Positions 1 to 41,301 of a stretch of 41,301 bases of DNA are shown here, piece by piece. Position 1 is the stretch's first letter, and every line of letters starts with the position of its first letter. Origin of the DNA: an uncultured Bacteriovoracaceae bacterium (GTDB lineage: Bacteria; Bdellovibrionota; Bacteriovoracia; Bacteriovoracales; Bacteriovoracaceae). Below the pieces are notes generated by a model. It was not told the DNA's origin, searched no databases, and saw only the letters and a list, made by a program, of their open reading frames with translations. The DNA lies in NCBI GenBank assembly GCA_950054155.1, contig CATLOT010000031.1, positions 1-41,301 of the forward strand, written 5' to 3'. A program made the translations under genes and the position numbers.

Positions 1-18
1 GCTTGCTTTCACCAACAT
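1..18 (-). CDS. Start of a further operon gene, cut by window edge
   Basis: An ATG at 18 on the minus strand is preceded by AAGGAG ten bases upstream and opens the reading MLVKAS before the window ends. A GTG at 12 is another possible start. The previous gene stops at 56, so this would be the next gene of the flagellar operon, after a gap of 37 bases. Only six codons are visible, so nothing can be said of its function. Confidence 0.35.
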
Positions 19-55
19 GATAACAAATCTCCTTCCTGGATTTTTGGAAAATAAT

Positions 56-946
56 TTAGCTTTGAATTAGCGAGAAAAGATCAAAATTCAAAACTTTCGT
101 TCCCTCTGATGAATACGTAATTTCATCAGCTGAAGCCCTCTTTATTATTAAGGATAAGGGACGAAAGAGAAAGGGAAAATGGAAAACAATCCAATCCTTT
201 TCTGTGAGTAATGAACTTTTTTGCTCGGCCGTTGACTCGCATGCCACAAGGTCTTTATTGAGGTAAAAAACTTGGTGATTTCCAAGCTGTGAAAATGATT
301 CATTGGGGATGAGAAAGCTCTCCATTGTACCTGACAATTTCAGTGTCTTTTTATTATCAAGGGGCACCAGCACGCCTGCGTTCTCACTGTTCTTGAGGTG
401 ACAAGTAAACTTTATTGAAAAGCTCCCCTCCTCATTTGTCTCAAAGACTTTAAAGGTGAAGAGCATATTCTTTTTAAAGAATTTTCGTGTCAATTTATAG
501 GACTCTTCTCTCAACTCCTCAAAGTTAAGGTCATGAGGAATTTCTCCTGTTACAGAAAAACAATCATTATAAAGCCAAATTTTAATCGTCTTTTGAAATT
601 GAAAGAGCTTCGTCGCCTCACAGAGTAAGGGAAAGGTTTCGACGATATCATCTAATTGATCGAGGCTCGCATCATCTAAGCCATTAATCAGGTTAACCTG
701 ACAGCCAGCTCCTGCATTTCGAAAGAAATCCTTCACCTGATTCTTAAGCTCATTTTCAAAGAGACGAGTGAGATGACGAAAATCCTTCTTATCTAAAGAA
801 GGCTGATTTCTATTATTTTCAATTTCGTGGAAATGATAGTGAAGTCTTTCAATTAAAGGATAGAGGGAGGCATCTCCTAAACTATAGAGGTCCTCAAGAG
901 TACTAAGCCCTTGTTCTATGTTCGTCCTAAACAGAGAATCTCCCAC
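56..946 (-). CDS. Unknown protein at the end of the flagellar operon
   Basis: 296 aa, not recognised. I chose the GTG at 946 because AAAGGA lies six bases upstream; a TTG one codon earlier is too close to that site. It is soluble, with no signal peptide or membrane helix. The N-terminal part is helical and rich in charged and aromatic residues. The middle and C-terminal parts alternate short hydrophobic strands, suggesting a mixed alpha/beta or beta-rich domain. It begins 19 bases after the fliA stop on the same strand, so it should be co-transcribed with the flagellar genes. A role in motility, or in control of FliA or FlhG, is only a guess from position. Confidence 0.75.
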   Translation of the reverse strand: MGDSLFRTNIEQGLSTLEDLYSLGDASLYPLIERLHYHFHEIENNRNQPSLDKKDFRHLTRLFENELKNQVKDFFRNAGAGCQVNLINGLDDASLDQLDDIVETFPLLCEATKLFQFQKTIKIWLYNDCFSVTGEIPHDLNFEELREESYKLTRKFFKKNMLFTFKVFETNEEGSFSIKFTCHLKNSENAGVLVPLDNKKTLKLSGTMESFLIPNESFSQLGNHQVFYLNKDLVACESTAEQKSSLLTEKDWIVFHFPFLFRPLSLIIKRASADEITYSSEGTKVLNFDLFSLIQS

Positions 947-965
947 CAAAAATCCTTTAGTTTAT

Positions 966-1751
966 TTAGCTTGCGAGGTCTTCAGGTGCCTCAAAAGCCG
1001 TTCTAAGCTTAGTTTTAAGTTTAATAATTGCCTGTGTATGAAGCTGAGAAACCCTAGACTCAGTAACATCGAGAACTGAGCCAATCTCTTTAAGGTTAAG
1101 GTCTTCATAGTAATAAAGGGAAAGCACAAGTCTTTGCTTCTCTGGAAGTGACTTAATCCCCTCTTTAATTTTATCTCTAACATTCTTATAGCTTACTGCA
1201 GTGAATGGGTTCGCAGAGCGGCTGTCTTCCATAAGACCGGCCATAAGCTTCTTATCACCCCTATTAAAAGAGGCTGAATCATCAATATTAAGAAGAGAAA
1301 CAGACTTTGATTTGTTAAGAAGATCATGGAATTCCTCTTGAGTGCACTCAAGAGCTTTACACATTTCCTCATCTGTCGCTGGACGACCCAGATCAGATTC
1401 AAGCTTGGCATAAGTCCTCTCAACGAGTTTTGCCTTTTCTCTTACAGAGCGTGGAACCCAGTCTTGAGCACGAAGCTCATCGAGGATAGCCCCTCTTACT
1501 CTGAATTCTGCGTATGTCTTAAATTTGTTATCTCTCGTAGGGTCATATTTATCAATCGCATCCATAAGGCCAATAACGCCACATGAAATGAGATCATCTA
1601 GTTCAATATTAGAAGGAAGTCTTGCCGCGATCTTTTGGGCAATAAACTTAACAAGGGGTGCATACTCAATAATAATTTCGTCTTTCGTCTTGGGATCAAT
1701 ATCAGTTTTGTAATCTTTAAGATTTTTAAGTTTCTTAGAGAGAGAAGACAT
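966..1751 (-). CDS. fliA: Flagellar sigma factor FliA (sigma-28)
   Basis: 261 aa, normal for the family. It directs RNA polymerase to class 3 flagellar, chemotaxis and related promoters of the TAAAGTTT-N11-GCCGATAA type. Region 2 is clear at residues 27-100 (EYAPLVKFIAQKIAARLP, the core-binding DLISCGVIGLMDAI, and FKTYAEFRVRGAILDELRAQDW for -10 recognition). Region 4 is at about 200-250 (LPEKQRLVLSLYYYEDLNLK, then ESRVSQLHTQAI). I use the ATG at 1751, since AAGGAG is seven bases from it but only one base from the ATG at 1757. It follows flhG by 18 bases. A matching promoter lies in this window before the glycine-rich gene at 22,197-23,852. No anti-sigma factor FlgM is visible. Confidence 0.96.
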   Translation of the reverse strand: MSSLSKKLKNLKDYKTDIDPKTKDEIIIEYAPLVKFIAQKIAARLPSNIELDDLISCGVIGLMDAIDKYDPTRDNKFKTYAEFRVRGAILDELRAQDWVPRSVREKAKLVERTYAKLESDLGRPATDEEMCKALECTQEEFHDLLNKSKSVSLLNIDDSASFNRGDKKLMAGLMEDSRSANPFTAVSYKNVRDKIKEGIKSLPEKQRLVLSLYYYEDLNLKEIGSVLDVTESRVSQLHTQAIIKLKTKLRTAFEAPEDLAS

Positions 1752-1769
1752 CGACATACTCCTTGTCTG

Positions 1770-2660
1770 TTAAATTGATTGAACTTCATGTTCTTGACTA
1801 AAACCTTGGATCCCATTGAGGAGAAAACCAAACTCGTCGCCCGTACCAATGTCTTTCTCGGTAAATTTATTAAGGACATTATTAAATGCGTTATTTATTT
1901 TCGAATCGGCAACTTTGAACAGTTCCCGATCAAATTGATCGATATTTTGATTATAAAAAGGTATTGCGCCCAATACTTCTAAGCGGCAATCAAGATACCT
2001 TTCGGCAGTTTCTAAGAAGGTTTTAGTTAAACGTTCAGTTTGTTTATCACCAGACACTTTATTAAAAATGAGATGGTGGTCACGCACTCCAAACTTATGA
2101 CTAAGAACCTTAATTAAGGAGTAGCTGTCAGTGATGGATGATTTATCAGGAGTAATGATGACAAAGCGATGATCACAGAAATTTGTTAAAGCACAAACCT
2201 CTTTTGTGAGTCCAGCAGGGCAATCGAGGACAACACTATCGTACTCAGCACCATGAGCAGTAATGACATCAATAACAAGTCTCTCTATCGCACAGTTTGA
2301 ATCGAAGAGATCAAAATTTCCATTACAGGCACTTAAGAGATGAAAATCGCCATCTTTATCGAGAGCTTCATCAAAAGATATCTTGCTTTGTAGGAGATCC
2401 CAGAACTTATCGGCGACAGGGAATCCCAGCTTCACTGCAGTGTTGGCAAGGTTATAGTCGCAATCGATAAGTAAAACCCGCTCCCCTCTAGCAACAAGGG
2501 TTTTTGCAAGTTTAATAGCAACAGAGGTCTTTCCAACTCCGCCCTTTCCACTTGCGACAGCGATTGTTTTTGTTCTTCTCTTGGGTGTGCGAAGGGCGAG
2601 AGTCCCTTCAAAATTCGAATTGTGGGAAAGTAACCACTCCCGGGGTGTCTTCCTTGACAT
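1770..2660 (-). CDS. flhG: FlhG (FleN/YlxH), MinD-like ATPase controlling flagellar number
   Basis: 296 aa. It is a deviant Walker A ATPase of the ParA/MinD family that works with FlhF to set flagellar number and place; in polar flagellates it limits the cell to one flagellum. The P-loop is SGKGGVGKTS at about residues 37-46. DCDYNLANT is the Walker A-prime region and VVLDCPAGL the Walker B region. The N-terminal MSRKTPREWLL stretch resembles the short segment ahead of the ATPase core that in FlhG contacts FlhF, although the usual DQA(x)2LR form is not obvious. Start: the ATG at 2660 has AGGAG five bases away, better than the in-frame ATG at 2681. It sits between flhF and fliA, the usual order. 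Confidence 0.94.
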   Translation of the reverse strand: MSRKTPREWLLSHNSNFEGTLALRTPKRRTKTIAVASGKGGVGKTSVAIKLAKTLVARGERVLLIDCDYNLANTAVKLGFPVADKFWDLLQSKISFDEALDKDGDFHLLSACNGNFDLFDSNCAIERLVIDVITAHGAEYDSVVLDCPAGLTKEVCALTNFCDHRFVIITPDKSSITDSYSLIKVLSHKFGVRDHHLIFNKVSGDKQTERLTKTFLETAERYLDCRLEVLGAIPFYNQNIDQFDRELFKVADSKINNAFNNVLNKFTEKDIGTGDEFGFLLNGIQGFSQEHEVQSI

Positions 2661-2708
2661 GCCTTCTCCTAAAATCTCCATCCTAGAGATTCTGGTTAAG
2701 TTAAAAAC

Positions 2709-4166
2709 TTAGTTTAAATTAAACATTCCAGCTAAAATTCTTTCACCTGTCGCTGACTCAATATCCTCTGGAATCACTTCACCAGTTCCAAAGAACTTAA
2801 GGGGAAGGTTTGGAAATTCTTCACAGATATTAAAGAGAGCGCCATAGTTTAAACATAAATCAATATTCGTAATAATGAGACCGTCAGAAAGGTTCTGATA
2901 GGTCGAAACCACTCTTCTATTATAGATTTCAGAATGAATTGCCGAAAGGCAGACCATAACTTCCACGTTGCCAAATGATCGTCTTACACCATCGATGAAC
3001 TTCTTTGTGTCATTCAATTCAGTTTGGTTATTGCGATAGTCAACAATCACACTTTGACCCGCTTCTACTGACTTTCTAATAGCAGAAACGACCTCCGGAA
3101 TTGTGGTCACTTTCTGCACTTGGAGGTCAAACATATTTTCCGTGAAGGACTTATCCTTTCCTGGCTGATACTGAATGAGAACACTGTCCTTTTTGAGAGC
3201 ACCAAGTTTATAGAGCATTGAGGTTTGCCCACAACTGCTATCAGAGACAAGGACCGTCAGAAAAGGTGTCTCACTCCCCTCTAAGTTTGAAAACTGAGGC
3301 ATTGCCGTGGGAATGCGCTCTAGCATTTCCCTTAGGGCAAATTCAAAGACCACATCAATATCTTGAAGTTCTGATTCATTGAGTTCAAAGCTAGCTTTTT
3401 TAATGATTTCATTAACCGTAGTTTCTGCGATTGAGAGGCTTCTGAGCGTCGTTCTCAATTGAAATAACCCATGAGGCTCACGCTTATCAAGTCTTTCCAC
3501 ATTCTTCGTGAGTTCGTAGAGACGCTTTTCAAGCTCATCAATTTTCTTTCTTTGATCTTCAATCACTCTAGTATTCTCGTGAGAGCGTTCAGAGTTCTTT
3601 TCAATTTTAGGTTCAGCAATTTCTTCGAAGTGAAACTCTTCTTCCTCTTGATGTACTCTTGATACTGGCTCATGCTGTGCAGGTTTCATTTCTTGGCGAC
3701 TAGGAATCTCAACTTGAGAGGGACGGTGTCCTAGGGCCTGATCAGAAGCTCCACCAGAGAGAAAATCATCGAGACTATTTCTGACCTTGCCACCAAATTC
3801 TTTTACAGATTGCACCTGCTTATTAAGGCCCATATTGGCATATCCTTGTCCTTGCGTTGGCTCAGTATTATGGCCTTGCGAAGAGCGGTTATCAATATGC
3901 CCATCAATCATCTGACTAATATAATTGGAATTTCCCTCGTAGAATTTTTCTCTAGAGTCATCATCAAGAGACCGATCGACACGAGACTTACGAGTATAGT
4001 TCTTCTCGGAAATAGCAGCCGTAATTTCGACTCTATTCTTTTTGAAGGCGCCTTTTAGCCCTTTATTTGTCACTGTTTTGAGAATGATGGCGTCTGGGCC
4101 TAATTCTCTTTTAATTGATTTGAGCGCTTCGTCCAATGAATCGGCTTCAAATTTTCTCACATACAT
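2709..4166 (-). CDS. flhF: FlhF, SRP-type flagellar placement protein with lost GTPase motifs
   Basis: 485 aa. FlhF is the third SRP-type GTPase; it marks the site of flagellar assembly, usually the pole. The N-terminal B domain is normal (MYVRKFEADSLDEALKSIKR, then ELGPDAIILKT). A charged, low-complexity linker covers residues 60-200, followed by the helical N domain at about 200-290. The G domain (about 298-485) is recognisable by length and by its C-terminal end (FFGTGEVIPEDIESA), but its nucleotide motifs are gone. The P-loop reads VSDSSCGQTS instead of GxxGxGKT. The DTAG switch reads DYRNN. The TKxD specificity motif reads TNID. RBS GAGG lies seven bases before the ATG. One base separates it from flhA, so translation is coupled. 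It may bind nucleotide poorly or not at all. Confidence 0.93.
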   Translation of the reverse strand: MYVRKFEADSLDEALKSIKRELGPDAIILKTVTNKGLKGAFKKNRVEITAAISEKNYTRKSRVDRSLDDDSREKFYEGNSNYISQMIDGHIDNRSSQGHNTEPTQGQGYANMGLNKQVQSVKEFGGKVRNSLDDFLSGGASDQALGHRPSQVEIPSRQEMKPAQHEPVSRVHQEEEEFHFEEIAEPKIEKNSERSHENTRVIEDQRKKIDELEKRLYELTKNVERLDKREPHGLFQLRTTLRSLSIAETTVNEIIKKASFELNESELQDIDVVFEFALREMLERIPTAMPQFSNLEGSETPFLTVLVSDSSCGQTSMLYKLGALKKDSVLIQYQPGKDKSFTENMFDLQVQKVTTIPEVVSAIRKSVEAGQSVIVDYRNNQTELNDTKKFIDGVRRSFGNVEVMVCLSAIHSEIYNRRVVSTYQNLSDGLIITNIDLCLNYGALFNICEEFPNLPLKFFGTGEVIPEDIESATGERILAGMFNLN

Positions 4167-4167
4167 A

Positions 4168-6243
4168 CTACAACCTCACCGTCCCTAGTGATCTAATGTT
4201 AGCTTCTGGACTTAATTCGTTGTGGCTAACAACGACTAAGTTTGGAATAAATTTTTCTGTTAATCGCTTAAAGTGACCGCGAATAACTGGAGAGCAGAGC
4301 ACGACCATCTTCTCTCCCATATTAGTTGCCTCCTCAATCTTCTCATTCAAACTCGCAAGGATTGTCTGTGTCACTTTAGGGTCTAAAGAGACCTGCTGAC
4401 CTTGTTCTGTTTGAATAATATTTTGAGCAATCGACTCCTCAATTCCCCTATCTAAAGTAAAGAGTGGGATATCTCCCTGGTCTCCACTGATCGACTGAGT
4501 GATCGTTCTATACAGGGACTGCCTTACCATTTCTGTAAGAGAGTCCGTGTCCTTTATTGTAGCACCATACTCGGCCAGTGTCTCCAGAACTGTACGAAGA
4601 TCGCGAATTGACACGCCCTCTCTAAGCAAATTCTGTAAAACTTTCAGGACTTGTCCCATAGTTAAAATGTCGGGAATTAAGTCTGATACAATCTTCGGAT
4701 AATGTTCTTTAAACGTCTCTAAAAGACCCACTAATTCCTGACGACCGAAGAGCTCGTGAACGTTAGATTTGAGTATTTCAGTCAAGTGAGTCGCCATAAC
4801 AGTCGAGAGATCCACTACAGTATAACCATTGTACTGAGCATCCTCTTTTTGATCCTCACCAATCCACACAGCTGGAAGTCCGAAAACAGGCTCAGTCGTC
4901 TCAATTCCGTCCACTGGTTCAATAATCCCACCTGGGTCCATTGCAAGGTAGTGGTCAGTCATAAGATCGCCTTCTGCAACCTTAACACCTTTAATTTTAA
5001 CGTTATAGCCACCAGGCTTAAGCTCAAGATTATCTTTGATTCGTACACTAGGAATGATTACACCCCAGTCAATCGCAAATTGCTTACGGATATGAGTGAT
5101 CCTCTCAAGAAGATCACCATTTTGCTCAGAGTCCACCAGATTCACAAGACCATAACCAACCTCAAGCTCAACAAGTTCAAGACTGAGGAGATCCTCAAGG
5201 TTCTCAGGCTTCTCACTAACCTCTTCATTTTGAGCGCGCTTGGCATCTTCTTTTTCCTTAGCATCCCACTGCTCAATTTTGTAAGCAGTAGCCACTAATA
5301 TGAGCCCCATTGAAATAAAAGGAAGCTTGGGCAGACCTGGTATAGCAGCAAAGACAAGGAGTGTGCCAGCCGCCATATAAATAGCCTTGGGGTGAACTTT
5401 AAATTGTTTGCCAATTTGAGAGCCAAGATTATCATCACTTGTATTTCTTGTGGCGATAACACCAGCGGCAGTCGAAATGATGAGGGCTGGAATTTGAGAG
5501 ACGAGACCATCCCCAATTGTTAAGAGAGTGAAGACTCTCGTCGCTTCGTCTACGCCCATACCGTTTTGAGCAACGCCAACAATAATTCCACCGATAATGT
5601 TAACCGCAGTAATTAAAATACCTGCAATCGCATCACCGCGAACAAACTTACTCGCACCATCCATAGAACCGTAGAAGTCGGCTTCTTCAGCGACTTCACG
5701 TCTTCGCCGCTTCGCCTCTGAGTCATCAATAAGACCGGCGTTAAGGTCAGCATCAATCGCCATTTGCTTACCTGGCATCGCATCTAACGTAAATCGGGCT
5801 GCGACCTCAGCAACACGACCAGCACCCTTGGTGATAACCATAAAGTTGATAATCACAAGAATGATAAAGACGATAATACCGACAACGTAATTGCCTTCAA
5901 CGACGAACTCACCAAAGGAGCGAATAATTTCACCAGCGGCCTGTGTCCCTTCTCCACCACCACGCAGAAGAATATTTCTCGTTGAGGCCACGTTCAAACT
6001 CAACCTAAAGAGAGTTGTAACGAGAAGAACTGAAGGAAAAGTTGAGAAATCTAATGGCTTCTTACTATAAACAGAAACCAAAAGAATCATAATACTGATA
6101 CTGAGAGTTAGAGCGAGAAGAAGGTCAAGAAGCATTGGCGGGATCGGGACGATCATAACCGCTAAAATGAGAAGAAGTCCTACAGCGACGGTGAGATCCG
6201 AATTATCACTGAAGAAGCTGAATTTCTTGAAGAACCCATCCAT
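4168..6243 (-). CDS. flhA: FlhA, flagellar type III export gate
   Basis: 691 aa, normal length. FlhA forms a nonameric ring under the export gate, uses ion motive force for export and binds chaperone-substrate complexes with its cytosolic domain. About eight membrane helices fill residues 15-330. The FHIPEP family signature is intact at about 160-215 (DADLNAGLIDDSEAKRRRRE, FYGSMDGASKFVRGDAIAG). The cytosolic domain begins after a charged linker (EQWDAKEKEDAKRAQNEE) at about 322-345 and runs to the end. RBS AAGGA is nine bases before the ATG. It lies 24 bases after flhB. Confidence 0.98.
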   Translation of the reverse strand: MDGFFKKFSFFSDNSDLTVAVGLLLILAVMIVPIPPMLLDLLLALTLSISIMILLVSVYSKKPLDFSTFPSVLLVTTLFRLSLNVASTRNILLRGGGEGTQAAGEIIRSFGEFVVEGNYVVGIIVFIILVIINFMVITKGAGRVAEVAARFTLDAMPGKQMAIDADLNAGLIDDSEAKRRRREVAEEADFYGSMDGASKFVRGDAIAGILITAVNIIGGIIVGVAQNGMGVDEATRVFTLLTIGDGLVSQIPALIISTAAGVIATRNTSDDNLGSQIGKQFKVHPKAIYMAAGTLLVFAAIPGLPKLPFISMGLILVATAYKIEQWDAKEKEDAKRAQNEEVSEKPENLEDLLSLELVELEVGYGLVNLVDSEQNGDLLERITHIRKQFAIDWGVIIPSVRIKDNLELKPGGYNVKIKGVKVAEGDLMTDHYLAMDPGGIIEPVDGIETTEPVFGLPAVWIGEDQKEDAQYNGYTVVDLSTVMATHLTEILKSNVHELFGRQELVGLLETFKEHYPKIVSDLIPDILTMGQVLKVLQNLLREGVSIRDLRTVLETLAEYGATIKDTDSLTEMVRQSLYRTITQSISGDQGDIPLFTLDRGIEESIAQNIIQTEQGQQVSLDPKVTQTILASLNEKIEEATNMGEKMVVLCSPVIRGHFKRLTEKFIPNLVVVSHNELSPEANIRSLGTVRL

Positions 6244-6267
6244 GGTCTCTTATCCTTATCTCTTAGC

Positions 6268-7350
6268 CTATTCTAAGGCTTTTTGTTTTCTCTTAAGCTT
6301 ATAAACAAATGCTAAAACTTCTGCCACGGCCTTATAAAGGGTGCGCGGTACACTATCCCCTACCTTCGCTGTCTTATAAAGAGCTCGGGCAAGAGGAACA
6401 TTTTCAACTACAGGTACATTATGTTGCTTCGCAATTTCTCTAATCTTAAGTGCAAGATTATCAGCACCCTTACCTATAACCTGAGGGCTGATCATTTCCA
6501 TTGAGTCATATTTAAGAACAACGGCAAAGTGAGTTGGATTGGTCACAACAACATCAGCCGTTGGGATATCGGCCATCATTCTCTTTGTGGCCATTTCCCT
6601 TTGGACAGCACGAATACGCTGTTTAATTTCTGGGTTACCGTCTTGTTCTTTGTGCTCTTTCTTCGCCTCTTCTTTGGTCATCTTCAGCTTGTTCTGATAG
6701 CTAATTTTCTGATAAGCAAAATCAGCCACGGCAATAACAAGGAAAGCTCCAATAATAGAGAAGGCGATTTTGGCGAAGAACCATCTCGCATGAAAGAAGC
6801 CCTCCACAAAAGAAACGTGAAAATAGCCTTGAAAAGTATGAAGGTCATCTTTCATGATGTAATAGACCACAGAAAGAATAAAGATAAATTTAAAGACTGC
6901 TTTAATCGCCTCGACCAGACTTTTGATAGAAAAGAGCTTCTTAATTCCATTAATAGGGTTGATGCGATCTGGTTTAAACTCTAGAACTTCCGTACTAAAG
7001 AGAAAGCCAATTTGAGCGACATTCGCGATAATTCCTACGCTAAAAGCTGTTAAAAGAACAGGAGCAACACACTTGCCTGCTGTCGTCATTGTTTTAAGAA
7101 GTATTGTTTTGATACTTTTTTCTGAATAAGCAAAGGCGACATCAAGTGTATAAAGCCACTCAACAAAGCTACTGAGAGTTTCAAAGATATAAACGATTGA
7201 TAGCATAAGCGTCAGGATCGATGCAGAAAGCACCAATACCGAAGTAAGTTCACGAGAACTCGCGACCTCACCACGTTTACGGAATTGGTCAATCCTATGC
7301 TGACTCGGCTCTTCCGTTTTTTCCTGATCTGAATCGAATTCTTCAGCCAC
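6268..7350 (-). CDS. flhB: FlhB, substrate-specificity switch of flagellar export
   Basis: 360 aa. FlhB switches the export apparatus from rod/hook to filament substrates after self-cleavage. The cleavage motif NPTH is present at residues 271-274, with cleavage expected between N271 and P272. The N-terminal EKTEEPSQHRIDQFRKRGEV and the four membrane helices at about 35-210 match the family. The charged linker KLKMTKEEAKKEHKEQDGNP precedes the C-terminal domain. It starts with GTG at 7350, with AAGGA six bases upstream. It begins 12 bases after fliR. Confidence 0.98.
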   Translation of the reverse strand: MAEEFDSDQEKTEEPSQHRIDQFRKRGEVASSRELTSVLVLSASILTLMLSIVYIFETLSSFVEWLYTLDVAFAYSEKSIKTILLKTMTTAGKCVAPVLLTAFSVGIIANVAQIGFLFSTEVLEFKPDRINPINGIKKLFSIKSLVEAIKAVFKFIFILSVVYYIMKDDLHTFQGYFHVSFVEGFFHARWFFAKIAFSIIGAFLVIAVADFAYQKISYQNKLKMTKEEAKKEHKEQDGNPEIKQRIRAVQREMATKRMMADIPTADVVVTNPTHFAVVLKYDSMEMISPQVIGKGADNLALKIREIAKQHNVPVVENVPLARALYKTAKVGDSVPRTLYKAVAEVLAFVYKLKRKQKALE

Positions 7351-7362
7351 TAGTTATCCTTA

Positions 7363-8142
7363 CTAAACGAGGAATTGAAACCATTCCCCAAGCTTGTCCG
7401 TATAAATTTGAAAAGCTACTCTAAAAAACTCACCTGAGCTTGAAGCAAACACAAGTAGACCTAGTCCTATATTCACAACAAAACTCACCATAATGACATT
7501 CATTTGCGGAACTGTTCTGGCAATAATCCCAAGAACAGTCATAATAAACATATTTGTAAAGATGAGAGGGCTCGCTAAAAGAAGGGCTGAGAGAAAGATT
7601 CCCTTGAACACTCCCAAGAAATACTCGGGGCTTGATGCCATCTTTCCAAGATCATAGGCATGGATACTAAAGAAGCTATTAAAAATCCCCTTAAACATAG
7701 GAAGTAAAGCACCTGAGCTTAAGATAATGACAATCATGGTCCATTTTAAAACCTGCTCAAAAGGACCAATTCGACTGGCACTTTGAGGATCAAAGTATGC
7801 TACTGCTCCAAAGCCGATCTGCTGAGTGATAATAGACCCAGAGGCCGTAAAAAGTCCCATTAGACACTTCACTAAATAGCCAATGAGAAGACTTACTGAG
7901 GCATAGAATATTGTTAATGCCCAGAAATTATCCACACCAAGGTAAACCATATCCTTGTAAACCTCACCTTTAACCATTGGGAAAAAGGCGTAGCTAAGAA
8001 TCAAGCTAAAGAGAACTTTGACGAGATTAGGAATACTAACATTATCAAAGATAGGCAGTTGAATGACGATAAAGAGCCATCTTGTAAAGACAAGCCAAAA
8101 ACAGGTCAAAGCTTGAATGTCTGAAACGGCTACATTAATCAA
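7363..8142 (-). CDS. fliR: FliR, flagellar export gate protein
   Basis: 259 aa, six membrane helices, usual length. FliR joins FliP5 and FliQ4 to make the helical export gate core in the basal body. Family hallmarks include FGAVAYFDPQSASRIGPFEQ in the middle and the conserved NMFIMTVLGIIARTVPQMNV stretch near the fifth helix. Translation starts at a TTG at 8142, which has GGAG five bases upstream; the next in-frame ATG is far downstream, so the TTG is the best choice. It begins 11 bases after fliQ. Confidence 0.97.
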   Translation of the reverse strand: MINVAVSDIQALTCFWLVFTRWLFIVIQLPIFDNVSIPNLVKVLFSLILSYAFFPMVKGEVYKDMVYLGVDNFWALTIFYASVSLLIGYLVKCLMGLFTASGSIITQQIGFGAVAYFDPQSASRIGPFEQVLKWTMIVIILSSGALLPMFKGIFNSFFSIHAYDLGKMASSPEYFLGVFKGIFLSALLLASPLIFTNMFIMTVLGIIARTVPQMNVIMVSFVVNIGLGLLVFASSSGEFFRVAFQIYTDKLGEWFQFLV

Positions 8143-8153
8143 TCAATCTCCTC

Positions 8154-8429
8154 TTAGTTTTGGTTTACGATTTCTGGAATCTGAATAATAAGTTCTTTGG
8201 TAAAAGTCGTGAGCATCTCCGACATCCATGGTGCAAAGATAACCATAGCCCCTACAATCACAAGGATCTTGGGAATAAAAGAAAGAGTTTGCTCATTAAT
8301 CTGAGTGACCGCCTGAAAGAGGGAAACCAAAATACCCATGACCAATGCGCCAAGGAGCATCGGAGAGGCGACATAAAGAGTTACTTTAATGGCCTGATTC
8401 GTAATTTCTGAGAAAATTTCATAACCCAT
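8154..8429 (-). CDS. fliQ: FliQ, flagellar export gate protein
   Basis: 91 aa, two membrane helices forming a hairpin (residues about 14-40 and 50-76). Conserved features are the SPMLLGALVMGILVSLFQAV helix and QINEQTLSFIPKI, which marks FliQ and its virulence homologues. It packs around the FliP/FliR core. RBS AAGGG is eight bases before the ATG at 8429. Eleven bases separate it from both fliP and fliR. Confidence 0.97.
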   Translation of the reverse strand: MGYEIFSEITNQAIKVTLYVASPMLLGALVMGILVSLFQAVTQINEQTLSFIPKILVIVGAMVIFAPWMSEMLTTFTKELIIQIPEIVNQN

Positions 8430-8440
8430 CTAGCTAACCC

Positions 8441-9175
8441 TTAGTGAAACGATCTTAAAATTGAACCTGTAACAAGCTGCCAGCCATCAACAAGAACAAA
8501 GAGTAATAATTTAAAAGGAAGAGAAACAACAACTGGAGGGAGCATCATCATCCCCATCGCCATTAAAACTGAGGCCACAACCATATCCAGGATGAGAAAT
8601 GGGATGTAAAGGAGAAAGCCAATTTGAAAGGCAGTCTTAAGCTCACTAATAATAAAGGCCGGAATCAAATAATGAATAGGAACATCGTTAACAGTAGCAG
8701 GGGCTTTATCCCCAGTAATGTCATAGAAGAGTCCGATATCAGCCTTTCTCACCTGCTTAGACATAAAGTCTCTGAGGTGAATCTCCATCACGCCAAGAGC
8801 TTGCTCAGTTGTGATTTGTTTTTTCACATAGGGTTGAATCCCTTGATTATAAATCGCCGTCCCAGTGGGCTTCATTACAAAAATCGAAAGAAACAGAGCA
8901 AACCCCACGAGAAGCTGATTCGGAGGCAGGTTCTGCGTCCCGATGGCCTGCCTCATAAAAGAGAGGACAACAATAATTCTCGTAAAGCATGTACAGAGAA
9001 TCAATATAGCTGGCGCCATTGTCAAAACGGTAAAGAGGATTAAGACCTGCATGGTATCAACGAGATCAGTCCCCTGACCAAAGTTAACACTTAAACCAGG
9101 AAGCCCAACATTTCCTTGTTGGGCGCTCACTGCGGTAGCAGAAAGTAACAATAATGTGGCGATGATTCCCTTCAC
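8441..9175 (-). CDS. fliP: FliP, flagellar export gate protein
   Basis: 244 aa. FliP forms a pentamer at the centre of the export gate. It has a cleavable-looking signal peptide (MKGIIATLLLLSATAVSAQQ), typical of FliP. Four membrane helices follow, with the family segments ILCTCFTRIIVVLSFMRQAI and VASVLMAMGMMMLPPVVVSL. It starts with GTG at 9175, with GGAAG five bases upstream. It is 13 bases downstream of fliO, whose product usually helps FliP assemble. Confidence 0.98.
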   Translation of the reverse strand: MKGIIATLLLLSATAVSAQQGNVGLPGLSVNFGQGTDLVDTMQVLILFTVLTMAPAILILCTCFTRIIVVLSFMRQAIGTQNLPPNQLLVGFALFLSIFVMKPTGTAIYNQGIQPYVKKQITTEQALGVMEIHLRDFMSKQVRKADIGLFYDITGDKAPATVNDVPIHYLIPAFIISELKTAFQIGFLLYIPFLILDMVVASVLMAMGMMMLPPVVVSLPFKLLLFVLVDGWQLVTGSILRSFH

Positions 9176-9188
9176 TCTTTCTTCCCAG

Positions 9189-10331
9189 TTACTGCAGTGG
9201 TTTAAGATCTTTGATCTTATTTTTAATTTGATCTGAAAACTTAGCCTTGTGACTATTCTTAGCGGCCTTCATTTCCTTTTCGATGGCCTGAAGAGCGATT
9301 GATGATTCTGCTTCTTCTTGCTCTGTCCCCTCACTGAGGAACTCCTTAAGCTTGAACTCTTTATTCTGTCCAGCTGCCGTTCCTAAGGTTGAATCGAAGT
9401 TTGAACCACTAATTTGCTTTTCTCCTTCCTTGAAGAGGCCATTCACATCACTCAGCTCGCTGATCATATGAAGACCTTTTTCGCTGCTCCCAACTAAGAA
9501 GACTTGTTTGTGGGCCCTGATCATCAGAAGACTTCTCTTGGGACCGATATAAGTCGTGTTAAGAACCTCAACAACTTTTGTACTATTAAGAAAACCAAGT
9601 TTGCCTTTCTTAAGAGCGCCTTTTTTAAGAAGGCTAACTACACCGTAAAAGAGAAGCAAAACCAAGGCCAAAAACCCAACGAACTTACCGATGTAAGTCA
9701 TTAAATTAAAGCCCCCATCATCTTTCTTATTGGCAGCCAGTGCCATATTGACCGTATCCTCAGTGACACTAGAGTCTTTTGCGGCCATTTGAGGTGATTT
9801 CTCTTTGGGCTTATTGACTTCAATTGCCTGCTCTTTTTCTTTTAAAAGCTTGTCTAAATAAGATTCGTCGTACTTTTCGACAGCGACTTCTTTGGCTTTT
9901 TCAACGGCTGGCTTTCGCTTTACTGGGCTTACGGCAACCTTAGCCTTCTCCTTAGGAAAGCTTACAATCACCTTCTTACCCTTAAGAACCATGCTTAAAC
10001 GATCTTGAAGCTTCTCGACATTTCCAGGAATGAAAGCACGGACTCTCACAAGGTCTTTATTAAACTGATAAGCCATTAATTTGGAATCAAAAGCATTTGA
10101 GTAGGTGAACTTCTTTTCAATTTTAGGCCATACAAATGAGCCAGGAAGAGCGATTTGAACAAAGTTTGATTTTGTCGTTACCACGGGAAACTCATTAGTC
10201 TCTTTATCAAGAGTGATAATGATCTTTCCTTCACGACCGAGATCCGTAAAGTTAACATCAGTGATCTTTGCCTTTGCCGCAAATACACTTGTCGTTAAAA
10301 GGGTTGCTACTATAGCTACAATTGCTCTCAT
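9189..10331 (-). CDS. fliO: FliO-like protein with an AMIN-like periplasmic domain
   Basis: 380 aa, much longer than the 100-150 aa of ordinary FliO. A signal peptide (MRAIVAIVATLLTTSVFAA) is followed by a beta-rich domain at about 20-135 that resembles AMIN domains, which bind the wall in amidases and secretins. A lysine/glutamate-rich linker follows (about 135-205), then one membrane helix (YIGKFVGFLALVLLLFYGVV, about 214-233). The cytoplasmic FliO domain has the typical GPKRSLLMIRAHKQVFLVG strand. The C-terminus is charged and helical. Position between fliN and fliP is the standard place for fliO. The family call is firm from context and from the region after the helix; the AMIN assignment rests on fold-like pattern only. 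Confidence 0.85.
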   Translation of the reverse strand: MRAIVAIVATLLTTSVFAAKAKITDVNFTDLGREGKIIITLDKETNEFPVVTTKSNFVQIALPGSFVWPKIEKKFTYSNAFDSKLMAYQFNKDLVRVRAFIPGNVEKLQDRLSMVLKGKKVIVSFPKEKAKVAVSPVKRKPAVEKAKEVAVEKYDESYLDKLLKEKEQAIEVNKPKEKSPQMAAKDSSVTEDTVNMALAANKKDDGGFNLMTYIGKFVGFLALVLLLFYGVVSLLKKGALKKGKLGFLNSTKVVEVLNTTYIGPKRSLLMIRAHKQVFLVGSSEKGLHMISELSDVNGLFKEGEKQISGSNFDSTLGTAAGQNKEFKLKEFLSEGTEQEEAESSIALQAIEKEMKAAKNSHKAKFSDQIKNKIKDLKPLQ

Positions 10332-10360
10332 AAACTCTTCCTAAGTTTAAAGATTTCTAC

Positions 10361-10744
10361 TTATTTTAATGTCTCAATACGCTCAACTGGTGAAATAATA
10401 TCAGTCAGACGAATACCAAATTTTTCATTCACAACAACAACCTCGCCTTTTGCAACGAGCTTACCGTTAACAAGAATCTCTAGTGGCTCACCTGCGAGCT
10501 TGTCTAACTCAAGCACCGACCCCTGTCCCAGTTGAAGGAGGTCCTTAATAACAACACTTGTTCTTCCAAGCTCAACTGTCACCTTAAGGGGAATATCTAA
10601 AATAAAGTCTAGATTCTGCACCTTAAGCTTATTAAGGGCATCATCACCAGCTTTTACTTCATCAGCAATACTAGAAATCTCTTGGATATCTTTGGGATCA
10701 ACGTTTCCTAGTGGTCCTTCATTGTTGTTCATTTCGTTTTCCAT
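10361..10744 (-). CDS. fliN: FliN, flagellar C-ring switch protein
   Basis: 127 aa. The C-terminal SpoA (SPOA) domain fills residues about 50-125: [18 protein letters not shown], then [20 protein letters not shown] and [10 protein letters not shown]. The first 45 residues are acidic and variable. With FliM it forms the base of the rotor ring and helps dock export cargo. RBS GGGAG sits seven bases before the ATG, inside the end of fliM. The fliM stop is two bases before the start, so the two are coupled. Confidence 0.97.
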
Positions 10745-10746
10745 TT

Positions 10747-11778
10747 CTATTCTCCCTCAGGCATTTTAAAATTTCGTTTTTCTTCATTTAATACTTTGGT
10801 GACTTGAATCGCACGATTCCCTTTATGAACACCAATAAGGCATTTCATTTTCTCGACTCCCTCTACAGCAAGAGTCACTTCTCCAGAAGCTTCTTGATTG
10901 AGAGGGATAATATCTCCCTTCTCAAGAGTAATAAGATCACCAACTGTCATGTCAGCTTCACCAAGCTTAACAATCATTTCCGTATGAGCATCCATAATGT
11001 GCTCATTCATGGCCGTGGTCCAAATAGAATCGGCCATATCGTTATCTGTCTGAAAGCTTGAACTTAGTTTTTGCTTAATCGGCTCAATTGTTGAGTAAGG
11101 CACAACAATCATGATGGTTCCTGAAGCTGATTCAAATTCAACTTCAAGGGTTGTCGCAATAATAACGTCGGAAGGAGGAACAACACCCACAAATTGCGGG
11201 TTAATCTCCGTTCTTAAGTACTGAGCATCAATACGGTGAACGGGAGCCCAAGCCTCTTCAAGGTCAGAGATGGCCATATCCATAACTTTTTTCATAAAAG
11301 AAAGCTCGATCATCGTGAATTCCTTCCCCTCAATTTTTGTGAAGGGACGATCCGTTCCACCGAAGTAGGAATCAATAATCGCGTAAGCAAGTTTTGATTC
11401 AAAAACGAGAAGAGCTGGACCACGAAGCTCGTTATAGCGCATGATGCACATACAGCTTGGAATTGGCAGCGTGTTCACAAATTCACCAAACTTCAAAAGG
11501 TCGGTAGAAATCATGGAAATAGTGGAGATTTTTCTCAGAGAGTTTGAAAGTGAAACCCTAAAAGAGCGAATGAATCGCTCATAAATAATCTCAAGGATAG
11601 GCATTCGCCCACGAATAACCCTATCCTGATTGGTGAGATCATAGGTCTGTATATTATCATCGACGTCATCAGCAGCATCAAAGTCGCCACCGCCTCCACC
11701 AAGGATATCTTCAGACTCACCGTCGTTTACGGCATTTAAGAGAGCATCAACTTCATCTTGACTTAGTACCTGGGCCAT
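10747..11778 (-). CDS. fliM: FliM, flagellar motor switch protein
   Basis: 343 aa. The N-terminal [20 protein letters not shown] is the CheY-P binding peptide, so switching by a chemotaxis system is expected. The middle domain (about 60-245) has [20 protein letters not shown] and the GG pair motif (SYFGGTD) that binds FliG. The C-terminal SpoA domain (about 250-335) pairs with FliN. RBS AGGAGGGGG precedes the ATG at 11778. The 71 bases between fliL and fliM contain two hairpins, described separately. Confidence 0.98.
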
Positions 11779-11795
11779 ACGAATCCCCCTCCTGG

Positions 11796-11848
11796 GAAAA
11801 AGTTAAGTGAACCTCTTGTTCACCGGCCACCTACTCGCTAGGGGTAGG
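11796..11848 (-). terminator. Hairpins between fliL and fliM, possible attenuator
   Basis: Read on the minus strand, a first weak hairpin (CCTAC/GTAGG, 11830-11848) is followed by GTGAAC-5-GTTCAC (11807-11823) and then TTAACTTTTT. This is a modest intrinsic-terminator shape within an operon. It could lower the yield of fliM and downstream genes relative to fliL. The stem is only six pairs, so partial termination is the most that can be claimed. Confidence 0.4.
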
Positions 11849-11849
11849 C

Positions 11850-12410
11850 TTAATTAATTTGAAAACTGACTAAAAATACGTCAATCACATGACCATCAAC
11901 CAAGAATGAATTGATTGAAGCCTTTATTTCTTCCTTAAGGAAGTTCTTTCCTTGAACAGTCAGAAGGTCCTCAGGACGCTTTCCATTCAAAGTTGTAATT
12001 ATTGAGTCCCTAATTTGGGCCTTTCTTCTCTTAAATTCTTCTTCATTAGAACTTTCAGAGAACTTTAAAACAGTATTGAGACGAAGAAATCTTCTTGGTC
12101 CATCACCTTGTGCGAGGTTTGCCGTAAAACCATCTAGCGGAAAGAGTTTTCCATCTTCAACCTGTGCCTGACCAGTTTCTTCAAGAGCAGCTTCATCGCC
12201 CCCGCCAGCAGACTTCTTCATTTCAGCTTTAACCACATCTCTAATAGAGGGCGTGTTCGCGAGCTTTTGATGGCTCATATACTGAAAGTAACCTACAGCA
12301 CCTAAGACTACGGTATTTAAGATTACAAGAATTGTTAATAGTGGATTCTTTGCAGACGCGACTTTGTTCGCCGGTGGTTGCACTTCCATTTGCTCATTTT
12401 CTTCGGCCAT
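11850..12410 (-). CDS. fliL: FliL, basal-body/stator-associated protein
   Basis: 186 aa. One membrane helix near residues 24-45 (TILVILNTVVLGAVGYFQYM), a low-complexity periplasmic linker, then the FliL domain (FPLDGFTANLAQGDGPRRFL, LRLNTVLKFSE, RDSIITTLNGKRPEDLLTV, ending IDVFLVSFQIN). FliL forms rings around stator units and supports torque. I take the ATG at 12410; a TTG nine codons earlier is in frame but poorly placed. It is the first gene of the operon, with a strong promoter about 60 bases upstream. Confidence 0.95.
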   Translation of the reverse strand: MAEENEQMEVQPPANKVASAKNPLLTILVILNTVVLGAVGYFQYMSHQKLANTPSIRDVVKAEMKKSAGGGDEAALEETGQAQVEDGKLFPLDGFTANLAQGDGPRRFLRLNTVLKFSESSNEEEFKRRKAQIRDSIITTLNGKRPEDLLTVQGKNFLKEEIKASINSFLVDGHVIDVFLVSFQIN

Positions 12411-12473
12411 TTCCCTACCATCCTGGTTTATTAGCAATGACGAGAGGATTCTTTTACCTACCCTCTGTCAAAA

Positions 12474-12501
12474 ATTATACACGCTGTGGCCGTGGTATCA
12501 A
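12474..12501 (-). promoter_or_regulatory. Sigma-70 type promoter of the flagellar operon
   Basis: On the minus strand TTGATA (12501-12496), 16 bases, then TATAAT (12479-12474), with TG just before the -10. This is a near-consensus promoter that would start about 55-60 bases before the fliL ATG. It suggests the operon is constitutive or controlled by factors binding nearby, rather than depending on sigma-54 or sigma-28. Confidence 0.75.
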
Positions 12502-12518
12502 GCAAAGACAGAAGAGGA

Positions 12519-12554
12519 AGGAATTTTCTACCCGATCGTCACGGCAAAAAATTC
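12519..12554. repeat. Inverted repeat GGAATTTT...AAAATTCC upstream of the flagellar promoter
   Basis: Eight-base perfect arms (12519-12526 and 12547-12554) flank about 20 bases, just upstream of the -35 box of the fliL promoter. It could be an operator or UP-type A/T element. No known binding motif is recognised. Confidence 0.4.
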
Positions 12555-12565
12555 CAAGTTATGGA

Positions 12566-12610
12566 AAAGGTGTCAAAGTGGTGACAAAGAGAACCACTTT
12601 AGTCACCTTT
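12566..12610. repeat. Long imperfect inverted repeat between hup and fliL
   Basis: The arms are AAAGGTGTCAAAGTGGT (12566-12582) and ACCACTTTAGTCACCTTT (12593-12610) around a ten-base loop. Eight bases next to the loop and seven at the outer end pair perfectly, with a small internal mismatch. It lies between the HU terminator and the flagellar promoter. It may be a second, rho-independent or RNase-resistant barrier, or a protein-binding dyad. Confidence 0.5.
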
Positions 12611-12616
12611 TTGGGC

Positions 12617-12643
12617 AAAAAAAATGGCCCACTCAGTGGACCA
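12617..12643 (-). terminator. Intrinsic terminator of the HU gene
   Basis: On the minus strand TGGTCCAC-TGA-GTGGGCCA (one G-U pair) is followed by eight T. It begins about 30 bases after the HU stop codon. Confidence 0.9.
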
Positions 12644-12673
12644 TTCGTATATAAAAACCTGAAAGGTCAGGAA

Positions 12674-12952
12674 TTACATCATATCTTTCCAAGCTTTACC
12701 TGGACGAAACTTAGGTAGAGTCTTGGCTTTAATTTTAATTTTCTCACCTGTCGCAGGGTTAACACCTGTACGAGCAGCACGACGAGTTTTAGAGAAAGTT
12801 CCAAAACCGATTAGAGAAACGTCATCACCTTTCTTTACAGTTTTCTTTACTACGTCAATAAGTGTAGCAACAAAGTGATCAGCATCTTTCTTTGTTAGGT
12901 GGTTAAGTTGTTTGTCCTTGAGGATTGCCTCGATCAACTCTTTTCTGTTCAT
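12674..12952 (-). CDS. HU-type nucleoid DNA-binding protein
   Basis: 92 aa, the usual size. Histone-like HU/IHF proteins bend and compact DNA as dimers. The family signature GFGTFSKTRRAARTGVNPAT with the DNA-intercalating proline region (GVNPATGEKIKIKAKTLPKF) is complete, and the end RPGKAWKDMM is typical. It lacks features that separate IHF alpha or beta, so HU is preferred. RBS AGGAG lies five bases before the ATG. A terminator follows at once, so it is a single-gene unit. A run of eight or nine T/A at 13,022-13,030 lies upstream and may affect promoter bending. Confidence 0.95.
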   Translation of the reverse strand: MNRKELIEAILKDKQLNHLTKKDADHFVATLIDVVKKTVKKGDDVSLIGFGTFSKTRRAARTGVNPATGEKIKIKAKTLPKFRPGKAWKDMM

Positions 12953-13064
12953 TCCAACTCCTAAAAAGTTATTAAATTATTCGATTAAGAAAATGGTGAC
13001 GTATTTTACTTTGATTGACAATTTTTTTTTACGAAAGCTCGATGGAAAGGGGCTCTTGGCGCTT

Positions 13065-13484
13065 TTATTGAATTTTTTCTTGCCAAATTTGAATTTCTTC
13101 TTCTATCGCGATGTGAATAGACTCCAAAAAGAGCTGATCAACAGTTTCTTCTTGAAGAGGGTTTCTCTTGCGCTCCCAAAACTTTTGAAGAATAACAGGT
13201 GCAAGATCACGATAAAAACCATCAAGATCATGGTTAATGAAATCAGGAAACTTCTCGCGAATAAGTTCGACATTCCTTTCAATTGAGAAAAGATCCTCAA
13301 TTAAATCATAAGCACTTTCAATTTTAAGCAGTGATTTAAAGTCATTGATGAAAGCATTTATTAATGTCTCTTCATTAGGGACTGTTGAATCCTCAAGAAG
13401 AGCTTTTAAGCTTACAGCTTCTTCCAAGAGATGAACTCTTCTCAGTGGTTTTCTTTGAATGTGGTTATACATGCCTTCGAACAT
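13065..13484 (-). CDS. Unknown acidic helical protein
   Basis: 139 aa, not recognised, predicted soluble and mainly helical, rich in Glu, Leu and Ile, with no cysteine and no signal peptide. Two starts are possible, ATG 13484 and ATG 13472; the second has AAGG only one base upstream and the first has no clear ribosome site, so the start is uncertain. The preceding gene's terminator sits directly upstream, so it must have its own promoter or depend on read-through. Downstream comes the HU gene on the same strand. Confidence 0.65.
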   Translation of the reverse strand: MFEGMYNHIQRKPLRRVHLLEEAVSLKALLEDSTVPNEETLINAFINDFKSLLKIESAYDLIEDLFSIERNVELIREKFPDFINHDLDGFYRDLAPVILQKFWERKRNPLQEETVDQLFLESIHIAIEEEIQIWQEKIQ

Positions 13485-13500
13485 ATTTTTACTTTACCAT

Positions 13501-13528
13501 AAAAAAAGGCCTCACTATTGTGAGGCCT
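13501..13528 (-). terminator. Terminator after the DsbA-like gene
   Basis: A perfect hairpin GGCCTCAC-TATT-GTGAGGCC (13508-13527) is followed on the minus strand by seven T. On the plus strand it is followed by TCTTATTTT, so it may also act in that direction. Confidence 0.9.
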
Positions 13529-13571
13529 CTTATTTTGAGTAATCAAATATCTTTAGATCTTTTAATTTTCT

Positions 13572-14357
13572 CTAGAGTTTAACAAGATTTCTCTTTTTAA
13601 GCTCTTCAATAATTGTATCAAAGTGAGATACAGGATAAGCACCCTTTACAGGAATTCCATTGAATACAAACCCTGGAGTCCCTTGAATACCAAACTTAGC
13701 GGCTTCGGCCATATCTTCTTTAATACGATCCTTTACCTTATCTGAGTCAATATCCTTCTTAAGTTTACTCATATTTGCTCCAACCTTTTTAGCAATTTTA
13801 TCAAGAAACTTCTTTCCAAGTCTTAACTGCTTTTGATTGTCAAAAATCTCATCGTGAAAAGCAAAGGCTTTATCAGCACTTTGAAGACGAATGGCCTCAA
13901 AGTATTGAGCAGAGATCATTGCTTGAGGGTGAAAGCTTAGAGGAAGATGCTTATAGACAAACTTAATTTTCCCCTCATATTTTTTCATAAGCTGGTTAAC
14001 TGTATTATATCCACGACTACAGAAAGGACACTCAAAGTCAGAGTACTCTACGATAACAAGAGGAGCATCTTTTGGACCACGAAAAGATTCATCATCACGA
14101 ATTTTTGGTTCAAGTGGGTTTTTAAATGATTCTTCGAAAGCTTGCTTTTCGGCCTCAACTCTCTTCTTCTCCATTTCACCTTTCGCTGCATTAGCGACTT
14201 CCTGGATTGTCTCCATAAACTTCGCAGGCTCTGCTTTGATTGCATCAAAGATGATTTCTGGCTTTTCTTTAAGAAGATCAGCTACTTTTTGCTCGTTCAT
14301 ACAAGAGGTCACGAAGAGTGCCGTTATAAGAGCGATGATAGGGGTCATTTTTTTCAT
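13572..14357 (-). CDS. DsbA-family thioredoxin-fold lipoprotein
   Basis: 261 aa. A lipoprotein signal ends in VTSC with the lipidated cysteine at 19. A helical segment (20-85) leads to a DsbA/DsbG-like thioredoxin domain: VIVEYSDFECPFCSRGY with redox pair C110-x-x-C113, and the cis-proline loop GIQGTPGFVFNG. It should oxidise or isomerise disulfides, or reduce partners, from a membrane anchor in the envelope. The size and the helical N-terminal part resemble BdbD/DsbA-like proteins paired with VKOR or DsbB partners, but no partner is seen here. RBS AAGGA lies seven bases before the ATG. It has its own terminator. Confidence 0.9.
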   Translation of the reverse strand: MKKMTPIIALITALFVTSCMNEQKVADLLKEKPEIIFDAIKAEPAKFMETIQEVANAAKGEMEKKRVEAEKQAFEESFKNPLEPKIRDDESFRGPKDAPLVIVEYSDFECPFCSRGYNTVNQLMKKYEGKIKFVYKHLPLSFHPQAMISAQYFEAIRLQSADKAFAFHDEIFDNQKQLRLGKKFLDKIAKKVGANMSKLKKDIDSDKVKDRIKEDMAEAAKFGIQGTPGFVFNGIPVKGAYPVSHFDTIIEELKKRNLVKL

Positions 14358-14420
14358 GTTTTGTTCCTTTTACGTTATTTGTGCTTACACACTATTATTC
14401 TTCATTACCTTAAAGAAAAA

Positions 14421-15422
14421 TCAACCTTTTGTTTCAGATTTCTCAACTAAATTCTTTTCTACCCAATCGAGGTATTTATTAAGACTTCTCGTTTGATCCC
14501 TGAGGAAGGGATAGCCAATCAAGTGGACCCGTTGACCATAATTCCCCTTTAAGAAACTGCGCATTGTGGAAAACACCCCAAAAGCAGGTCTTGCCACGAG
14601 ATCATAGAGATTTCTTGCTAAATAAAGATACAGGAAAAAGGTCACAACGATAACAATCACAAGGATACTATCCATTATCGCGACCTGATCTCCGAGAAAG
14701 AGGTTAATCTTTTGATCACTCGGTAATGTCATTTCTGCGAGATTGATAATATTCTGATAAATTTCATTAGCAAAAGTATAAAGAGCGATACTCACCGCAA
14801 GTAAGCTTGCGAGAAGGTAGAGCAGATAGTGTCCAAAGAAGGCCGTCTCAAAAACAGGTTTATGAATCCTTGTGTACTTCTTAGGGATCACAATTTTAAG
14901 AAGCGACTTATTGGCCTCAGCAGTTTCTATAGAGTTAAAGAAGAACTCTCCAAATTGACTCAAGAGTTTTAAGTCAGTAAAGAAATCTGGGTTATAACTT
15001 GAGTTCTCTCCCCTATTTCTTAACTCACAGTATTGACCAATGGTTCTAAAAGGCCTCAAAAGAATATCACTAATATAAATGGCCGTGACATTTACAAAGA
15101 TCAAAAGAAGAGCGGCATAAGGGAGAATGTCGATAAGAGTACTGCTGAGAAAGTCAAAGAAGACCTCCTCAAAACGATCAATACCTCTAATCTCGTTGGC
15201 CCTAAAGAAGAGAAGATTCATATTAAGGAGAATCCACATACAACCACCCATCACACTAAAAGAAAAAATGGGAACCATCGTCATCTTAAGTGACGTGAAA
15301 AGCCTAAACTTAGCTTCTTCATTCTTCCAAAGCTTACGCCACTTTGATTTAATGGGGTCCATCACACTTTTAATGGTGTGAGCTGTAGACAAATCAATCT
15401 CTCCTGTCAGGTTTCTTTTCAT
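14421..15422 (-). CDS. Four-helix membrane protein with two HAMP-like regions
   Basis: 333 aa, not a named family. Four membrane helices are visible at about 49-70, 98-120, 200-222 and 250-272. Helices 2 and 4 are each followed by a stretch that looks like a HAMP linker: LLRPFRTIGQYCELRNRGEN and LVARPAFGVFSTMRSFLKGN, the second followed by heptad-like NKYLDWVEKNL. No kinase, methyl-accepting or cyclase domain follows. It could be a stripped sensor or an adaptor that talks to another signalling protein. The ATG at 15422 has only a distant GAGG (about 13 bases). It is divergent from the lipoprotein gene at 15,762. Confidence 0.7.
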   Translation of the reverse strand: MKRNLTGEIDLSTAHTIKSVMDPIKSKWRKLWKNEEAKFRLFTSLKMTMVPIFSFSVMGGCMWILLNMNLLFFRANEIRGIDRFEEVFFDFLSSTLIDILPYAALLLIFVNVTAIYISDILLRPFRTIGQYCELRNRGENSSYNPDFFTDLKLLSQFGEFFFNSIETAEANKSLLKIVIPKKYTRIHKPVFETAFFGHYLLYLLASLLAVSIALYTFANEIYQNIINLAEMTLPSDQKINLFLGDQVAIMDSILVIVIVVTFFLYLYLARNLYDLVARPAFGVFSTMRSFLKGNYGQRVHLIGYPFLRDQTRSLNKYLDWVEKNLVEKSETKG

Positions 15423-15761
15423 TATAATGATTAAACCTCTTCCTTACTTTATAGAAAAACTTTCCGTTCATTCTCTCTCGTAATCGGGCTTGAGGTGCCA
15501 TCACCTTAAAGGCCCTGGGTCAAATTACTGTCAATTCTATGCACTCTTTCCCCGTCCTTTTCTGTCGACTTTTTTGACAGCAGTTGAATTTCCTACATTC
15601 CTCCACTTCCAGCCCCTTAGGCAAAAACAGCCTAACAATTTGATTTCACATCCCTCCCTTGCCTTAATCGACCTAACGGCCCTCTGCGCAAAAGTGGCAT
15701 GCTTTCTGCATCTTACTTAGGCACATACGTTTAATTCGTTTTCATAAATGAGGAGAGAGAG
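15423..15761. other. Divergent intergenic region, 339 bases
   Basis: It separates the HAMP-like membrane protein (minus) from the lipoprotein (plus). It holds a sigma-54 type promoter (15,695-15,710), a dyad TTGAGGTG-CCAT-CACCTTAA (15,490-15,509) and a hairpin CTGTC...GACAG near 15,562-15,580. I see no convincing gene. The open frame across 15,490-15,720 lacks a ribosome site and has unlikely composition. Confidence 0.7.
15695..15710 (+). promoter_or_regulatory. Sigma-54 (RpoN) type promoter
   Basis: The sequence TGGCATGCTTTCTGCA matches the -24/-12 consensus TGGCACG-N4-TTGCW at all but two positions and keeps the essential GG-N10-GC spacing. Transcription would begin near 15,721, giving a 40-base leader before the lipoprotein ATG. 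An enhancer-binding protein would be needed; its site is not identified. Confidence 0.7.
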
Positions 15762-16391
15762 ATGAAAACTACAAATTGGAAGGCTCTAAGCCGAAAACTA
15801 GGAGTGCTGTCTTTAACAGCTTTATTAATTGCTTCTTGTGGATCTGACAGTAATGAAAGCAAAGATTCATCAAGCAGCTCAAACACACTCAACCTAGGTC
15901 CAGTCTTTGATAATACTGGAGCTACTAATGACGCCTCAGTTTGGTCCTCACTCAAGAGTCAGGTCAGCTGTAGTCAGGGTCGCATGAGTGACATGGCCTT
16001 TAATTACCAACAAAATGGTAATACCTACGGAAACACCCTGGCTGCACAAGCAGCTTATGTTCAATCTGGCGGTGTTTCAGGAACAAGCCAAGGCTCATAC
16101 TATGGTAGGTCTAATAACGGAGACCTCATGTATGTCAGTAAGGTTTATAATGGAAATTCAATCACCTATAATATTGTCGTTTCGCTTTGTAACTACAATG
16201 ATGGGATGTACACCTATATTGGAGACAATGCAGGTATGAGTAACTTTGCCATTCAAGGTATCGTACTCAACAACGGAAGTAACTGTGGGACTGGTGCAGT
16301 AACGTCAGGATACTTCGGTTTCACAACTCAAGCTTATGGTAACCAGATGATCCCCATCGCGTTCGCCTCAGCTGGTGTAAATTGTTATTAA
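15762..16391 (+). CDS. Small Ser/Asn/Gly-rich lipoprotein of unknown function
   Basis: 209 aa. The lipoprotein signal ends LLIASC with the cysteine at 26, followed by a Ser-rich linker. The rest is rich in Asn, Gly, Tyr and Ser with several aromatic-rich strands, suggesting a small beta domain on the outer membrane surface. Cys residues near 69, 147, 179 and 208 could form disulfides. RBS GAGGAG precedes the ATG at 15,762. A sigma-54 promoter lies upstream and a strong hairpin downstream, so it is a single-gene unit under conditional control. Not recognised as a named family. Confidence 0.85.
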   Translation: MKTTNWKALSRKLGVLSLTALLIASCGSDSNESKDSSSSSNTLNLGPVFDNTGATNDASVWSSLKSQVSCSQGRMSDMAFNYQQNGNTYGNTLAAQAAYVQSGGVSGTSQGSYYGRSNNGDLMYVSKVYNGNSITYNIVVSLCNYNDGMYTYIGDNAGMSNFAIQGIVLNNGSNCGTGAVTSGYFGFTTQAYGNQMIPIAFASAGVNCY

Positions 16392-16410
16392 TTTAAAAAG
16401 GTAATTTAAG

Positions 16411-16483
16411 AGCTCCAGGGACTTGGAGCTTCTCTCTACTCTCTCTCAAGTGAGGAGTGAGGGTAACTTTACCTTCGCTCCTC
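16411..16483 (+). terminator. Two hairpins ending the lipoprotein transcript
   Basis: AGCTCCA-6-TGGAGCT (16,411-16,430) is followed by a long hairpin with 15-base arms (16,452-16,466 and 16,469-16,483) that pairs fully on the plus strand if two G-U pairs are allowed. On the minus strand those two pairs become mismatches, so it favours the plus direction. No long T run follows. It separates convergent genes. Confidence 0.6.
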
Positions 16484-16508
16484 TCTTAATAAAAAGAGAA
16501 GAGGTATT

Positions 16509-17267
16509 TTAAAGTAGAGAGGGCTCAGTTTTAGCGTTCTTCTTGATATAGTCATCAAGACCTTGGGCCACCGCTTTTGCATAACGATTTTGAAACTTTT
16601 CATCGAGAATCTTTTTAAGTTCTCGGCTGTTAGAAAGAAAGCCAACCTCTAAGAGGATGGCCGGTCTCTTTGTGAGGGCGAGTACATAGAAGAGCCCCGG
16701 CTTTACGCCACGATCTTTAAGCTTGTACTTGCGTCCAACCAACTTTTGAATGCGTGAATGAATAGACTGAGCAAGAGGCTTAGAGCTTTTCACTGTGCGG
16801 TCGATTACTAAATCCGTCAAAATTTTATTCACAATAAGCTCTTCACCTTCAAGGTTCTTATTTTCAACCCTCTCAACTTTCTTAATTGCAGAGTCTTGGT
16901 GATTATCTAAATAATAAGTCTCAAAACCTCGTGGCTCATTTGCTTCTGAAGCATTCACATGAACGGAGAGAAAGAAGTCCGCTTTAATTTTCTCCGCAAT
17001 TTCAGCCCGTTCGGCGAGAGTTACGGTACGATCAACACTTCGAGTGAGATAGGAGTTGTAATTGCGTTTTCCAAGCTCGGCATGAATTTTCTTTGCTAAA
17101 CTCAGCGCAATGTCCTTTTCGCGAATGAGGCGCCACTTCTTCTTTCCATAGTAATAACGAGCACGCGCTCCTTCATCCTCTCCCCCATGACCGGGATCAA
17201 TAAGAATCACCAGCGCCAATGTTGGAAGACTAAAGAAGAGGGAAAATGTAAAAAGCCATCTTTTCAT
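16509..17267 (-). CDS. N-acetylmuramoyl-L-alanine amidase (Amidase_3)
   Basis: 252 aa. It cleaves the bond between MurNAc and the stem peptide in the periplasm. A signal peptide (MKRWLFTFSLFFSLPTLALV) leads to the zinc domain: DPGHGGED gives the first His and Glu region, IREKDIALSLAKKI the zinc Glu, FLSVHVNA the second His, and LLEVGFLSN the catalytic Glu. It has no SPOR, AMIN or LysM domain, so targeting must come from a partner. Its ATG overlaps the stop of the upstream SpoIID gene by one base (TAATG), which couples their translation. Confidence 0.94.
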   Translation of the reverse strand: MKRWLFTFSLFFSLPTLALVILIDPGHGGEDEGARARYYYGKKKWRLIREKDIALSLAKKIHAELGKRNYNSYLTRSVDRTVTLAERAEIAEKIKADFFLSVHVNASEANEPRGFETYYLDNHQDSAIKKVERVENKNLEGEELIVNKILTDLVIDRTVKSSKPLAQSIHSRIQKLVGRKYKLKDRGVKPGLFYVLALTKRPAILLEVGFLSNSRELKKILDEKFQNRYAKAVAQGLDDYIKKNAKTEPSLL

Positions 17268-18529
17268 TAATAGATCTTTTTTAGCTGATGCCCAGGAAAG
17301 TAGTGACTCAGGATAGCTTTATAATCCCATCCCTTATCAGCAAGATCAAGAGCTCCAAGCTGACACATCCCGACACCATGACCAAGCCCCTCTCCTTTTA
17401 AGCGTAAACTCACTTTGAAGGGACCTGCTTCTTGCAAAGTTAATTCAAAATTATTGGAAGGAACAATAAAACGGCCAAAATAACGTCTCAAAAGAGACTT
17501 CTTTATCACAAAGACTCTCTCCCCTAAATAGAAGCGAATATTGCGAGAGAAGATTTTATCAGGAACTATTTTTAATTTATTTTTAAGATCCTCATCTTTA
17601 AGTCCTCTCAAGATCCCCTTTCTCTTGGTCCACTTAAGAAACTTCATCCATCTCTTTAGATCGATCGTCTTATCAAAGCCTCTCGATCCATGATCTTTAC
17701 AAAAGGGACAGTGAACTGACTTGTAACCTGCGACCCTATTTTGCCATACCTGCTCTGGTCTCAAGGTCTTTCCTCCACACTTCGCATGAAAGAAAACAGG
17801 AGAAACCTTTCCTTGGGGATTGACCAAAACATATCCCGCAGTATCAAGCGCTGCCTCTTGAGTATTATGATTAGCATCGAAGAAATTCCCCCCGACCTGA
17901 TGCTTCTCAGAACTTTCTAAATGATAGTAAGTTTCATGGCCCGCTTCTCGATTCACCTGACGACTTCTCATCTTATGAATGGCATAACTTCGCGCTGCCA
18001 CTGCTTGTGCCTTTAGGGCTTCAACAGGCCATTTATTATTCATCTCCTTTGCAAGAAGACTAGAGATATAAGTTTCAATTCCCGTTTCGTGAATGACGTC
18101 ACAGCTATCACTATCCTGAGAAGTCACGACATGAAGGAGGCCTTTATATTTTTCCCTATGAAGAGAAATAAGTCCCGTGCTTGAACCCAATGAAGCGAGA
18201 AGAACAGGCTTTTCAAAGAAGGCGGTCTTCTTGAGATTTTGACATTTAAACTTAATAGACTTTCGCCCTTTGAATTTCTTAACCTGATTATTGAGATGGA
18301 ATTTTCTTTTAAGGTCAGTTCCGGCAATAAGAACATCTTTAAGCGACTTTTGGACCCGCACCCGTATACGAGGTGCCGCAGATTTTAGCGAAGTCAGCTC
18401 TGGTCCCGTTTGTTTTTCACTTCGCTGGAGACCATATATTTTAGCGATACTGGCGTGAGCACCGGTAGAGAAACCAGCAGTCATAACAAAAATGGCCAAT
18501 ACAACTATTCGCAAGCGGGCTCCTTCCAT
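17267..18529 (-). CDS. SpoIID/LytB-domain lytic transglycosylase-like protein
   Basis: 420 aa from the ATG at 18529. SpoIID cleaves glycan strands already stripped of peptides by an amidase. The domain runs from about 135 to the end: ETYISSLLAKEMNNKWPVEA, LKAQAVAARSYAIHKM, then VFFHAKCGGKT and near the C-terminus GEGLGHGVGMCQLGA. The Glu in KEMN is the expected catalytic residue. The two CxxC-like pairs (HAKCGG, HCPFC) match the zinc-binding residues known in SpoIID. A signal peptide is present. A TTG at 18514 has AAGGAG five bases away and would give a cleaner signal peptide (MRIVVLAIFVMTAG), so it may be the true start. Confidence 0.92.
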   Translation of the reverse strand: MEGARLRIVVLAIFVMTAGFSTGAHASIAKIYGLQRSEKQTGPELTSLKSAAPRIRVRVQKSLKDVLIAGTDLKRKFHLNNQVKKFKGRKSIKFKCQNLKKTAFFEKPVLLASLGSSTGLISLHREKYKGLLHVVTSQDSDSCDVIHETGIETYISSLLAKEMNNKWPVEALKAQAVAARSYAIHKMRSRQVNREAGHETYYHLESSEKHQVGGNFFDANHNTQEAALDTAGYVLVNPQGKVSPVFFHAKCGGKTLRPEQVWQNRVAGYKSVHCPFCKDHGSRGFDKTIDLKRWMKFLKWTKRKGILRGLKDEDLKNKLKIVPDKIFSRNIRFYLGERVFVIKKSLLRRYFGRFIVPSNNFELTLQEAGPFKVSLRLKGEGLGHGVGMCQLGALDLADKGWDYKAILSHYFPGHQLKKIY

Positions 18530-18594
18530 GGTCCCCAAGGATATTTACCTTAAAATAGTATCTCTTTTTGGAATTCAGTTCAATAAGAAGAGCT

Positions 18595-19407
18595 TTAAGC
18601 AAGCTTCTCCATGACCTTTTGCAGATCAAGCCAAGCCGATCTCTTCATATTAGGATTAATCTGGAGAATATCGGGATGAAAGACAGGAAAGACCTGGAGA
18701 ACACACTCTCCCTTTTCACCTTCAAAGAGCACCTGAAATTCCTTTCCGTGAACCTTAGAAAGACGCTCTCTCTTGCCCATGATGGTATTGGTGGCCAAAG
18801 CTCCAAGACTGACAACGATCATTTTCTCAAGGCCATCACACTTTAATACTGTTTCATGCCACTGGGCCTTCGCAAGTTCATTGTCTTTTTCAATGAATAC
18901 TCGACCATAGCCTCCCTCTTTAAGTTTCATGGCCTGAATCATCTTACTTAAGAGATCCCCCGTCGGATTCTCTTCAGAGAAGTCCTTTGGTCTTTCACCA
19001 AAGAAAATAATCTGACAGTCTTCAGTGATGGGCTCAACAACTTCTATAGGGTGAGTATCCACAATATCTTTTTTCTTGAGGCGCTGGGCATCGGCACTCT
19101 TTTGAATACTGCCCCCAGGAAATTGAGCCCCTCCGTCACCTTGTTCATCAACGAAGCGCCCAAGACTTTGCAGGACTTGCTTTCGTTCACTCACTTCTAG
19201 AGGCTGCTCACCTGCAACCTGAGGTCCTTGAGTGACCAAGGGAACCTTCTTAGGAGCTTTAGGGTGCTCCCAAACGCCCTGAATAGGCTTTCTTGAAACG
19301 AGCACCTGGCTAAAGAGAGCTTCAGCATAGCTTGGAAAAGGAAAGCTTCCCTTTCTTCTCATTTCTTGTATCGATTTTCGTAAGTTTTTATAGTCTATAT
19401 CTGACAA
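18595..19407 (-). CDS. Uracil-DNA-glycosylase-superfamily-like protein
   Basis: 270 aa. The C-terminal half (about 130-270) has the outline of a family 4/5 uracil-DNA glycosylase: IIFFGERP, then NPTGDLLSKMIQAMKL, MIVVSLGALATNTIMG, and FPVFHPDILQINPNMKRSAW before DLQKVMEKL. The HPxxLL-like loop is conserved. The four iron-sulfur cysteines of family 4 are missing and the first motif differs. The N-terminal 110 residues are a variable Pro/Gln/Lys-rich region. It may be a divergent repair enzyme or an inactive relative. It starts with TTG at 19407 with AAGG nine bases upstream; an ATG at 19362 is the alternative. Confidence 0.75.
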   Translation of the reverse strand: MSDIDYKNLRKSIQEMRRKGSFPFPSYAEALFSQVLVSRKPIQGVWEHPKAPKKVPLVTQGPQVAGEQPLEVSERKQVLQSLGRFVDEQGDGGAQFPGGSIQKSADAQRLKKKDIVDTHPIEVVEPITEDCQIIFFGERPKDFSEENPTGDLLSKMIQAMKLKEGGYGRVFIEKDNELAKAQWHETVLKCDGLEKMIVVSLGALATNTIMGKRERLSKVHGKEFQVLFEGEKGECVLQVFPVFHPDILQINPNMKRSAWLDLQKVMEKLA

Positions 19408-19573
19408 CGCCGGTCGCCTTTATTATAAAATGCAGAGGAGTTTTTTACCCAACGGTAATTATCTCCCATAAATCCCAAACTCCCGTTTCTTTGTAAAGGC
19501 AAGTCTCACAAAAGACGAAGATATTAATACCTGCAACGGGTCAAGGACCCATAAATTTTGAGGAGTTGCGACC

Positions 19574-19786
19574 ATGGCAAAAGAGGTCGACTTTAAATTT
19601 GAAAAATTCGAAGAGTATTTCGGAGATATCACCCAAGTCAAAAAGCAAATCGATGACTGTCGCATTTGCGGATCGAAACTAATCTTCACCCACCTTTCTG
19701 ATTATAAAAATCTCTACGTTCAAGAGACGGCGAGATGCCCTGAGTGTGGCGGTGGCAGCAAGAAGCTTATCCACGTTCTTAATTGA
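19574..19786 (+). CDS. Small zinc-ribbon protein
   Basis: 70 aa. Two CxxC pairs (CRIC and CPEC) 30 residues apart form a zinc ribbon. The N-terminal 25 residues are charged and helical. GAGGAG is eight bases before the ATG. A small hairpin GGGTC-AAG-GACCC lies in the leader at 19,538-19,550. It ends inside the end of uvrC, which runs the other way; the two stop codons lie in a near-palindrome. Function unknown; such proteins often bind nucleic acid or a protein partner. Confidence 0.85.
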   Translation: MAKEVDFKFEKFEEYFGDITQVKKQIDDCRICGSKLIFTHLSDYKNLYVQETARCPECGGGSKKLIHVLN

Positions 19787-21641
19787 GAACTTTTAAAATA
19801 TTCTGAGCAATCTTATGAGAAACTCCAAGAAGCTCTTGGAGTTCTTTTGCTTGCATCTCTTTGAGTTCATGAGGCTTATGCTCAAGCTTACTTAAAATTT
19901 GCGTGCGCAACTTAGGACCAATCCCTTCAACCTGATCTAACCAACTCGAAATAGTCCTCTTCTTTTCCGCCTTATGATGAAGCTTTCTTGAAAAGCGGTG
20001 GGCCTCATCTCTCATCTGAGTAAGAATCCTAAAAAGAGATTTATTCTTAGAGAGAATATAGGGGTTAGAGCGATTGGGAATAAAGAGACGCTCTTCACTG
20101 CGGCTAACCTCATCGTCTTTAAAACTGCCTTTCACTTTTGACTTTGCAATCCCACAAACGGGTATATCAACTTTCTTATCTTTAAGAACCGCTTGAAAAG
20201 CTCCGAGTTGTCCCTTGCCACCATCGACGATAAAGACATCGGGCAGATCACCATGTTCTAAGCGACGCTCAAGGGTTTCCCTCATCATGGCAAAGTCGTT
20301 ATTCCCCTCTTCTCTCTCGGTGAGGTGATAAGAGCGGTATTTCTTCTTCTCAGCTTTTCCCTCTCTAAAAACAATTTGCGAAGCTGTGGGGGAAGAGCCT
20401 TGAAAAATTGCGATATCATAGCACTCAAGGACAATGGGTCTCTCCCTCATTCCAAGTAATTCTTTGAGTTTATTGAGACCTACATAAACACTATCTTCAT
20501 TGGCCACACGCACCCGCTGATGTTCCTTTGCGTGATCCTTAGTGAGTTCCATCAGTGAAGCGAAGTCATTCGCTTTAACCTTGGGGGGTTGAACTCTGAT
20601 TTTAGCAAGACTCGAAAGAGCGTCTTCAAAGAGTTTATTATTCTCTTTGCTAAACTCAGTCACCACTCGCTCGGGATAGGATTCATGACCTTGAGAGTAA
20701 TACTGAAAGAGAAAATTAATCACTTCTTCTTCAATCTCATCGTTACAGTCAATCACAGGAAAGTGAAAGTTCTTATGGCCCAATAAAAGACCATTTCGGA
20801 TTAGATAAAGCGAGAGTTCTACTTCGATTTCACCTACATGAAAGGCAATGATATCAACATCACGGGCCTTACTATCAATTTCAACATTTCCTTGATTACT
20901 AAATTCAAGAAAGGAGTCTAAGACTTCAAGATTGTCACGGATCATCGCTGCGTGCTCAAACTCTTCTCTCTCAGCGAGATCAAACATTCTCGCCTTTAAA
21001 ATTTCGATGGACTGGTGGCCTTGGCCATCAAAGAAATTTATAGCTAAGCGCAGATCTTCTTCGTAATCTCGTGGAGTAATTTTATCCACGCAAGGAGCAC
21101 TACACTGCTTAATTTGATAGAGAAGACATGGCTCTTTGCGCGACTTAAATTCTCGAAGAGTGCAATCGCGAAGTTGAAAGGACTTCACAATAATCCTCAG
21201 AACATCTGAAATATTACTTCCATGAACAAAGGGACCAAAGACCTTCTTGCCTGGAACTCTTTTGACCTTGCGCTGATAAATAAGACGGGGAAAAGGTTCG
21301 TTAAAATCGACCGTGATATAGGGATAAGATTTATCATCCCTCATCATAATATTGTATTTAGGGCGGTGTTTCTTAATGAGGTTATTTTCAAGAATGAGGG
21401 CTTCCGCTTCGTTTTCAGTCAGGAAAAAATCGAAGTCACGAATGTGACCCACCAAAATTTCTGTCTTGGGTGACTTTGCCCCTTTTTGAAAATAGCTCCC
21501 CACCCGCGACTTTAAATCTTTCGCCTTTCCCACATAAAGAACTTTTCCCTGAGATGAGCGCATGAGGTAGCAGCCCGGTTTTCGGGGAAGGCTACGAGCT
21601 TTCTCTTGTAATTTTAATAAGATAGGTGAATCCACCGCCAT
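19779..21641 (-). CDS. uvrC: UvrC, excinuclease subunit C
   Basis: 620 aa, usual length. UvrC makes both cuts in nucleotide-excision repair. The GIY-YIG domain is at the N-terminus (PGCYLMRSSQGKVLYVGKAK). Conserved cysteines follow (CLLYQIKQCSAPC). The UVR domain that binds UvrB is at about 205-245. The RNase H-like 5'-incision domain lies at about 390-550 (ECYDIAIFQGSSPTASQIVF, then VFIVDGGKGQLGA). Two helix-hairpin-helix motifs close the protein (VEGIGPKLRTQIL and LLGVSHKIAQNIL). The ribosome site is weak (TTGGA). It overlaps the small zinc-ribbon gene by eight bases at its end. Confidence 0.98.
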   Translation of the reverse strand: MAVDSPILLKLQEKARSLPRKPGCYLMRSSQGKVLYVGKAKDLKSRVGSYFQKGAKSPKTEILVGHIRDFDFFLTENEAEALILENNLIKKHRPKYNIMMRDDKSYPYITVDFNEPFPRLIYQRKVKRVPGKKVFGPFVHGSNISDVLRIIVKSFQLRDCTLREFKSRKEPCLLYQIKQCSAPCVDKITPRDYEEDLRLAINFFDGQGHQSIEILKARMFDLAEREEFEHAAMIRDNLEVLDSFLEFSNQGNVEIDSKARDVDIIAFHVGEIEVELSLYLIRNGLLLGHKNFHFPVIDCNDEIEEEVINFLFQYYSQGHESYPERVVTEFSKENNKLFEDALSSLAKIRVQPPKVKANDFASLMELTKDHAKEHQRVRVANEDSVYVGLNKLKELLGMRERPIVLECYDIAIFQGSSPTASQIVFREGKAEKKKYRSYHLTEREEGNNDFAMMRETLERRLEHGDLPDVFIVDGGKGQLGAFQAVLKDKKVDIPVCGIAKSKVKGSFKDDEVSRSEERLFIPNRSNPYILSKNKSLFRILTQMRDEAHRFSRKLHHKAEKKRTISSWLDQVEGIGPKLRTQILSKLEHKPHELKEMQAKELQELLGVSHKIAQNILKVLN

Positions 21642-21690
21642 ATTAATCCAATTTTTTCAAGGGCTTAGTCCATTGCGACCAGTCTTTACT

Positions 21691-21718
21691 TTGACCCACA
21701 ACTCCATTAACTTATCCT
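21691..21718 (+). promoter_or_regulatory. Possible sigma-70 promoter for the zinc-ribbon/UvrD-tail-like gene
   Basis: TTGACC, 16 bases, TATCCT. The -35 is good and the -10 moderate. A start near 21,725 would give a leader of about 50 bases. Confidence 0.45.
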
Positions 21719-21776
21719 AACAATTTAACTGGAAAAGTCCGTATTTTTTCCCTAATTACCTCTCAAAAGGATATTC

Positions 21777-22196
21777 ATGAGTCAGCTGGGCGTCGGTAAA
21801 GAAGTTCTCTCTTATTGTAATAAATGTAAACTCACATTGGCCCATATCATCGTGACCATGAAGAGCGAGAACACTATTGGCAAAGTCCAGTGTAAGACGT
21901 GCGGAGGAAGCCATGCTTACAAAGATCCTTCTGCGGTAAAAGCATCAAAAACTCGTCGTGGTAAGAAAGCGACAAAGAAGACAGCTTCAAAAGAATCGAT
22001 CTCTGATATTTGGATGGAAAGAGTAGCGTCAGCGAGCAGCAAGTCTCAAAAGTACTCTATTAAAACGAAGTTTGAACTCGGTGATATTATCGATCACCCC
22101 AAGTTTGGACCTGGAGTAATCGATAAGTTAATTGATGCTGATAAGATTCAAGTTATCTTTAGACACGATATTAAGACTCTAATTCACAACCGCTAA
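21777..22196 (+). CDS. Zinc-ribbon protein with a UvrD-tail-like domain
   Basis: 139 aa. Residues 10-45 carry two CxxC pairs (CNKC, CKTC), a zinc ribbon. A lysine-rich linker (about 52-70) follows. The C-terminal 50 residues (ELGDIIDHPKFGPGVIDKL, then KIQVIFRHDIKTLIHN) match the small SH3/Tudor-like fold found at the end of UvrD/PcrA helicases, where it contacts RNA polymerase. The gene is divergent from uvrC. A role linking repair or RNA polymerase is inferred, not shown. RBS AAGGA is five bases before the ATG. It ends directly against the convergent glycine-rich gene. Confidence 0.85.
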   Translation: MSQLGVGKEVLSYCNKCKLTLAHIIVTMKSENTIGKVQCKTCGGSHAYKDPSAVKASKTRRGKKATKKTASKESISDIWMERVASASSKSQKYSIKTKFELGDIIDHPKFGPGVIDKLIDADKIQVIFRHDIKTLIHNR

Positions 22197-23852
22197 TTAA
22201 AAGCCAAATCCAGCGTAGCCACCGATAGAGAGACCTGCTCGGACTCCTCCCATACCGTAGGGAGTTCCACCGAAGAATCCACCGTAGCCCGCTCCATTGT
22301 AACCATAGTTACCATAGCCACCCATGCCTTGTGTTCCAAGACCATAGGACTGACCGGCCTGAAGATAATTCTGATAAAGCCCTTGAGCTGCTGCTTGGTT
22401 GGTCTGGTAATTCGAATTATTGATGTAGTTCGAAAATCCAGAGCGACTTTGCTGCTGCTGATAAGCTTGCATTTGTTGCTGTTGCTGTTGCTGCCAGTAG
22501 TTTGAACCACCCCAGCCACCGGTGTTACCCCAGTAACTTCCGTTGGGGTTCCAACCACCATTGAAGCCGCCATTAAAACCGCCGCCTCCATTGAAGCCAC
22601 CGTTTAGGCCACCGCCATGAAAACCGCCGTTAAAGGGAGGTAGGCCTCCACCGGTTCCGATTCCCATTCCACCGTTCCACATACCGGGACCTCCAAAGGC
22701 CCATCCTGGTGTTCCCATGCCGCCTCCGACACCGAATCCACCGCCCATTCCTGGCATTCCAAAACCGCCAGAGCCTGGACATGGCGAAGTGAAACACATG
22801 ACAGATCCGCCACCAGCTCCTGGGTAGCCCATGCCACCACCGAAGCCAAGGTTGATTCCTCCCCCAAATCCAGGGTAAGGAAGACCCAGTCCGCCACCAA
22901 TATTAATTCCGCCGCCGATCCCTAGACCGCCGCCAATTCCTAAACCATTACCCATGCCGTATCCCATTCCGAATCCGCCACCCATTCCTAAGCCATTACC
23001 CATACCGTAGCCCATTCCAAAACCAGCGCCAGGCATTCCGAATCCACCGCCCATTCCAGGCATTCCGAATCCACCGCCCATTCCAGGCATTCCGAAACCA
23101 CCACCGATATTGATACCGCCACCGATTCCACCGCCTAAACCAAAGCCGCCACCCATAGGATAGCCACCCATTCCAAAGCCGGGATAACCAAGTCCACCAC
23201 CGATGCTAATACCACCGCCGATACCAAGGCCGTTTCCAAAGCCTCCACCCATGCCAAAGCCGCCGCCAAGACCAAAACCAGGTCCCATCATGCCGCCCAT
23301 GAATCCACCAGTGTAACCGGCACCTATAAAGGGAGATCCGAATCCACCAAAGCCATTTCCGGTAAGACCACCGAATCCAGCAAAGCTTCCATAAGGAGAG
23401 CCATTACAGCTCATCAGCCCTTCGGCTTGTTCTGGAAGGATGGGATTTGAACCACGAGTGATATTGTAATCGAGGTAAGAATTAAAGCGTGACGTACAAG
23501 CAGCATGTCCTGCTTCATAAGCTCCCGCCCATTCTTTCTGTGATTTATAAGCATAGCGAGCACCGACATACGCTGAACCGAATAAGGCCAGAGGTCCTGC
23601 TACAATTCCGAGAGCATCAACCCAGGGATTACTTTTTTCTTGTTGAGCAAAGAGACATTCAACACAATCAACGTCCGCTCCCCCTGCAATTTCCATTCGA
23701 AGACAGGCACGATACTCATCAGCGTAGCGCATTCTCTCCTCTTCATCGGGAAACATCTCATGGCAGGTGTTATTGTCATAAGCCAACGCTGTATGCCCAA
23801 ATACCAAGGCCAAAAGGGAATTTACTAATACAAATTTCTTGAGGTGACTCAT
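22197..23852 (-). CDS. Secreted glycine- and glutamine-rich low-complexity protein
   Basis: 551 aa. The ATG at 23852 has GGAG six bases upstream; a TTG four codons earlier is poorer. The signal peptide ends at HTALA. Residues about 24-140 form a small folded domain with six cysteines. From about 145 to 430 the protein is glycine-rich with Met, Phe, Pro and Ile, in short repeats such as GMPGMGGGF (three copies) and GGGINIGGG. A tract with seven consecutive Gln and another with four follows (about 450-470), then an Asn/Tyr/Gly tail ending AGFGF. This suggests an extracellular matrix, adhesin or amyloid-like protein. It has a FliA-type promoter, linking it to motility. Confidence 0.88.
   Translation of the reverse strand: MSHLKKFVLVNSLLALVFGHTALAYDNNTCHEMFPDEEERMRYADEYRACLRMEIAGGADVDCVECLFAQQEKSNPWVDALGIVAGPLALFGSAYVGARYAYKSQKEWAGAYEAGHAACTSRFNSYLDYNITRGSNPILPEQAEGLMSCNGSPYGSFAGFGGLTGNGFGGFGSPFIGAGYTGGFMGGMMGPGFGLGGGFGMGGGFGNGLGIGGGISIGGGLGYPGFGMGGYPMGGGFGLGGGIGGGINIGGGFGMPGMGGGFGMPGMGGGFGMPGAGFGMGYGMGNGLGMGGGFGMGYGMGNGLGIGGGLGIGGGINIGGGLGLPYPGFGGGINLGFGGGMGYPGAGGGSVMCFTSPCPGSGGFGMPGMGGGFGVGGGMGTPGWAFGGPGMWNGGMGIGTGGGLPPFNGGFHGGGLNGGFNGGGGFNGGFNGGWNPNGSYWGNTGGWGGSNYWQQQQQQQMQAYQQQQSRSGFSNYINNSNYQTNQAAAQGLYQNYLQAGQSYGLGTQGMGGYGNYGYNGAGYGGFFGGTPYGMGGVRAGLSIGGYAGFGF
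22900..23280 (-). repeat. Short tandem coding repeats in the glycine-rich gene
   Basis: Related 27-30 base units encoding GMPGMGGGF and Gly-rich variants recur several times (clear copies at about 23,030-23,100). Similar units encoding GMGYGMGNGLGMGGG occur twice at about 22,930-23,020. Such repeats can expand or contract by slippage. Confidence 0.7.
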
Positions 23853-23907
23853 AGTTTTCTCCAAAATTTCCTCACCTAGGGACTAAGTCCGCTATATCTC
23901 ATACGAA

Positions 23908-23935
23908 TTATCGGAGAATCAGCGGGATAACTTTA
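23908..23935 (-). promoter_or_regulatory. Sigma-28 (FliA) type promoter of the glycine-rich gene
   Basis: On the minus strand TAAAGTTA (23,935-23,928), 12 bases, TCCGATAA (23,915-23,908). Each box differs from the consensus TAAAGTTT and GCCGATAA at one base; the spacer is one base longer than the enteric optimum. The start would be near 23,900, about 48 bases before the ATG. Confidence 0.7.
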
Positions 23936-24009
23936 GTAAGTGACTTGGTATTCTTAAAATCTGACATAAATCATTGATATTATGACAGTAAAAGGGCATA
24001 AAACTCTCC

Positions 24010-24582
24010 ATGATCACAGACCACTGGCTAAGCTGGACTATTCTCTTTGGGTTTCTCGCCTTCCTTGCCTACACTCTTATTGTTGTGAAAGAGGAGAAGG
24101 CCAGTTTTAAAGAGTCAGCAAAAGAGTGCTCTTTTCACCAGTTTCGCTTTCAGGTTCCCAGCTGGTGGGGACTCGTTGAAGAGAGCGAAAATCTCTTGAA
24201 GTGGAAACGAACTGACACCCGCTATGATTGGGAGGCCACTTTAAAGAGGGAAACCACTCTTAATAAAGACATCTCCATTGAAGAAGACTTTAAAAATAGA
24301 ATTGAAGAGCTTGAACTCGTCTTTGATCTTGATAGTAGCGACATTCTCATGCCTGCGGACTTTAAGGACCGCCCTGAAGTAAGAGAGGGTGACCTTGAAA
24401 TTGTGAGGATTGAAGGGACTGCGACTCAACAGGGAACTGAGCGCTGCTATTTTGATGCTTTTCTCTTTAGGGATCATAAACGAGGGGAAGTGCTCTTTGC
24501 CTCAAGTCACTCCTCTGTCCTCAATGGCCTTGTGGAAGGACCCTATTTTGAAGAGATGATCCTTGGTGCTCACTTTTCCTAA
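24010..24582 (+). CDS. Membrane-anchored protein of unknown function
   Basis: 190 aa. One N-terminal helix (LSWTILFGFLAFLAYTLIVV, about 7-26) anchors a soluble domain of about 160 residues. The soluble part has WWGLVEESENLLKWKRTDTR and alternating strands, suggesting a small alpha/beta domain. No catalytic motif is recognised. It is divergent from the glycine-rich gene and converges on the DUF507-like gene. No clear ribosome site is seen before the ATG at 24,010, so the start is less certain. Confidence 0.75.
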   Translation: MITDHWLSWTILFGFLAFLAYTLIVVKEEKASFKESAKECSFHQFRFQVPSWWGLVEESENLLKWKRTDTRYDWEATLKRETTLNKDISIEEDFKNRIEELELVFDLDSSDILMPADFKDRPEVREGDLEIVRIEGTATQQGTERCYFDAFLFRDHKRGEVLFASSHSSVLNGLVEGPYFEEMILGAHFS

Positions 24583-24608
24583 AAAAAAGCCTCCGCGATG
24601 GGAGGCTT
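24581..24608 (-). terminator. Terminator of the DUF507-like gene
   Basis: On the minus strand AAGCCTCCC-ATCGC-GGAGGCTT is followed by a run of T. It sits at the stop codon of the convergent gene on the plus strand and about 40 bases past the end of the minus gene. Confidence 0.85.
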
Positions 24609-24649
24609 AATGAAAATGAAATTCGATTTTTTCTTCTTAGTTCTTCTTG

Positions 24650-25096
24650 TTAGTTCTTCTTGGTTGAAAAACCGCGAATCTTGGTCACGAGAAATTGATG
24701 AATCTCTTCATCTGTTCCGTAAACATCATCAATGAGCTCACAATCCATTAAGAACTTAGTCATTCTCAAAGCAGTTTGGTGAAGACTCTCTACCAAGTAA
24801 AGACCTGAGATATTCTCACCAGAAAAGCTTTTGATAATTTCTTTACGAGCGTGATTGAACATTTCAGATTCAGTCACATCTTCTGGAAGGTTATCAACTC
24901 CCATTTTATCTTCCACTTCTTCGATAGCTTGATCGCGAATATCTTCATCTGTCGCGAAACTTACCCCGTATTCCGTGGCCATGGCATCAGCCAATGCTTC
25001 ACGCTTATCAATTTCAAACTCAATCATATTTGCTTCTGCAAGCAAGTTAATGGTGTAAGCAGAAAGAGTTCTGAGCGTGTCAAAATCAGTTCTCAT
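24650..25096 (-). CDS. DUF507-like helical protein
   Basis: 148 aa from the ATG at 25096, which has GAGG eight bases upstream; an in-frame start further up lacks support. It is all-helical and acidic. Two similar halves end in short motifs; the C-terminal ELIDDVYGTDEEIHQFLVTK resembles the end of DUF507 proteins, where similar VYxxDxELR text occurs. The family match is tentative. Function of DUF507 is not known. It sits downstream of murJ on the opposite side of a 100-base gap, same strand. Confidence 0.7.
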   Translation of the reverse strand: MRTDFDTLRTLSAYTINLLAEANMIEFEIDKREALADAMATEYGVSFATDEDIRDQAIEEVEDKMGVDNLPEDVTESEMFNHARKEIIKSFSGENISGLYLVESLHQTALRMTKFLMDCELIDDVYGTDEEIHQFLVTKIRGFSTKKN

Positions 25097-25200
25097 GAAC
25101 ACATCCTCAATAATGACCCTAAGGGTTAAACAATATACTACCGTCAGTCTATCGAATTGATAAAGCAACTACAAGAGGATAGTTGATTAAAAACAACAAT

Positions 25201-26796
25201 TTATTTCTTCTTGAAGAGCTTTTTAAGAAGTTTTGCCTCTCCAAAAATGGCCAAAATGAAAGCATAGAGAAGGGCACCCACAGCACAAATCCCAAAAAAG
25301 ATGGTGCCGCGAGAAAAGAGTCCTGCATCAAATAAGTAATATTTTTGACCCAGATATTCCACCAGCCCATAGCAAGCACCACCGGCCACAAGAACTTTAA
25401 AGAGCCGCAGTGGAAAGAAGAAAAGAAGATCAAGATTCAGATGGCGAGAAAGAAAAAAGCCCTGCATCAAACAGTTGAGCATCATCGAAAGACTAGTCCC
25501 TAGCGCTAAGACTGCATAACCGTAGGTGGGCACCAAAAGCGTACAAAAGATCAGATTGACTGCAATGCATCCCATTGAAATAAAGACCGGCACCTTAGGC
25601 TTATCAAGAGCAAAGAACGAGGGCGCAAAGATTTTATAAAGACCATAAAAAGGTAAGCCCCAGAGATACTGGCGCAAAGCGAGAGCAGAATTCATCGTAT
25701 CCGTTTTATTAAAAGCCCCTCTTTGAAAGACCAGATGAACGGCCTCTTCATTGAGCGCCATCATGAGAGCAAACGCTGGCACAATCAAAAACCAGCTCAA
25801 TTGATAAGAGGTCGAAAGAATTCCTCTCGCCTCTTCATTCTCCCCTTTCTTTAAGGCTTCAGAAAAATGAACGAGATTAGATCCTGCTATAGAGACACTT
25901 AGAATCCCCACAGGAAATTGAAAGAGGCGAAACGCATAAGTAAGCCAAGAAACTGCACCGAGCTGAGTCCCCGTTGCCAGAATCGTTGTGACTAAAACAT
26001 TGATCTGGGTCGCGGCGATTCCCACCGTTCCGATTCCCAATCGGTTGAGAACCTTACCGGTCCACTCATTCTTAAAGGACCACTCCCCTGTGGGTCCAAA
26101 CTTCTTTCTGAGAAGAAGAGGAATCTGCAGAAGCATTTGAAAAATACCGCCCAAGAGAACCCCGAGGGCCAATGACAGTGCGGGATGAGCGCCACGCGCT
26201 TCAAGAATTGGCGGCAGCCCTACCATAGAGGCAATCATCACCACATTAAAAAGAGCAGGGGCAAGGGCGGGCACAAAGAACATCTTGAGCGTATTAAGAG
26301 CCCCCATAAAGAGAGCGGCCAAACTAATTAACGCTAAGAAGGGCGCCATAATCCGCACCATCTGCACCGTTAGCAAAAAGCGTTCTGGGTCAGCCGTGAA
26401 TTCACTATCAGTCATCAGCTCCACGATCTCTGGAGCAAAGGCAATAACTCCCCCGCCAATAAGGGCTGTCATGCTAAAGAGGATAATGGCCATGGACCAC
26501 AAAAGGGTACGCGCTTGCTCTTCGCCAAGATGCCTCACCTTCGTGAAGACGGGAACAAAGGCGCTACTAAAAGCGCCTTCAGCAAAGAGATCACGCAGCA
26601 TATTGGGAATGCGATAAGCGACAGTGAAGGCGTCCGTGATTCCTGACGCACCAAAAGTAGCGGCCATGACTTGCTCACGCACTAAGCCAAGAATGCGGCT
26701 TGAAAAAGTTGCGCCCGCCATTTTTAAAGTCGAAAAAATGAGGGAGCTATTCTTTCTTTGCTGAGGTTGACTACTCGGGGCGTTATTAGCGGTCAA
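25201..26796 (-). CDS. murJ: MurJ (MviN), lipid II flippase
   Basis: 531 aa, usual length, 14 membrane helices. MurJ moves lipid II across the inner membrane for peptidoglycan synthesis. Family segments include SRILGLVREQVMAATFG, AYRIPNMLRDLFAEGAFSSA, FVPVFTK and, later, LALRQYLWGLPFYGLYKIFA. It starts at a TTG at 26796 with AAGG nine bases upstream; no ATG occurs before the conserved N-terminus. It is divergent from hppA across a 160-base region with nested dyads. Confidence 0.96.
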   Translation of the reverse strand: MTANNAPSSQPQQRKNSSLIFSTLKMAGATFSSRILGLVREQVMAATFGASGITDAFTVAYRIPNMLRDLFAEGAFSSAFVPVFTKVRHLGEEQARTLLWSMAIILFSMTALIGGGVIAFAPEIVELMTDSEFTADPERFLLTVQMVRIMAPFLALISLAALFMGALNTLKMFFVPALAPALFNVVMIASMVGLPPILEARGAHPALSLALGVLLGGIFQMLLQIPLLLRKKFGPTGEWSFKNEWTGKVLNRLGIGTVGIAATQINVLVTTILATGTQLGAVSWLTYAFRLFQFPVGILSVSIAGSNLVHFSEALKKGENEEARGILSTSYQLSWFLIVPAFALMMALNEEAVHLVFQRGAFNKTDTMNSALALRQYLWGLPFYGLYKIFAPSFFALDKPKVPVFISMGCIAVNLIFCTLLVPTYGYAVLALGTSLSMMLNCLMQGFFLSRHLNLDLLFFFPLRLFKVLVAGGACYGLVEYLGQKYYLFDAGLFSRGTIFFGICAVGALLYAFILAIFGEAKLLKKLFKKK

Positions 26797-26812
26797 AAAA
26801 AGGCACCTTTTA

Positions 26813-26903
26813 AATAATAGTTTTACGCATCTTAGCGTGTATGATAATTCTACACGACTATTATTGGTATGTTTTTAATAATTTAAAAGTTCTGTGAACT
26901 TTT
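26813..26903. repeat. Dyads in the murJ-hppA divergent region
   Basis: Three inverted repeats: AATAATAG...CTATTATT (26,813-26,865), CGTGTA-9-TACACG (26,836-26,856) inside it, and AAAAGTTC-TGT-GAACTTTT (26,885-26,903), the last followed by GTTTTT on the plus strand. They overlap the area where both promoters should lie, so they may be operators. The last could be a weak attenuator before hppA. Confidence 0.5.
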
Positions 26904-26956
26904 GTTTTTGAATATTAACTGTCTATTTCGGACTGTCATGAAAGGAGTTGGTTCTG

Positions 26957-28972
26957 ATGGAATCGTCACTAAGTTTTCTTACGGCAAGCCCATTCGTTGG
27001 AGCAGCAGGCTTTATGTTTGCTCTTCTTACGTATATGTGGGTCGCTAAACAACCTGCTGGTAATGCCAAAATGACCGGTATTGCTGACCTCATTGAGGAT
27101 GGGGCAATGACCTTCCTCAGGAAAGAATACACTATTCTTCTTGGGTTTCTAGCCGTAGTAACGGCAGTGCTTGCTGTTAAACTCAGCACAAACACTGCAA
27201 TCTGTTACATCGTCGGTGCATTCTCTTCCATGATGTGTGGTTGGATTGGAATGAAAGCTGCAACTAAAGCAAACGTAAGAACTGCTGAAGCCGCTGCTCA
27301 AAGTGGCCAAGGAAAAGCTCTTCTCGTTGCTTTCTATGGTGGTTCAGTAATGGGAATGGCCGTTGGATCTGTTGGTCTTATCGGTGTTGCTCTTCTTTAT
27401 AAGTGGCTCTCTGGAACTCCTACAATCGAAGCTCTTAACGGTTTCGCCATGGGTGCTTCTTCAATTGCTCTTTTTGCTCGTGTTGGTGGTGGTATCTATA
27501 CTAAAGCTGCTGACGTTGGTGCTGACCTTGTTGGTAAGGTTGAAGCTGGTATTCCAGAAGACGATCCACGTAACCCTGCAACTATTGCTGACAACGTTGG
27601 TGACAACGTAGGTGATACTGCTGGTATGGGTGCTGACATCTTCGAATCTTATGTTGGTTCTGTTATCGCTACGATGTTCATCGGCTCAACTTATGCTGCT
27701 GCAACAGGTGCGATCTACCTTCCTCTTATCATTATCACAATCGGGCTTATCGCTTCTGTTGTTGGTATCCTTTCTATGCAAGCACTTAAGAGTGTTGATC
27801 CAGCATGGGCACTTCGTCTTGCTCCTGTTGTTGGTCTTATCGGTCTCTTTGGTGGTTCTTTCTTCGCTGTTCAGTCAATGGGCTTTGGTGAAGGTGCTTT
27901 CGGTCCAGGTACAGGTCCAATGGGTCCATTCTATGCAATGGTTCTTGGTTCACTTGTAGGTCTCTTCATTGGTCTTGCCACTGAGTACTACACTGCTGGT
28001 GAGTTCTCTCCTGTTAAGAAAGTTGCAGAAGCTGGTAAAACTGGTCCTGCTACAAATATCATTGCTGGTATCGCTGTTGGGATGTACTCTTGTATTCCTG
28101 CGATCCTTCTTATTTCTCTCGGGATCTACTTCGCAAATGCTTTTGCTGGTCTTTACGGTATCGGTATTGCTGCTGTAGGTATGCTTGCAACTGTAGGTGT
28201 AACGATGACAGTAGATGCTTACGGTCCTATCTCTGACAACGCTGGTGGTATCGCTGAGATGTCTGAGCTTGGTCCAGAGGTGAGAGCGATTACTGACGGT
28301 CTTGATTCAATCGGAAACACAACAGCTGCTGTTGGTAAAGGTTTCGCGATTGGTTCAGCTGCTCTTACGGCACTTGCAATGTTCTCTGCTTACTCTGCAG
28401 CCGTTAACCTTGAGACGATCAATATCATGACTCCACAAGTTGTGATCGGTCTTTTCATCGGTGGTGTTCTTCCTTTCTATGTTGGTGCTAACACAATGGA
28501 CTCTGTTGGTTCAGCTGCTCAACAAATGGTTGAAGAAGTTCGTCGTCAGTTCCGAGAGATTCCAGGAATTATGGAAGGAACTGGTAAACCAGATACTCAA
28601 AAATGTGTTGCTATCGCGACAACAGCTTCTCTAAAAGAAATGATTGCTCCAGGTCTTACTGCAGTTCTTGCTCCAGTAGTTGTAGGATTCGTTCTTGGTA
28701 AAGAAGCTCTTGGTGGTATGCTTGCTGGTGCAACTGTTACTGGTGTTCTTCTTGCTCTTTTCATGGCGAACGCTGGTGGTGCATGGGATAACGCTAAGAA
28801 AGCAATCGAGCAAGGTCACATTCCAGGTGAGAAAAAAGGTACAGAAGCTCACAAAGCTGCTGTTACTGGTGATACTGTTGGTGACCCCTTCAAAGATACT
28901 TCTGGCCCAGCCATGAACATTCTTGTGAAGCTTATGAGTATCGTTGCTCTCGTTATCGCTCCCCTTCTCTAA
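26957..28972 (+). CDS. hppA: Membrane ion-pumping pyrophosphatase
   Basis: 671 aa, about 16 membrane helices. It couples pyrophosphate hydrolysis to H+ or Na+ export. The catalytic loop is intact ([19 protein letters not shown], then [11 protein letters not shown]). The second acidic cluster [18 protein letters not shown] and the last loop [20 protein letters not shown] are also complete. At the K+ site it reads [10 protein letters not shown]; an alanine there marks the K+-dependent class, in contrast to GNTTKA of the K+-independent class. Some members of that class pump Na+, so the ion is not settled. Codon use is strongly biased, as in highly expressed genes. Start: ATG 26957, with AAGGAG nine bases upstream. 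Confidence 0.97.
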
Positions 28973-29023
28973 TTCAATTCTTTATTGGAAATTATTCCGA
29001 TAAATATTTACACTTAAAGGTAT

Positions 29024-29050
29024 GGCCCAACGAATGTTGGGCCTTTTTTT
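29024..29050 (+). terminator. Terminator of hppA
   Basis: GGCCCAAC-GAAT-GTTGGGCC followed by seven T, about 50 bases after the hppA stop and only 16 bases before the next start codon. Confidence 0.92.
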
Positions 29051-29065
29051 AGCAAGGTGAAATGA

Positions 29066-30040
29066 ATGAGAAAGACCCTTCTCCTCTTAATGGCACTCGT
29101 TTTTTCCATAGGCACTTTTCGTTTCTTCTCCCAAAGAAACAAAGGTCCTGTTCAAACTGCTGATGAAACGCTTGCACCTGTCGAGACACAACCAAAAGAA
29201 ATACCTTCACCTCAAAAGAAAACACCGATCAAGACAACCCCAAAACAAAGCAAGGCTCAGCTTTCAAAAAAAGCAATTCCAGCTAGGGATCAATCACAGG
29301 TTCTTGAAACTCTAGAGTCACGCCATCTCGCCAACACTGATGAGGACGGCGTTATTTACCCCACCTCCCTCACCGTTGATGGTGAGCACGTCGTCGCCTA
29401 TGGAGACCTCATCGTGGGTCATTCTCGCTTTGTTGAGGACTATCAAAATGGAGAGAAGCAAATTACCCTGCCACCCCCTCAAACGTGGCCACAAGGTATC
29501 ATTCCTTATCGAACACAAGGAATTACGACTGAGCAAGAAAGGGCGATTGAATCCATTGCACGTGTTCTTGAAGATGAGGCCAATATCAAGCTTATTCCCT
29601 ACACAAGTGGCATGAAGGCGTGGGTAACCTTTAAGCAAGGGAGTGAGCACTGCTACGCTCAAGTGGGTTACGCAGAAGGTGAGCGCGCCGTCAGTCTTAA
29701 TGAAAAGTGTAACTATGAAGCAATCTTTCACGAGATCTTCCATGTCCTTGGCTTTTATCACGAGCAAAATCGCTTTGATCGAGATGAGCATCTCCAAATC
29801 ATCTGGGAAAATATCGACGAGCAACACTGGCCTCAATTTGAAAAGTTCTCCAAACGCAGCTATCCCAAAGCATTACAAGAGACGGAGTTTACGACCCAAT
29901 CTTTCATGCTCTATCCGCCTACCACCTTCAGTAACTCCCAGGATTACTCCATCGTTCAAAGAGATGGAACGCCCTACCAATCACCTGTCAGTCCCTCGCC
30001 TGTAGACTTTGAGAGGTTACGTCTCCTATATCGCCCATAA
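29066..30040 (+). CDS. Astacin-family (M12A) secreted zinc metalloprotease
   Basis: 324 aa. An N-terminal signal (MRKTLLLLMALVFSIGTF) and a Pro/Lys/Thr-rich linker (about 27-85) lead to the protease domain. The zinc motif is at residues 222-232 (HEIFHVLGFYH), continuing EQNRFDRDE as in astacins. The Met-turn reads SFMLYPP where most members have SxMHY. It is probably exported and may digest prey or matrix protein. RBS AAGG lies about eight bases upstream. The hppA terminator is so close that its own promoter must lie in or before that hairpin, or it is expressed by read-through. Confidence 0.92.
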   Translation: MRKTLLLLMALVFSIGTFRFFSQRNKGPVQTADETLAPVETQPKEIPSPQKKTPIKTTPKQSKAQLSKKAIPARDQSQVLETLESRHLANTDEDGVIYPTSLTVDGEHVVAYGDLIVGHSRFVEDYQNGEKQITLPPPQTWPQGIIPYRTQGITTEQERAIESIARVLEDEANIKLIPYTSGMKAWVTFKQGSEHCYAQVGYAEGERAVSLNEKCNYEAIFHEIFHVLGFYHEQNRFDRDEHLQIIWENIDEQHWPQFEKFSKRSYPKALQETEFTTQSFMLYPPTTFSNSQDYSIVQRDGTPYQSPVSPSPVDFERLRLLYRP

Positions 30041-30106
30041 ATTGGGCCACTCTCTGAGAAGCATTTCAAAGACTTAGCTAAAAGAATCAAAAAAATTACC
30101 TTAGTA

Positions 30107-30121
30107 GCCGATAATGGATGC
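30107..30121 (+). promoter_or_regulatory. Possible promoter directly before the L,D-transpeptidase-like gene
   Basis: GCCGATAAT ends six bases before the ATG. It matches a perfect sigma-28 -10 box (GCCGATAA) and a sigma-70 -10 box (GATAAT). No good -35 box is seen. If used, the transcript would start at or next to the ATG. Confidence 0.35.
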
Positions 30122-32488
30122 ATGTCTAAGAAGATTTTAATCGCCCTTCTTTTTTCATTTTCTCTTTTTGCTCAAAATCAGCAAAATATGGAGCAGTATG
30201 CTCGAGAAATTTATCAGAAAACGGGCTTAGGAAATCGAGTTCCCTTTGAGCACTTTCAGGCGGGCTACTATCGTTATCTTGAGGGCAAGAGAAATGGTGA
30301 ATTTAGAAAGCCTGTCATCACCTTTGTAAACTTCAATATTCATAACGGACAAAAGAGACTCTTTCTCACTGATGTCAGTGGTTCTGGCGCAGGTCTTGTT
30401 TTTGAGTCCTATGTTGGCCATGGTGTTAACTCTGACAGTGGTGGAAACTCCGTAGACTTTGGCAATGTTCCCGAGTCAAAGAAATCATCTCTCGGCTTTT
30501 TCAAAGTTGCCGAGGATTACACTGGTAAGTATGGATACTCACTAAGGGTTGATGGACTTTCCGATCAACTCAATGGCAATGCTCGTTCGAGAGCGATCGT
30601 TTTTCACCCTTCTCACTACTCAACGTTAAAGGTTATTGAGAGCATGGGCAGAATGGGAAATAGCTGGGGTTGCTTCACCATCCCCTATGCTTATAGAGAT
30701 TCGCTCTTTGCCGCAATCAAGAACGGTACTCTTCTCTATGCTTTTCATTCAAGTATGGACACCCCGAGAATAAGCGCAGAAGGTCTTGTGGAAGTTGCGA
30801 TGGCCGATAACTCTCCCTCTGGGCTTAGTGTTACGCCTGGAGATGAACTCCCCACCCTTAGTGATATGTATGAATATGAAGGTAATTCTTCCCTTATGGC
30901 CCAAGGACTTGCTGGCGATCATATGGGCCTTAGTCCAGGAGAGGGAATCGATGGCATGAACTCTATTGATTATGATGGCGATGGGGAGCCAGATGGTTTT
31001 GATCCTCTTAATCCCAACGCCGAACAAAACGGAGATGCTCCCTATCACGGCAGCAAGGATTTTGAAGCTTGCCAATCGTACGCCAACAAAAAATGGGATC
31101 AAGTCGCTGGCTCTAATCCCAGTGACACCTATAAAGGTTCATGGCCTGATCTAGAAAGTAAAATCTCAAGGAGTGAAAATATCCACTTTAGTGCGGCTCA
31201 GGCTGCGGGTGAAAATCATCTCGGCAAAGTGAGAGAATGTGCTGCTGTCTCTTATGTTGCCGACCCCTCTAACTTTGAGCTTGATAACCCCAATCAACAG
31301 CAGACTTACAAATCAGCCGATGGAAAAATTGAATGTCAGTATCTCAATGCCGAGGTTGTCGACTATAGTTCCTGTAAGAACCTTGTTGATACCCACAATA
31401 AGTTTCTAAAAGAAGAACAGCAAATGTATGCCAATCAAAAAGACTCCTATCAAGCTTCCGGAGAAAAGCAGGTTGCTGGTCTTCAAGATAATATTAATAT
31501 TCAAGGAAATAGTGCTCTTGTCGCAAGCGCCCTAACAACAGAGGCTAAGGGAATCGCGGCTGAGCGTGAAGCCTTTCAAAAAGCACGTATTGAAGCGATG
31601 ACGACAGCTGTCGCGGCGATGCCTACCTATCGCTCACTCCTTCAAAAGTGTAATGAGAAGCATCAGCAAAACCCCGACGTCGGAGTTGCCGATTACGCTA
31701 ACTTTACCAAGACCATCCCAGATCTCAAGCTCAGCGTTCCCAGTCTTAAGAATCCTTGTCCGGCAGCTCTTGGAAGATTGAATATTTCCTATCTTCAAAA
31801 TAGAAAAGCAAAAGAGCAAGCGATGAAAGTTATTGAAGAGCTCGGGGGAAAAGTGACAACACTTCAAGGTCAGCAAGAAACTCTTGGTAAAAGAAGTAAA
31901 GAGATGGGAAGTGTCGGAAATGCTAATGGCGTTGATTATGACAATATGAAGCTCAAGGCCTTCAATGAAGTTGACGCTGCTGAGAATGATGAAAGTGAGC
32001 TTCAAAAACTCAAAGGCTCATCTGATACCTCATACAACACGGCCTATAAAACTTATCGCGCTCCCACATCTTTAAACACAAATTTTGCTTCGGGACGGAG
32101 AAAAGAGATTTATAGTGACAGTGGCTTTAACTCTAATGCTTACCTTAGCCAGCTCAAGAATAACTCCTTTAAGTTCTTTAAATCAGCGGCCAAAGACAAG
32201 CCACAGAAAGTCTTAAAATTTATGAAGTCCTATGGACTCTCCCTTGATGATATCGAGTTCGCCTACCGTGCCGGAAAAATTAGCAAAGAGAGACGGGACT
32301 TTCTTATGGCTAAACTCAAAGGCCGCGTAGGCACATCAAATCGCGAGCGGCAGGTAGATTTCCCATCCCTGCGCAGCACAAAAAAAGGCAAAGGCGATTA
32401 TCAAATTGAAAAAAATAAGGGAAGAGATCTCTTTGAGATCATATCCCATCGTTATCTCAAACAAAATCACCTCTTCAGCAGTTATTAA
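30122..32488 (+). CDS. Large L,D-transpeptidase-family (YkuD_2) secreted protein
   Basis: 788 aa. The signal peptide is MSKKILIALLFSFSLFAQ. Residues about 60-215 match the murein L,D-transpeptidase family YkuD_2: ESYVGHGVNSDSGG, SSLGFFKV, YGYSLRVDGLSDQLNGNA, RAIVFHPSHY and GNSWGCFTIP with the likely catalytic C184. A calcium-loop-like DYDGDGEPDGFDPLNPNAEQ is at about 283-302. From about 420 to 650 it is a long helical, coiled-coil-like region rich in Gln, Lys and Glu, then a basic tail. The added parts are unusual, since most members are about 200-300 aa. It may alter the wall of predator or prey. No good ribosome site is seen. Confidence 0.88.
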   Translation: MSKKILIALLFSFSLFAQNQQNMEQYAREIYQKTGLGNRVPFEHFQAGYYRYLEGKRNGEFRKPVITFVNFNIHNGQKRLFLTDVSGSGAGLVFESYVGHGVNSDSGGNSVDFGNVPESKKSSLGFFKVAEDYTGKYGYSLRVDGLSDQLNGNARSRAIVFHPSHYSTLKVIESMGRMGNSWGCFTIPYAYRDSLFAAIKNGTLLYAFHSSMDTPRISAEGLVEVAMADNSPSGLSVTPGDELPTLSDMYEYEGNSSLMAQGLAGDHMGLSPGEGIDGMNSIDYDGDGEPDGFDPLNPNAEQNGDAPYHGSKDFEACQSYANKKWDQVAGSNPSDTYKGSWPDLESKISRSENIHFSAAQAAGENHLGKVRECAAVSYVADPSNFELDNPNQQQTYKSADGKIECQYLNAEVVDYSSCKNLVDTHNKFLKEEQQMYANQKDSYQASGEKQVAGLQDNINIQGNSALVASALTTEAKGIAAEREAFQKARIEAMTTAVAAMPTYRSLLQKCNEKHQQNPDVGVADYANFTKTIPDLKLSVPSLKNPCPAALGRLNISYLQNRKAKEQAMKVIEELGGKVTTLQGQQETLGKRSKEMGSVGNANGVDYDNMKLKAFNEVDAAENDESELQKLKGSSDTSYNTAYKTYRAPTSLNTNFASGRRKEIYSDSGFNSNAYLSQLKNNSFKFFKSAAKDKPQKVLKFMKSYGLSLDDIEFAYRAGKISKERRDFLMAKLKGRVGTSNRERQVDFPSLRSTKKGKGDYQIEKNKGRDLFEIISHRYLKQNHLFSSY

Positions 32489-32509
32489 TTCATAATGACC
32501 TGCAAATAC

Positions 32510-32538
32510 TTGGCACTCTTCTCACATTGGCCTATAGT
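32510..32538 (+). promoter_or_regulatory. Sigma-70 promoter giving a possibly leaderless exonuclease transcript
   Basis: TTGGCA (32,510-32,515), 17 bases, TATAGT (32,533-32,538). The -10 box ends five bases before the ATG at 32,544, so transcription would start at or beside the start codon. No ribosome site is present. Confidence 0.6.
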
Positions 32539-32543
32539 GTCTC

Positions 32544-34190
32544 ATGCTCGAAAACCAAGCATCTGAGAGTCGACGTTTCGCCGTTATTGACCTTGAAGCG
32601 TCCTCAACGAAACCACGAAATAGAATTATGGAAGTCGCTGTTCTCATCCTTGAAGATGACGGGACAGAAATGCGCCTTCTCGATAGTTACTCTTCTCTCG
32701 TCAATCCTGAGGTTGCTGTTCCTGAAAATATTTTGGAGCTTACAGGCATCACTCAAGAAGAACTTGAAACAGCCCCCAAATTCTTTGAGCTCGCAGAAGA
32801 TCTTGAAATGATGACGAGAGACTGCACCATAGTGGCCCACAATGTGGAATTCGACTTTGGTCTCTTAAGAGAAGAATTTGAAAAACTTGGAACTGATTTT
32901 CCACGTAAAACTAAGTGCACCCAAGAGCTCGCCAAACAGCACTATGCTGAGCTTGGCAACTATGATCTCAAGAGCCTCTGTGAGCTTCTTGATATTGATC
33001 TCGACTTTAATCACCGCGCTATGGACGATGCCCTAGCCTGTGCTGAACTCTTTAAGAAAACTTATTTAAAAACTCTCGACTCATCTCGTGAGGAAGGCCC
33101 GTCCCTTACTAAGATTCACCGCGCTTTTCCAAGTCTCGACCTTAACTTCCTTGGGGAATTAAGTAAGAGTCCTGGGGTTGTTCACTTCAATCGCGAAGGA
33201 AAAACGGTTTACGTTGAGCGCTTTGAAAATCTTAAAGAAGAAGTTCCCCGCTTTCTTCTTCGCTTTCATCAAGAAAAAGAAGAGCCTGAAATTGAGGAAC
33301 TCCAAGTACTAGCCTACAAAGATTCCTTATTGGCCATGCGTAAGAAAGAAGAGCGCATTATTAAGCTTCAGCCTGAGCTTAATCTGGAAGAAAGAAAGTC
33401 AGCCTGGGGTGTTTTCTTAAAAGAAAACCCCTTTTCATTACGAGCTTTCCCTCTTTCAAAAGGAAAAGGCGATCTCCTCTTTATTTCCAATAATAAAGAT
33501 GATGCCGTTCACTGGATTCGTCTTCAACTCAATGATATCGAAAAACAAGAATTTGCTTATATTGACCAGCAAGACCAACGCTTAATCAATAGACTTAAGA
33601 AAGAGCGCGAAAAACAAATTCGCGCCAAGGTTAAGCCCTTCGCCCAGTATCCTCATGATTACTTTGTGGTAATGGGACCAGGCCGTGACGAAGACGAACT
33701 TTCTTGTCACTTCTTTAGTGGAGGAAAACTTAGCGGTCATGCCTATATCCCTGGTCAGGCCATGTTTGGTCTCGATATGTGCCCAAAAGATGTTAAACCC
33801 GTTAAGGAAACAGAAATCCTTAAGCATTACTTCTTAAGAGAGTTTCAAGACTGGAAAACAAGATCACGCAAAGACCATTCCATTCGTGTTCTCAAAAACC
33901 ATAAGAAAGTAAAACGTCGTGACCCTGATGAAGAGGCCAATGGTAATACTCTTCAAGCAGAAGTTCCTGAGCGCCCCAACCGCAATAACAATCGCGGCAA
34001 GAAGAAAAAGAAGAAATCTAATTTTAATAAAGGTGGCAAACCTAATCGTCACAATAATAACCGCACCAATTCCAATAATGGCCAAAAGGGCGGCAAGAAA
34101 AAGAAATATACAAAGAAAAAAGGCGGCGCCAACGGTAACCGTGCGCCAAAGCCAGCAGCCCCCAAAGCTAGTGCCCCTAAGCAGGACTAA
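32544..34190 (+). CDS. DnaQ-like 3'-5' exonuclease with a basic tail
   Basis: 548 aa. Residues 10-180 are a DEDDh exonuclease domain of the DnaQ/epsilon type: VIDLEAS (D16, E18), AHNVEFDFGLL (third Asp, near 100) and HRAMDDALACAELF (His and fourth Asp, near 158-163). Residues about 185-440 form an unrecognised second region, partly like the UvrC-side domain of DinG/Cho-like exonuclease fusions but lacking clear motifs. The last 95 residues are Lys/Asn/Gly/Pro-rich and would bind nucleic acid. It could act in DNA or RNA processing. The ATG at 32544 is the only one before the exonuclease core. Confidence 0.88.
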   Translation: MLENQASESRRFAVIDLEASSTKPRNRIMEVAVLILEDDGTEMRLLDSYSSLVNPEVAVPENILELTGITQEELETAPKFFELAEDLEMMTRDCTIVAHNVEFDFGLLREEFEKLGTDFPRKTKCTQELAKQHYAELGNYDLKSLCELLDIDLDFNHRAMDDALACAELFKKTYLKTLDSSREEGPSLTKIHRAFPSLDLNFLGELSKSPGVVHFNREGKTVYVERFENLKEEVPRFLLRFHQEKEEPEIEELQVLAYKDSLLAMRKKEERIIKLQPELNLEERKSAWGVFLKENPFSLRAFPLSKGKGDLLFISNNKDDAVHWIRLQLNDIEKQEFAYIDQQDQRLINRLKKEREKQIRAKVKPFAQYPHDYFVVMGPGRDEDELSCHFFSGGKLSGHAYIPGQAMFGLDMCPKDVKPVKETEILKHYFLREFQDWKTRSRKDHSIRVLKNHKKVKRRDPDEEANGNTLQAEVPERPNRNNNRGKKKKKKSNFNKGGKPNRHNNNRTNSNNGQKGGKKKKYTKKKGGANGNRAPKPAAPKASAPKQD

Positions 34191-34195
34191 GTTCT

Positions 34196-34702
34196 ATGCT
34201 CTCTGCTCTCGCTGAATACCAACTCTATATTTTCATCGCTTGTGGAATTATTATTCCCGCCCTCTGTTACGCTATCTATCTGCAATGGCAGACCTTCAAT
34301 GAAATGAAGATCGATAAGGAAAGAAAACGTGAAGAGATCCTTGCTGGTCAAAAGAAGCGCCAACAAGGCCTGCGCGAAAGTATTGAGATTATATCCATGG
34401 CAACAATTCAGGAGCAGTGTGAAATTTCAGAAGCCTGTCTTCGTATAGCCAACCTTCTTCCTCTCTATGACCATATTGATCATACCGAAGAACAGTGGAA
34501 ACCGCTCTTTGCGATGTATGAAGAGATTAGAGAACTCAAAACTTTAGAAGCACGAAAAGACCTCAGAGCTTCAGAAAGATTCTCTGAAGATAAGAGGCGA
34601 TTCGCATCAGAAGAAAAGTTTCAAAAAGAAATTCTCACGATCTGTGAGGAGCTCTATCGCCTCACTCGAACAGATAAAGCATCTTCACAGGAGCTTCATT
34701 AA
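34196..34702 (+). CDS. DUF2489 membrane-anchored helical protein
   Basis: 168 aa. One N-terminal helix (YIFIACGIIIPALCYAIYL, about 11-29) then a charged helical region. The pattern SIEIISMATIQEQCEISEACLR, then LL..Y and ELKTLEARKDLRASERF matches DUF2489 proteins of proteobacteria. Function unknown. AGGA lies nine bases before the ATG, just after the exonuclease stop. Its stop overlaps the start of the dCMP deaminase gene (TAATG), so they are coupled. Confidence 0.82.
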   Translation: MLSALAEYQLYIFIACGIIIPALCYAIYLQWQTFNEMKIDKERKREEILAGQKKRQQGLRESIEIISMATIQEQCEISEACLRIANLLPLYDHIDHTEEQWKPLFAMYEEIRELKTLEARKDLRASERFSEDKRRFASEEKFQKEILTICEELYRLTRTDKASSQELH

Positions 34703-35217
34703 TGCAAACACCGAAAGCCCCTCTCTCCTGGGATGAATACTTCATGCTCCAAGCGATGATGGCCAGTATGCGTTCAAAAGATCCCTCTACAAAAGTTGGC
34801 TCCGTCCTTGTTGATGAGAATAATCATCAAATTTCAATGGGCTACAATGGCTTTATTGCAGGAATTGATGAGGCCAAACTCCCTTGGTCAAAAGACCTTA
34901 ACGAGGGCTTAGAGAATACGAAATATGCCTACGTTGTGCACGCTGAGGCCAACGCCATTCTTCACTCAACTCGAAGCCTTGAAAACTCACGCTGCTACGT
35001 CACCCTCTTTCCCTGTAATGAATGTGCTAAGCTGATCGCCTCTAAAAAGATCAAAGAAGTAATTTATTTATCGGATAAACACCAAGATAAAGAACACACT
35101 ATTGCGGCCAAGAAAATCTTTGACCTTACTGGTATCAAATATCGTCCGCTTCGTATTGGAGAGAACCTCTTGCAATTACTAGAGAGGCATCTCAAAAACC
35201 AGGTCGAGGACCTTTAA
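34702..35217 (+). CDS. Deoxycytidylate (dCMP) deaminase family protein
   Basis: 171 aa. It converts dCMP to dUMP for thymidylate synthesis. The zinc site is complete: H80-A-E82 and P104-C-x-x-C108 (PCNEC). The N-terminal YFMLQAMMASMRSKDPSTKV and GYNGFIAGIDE are typical of the dCMP/ComEB group rather than cytosine or guanine deaminases. It is translated in overlap with the DUF2489 gene, with which it may be co-regulated. Confidence 0.94.
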   Translation: MQTPKAPLSWDEYFMLQAMMASMRSKDPSTKVGSVLVDENNHQISMGYNGFIAGIDEAKLPWSKDLNEGLENTKYAYVVHAEANAILHSTRSLENSRCYVTLFPCNECAKLIASKKIKEVIYLSDKHQDKEHTIAAKKIFDLTGIKYRPLRIGENLLQLLERHLKNQVEDL

Positions 35218-35293
35218 ACAGGGTCATTCTGCCCCTCATTCTCTTACTTTCCCTTTCCTTTTCGTAAGCAAGTGTTGGCCAAAAGCCCGTGTG

Positions 35294-35336
35294 TATCGAT
35301 GATTAACTCGATAAGATATTTATAATGGAGTCGATA
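35294..35336 (+). promoter_or_regulatory. Possible promoter with TATCGA dyad
   Basis: TATAAT at 35,321-35,326, with a poor -35 (about GATGAT). A dyad TATCGA-8-TCGATA (35,294-35,313) covers the -35 area and a third TCGATA lies at 35,331. This may be an operator for the small gene at 35,414. Confidence 0.4.
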
Positions 35337-35413
35337 GAATGGTCGACAGGAAGTTAACCAACCTATACACACACACGACTCTCGGACATGTATTTTTCAA
35401 CAAGGAGGCATTT

Positions 35414-35761
35414 ATGAAGATGGCCATTGCAGTTGAAACGTTTAAGCATCCCGAGCGCCAATCCGACTACAAAGTCTGGTACCTTAATCTCAACTATAAA
35501 GGTGAGGTTATCGGCATTGGAGTCAAAACCAGAGAAGAGCTGGTTCAGTCCCTCTTCAAAGAGTACAGAGAGACAGGTCGATCACAATGGAGGGCATTCT
35601 GCCAAGAGAGCGAAACCTCAAAACCGATCGAGATTTTCGACTTTATCGCTCAAAACTCTTTTGAGAACACCCATTTCGGGAATTTACCAACCCTTGCTCA
35701 ATTTCAAGAAACCTTAAACTTGCTTCAGACCAATCTGGAGCTGAGGGCGATAGCTAGCTAG
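35414..35761 (+). CDS. Small unknown protein
   Basis: 115 aa, not recognised. The ATG at 35414 has a perfect AAGGAGG five bases upstream, so I reject the start 25 codons earlier. It is soluble, with a strand-rich N-terminal half (YKVWYLNLNYKGEVIGIGVK) followed by helices. There is no signal peptide or cysteine pair. It has its own putative promoter and terminator. Confidence 0.82.
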   Translation: MKMAIAVETFKHPERQSDYKVWYLNLNYKGEVIGIGVKTREELVQSLFKEYRETGRSQWRAFCQESETSKPIEIFDFIAQNSFENTHFGNLPTLAQFQETLNLLQTNLELRAIAS

Positions 35762-35775
35762 TTAATCATCGCAGC

Positions 35776-35813
35776 GGGAGTCGAGAACAGGAGGTTCTCA
35801 ACTCCTCCCTTTT
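35776..35813 (+). terminator. Terminator of the small unknown gene
   Basis: GGGAGT-C-GAGAAC-AGGAG-GTTCTC-A-ACTCC hairpin (35,776-35,808) followed by four T. It lies against the end of the convergent scramblase gene. Confidence 0.75.
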
Positions 35814-36438
35814 AATCCTTTTGATTATCCTCAAAGAAATCAAGATCAATAGTAATCGCTCCAGCGAGAGCAATTGCTTTTTTCTCCGCTTCAAGATCTG
35901 GCAGCTTAACACCAAATTTATCAGCATCCGTAAAAATCTCTTTAATCAATCCACCCCAACTCTTTTTTACAACTCCAATCTCTTGATCTCGGTGATCGAG
36001 GATGGGAAAAGTCCAAAGATGCCAAATCGGAGCTTGGACGCGCGCAAAGATATTTCCCTTAGCATCAACGAGGTCATACTTCTTATAGAGAATTCCAAAG
36101 CGCCGCTCGACACTTCCAAGAACTTTTCCCTGAGCTGTCTGCACCACAAGACTTGAGAAGAAGAAAAAGAAGGGCCTGTGCAGTTGTAAGAGTTCAAGAC
36201 CTTGATTGTCCCAAATCTTCACTTCAAGAGGACGGTGAGAGCGAAAGATTTGTCTCTTAATAAAGCCAAAGAGACCGCCACCCTGCTCGGCCATGTACCC
36301 GATTTTCTGTCCTTGACCATCAAGAAGCTCATAGCGATTACTGCTTTCAAATCCAACGAGAATTTCTCCCCATTCTTTGACCTGTTGAATAAAAACTTGG
36401 CTTGTTTGATCAAGTAGTTGACGCAATTCTGAATTCAT
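35812..36438 (-). CDS. Phospholipid-scramblase-family protein
   Basis: 208 aa. The whole protein fits the scramblase/LURP-one-like fold: NRYELLDGQGQKIGYMAEQ, FIKRQIFRSHRPLEVKIWDN, then HRPFFFFFSSL, VVKKSWGGLIKEIFTDADKF and the terminal IALAGAITIDLDFFE. The FTDADKFGV segment aligns with the calcium-site region of human PLSCR1. There is no N-terminal proline-rich region and no clear separate membrane helix except the last hydrophobic stretch. Homologues exist in bacteria; lipid scrambling by them is not proven. AAGGA is six bases before the ATG. Confidence 0.88.
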   Translation of the reverse strand: MNSELRQLLDQTSQVFIQQVKEWGEILVGFESSNRYELLDGQGQKIGYMAEQGGGLFGFIKRQIFRSHRPLEVKIWDNQGLELLQLHRPFFFFFSSLVVQTAQGKVLGSVERRFGILYKKYDLVDAKGNIFARVQAPIWHLWTFPILDHRDQEIGVVKKSWGGLIKEIFTDADKFGVKLPDLEAEKKAIALAGAITIDLDFFEDNQKD

Positions 36439-36533
36439 AGTTCATCCTTTCCACGTGGGCTTATTGACCGTATAATGGCGCCGTAATAGACCCCCAACAA
36501 TTATAGTCTCCAAAACCCAAAAGAGGAGTTTTC

Positions 36534-37481
36534 ATGAAGCCATTTATCCTTGTATGCGACGGCATGGACAAAGAAATTTTTAAATCACTTCAAGGTGTAA
36601 CAGACTTTGATGTTCACCCAGAAGCGAAGAATTCTCAAGACACAATTTCAGAACTTCTTCCTAAAGCAAGTGCTCTTGTCATCCGCTCTGCCACGACAGT
36701 GACCCCAGACCTTCTTGAAAAAGCTCCCAACCTTAAACTTGTTATTCGCGCGGGCGAGGGAACAGACAATATTGATAAGAAAGCCTGTGAAGCTAAAGGC
36801 GTAAAAGTGGCCAACACTCCAGGGGCCAACAACAACTCGGCGGCTGAGCATGCCATTGCCCTTATGATGACGGTCCTCAGAAATACTGCTGCAGCTAACC
36901 AGACCATGAAAAATGGTGGCTGGGATAAAAGTAAATATACAGGCCTTGAACTTTCCAATAAGAAAGTGGGTATCGTTGGCTTTGGTCGCATTGGCCAAAT
37001 TGTCGCCAAAAGACTTCAAGGCTTTGAGCCAGAGATTCTCTTCTTTGATCCCTTCATCGAAAAGAGTGATCTTCCTAACACGACTAAAGCAAATACTCTT
37101 GAAGAGATCTTTTCAACTTGTGATGTCATTACCCTTCATACTCCCCTGATGGAGAAAACCAAGGGCATGGTCAATGAAGCCCTTCTGTCTCAAATGAAGC
37201 CTCAATCCATTCTTGTTAACGCCTCTCGTGGAGGAATCGTTGATGAGGTGGCCCTTGAGAAAATCCTTTCAGAGGGAAAAATTCGAGGAGCGGGCTTTGA
37301 CGTCTTCGCAACCGAGCCCCTTGAAGAAAACTCAAGCCTTAGAAAGCTTGATAACCTCACTCTTACTCCTCACCTCGGAGCTTCCACAGCAGAAGCTCAA
37401 GTAAGAGTTGGCGAAATGGCCGTAAACCAGTTAAAAGAGTTTTTTCTCAATAATAACCTTCTAAATGAGGTAAGGGCCTAA
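36534..37481 (+). CDS. serA: D-3-phosphoglycerate dehydrogenase-like (SerA-type), short form
   Basis: 315 aa. It oxidises 3-phosphoglycerate to phosphohydroxypyruvate, the first step of serine synthesis, or a related 2-hydroxyacid. The NAD site is VGIVGFGRIG. Catalytic residues appear in NASRGGIVDE (Arg), the downstream Glu of DVFATEPLEE, and LTPHLGASTAEAQ (His). It lacks the C-terminal ACT domain, so it should not be feedback-inhibited by serine in the E. coli way. A related hydroxyacid substrate is possible. RBS AGGAG is five bases before the ATG. Its stop overlaps the purA ATG (TAATG). Confidence 0.88.
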   Translation: MKPFILVCDGMDKEIFKSLQGVTDFDVHPEAKNSQDTISELLPKASALVIRSATTVTPDLLEKAPNLKLVIRAGEGTDNIDKKACEAKGVKVANTPGANNNSAAEHAIALMMTVLRNTAAANQTMKNGGWDKSKYTGLELSNKKVGIVGFGRIGQIVAKRLQGFEPEILFFDPFIEKSDLPNTTKANTLEEIFSTCDVITLHTPLMEKTKGMVNEALLSQMKPQSILVNASRGGIVDEVALEKILSEGKIRGAGFDVFATEPLEENSSLRKLDNLTLTPHLGASTAEAQVRVGEMAVNQLKEFFLNNNLLNEVRA

Positions 37482-38752
37482 TGCAATCTCTAGCAATTAT
37501 TGGCTCCCAATGGGGAGATGAAGGAAAGGGCAAGATCACTGATCTTCTCGGTCAAAAGTGTGATCTTGTTGTCCGCTACCAAGGTGGTAACAACGCTGGA
37601 CACACCATCATTGTCGGGGACAAAAAAATTGTCCTTCACCTAATCCCCTCAGGAATTCTTCACGATCATTGTACTTCAGTTGTGGGTCATGGTGTTGTCT
37701 TTGACCCCAGAGCTTTTAAAGAAGAGCTAGAGCACGTTAAAAAGGCAGGTGTTGATATCACTCCTGACCGTCTAAAAATTTCTGAGAACTGCTCTGTTAT
37801 CACCTATTACAATAAACTTCTTGATGGTCAGCGCGAGGCTAAGGGTCCGGTTAAAATTGGAACAACTGGAAAAGGCATTGGCCCCGCTTATGAAGATAAA
37901 ACTTCTCGCAAGGGACTTAAGCTAAAAGACCTTCTGAACAAAGAAGTTCTAAGAGAGAAACTTCACGCCAATATGATTGAAAAAGAGATTCTCTTTAAGC
38001 ACCTCTATGATGTTGAGTATCCTTCTGTTGAAGAAGAAACAGAAAAGCTCTTTGAGTTAGGTAAAATGATCGCCCCTTTTCTTTGCGATACATTCAGCCT
38101 TCTCGATCATGCCATTCAAGAAAATAAGAAAGTCCTCTATGAAGGAGCGCAAGGCGTGCTTCTTGATATCGACTATGGATCTTACCCTTATGTCACCTCT
38201 TCAAGCACTGGTGCTGGTGGTATTTATACCGGAGCTGGCCTTCCAGGTAAGTACGTTGATGAAGTCCTCGGAATTACCAAGGCCTACACAACACGCGTAG
38301 GAGAAGGACCCTTTCCCACTGAGCTCTTTGATGAAGTCGGTGAGAGAATCCAAAGAATTGGCCATGAATTCGGTGCAACCACAGGACGTAAACGCCGCTG
38401 TGGCTGGCTCGACCTTCCGCTTTTAAAATATACTGTGAAGGCCTCTAATATCACGAGTATTGCTCTTACAAAGCTTGATGTTCTTGCAGGTATTGAATCT
38501 CTAAAGGTCTGTACGGGTTACAAATACAACGGGAAGACAATCGACTGTGCCTATCCAGGAATTGACCTCACTCAAGTGGAGCCTATCCTTGAGGATATTC
38601 AAACTTTTCACGACGACTTTAAAACCGATGAATTCTCACTTGAATTAAAGTCCTATATTGAAACCATTGAAAAAGGAATCGGCATCAAGGTCGGTATCCT
38701 TGCTCACGGTCCCGAGAGAAGCGAAATTAAATTTATTCAAAATTACTTCTAG
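37481..38752 (+). CDS. purA: Adenylosuccinate synthetase
   Basis: 423 aa, normal length. It joins IMP and aspartate with GTP to form adenylosuccinate in AMP synthesis. GSQWGDEGKGK at residues 8-18 is the P-loop and catalytic Asp. GGNNAGHTI, TTGKGIGPAYEDK, EGAQGVLLDIDYGSYPYVTS and GRKRRCGWLDL follow as in the family. The C-terminal GTP motif reads AHGPERSE. It is coupled to serA and overlaps the end of mtaB by four bases. Confidence 0.98.
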   Translation: MQSLAIIGSQWGDEGKGKITDLLGQKCDLVVRYQGGNNAGHTIIVGDKKIVLHLIPSGILHDHCTSVVGHGVVFDPRAFKEELEHVKKAGVDITPDRLKISENCSVITYYNKLLDGQREAKGPVKIGTTGKGIGPAYEDKTSRKGLKLKDLLNKEVLREKLHANMIEKEILFKHLYDVEYPSVEEETEKLFELGKMIAPFLCDTFSLLDHAIQENKKVLYEGAQGVLLDIDYGSYPYVTSSSTGAGGIYTGAGLPGKYVDEVLGITKAYTTRVGEGPFPTELFDEVGERIQRIGHEFGATTGRKRRCGWLDLPLLKYTVKASNITSIALTKLDVLAGIESLKVCTGYKYNGKTIDCAYPGIDLTQVEPILEDIQTFHDDFKTDEFSLELKSYIETIEKGIGIKVGILAHGPERSEIKFIQNYF

Positions 38753-40047
38753 TTAAGAAGCTCACCAATGAGATGTCCGCCATCGTAATCCTTTAGGAAA
38801 ACATGGCGGATTTTATTTTTAAGCTCAGCACTACTCTTGAGCCAAACGCGAACATAATTTCTTGTATAGCCTTCCCAATAGCCGTGCTTATTGAGCCTCT
38901 CAAAGAGAACCTCACTTGAGCCCCCAACTTGATCTTGGGAAAACATCTCAAGCTTTGCTTCACCAAACATCGTGAGCGCGCGCACACGATCCTTCTTCAC
39001 TCCATGCTGGATATGATTTTCCATTCGCGCCGCAATTGTGTTTTTTCGACTTGAATAAGGAAAAATATGAAAGTGCGTAATCGGCAGTTCTTTAAGAAGG
39101 TTATAAGTATTTTTAAACTGCTCTTCAGTTTCCCCAGGAAAACCACAAATAACGTCAGCGCCAATTCCCGCATCAGGAAAGGCAGTAATGATTTTATCAA
39201 TCGTCTTTCTGTAATGAGAGACGTCGTATTTTCTTCTCATCAGGGTAAGAATATCATCATCGCCACTTTGCAGGGGCACATGAAAGTGCTCCATGAATTT
39301 AGGAGAGCTCTTAAAGGCCTCAAGAAGTTCATCTGTAATCGTATTGGGCTCCACACTTCCTAGGCGCAGCCTCTCAAGTCCATCAATATCAAGGAGGCGG
39401 TAGACGAGCTCTGTGAGACGCTCACCAGTATTCGCTTCATACTCTCCGATATTAACACCAGTAAGAACCACCTCTTTAAAACCATCCGCGACAACTCGCT
39501 TAGCGTTCTCTACAGCATCTGAAATGGGAAGAGCGCGTGAGCGGCCTCTTGCCTGAGGAATGATGCAAAAAGAGCACACATAATTACAACCGTCTTGGAT
39601 CTTAAGAAAAGCTCTTGTATGACCTTCGGCTTCACTTGTCGCAGCCCCATAGAAAGTTGTGGTCTTATCAATATGAACGACATCGTCGCCATCTTCTTCA
39701 AGATAATCAAAAACTTTATATTTCTCACTCGTGCCCAAAACAAGATCGACACCTGTCATTTTAGAGATGCGTTCTGAGTCCATCTGAGCATAGCAGCCAG
39801 CAACGACAATCTTCCCTTCAGGGCTTGCTTTATGGGCCTTACGAATGAGATTACGGCACGTGGAGTCCGCACCATCAGTCACTGTACAAGTATTGATAAA
39901 GCTCACATCAGCAGGCTCACCAAAGTCAACGACTTCGTATCCACGCTCCTGAAAGCCCTTAGCGATTGAGCCTGTCTCAGAAAAGTTGAGGCGACAACCA
40001 AGGGTATGAAGAGCAACGCGTTTTTTATTTAGATCAGTGTTTTCCAT
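38749..40047 (-). CDS. mtaB: MtaB, tRNA-t6A37 methylthiotransferase
   Basis: 432 aa. This radical-SAM enzyme adds a methylthio group to t6A37 of ANN-decoding tRNAs. The N-terminal UPF0004 domain has its three cysteines (LGCRLNFSE, INTCTVTDGAD, AGCYAQ). The radical-SAM cluster motif is CNYVCSFC, and QARGRSR and ADVICGFPGETEEQF follow. NTCTVTDGAD and the length favour MtaB over MiaB or RimO. A TRAM-like C-terminal region is short. No ribosome site is clear before the ATG at 40047. Confidence 0.94.
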   Translation of the reverse strand: MENTDLNKKRVALHTLGCRLNFSETGSIAKGFQERGYEVVDFGEPADVSFINTCTVTDGADSTCRNLIRKAHKASPEGKIVVAGCYAQMDSERISKMTGVDLVLGTSEKYKVFDYLEEDGDDVVHIDKTTTFYGAATSEAEGHTRAFLKIQDGCNYVCSFCIIPQARGRSRALPISDAVENAKRVVADGFKEVVLTGVNIGEYEANTGERLTELVYRLLDIDGLERLRLGSVEPNTITDELLEAFKSSPKFMEHFHVPLQSGDDDILTLMRRKYDVSHYRKTIDKIITAFPDAGIGADVICGFPGETEEQFKNTYNLLKELPITHFHIFPYSSRKNTIAARMENHIQHGVKKDRVRALTMFGEAKLEMFSQDQVGGSSEVLFERLNKHGYWEGYTRNYVRVWLKSSAELKNKIRHVFLKDYDGGHLIGELLN

Positions 40048-40169
40048 GCTTTTTAACGGCTTTTAAGTATTTTTTTGCCAGATTAGCGAATGTAGCGAAA
40101 GCAAACAAGAGAGGCAACTTGAGTCGTGAAAAAACTTACCTATTTTCTGCAATTATCACGGAAAACTCA

Positions 40170-40198
40170 TTGACAAAATTCCTAATAAACATTAAATT
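40170..40198 (+). promoter_or_regulatory. Promoter of the tRNA pair
   Basis: TTGACA (40,170-40,175), 17 bases, TAAATT (40,193-40,198). The start would be near 40,205, about 17 bases before tRNA-Lys. Confidence 0.7.
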
Positions 40199-40221
40199 TT
40201 CTCTCACGTTTTAAAGATGTT

Positions 40222-40298
40222 GGTCCCGTAGCTCAGTTGGTTAGAGCATCTCCCTTTTAAGGAGAGGGTCCTGTGTTCGAGTCACAGCGGGATCACCA
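40222..40298 (+). tRNA. tRNA-Lys (anticodon TTT)
   Basis: 77 bases including encoded CCA. Acceptor GGTCCCG pairs with CGGGATC (one G-U). The D arm GCTCAGTTGGTTAGAGC, the anticodon stem TCTCC/GGAGA with loop CTTTTAA, and the T arm CTGTG-TTCGAGT-CACAG are all normal. The anticodon is at 40,256-40,258. Confidence 0.97.
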
Positions 40299-40334
40299 CT
40301 TTTAAACAACCGGTGCTCACAGGAGTCATACCAA

Positions 40335-40483
40335 GCCAATCTTCGGAGAAGCTCGGTTTTCTGATTTTCTTTTGAGTAAGCTTCAAGGAAGCAAACCTTT
40401 TCGCCGGAAGATTGGCCACTAAGCCATCGACCAAGAAAACGGTGAAGCTGACGAAGAAGATTGCTTAAAAGAAAATCAGAAAA
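40335..40483 (+). repeat. Interleaved inverted repeats in the tRNA-Lys/tRNA-Glu spacer
   Basis: Two inverted repeats interlock. GCCAATCTTC (40,335-40,344) pairs with GAAGATTGGC (40,407-40,416), and TTTTCTGATTTTCTTTT (40,357-40,373) pairs perfectly with its complement at 40,467-40,483, extending imperfectly to about 28 bases a side. The second arm ends one base before the mature tRNA-Glu. The order A-B-A'-B' would allow a pseudoknot or alternative folds. It may guide precursor processing by RNases. Confidence 0.7.
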
Positions 40484-40484
40484 T

Positions 40485-40562
40485 GCTCCCATCGTCTAGT
40501 CTGGTCTAGGACACCGCCTTTTCACGGCGGTAACAGGGGTTCGAATCCCCTTGGGAGTACCA
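40485..40562 (+). tRNA. tRNA-Glu (anticodon TTC)
   Basis: 78 bases including encoded CCA. Acceptor GCTCCCA pairs with TGGGAGT (terminal G-U). The anticodon stem CCGCC/GGCGG has loop TTTTCAC with anticodon TTC. The T arm AGGGG-TTCGAAT-CCCCT is normal, and the GGTAACAGGGGTTCGAATC region is typical of tRNA-Glu. Confidence 0.96.
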
Positions 40563-40573
40563 GTTTATAATTA

Positions 40574-40600
40574 AGCCCCTGTTTTTACAGGGGCTTTTTT
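40574..40600 (+). terminator. Terminator of the tRNA operon
   Basis: AGCCCCTGT-TTTT-ACAGGGGCT followed by a run of six T, twelve bases after tRNA-Glu. Confidence 0.93.
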
Positions 40601-40663
40601 GTTTTTAGACCTAAAAATCCGATTTTGAACGTCATGCGAGTGTGTTCATCACTTTTGGTACTC

Positions 40664-40987
40664 CTAGTTTGGAAGTGCCAAAAACTCTGAAACCTTCTCA
40701 AGTGCATTCTTATTCAACGACATATCAAGAGCCGCATAATGCTGAACTAGCTTTTGATCTTTGTGACCAGTAACGGCCTGAGTGGCCTCAAGACTTCCTG
40801 TCGCTTGTCTAGTAATCGTTGCCATCGAATGTCTTAGAAAGTGTGTGCCGCTAAACTCAGAATCTAAATCAGCCTTCTTAAGAGCTTTGTTATAGTTGTA
40901 CTGAATCTCACGGTACTTAAGCGGTTCACCATTAGGATGACAAAAAACAAAGCCAGACTTTCTTTCTCCTATAACCCAAATCCGCAG
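40664..40987 (-). pseudogene. C-terminal remnant of a tyrosine recombinase (integrase)
   Basis: The open frame on the minus strand reads, in order, GERKSGFVFCHPNGEPLKYR, then GTHFLRHSMATITRQATGS, LEATQAVTGHKDQKLVQHYA and a tail ending FLALPN. HxLRH, GHK and the Tyr of HYA are the second half of the integrase catalytic set (HxxR, H, Y). An in-frame stop (40,988-40,990) and loss of similarity upstream show that the N-terminal arm-binding domain and the first catalytic Arg/Lys are missing. It points at the 3' end of tRNA-Glu about 100 bases away, the usual layout of an element integrated at a tRNA gene. No start codon or ribosome site is present. Confidence 0.8.
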
Positions 40988-40990
40988 CTA

Positions 40991-41301
40991 ACTCCCAAAA
41001 ACCATTTCTTCCACACATCCCCGACAGCCTGAGGGGCAACAGGCAGGCAGACGTGCGTCTACTTTTCCCGTAAATTTAGTTTTTCATCGCAATCCTCCAC
41101 GAAGTCTCATCTTTATCGAGCTTTTCTTCATACGTCTCGCATAGAACAGACGCATGGGCGTGCAACCTGGCGTCTGCCCCGTTTCAAAGGGCACGTAGTT
41201 CAACCGGTTTACTTATATTCGAATTTAAAAGATCGAAAATGACCTAAGTTTTGAAGGCCACTCGGCTGTAAACCTGTTTGAACAAACTATCTAGTATCCA
41301 T
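40991..41301. other. Stretch without a recognisable gene, with dyads and scraps
   Basis: No intact gene is seen. It holds CCCC-10-GGGG (near 41,017-41,035), AGACG-TG-CGTCT (41,049-41,060) and CAGACGC-16-GCGTCTG (41,147-41,176). A short minus-strand reading at 41,076-41,183 ends with plausible protein text (LCETYEEKLDKDETSWRIAM) but begins after a stop. Base use differs from the left side. It looks like remains of mobile or cassette DNA next to the integrase fragment. Confidence 0.5.

Follow-up and report, generated by a model that had tools for sequence, protein, structure and literature searches.

Can a protein that lacks the motifs of an SRP-type GTPase still be a true FlhF, and can flagella then be placed without a GTP switch? 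Model species differ in how far FlhF function depends on GTP, and the matter is not settled. The question is raised here by gene flhF (positions 2709–4166, minus strand) from the window, a stretch of 41,301 nt from an uncultured Bacteriovoracaceae bacterium. As a sequence-only reading had stated, the gene is intact; it has an ATG start, no internal stop and a deduced product of 485 aa. It is flanked upstream by flhA (4168–6243, minus strand), which served as a marker for synteny and for tree building, and on the other side by flhG (1770–2660, minus strand), in the flhA-flhF-flhG order that typifies FlhF orthologs, with a gene for a FliA-like sigma factor coming next; FliG is encoded in the same genome. 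Immediately 3′ of fliA, the flagellar operon contains a 297-aa ORF without a Pfam match (59–949, minus strand) and, elsewhere in the window, a gene for a large L,D-transpeptidase-domain protein adjoins that for an astacin-type metalloprotease (together 29066–32485, plus strand).

Comparison with the NCBIfam FlhF model (TIGR03499) yielded 61.9 bits, below the equivalog cut-off of 174.15, which was passed by none of 129 genomes of the family. The match spanned positions 1–187 of the model (E 9.6e-17), revealing N-terminal B/FID homology to FlhF; this, together with a profile alignment, bears out the earlier claim that the B domain is kept. The Pfam SRP54 model (PF00448) matched with 27.5 bits (cut-off 22.7) over the C-terminal half of the protein only. 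Residues 1–60 (3987–4166, minus strand), which form the N-terminal part of the B domain at the position of the FliG-interacting domain (FID), are the most conserved part of the protein, with a mean column conservation of 0.83 and a predicted beta-alpha-beta-beta arrangement. They are followed by a variable, mostly disordered linker (residues 61–195; 3582–3986, minus strand; conservation 0.30) and by an NG domain with an SRP-GTPase fold, as assigned with VIA and Foldseek (residues 229–485; 2712–3482, minus strand). In an AlphaFold2 model that drew on 29 sequences of the family, the NG core was confident (block pLDDT mostly 80–94), the linker was disordered, with pLDDT below 50 for residues 92–191, and residues 460–485 were of low confidence. 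A search of the PDB by sequence retrieved no meaningful relative, whereas the search by structure did: the best Foldseek matches of the model were SRP GTPases, including FlhF 8r9r (top match), 2px3 and 2px0 (E 1.4e-10 to 1.7e-8), and VIA gave Z scores of 17.6–17.8, with an rmsd of 3.1–3.5 over 215–225 residues, reaching 17.8 for both Bacillus subtilis FlhF (2px3) and Shewanella putrefaciens FlhF (8r9r). The SRP-type NG fold is therefore kept and, together with the FlhA-FlhF-FlhG synteny, confirms that the product is an orthologous FlhF.

A profile-profile alignment of 70 family FlhF rows with intact FlhF from the phylum's other families (100% probability, E 1.8e-48, 404 columns) placed the remnants recognized in the sequence-only reading exactly on motifs G1, G3 and G4. 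SDSSCGQTS (residues 308–316; 3219–3245, minus strand) pairs with the G1 motif, or P-loop, GPTGVGKTT and has Q314 in place of the Lys; DYRNN (376–380; 3027–3041, minus strand) pairs with the G3 motif DTTGR, of which the Asp alone is kept; and TNID (433–436; 2859–2870, minus strand) pairs with the G4 motif SKLD, with loss of the Lys and an invariant D436. The G2/insertion-box position (about residues 331–345; 3132–3176, minus strand), which reads DTYKVAAADQL in relatives, is replaced by the shortened IQYQPGKDKSFTENM. Conversely, the closing G5-like motif GTGEVIPEDIE (2757–2789, minus strand) is retained and pairs with VGQRVPEDIE of intact FlhF; the sequence-only reading had noted the C-terminal end as kept. 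The claim that all the GTPase motifs are replaced was slightly too strong, since G313, Thr/Ser315 (Mg site), D376 (Walker-B), D436 (G4), G462 and P466-D468-E470 (G5-like loop) are still present. No intact P-loop or TKxD was found elsewhere in the protein. A second, intact FlhF in the same genome was also discarded: full SRP-type domains occur only in Ffh and FtsY, and a third PF00448 match covers only the P-loop region of another kind of ATPase.

Matches to FlhF, including those from Bacteriovorax, Halobacteriovorax and Bacteriovoracaceae, were found in 119 of the 129 genomes of the family Bacteriovoracaceae, which here equals the whole order Bacteriovoracales. FlhA is likewise missing from nine of the ten genomes without FlhF and is matched only in part in the remaining one, from which we conclude that FlhF tracks flagella. 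Residues were counted on 76 distinct family sequences, about 50 family genomes lying outside this residue-by-residue reading. All 76 have Gln in place of the P-loop Lys, whereas the Lys is kept in 60 out of 60 scored sequences from the other families of the phylum (f2–f29; one further row is a fragment without the P-loop site), so the loss expected among related genomes is family-wide and far beyond chance. Neither the G1 consensus GxxGxGK[ST] (Lys in 0/76) nor those of G3 (DTxG; Thr in 0/76, Gly in 2/76) and G4 ([TS]KxD; Lys in 2/76) is maintained and, overall, the family has lost 26 G-domain positions that at least 95% of intact FlhF sequences share, among them the P-loop glycines and Lys, the G3 Thr and Gly, and the G4 Lys.

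The altered domain is itself conserved. Q314, D436 and G462 occur in 76/76 sequences, D376 in 75/76 and Thr/Ser315 in 72/76; residues retained in the family also include G313, K320, G442, N446, P455, P466, D468 and E470. Fourteen positions are fixed, in at least 90% of sequences, to new residues, including S308, Q314, R364, I410, E413, Y415, N416, Y423, C438 and F458. Within the genus, pN/pS values, which are only indicative because dS is near saturation, were 0.01–0.07 for residues 1–60, 0.43–0.67 for the linker, 0.17–0.31 for residues 196–300 and 0.09–0.29 for the G domain, the latter as low as or lower than those of the FlhG core (0.23–0.33). The G domain of FlhF is under purifying selection, and the loss of its motifs is not decay.

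In known systems, FlhG contributes a co-catalytic Gln to the FlhF GTPase from its N-terminal DQAxxLR helix (PMC12826062), and this motif therefore offers an independent test of a pseudo-GTPase FlhF. It was present in none of 73 distinct family FlhG sequences, whereas the motif or a close form (DQAxNLR) occurs in relatives with an intact FlhF (L139, L142, L146, L152, L156, L161, L163 and L208). In its place, 72 of the 73 family sequences have a WL pair within a short element at the N terminus, here MSRKTPREWLLSHNS (2616–2660, minus strand), a lineage-specific motif in which W9 and L10 are invariant across 26 aligned FlhG; residues 6–12 are predicted, with low confidence, to form a helix, after which a disordered linker leads to the MinD core. 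The description of this FlhG as normal thus holds for its MinD-type ATPase core, which is intact and has the deviant Walker A KGGVGKT, but not for the FlhF-activating element. The listed start of the flhG ORF at 2681 is probably seven codons too early; the ATG at 2660, which is preceded by AGGAGA and where FlhG of relatives begins, is the best placed and yields a protein of 296 aa. Within the family, the WL motif is missing from FlhG of L083 alone (genome G072), whose neighboring FlhF is among the most divergent and is also changed at C438 and at the PDDIE end, a single hint that the WL motif and these FlhF elements depend on each other. Loss of DQAxxLR alone is no proof of GTPase loss, because Pseudomonas FleN does not have the motif either, nor do Bdellovibrio relatives whose FlhF P-loop is intact.

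A quick FlhA tree (SH-aLRT support only, arbitrary root) placed the family on a long branch beside families f20/f21 (support 96), which have an intact FlhF and an FlhG without DQAxxLR. The Bdellovibrio-like families formed a separate group. The simplest story, with an order taken from one gene, begins with loss of the FlhG activator, followed by a single loss of the FlhF GTPase motifs on the family stem. Like the family studied here, Bdellovibrio-type families (f2–f12) lack DQAxxLR in FlhG and have an FlhF with an altered G3 and often without the G4 Lys; unlike it, they retain GK[ST] in the P-loop and, in most cases, the G2 segment, so their FlhF is at most partly eroded. This pattern, with TKxD often changed to T[GHSA]xD and a changed DTAG, was seen in L147, L148, L157, L158, L160, L162, L164, L209–L211 and L165/L195. 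Judged from these motifs, the Bdellovibrio-type FlhF/FlhG pair is a putative partly eroded switch, of which we found no description in the open-access literature. In family f22 (L168, L204 and L205), FlhF has an intact P-loop and a replaced G2 (e.g., VVGEETVDPL instead of DTYKVAAADQL), possibly a separate partial loss.

Together, these comparisons suggest, with a probability of about 0.7, that the true FlhF of Bacteriovoracales became a conserved pseudo-GTPase, most likely acting as a tether free of a nucleotide cycle. The family protein would have lost both binding and hydrolysis of GTP; because it is conserved in spite of its motif loss, and FlhG changed in step, the flagellum is probably placed without a GTP switch, as the sequence-only reading had anticipated. 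FlhF of S. putrefaciens binds FliG through its FID and, independently of nucleotide, the polar landmark HubP through its NG domain (PMC11236974). These two parts are conserved in the protein studied here, whose genome encodes FliG, and we infer a static tether. The FimV/HubP core model matched neither this genome nor any of the control genomes and is therefore uninformative. The FID would hold FliG and, via FliG, FliF, while protein contacts would let the fossil NG domain dock both at the pole and with FlhG. The latter remains an ATPase and may set flagellum number through its own ATP cycle, which would provide the dynamics around a static FlhF, and its rebuilt, non-catalytic N-terminal helix may regulate without triggering GTP hydrolysis. 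More tentatively, the former active site could now be a docking or ligand site around the invariant Gln to which the WL helix of FlhG binds, with the number and placement of polar flagella depending on the FlhG ATPase alone; we consider this extension possible but rather doubtful.

The retention of Thr/Ser315, D376, D436 and the G5-like loop argues against a complete loss of function in the pocket, since some ligand binding could survive. The pocket might have been remodeled, its GQ[ST] loop, with D376 and D436, binding a different ligand, such as a second messenger or a nucleotide bound chiefly through Mg and its base, so that FlhF would still be ligand-gated without classical hydrolysis. Pure loss would be expected to allow drift, and the near invariance of these residues and of Q314 and G462, as well as that of the new Y415, N416 and C438 in other segments of the G domain, fits such a pocket. 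SRP GTPases hold the phosphate and the base with G2, the P-loop glycines, TAG and the G4 Lys. All of these are gone, and a protein interface could equally account for the invariance, making a remodeled pocket unlikely. It is still less probable that FlhF is divergent but active, with weak GTP binding and GTP-dependent dimerization: the whole family has lost the P-loop Lys together with G2, the Gly of G3 and the Lys of G4, and it also lacks the FlhG activator motif, even if some Mg and base residues are kept and Bdellovibrio relatives do without the G4 Lys while their P-loop is intact. In Pseudomonas aeruginosa, FlhF contacts FliG under the control of GTP binding (PMC12713375), which suggests that nucleotide binding is hard to drop and argues against a nucleotide-free tether. 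Finally, a decaying pseudogene or an artifact of annotation or alignment, for which we found no supporting point, can be rejected because almost all of the 119 matching genomes have an open frame, with a single TAG in the full-length matches, length is conserved, pN/pS is well below 1, and both the invariant residues and the profile alignment speak against it.

As a conserved pseudo-GTPase, the FlhF of this family would represent a natural experiment in which tethering can be told apart from switching, in a mostly predatory lineage that keeps the protein under strong selection after loss of the GTPase motifs and of the FlhG activator. The lineage includes species described with one polar flagellum: Bacteriovorax stolpii and B. 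starrii, which may not be among the genomes compared, have a single polar sheathed flagellum (PMC7175336). Cultivable predators (Halobacteriovorax, Bacteriovorax) make the system testable. In the open-access literature we found no case of an SRP-type pseudo-GTPase, and no paper naming FlhF together with Bacteriovorax or with the term pseudo-GTPase; this appears to be an undescribed case within the SRP family. Pseudo-GTPases are known among degenerate septins (PMC10731463) and p190RhoGAP domains (PMC5593906), which, as with this FlhF, keep the GTPase fold for protein-protein roles after motif loss, but are eukaryotic and not of the SRP type. With known FlhF (TIGR03499; B. subtilis 2PX3/2PX0 and S. 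putrefaciens 8R9R), the protein shares the order of FID, linker, N and G domains and the NG fold, as well as the flhA-flhF-flhG-fliA gene order and the G5-like PEDIE end, whereas it differs from them in its low score against the model and in the family-wide loss of motifs G1–G4.
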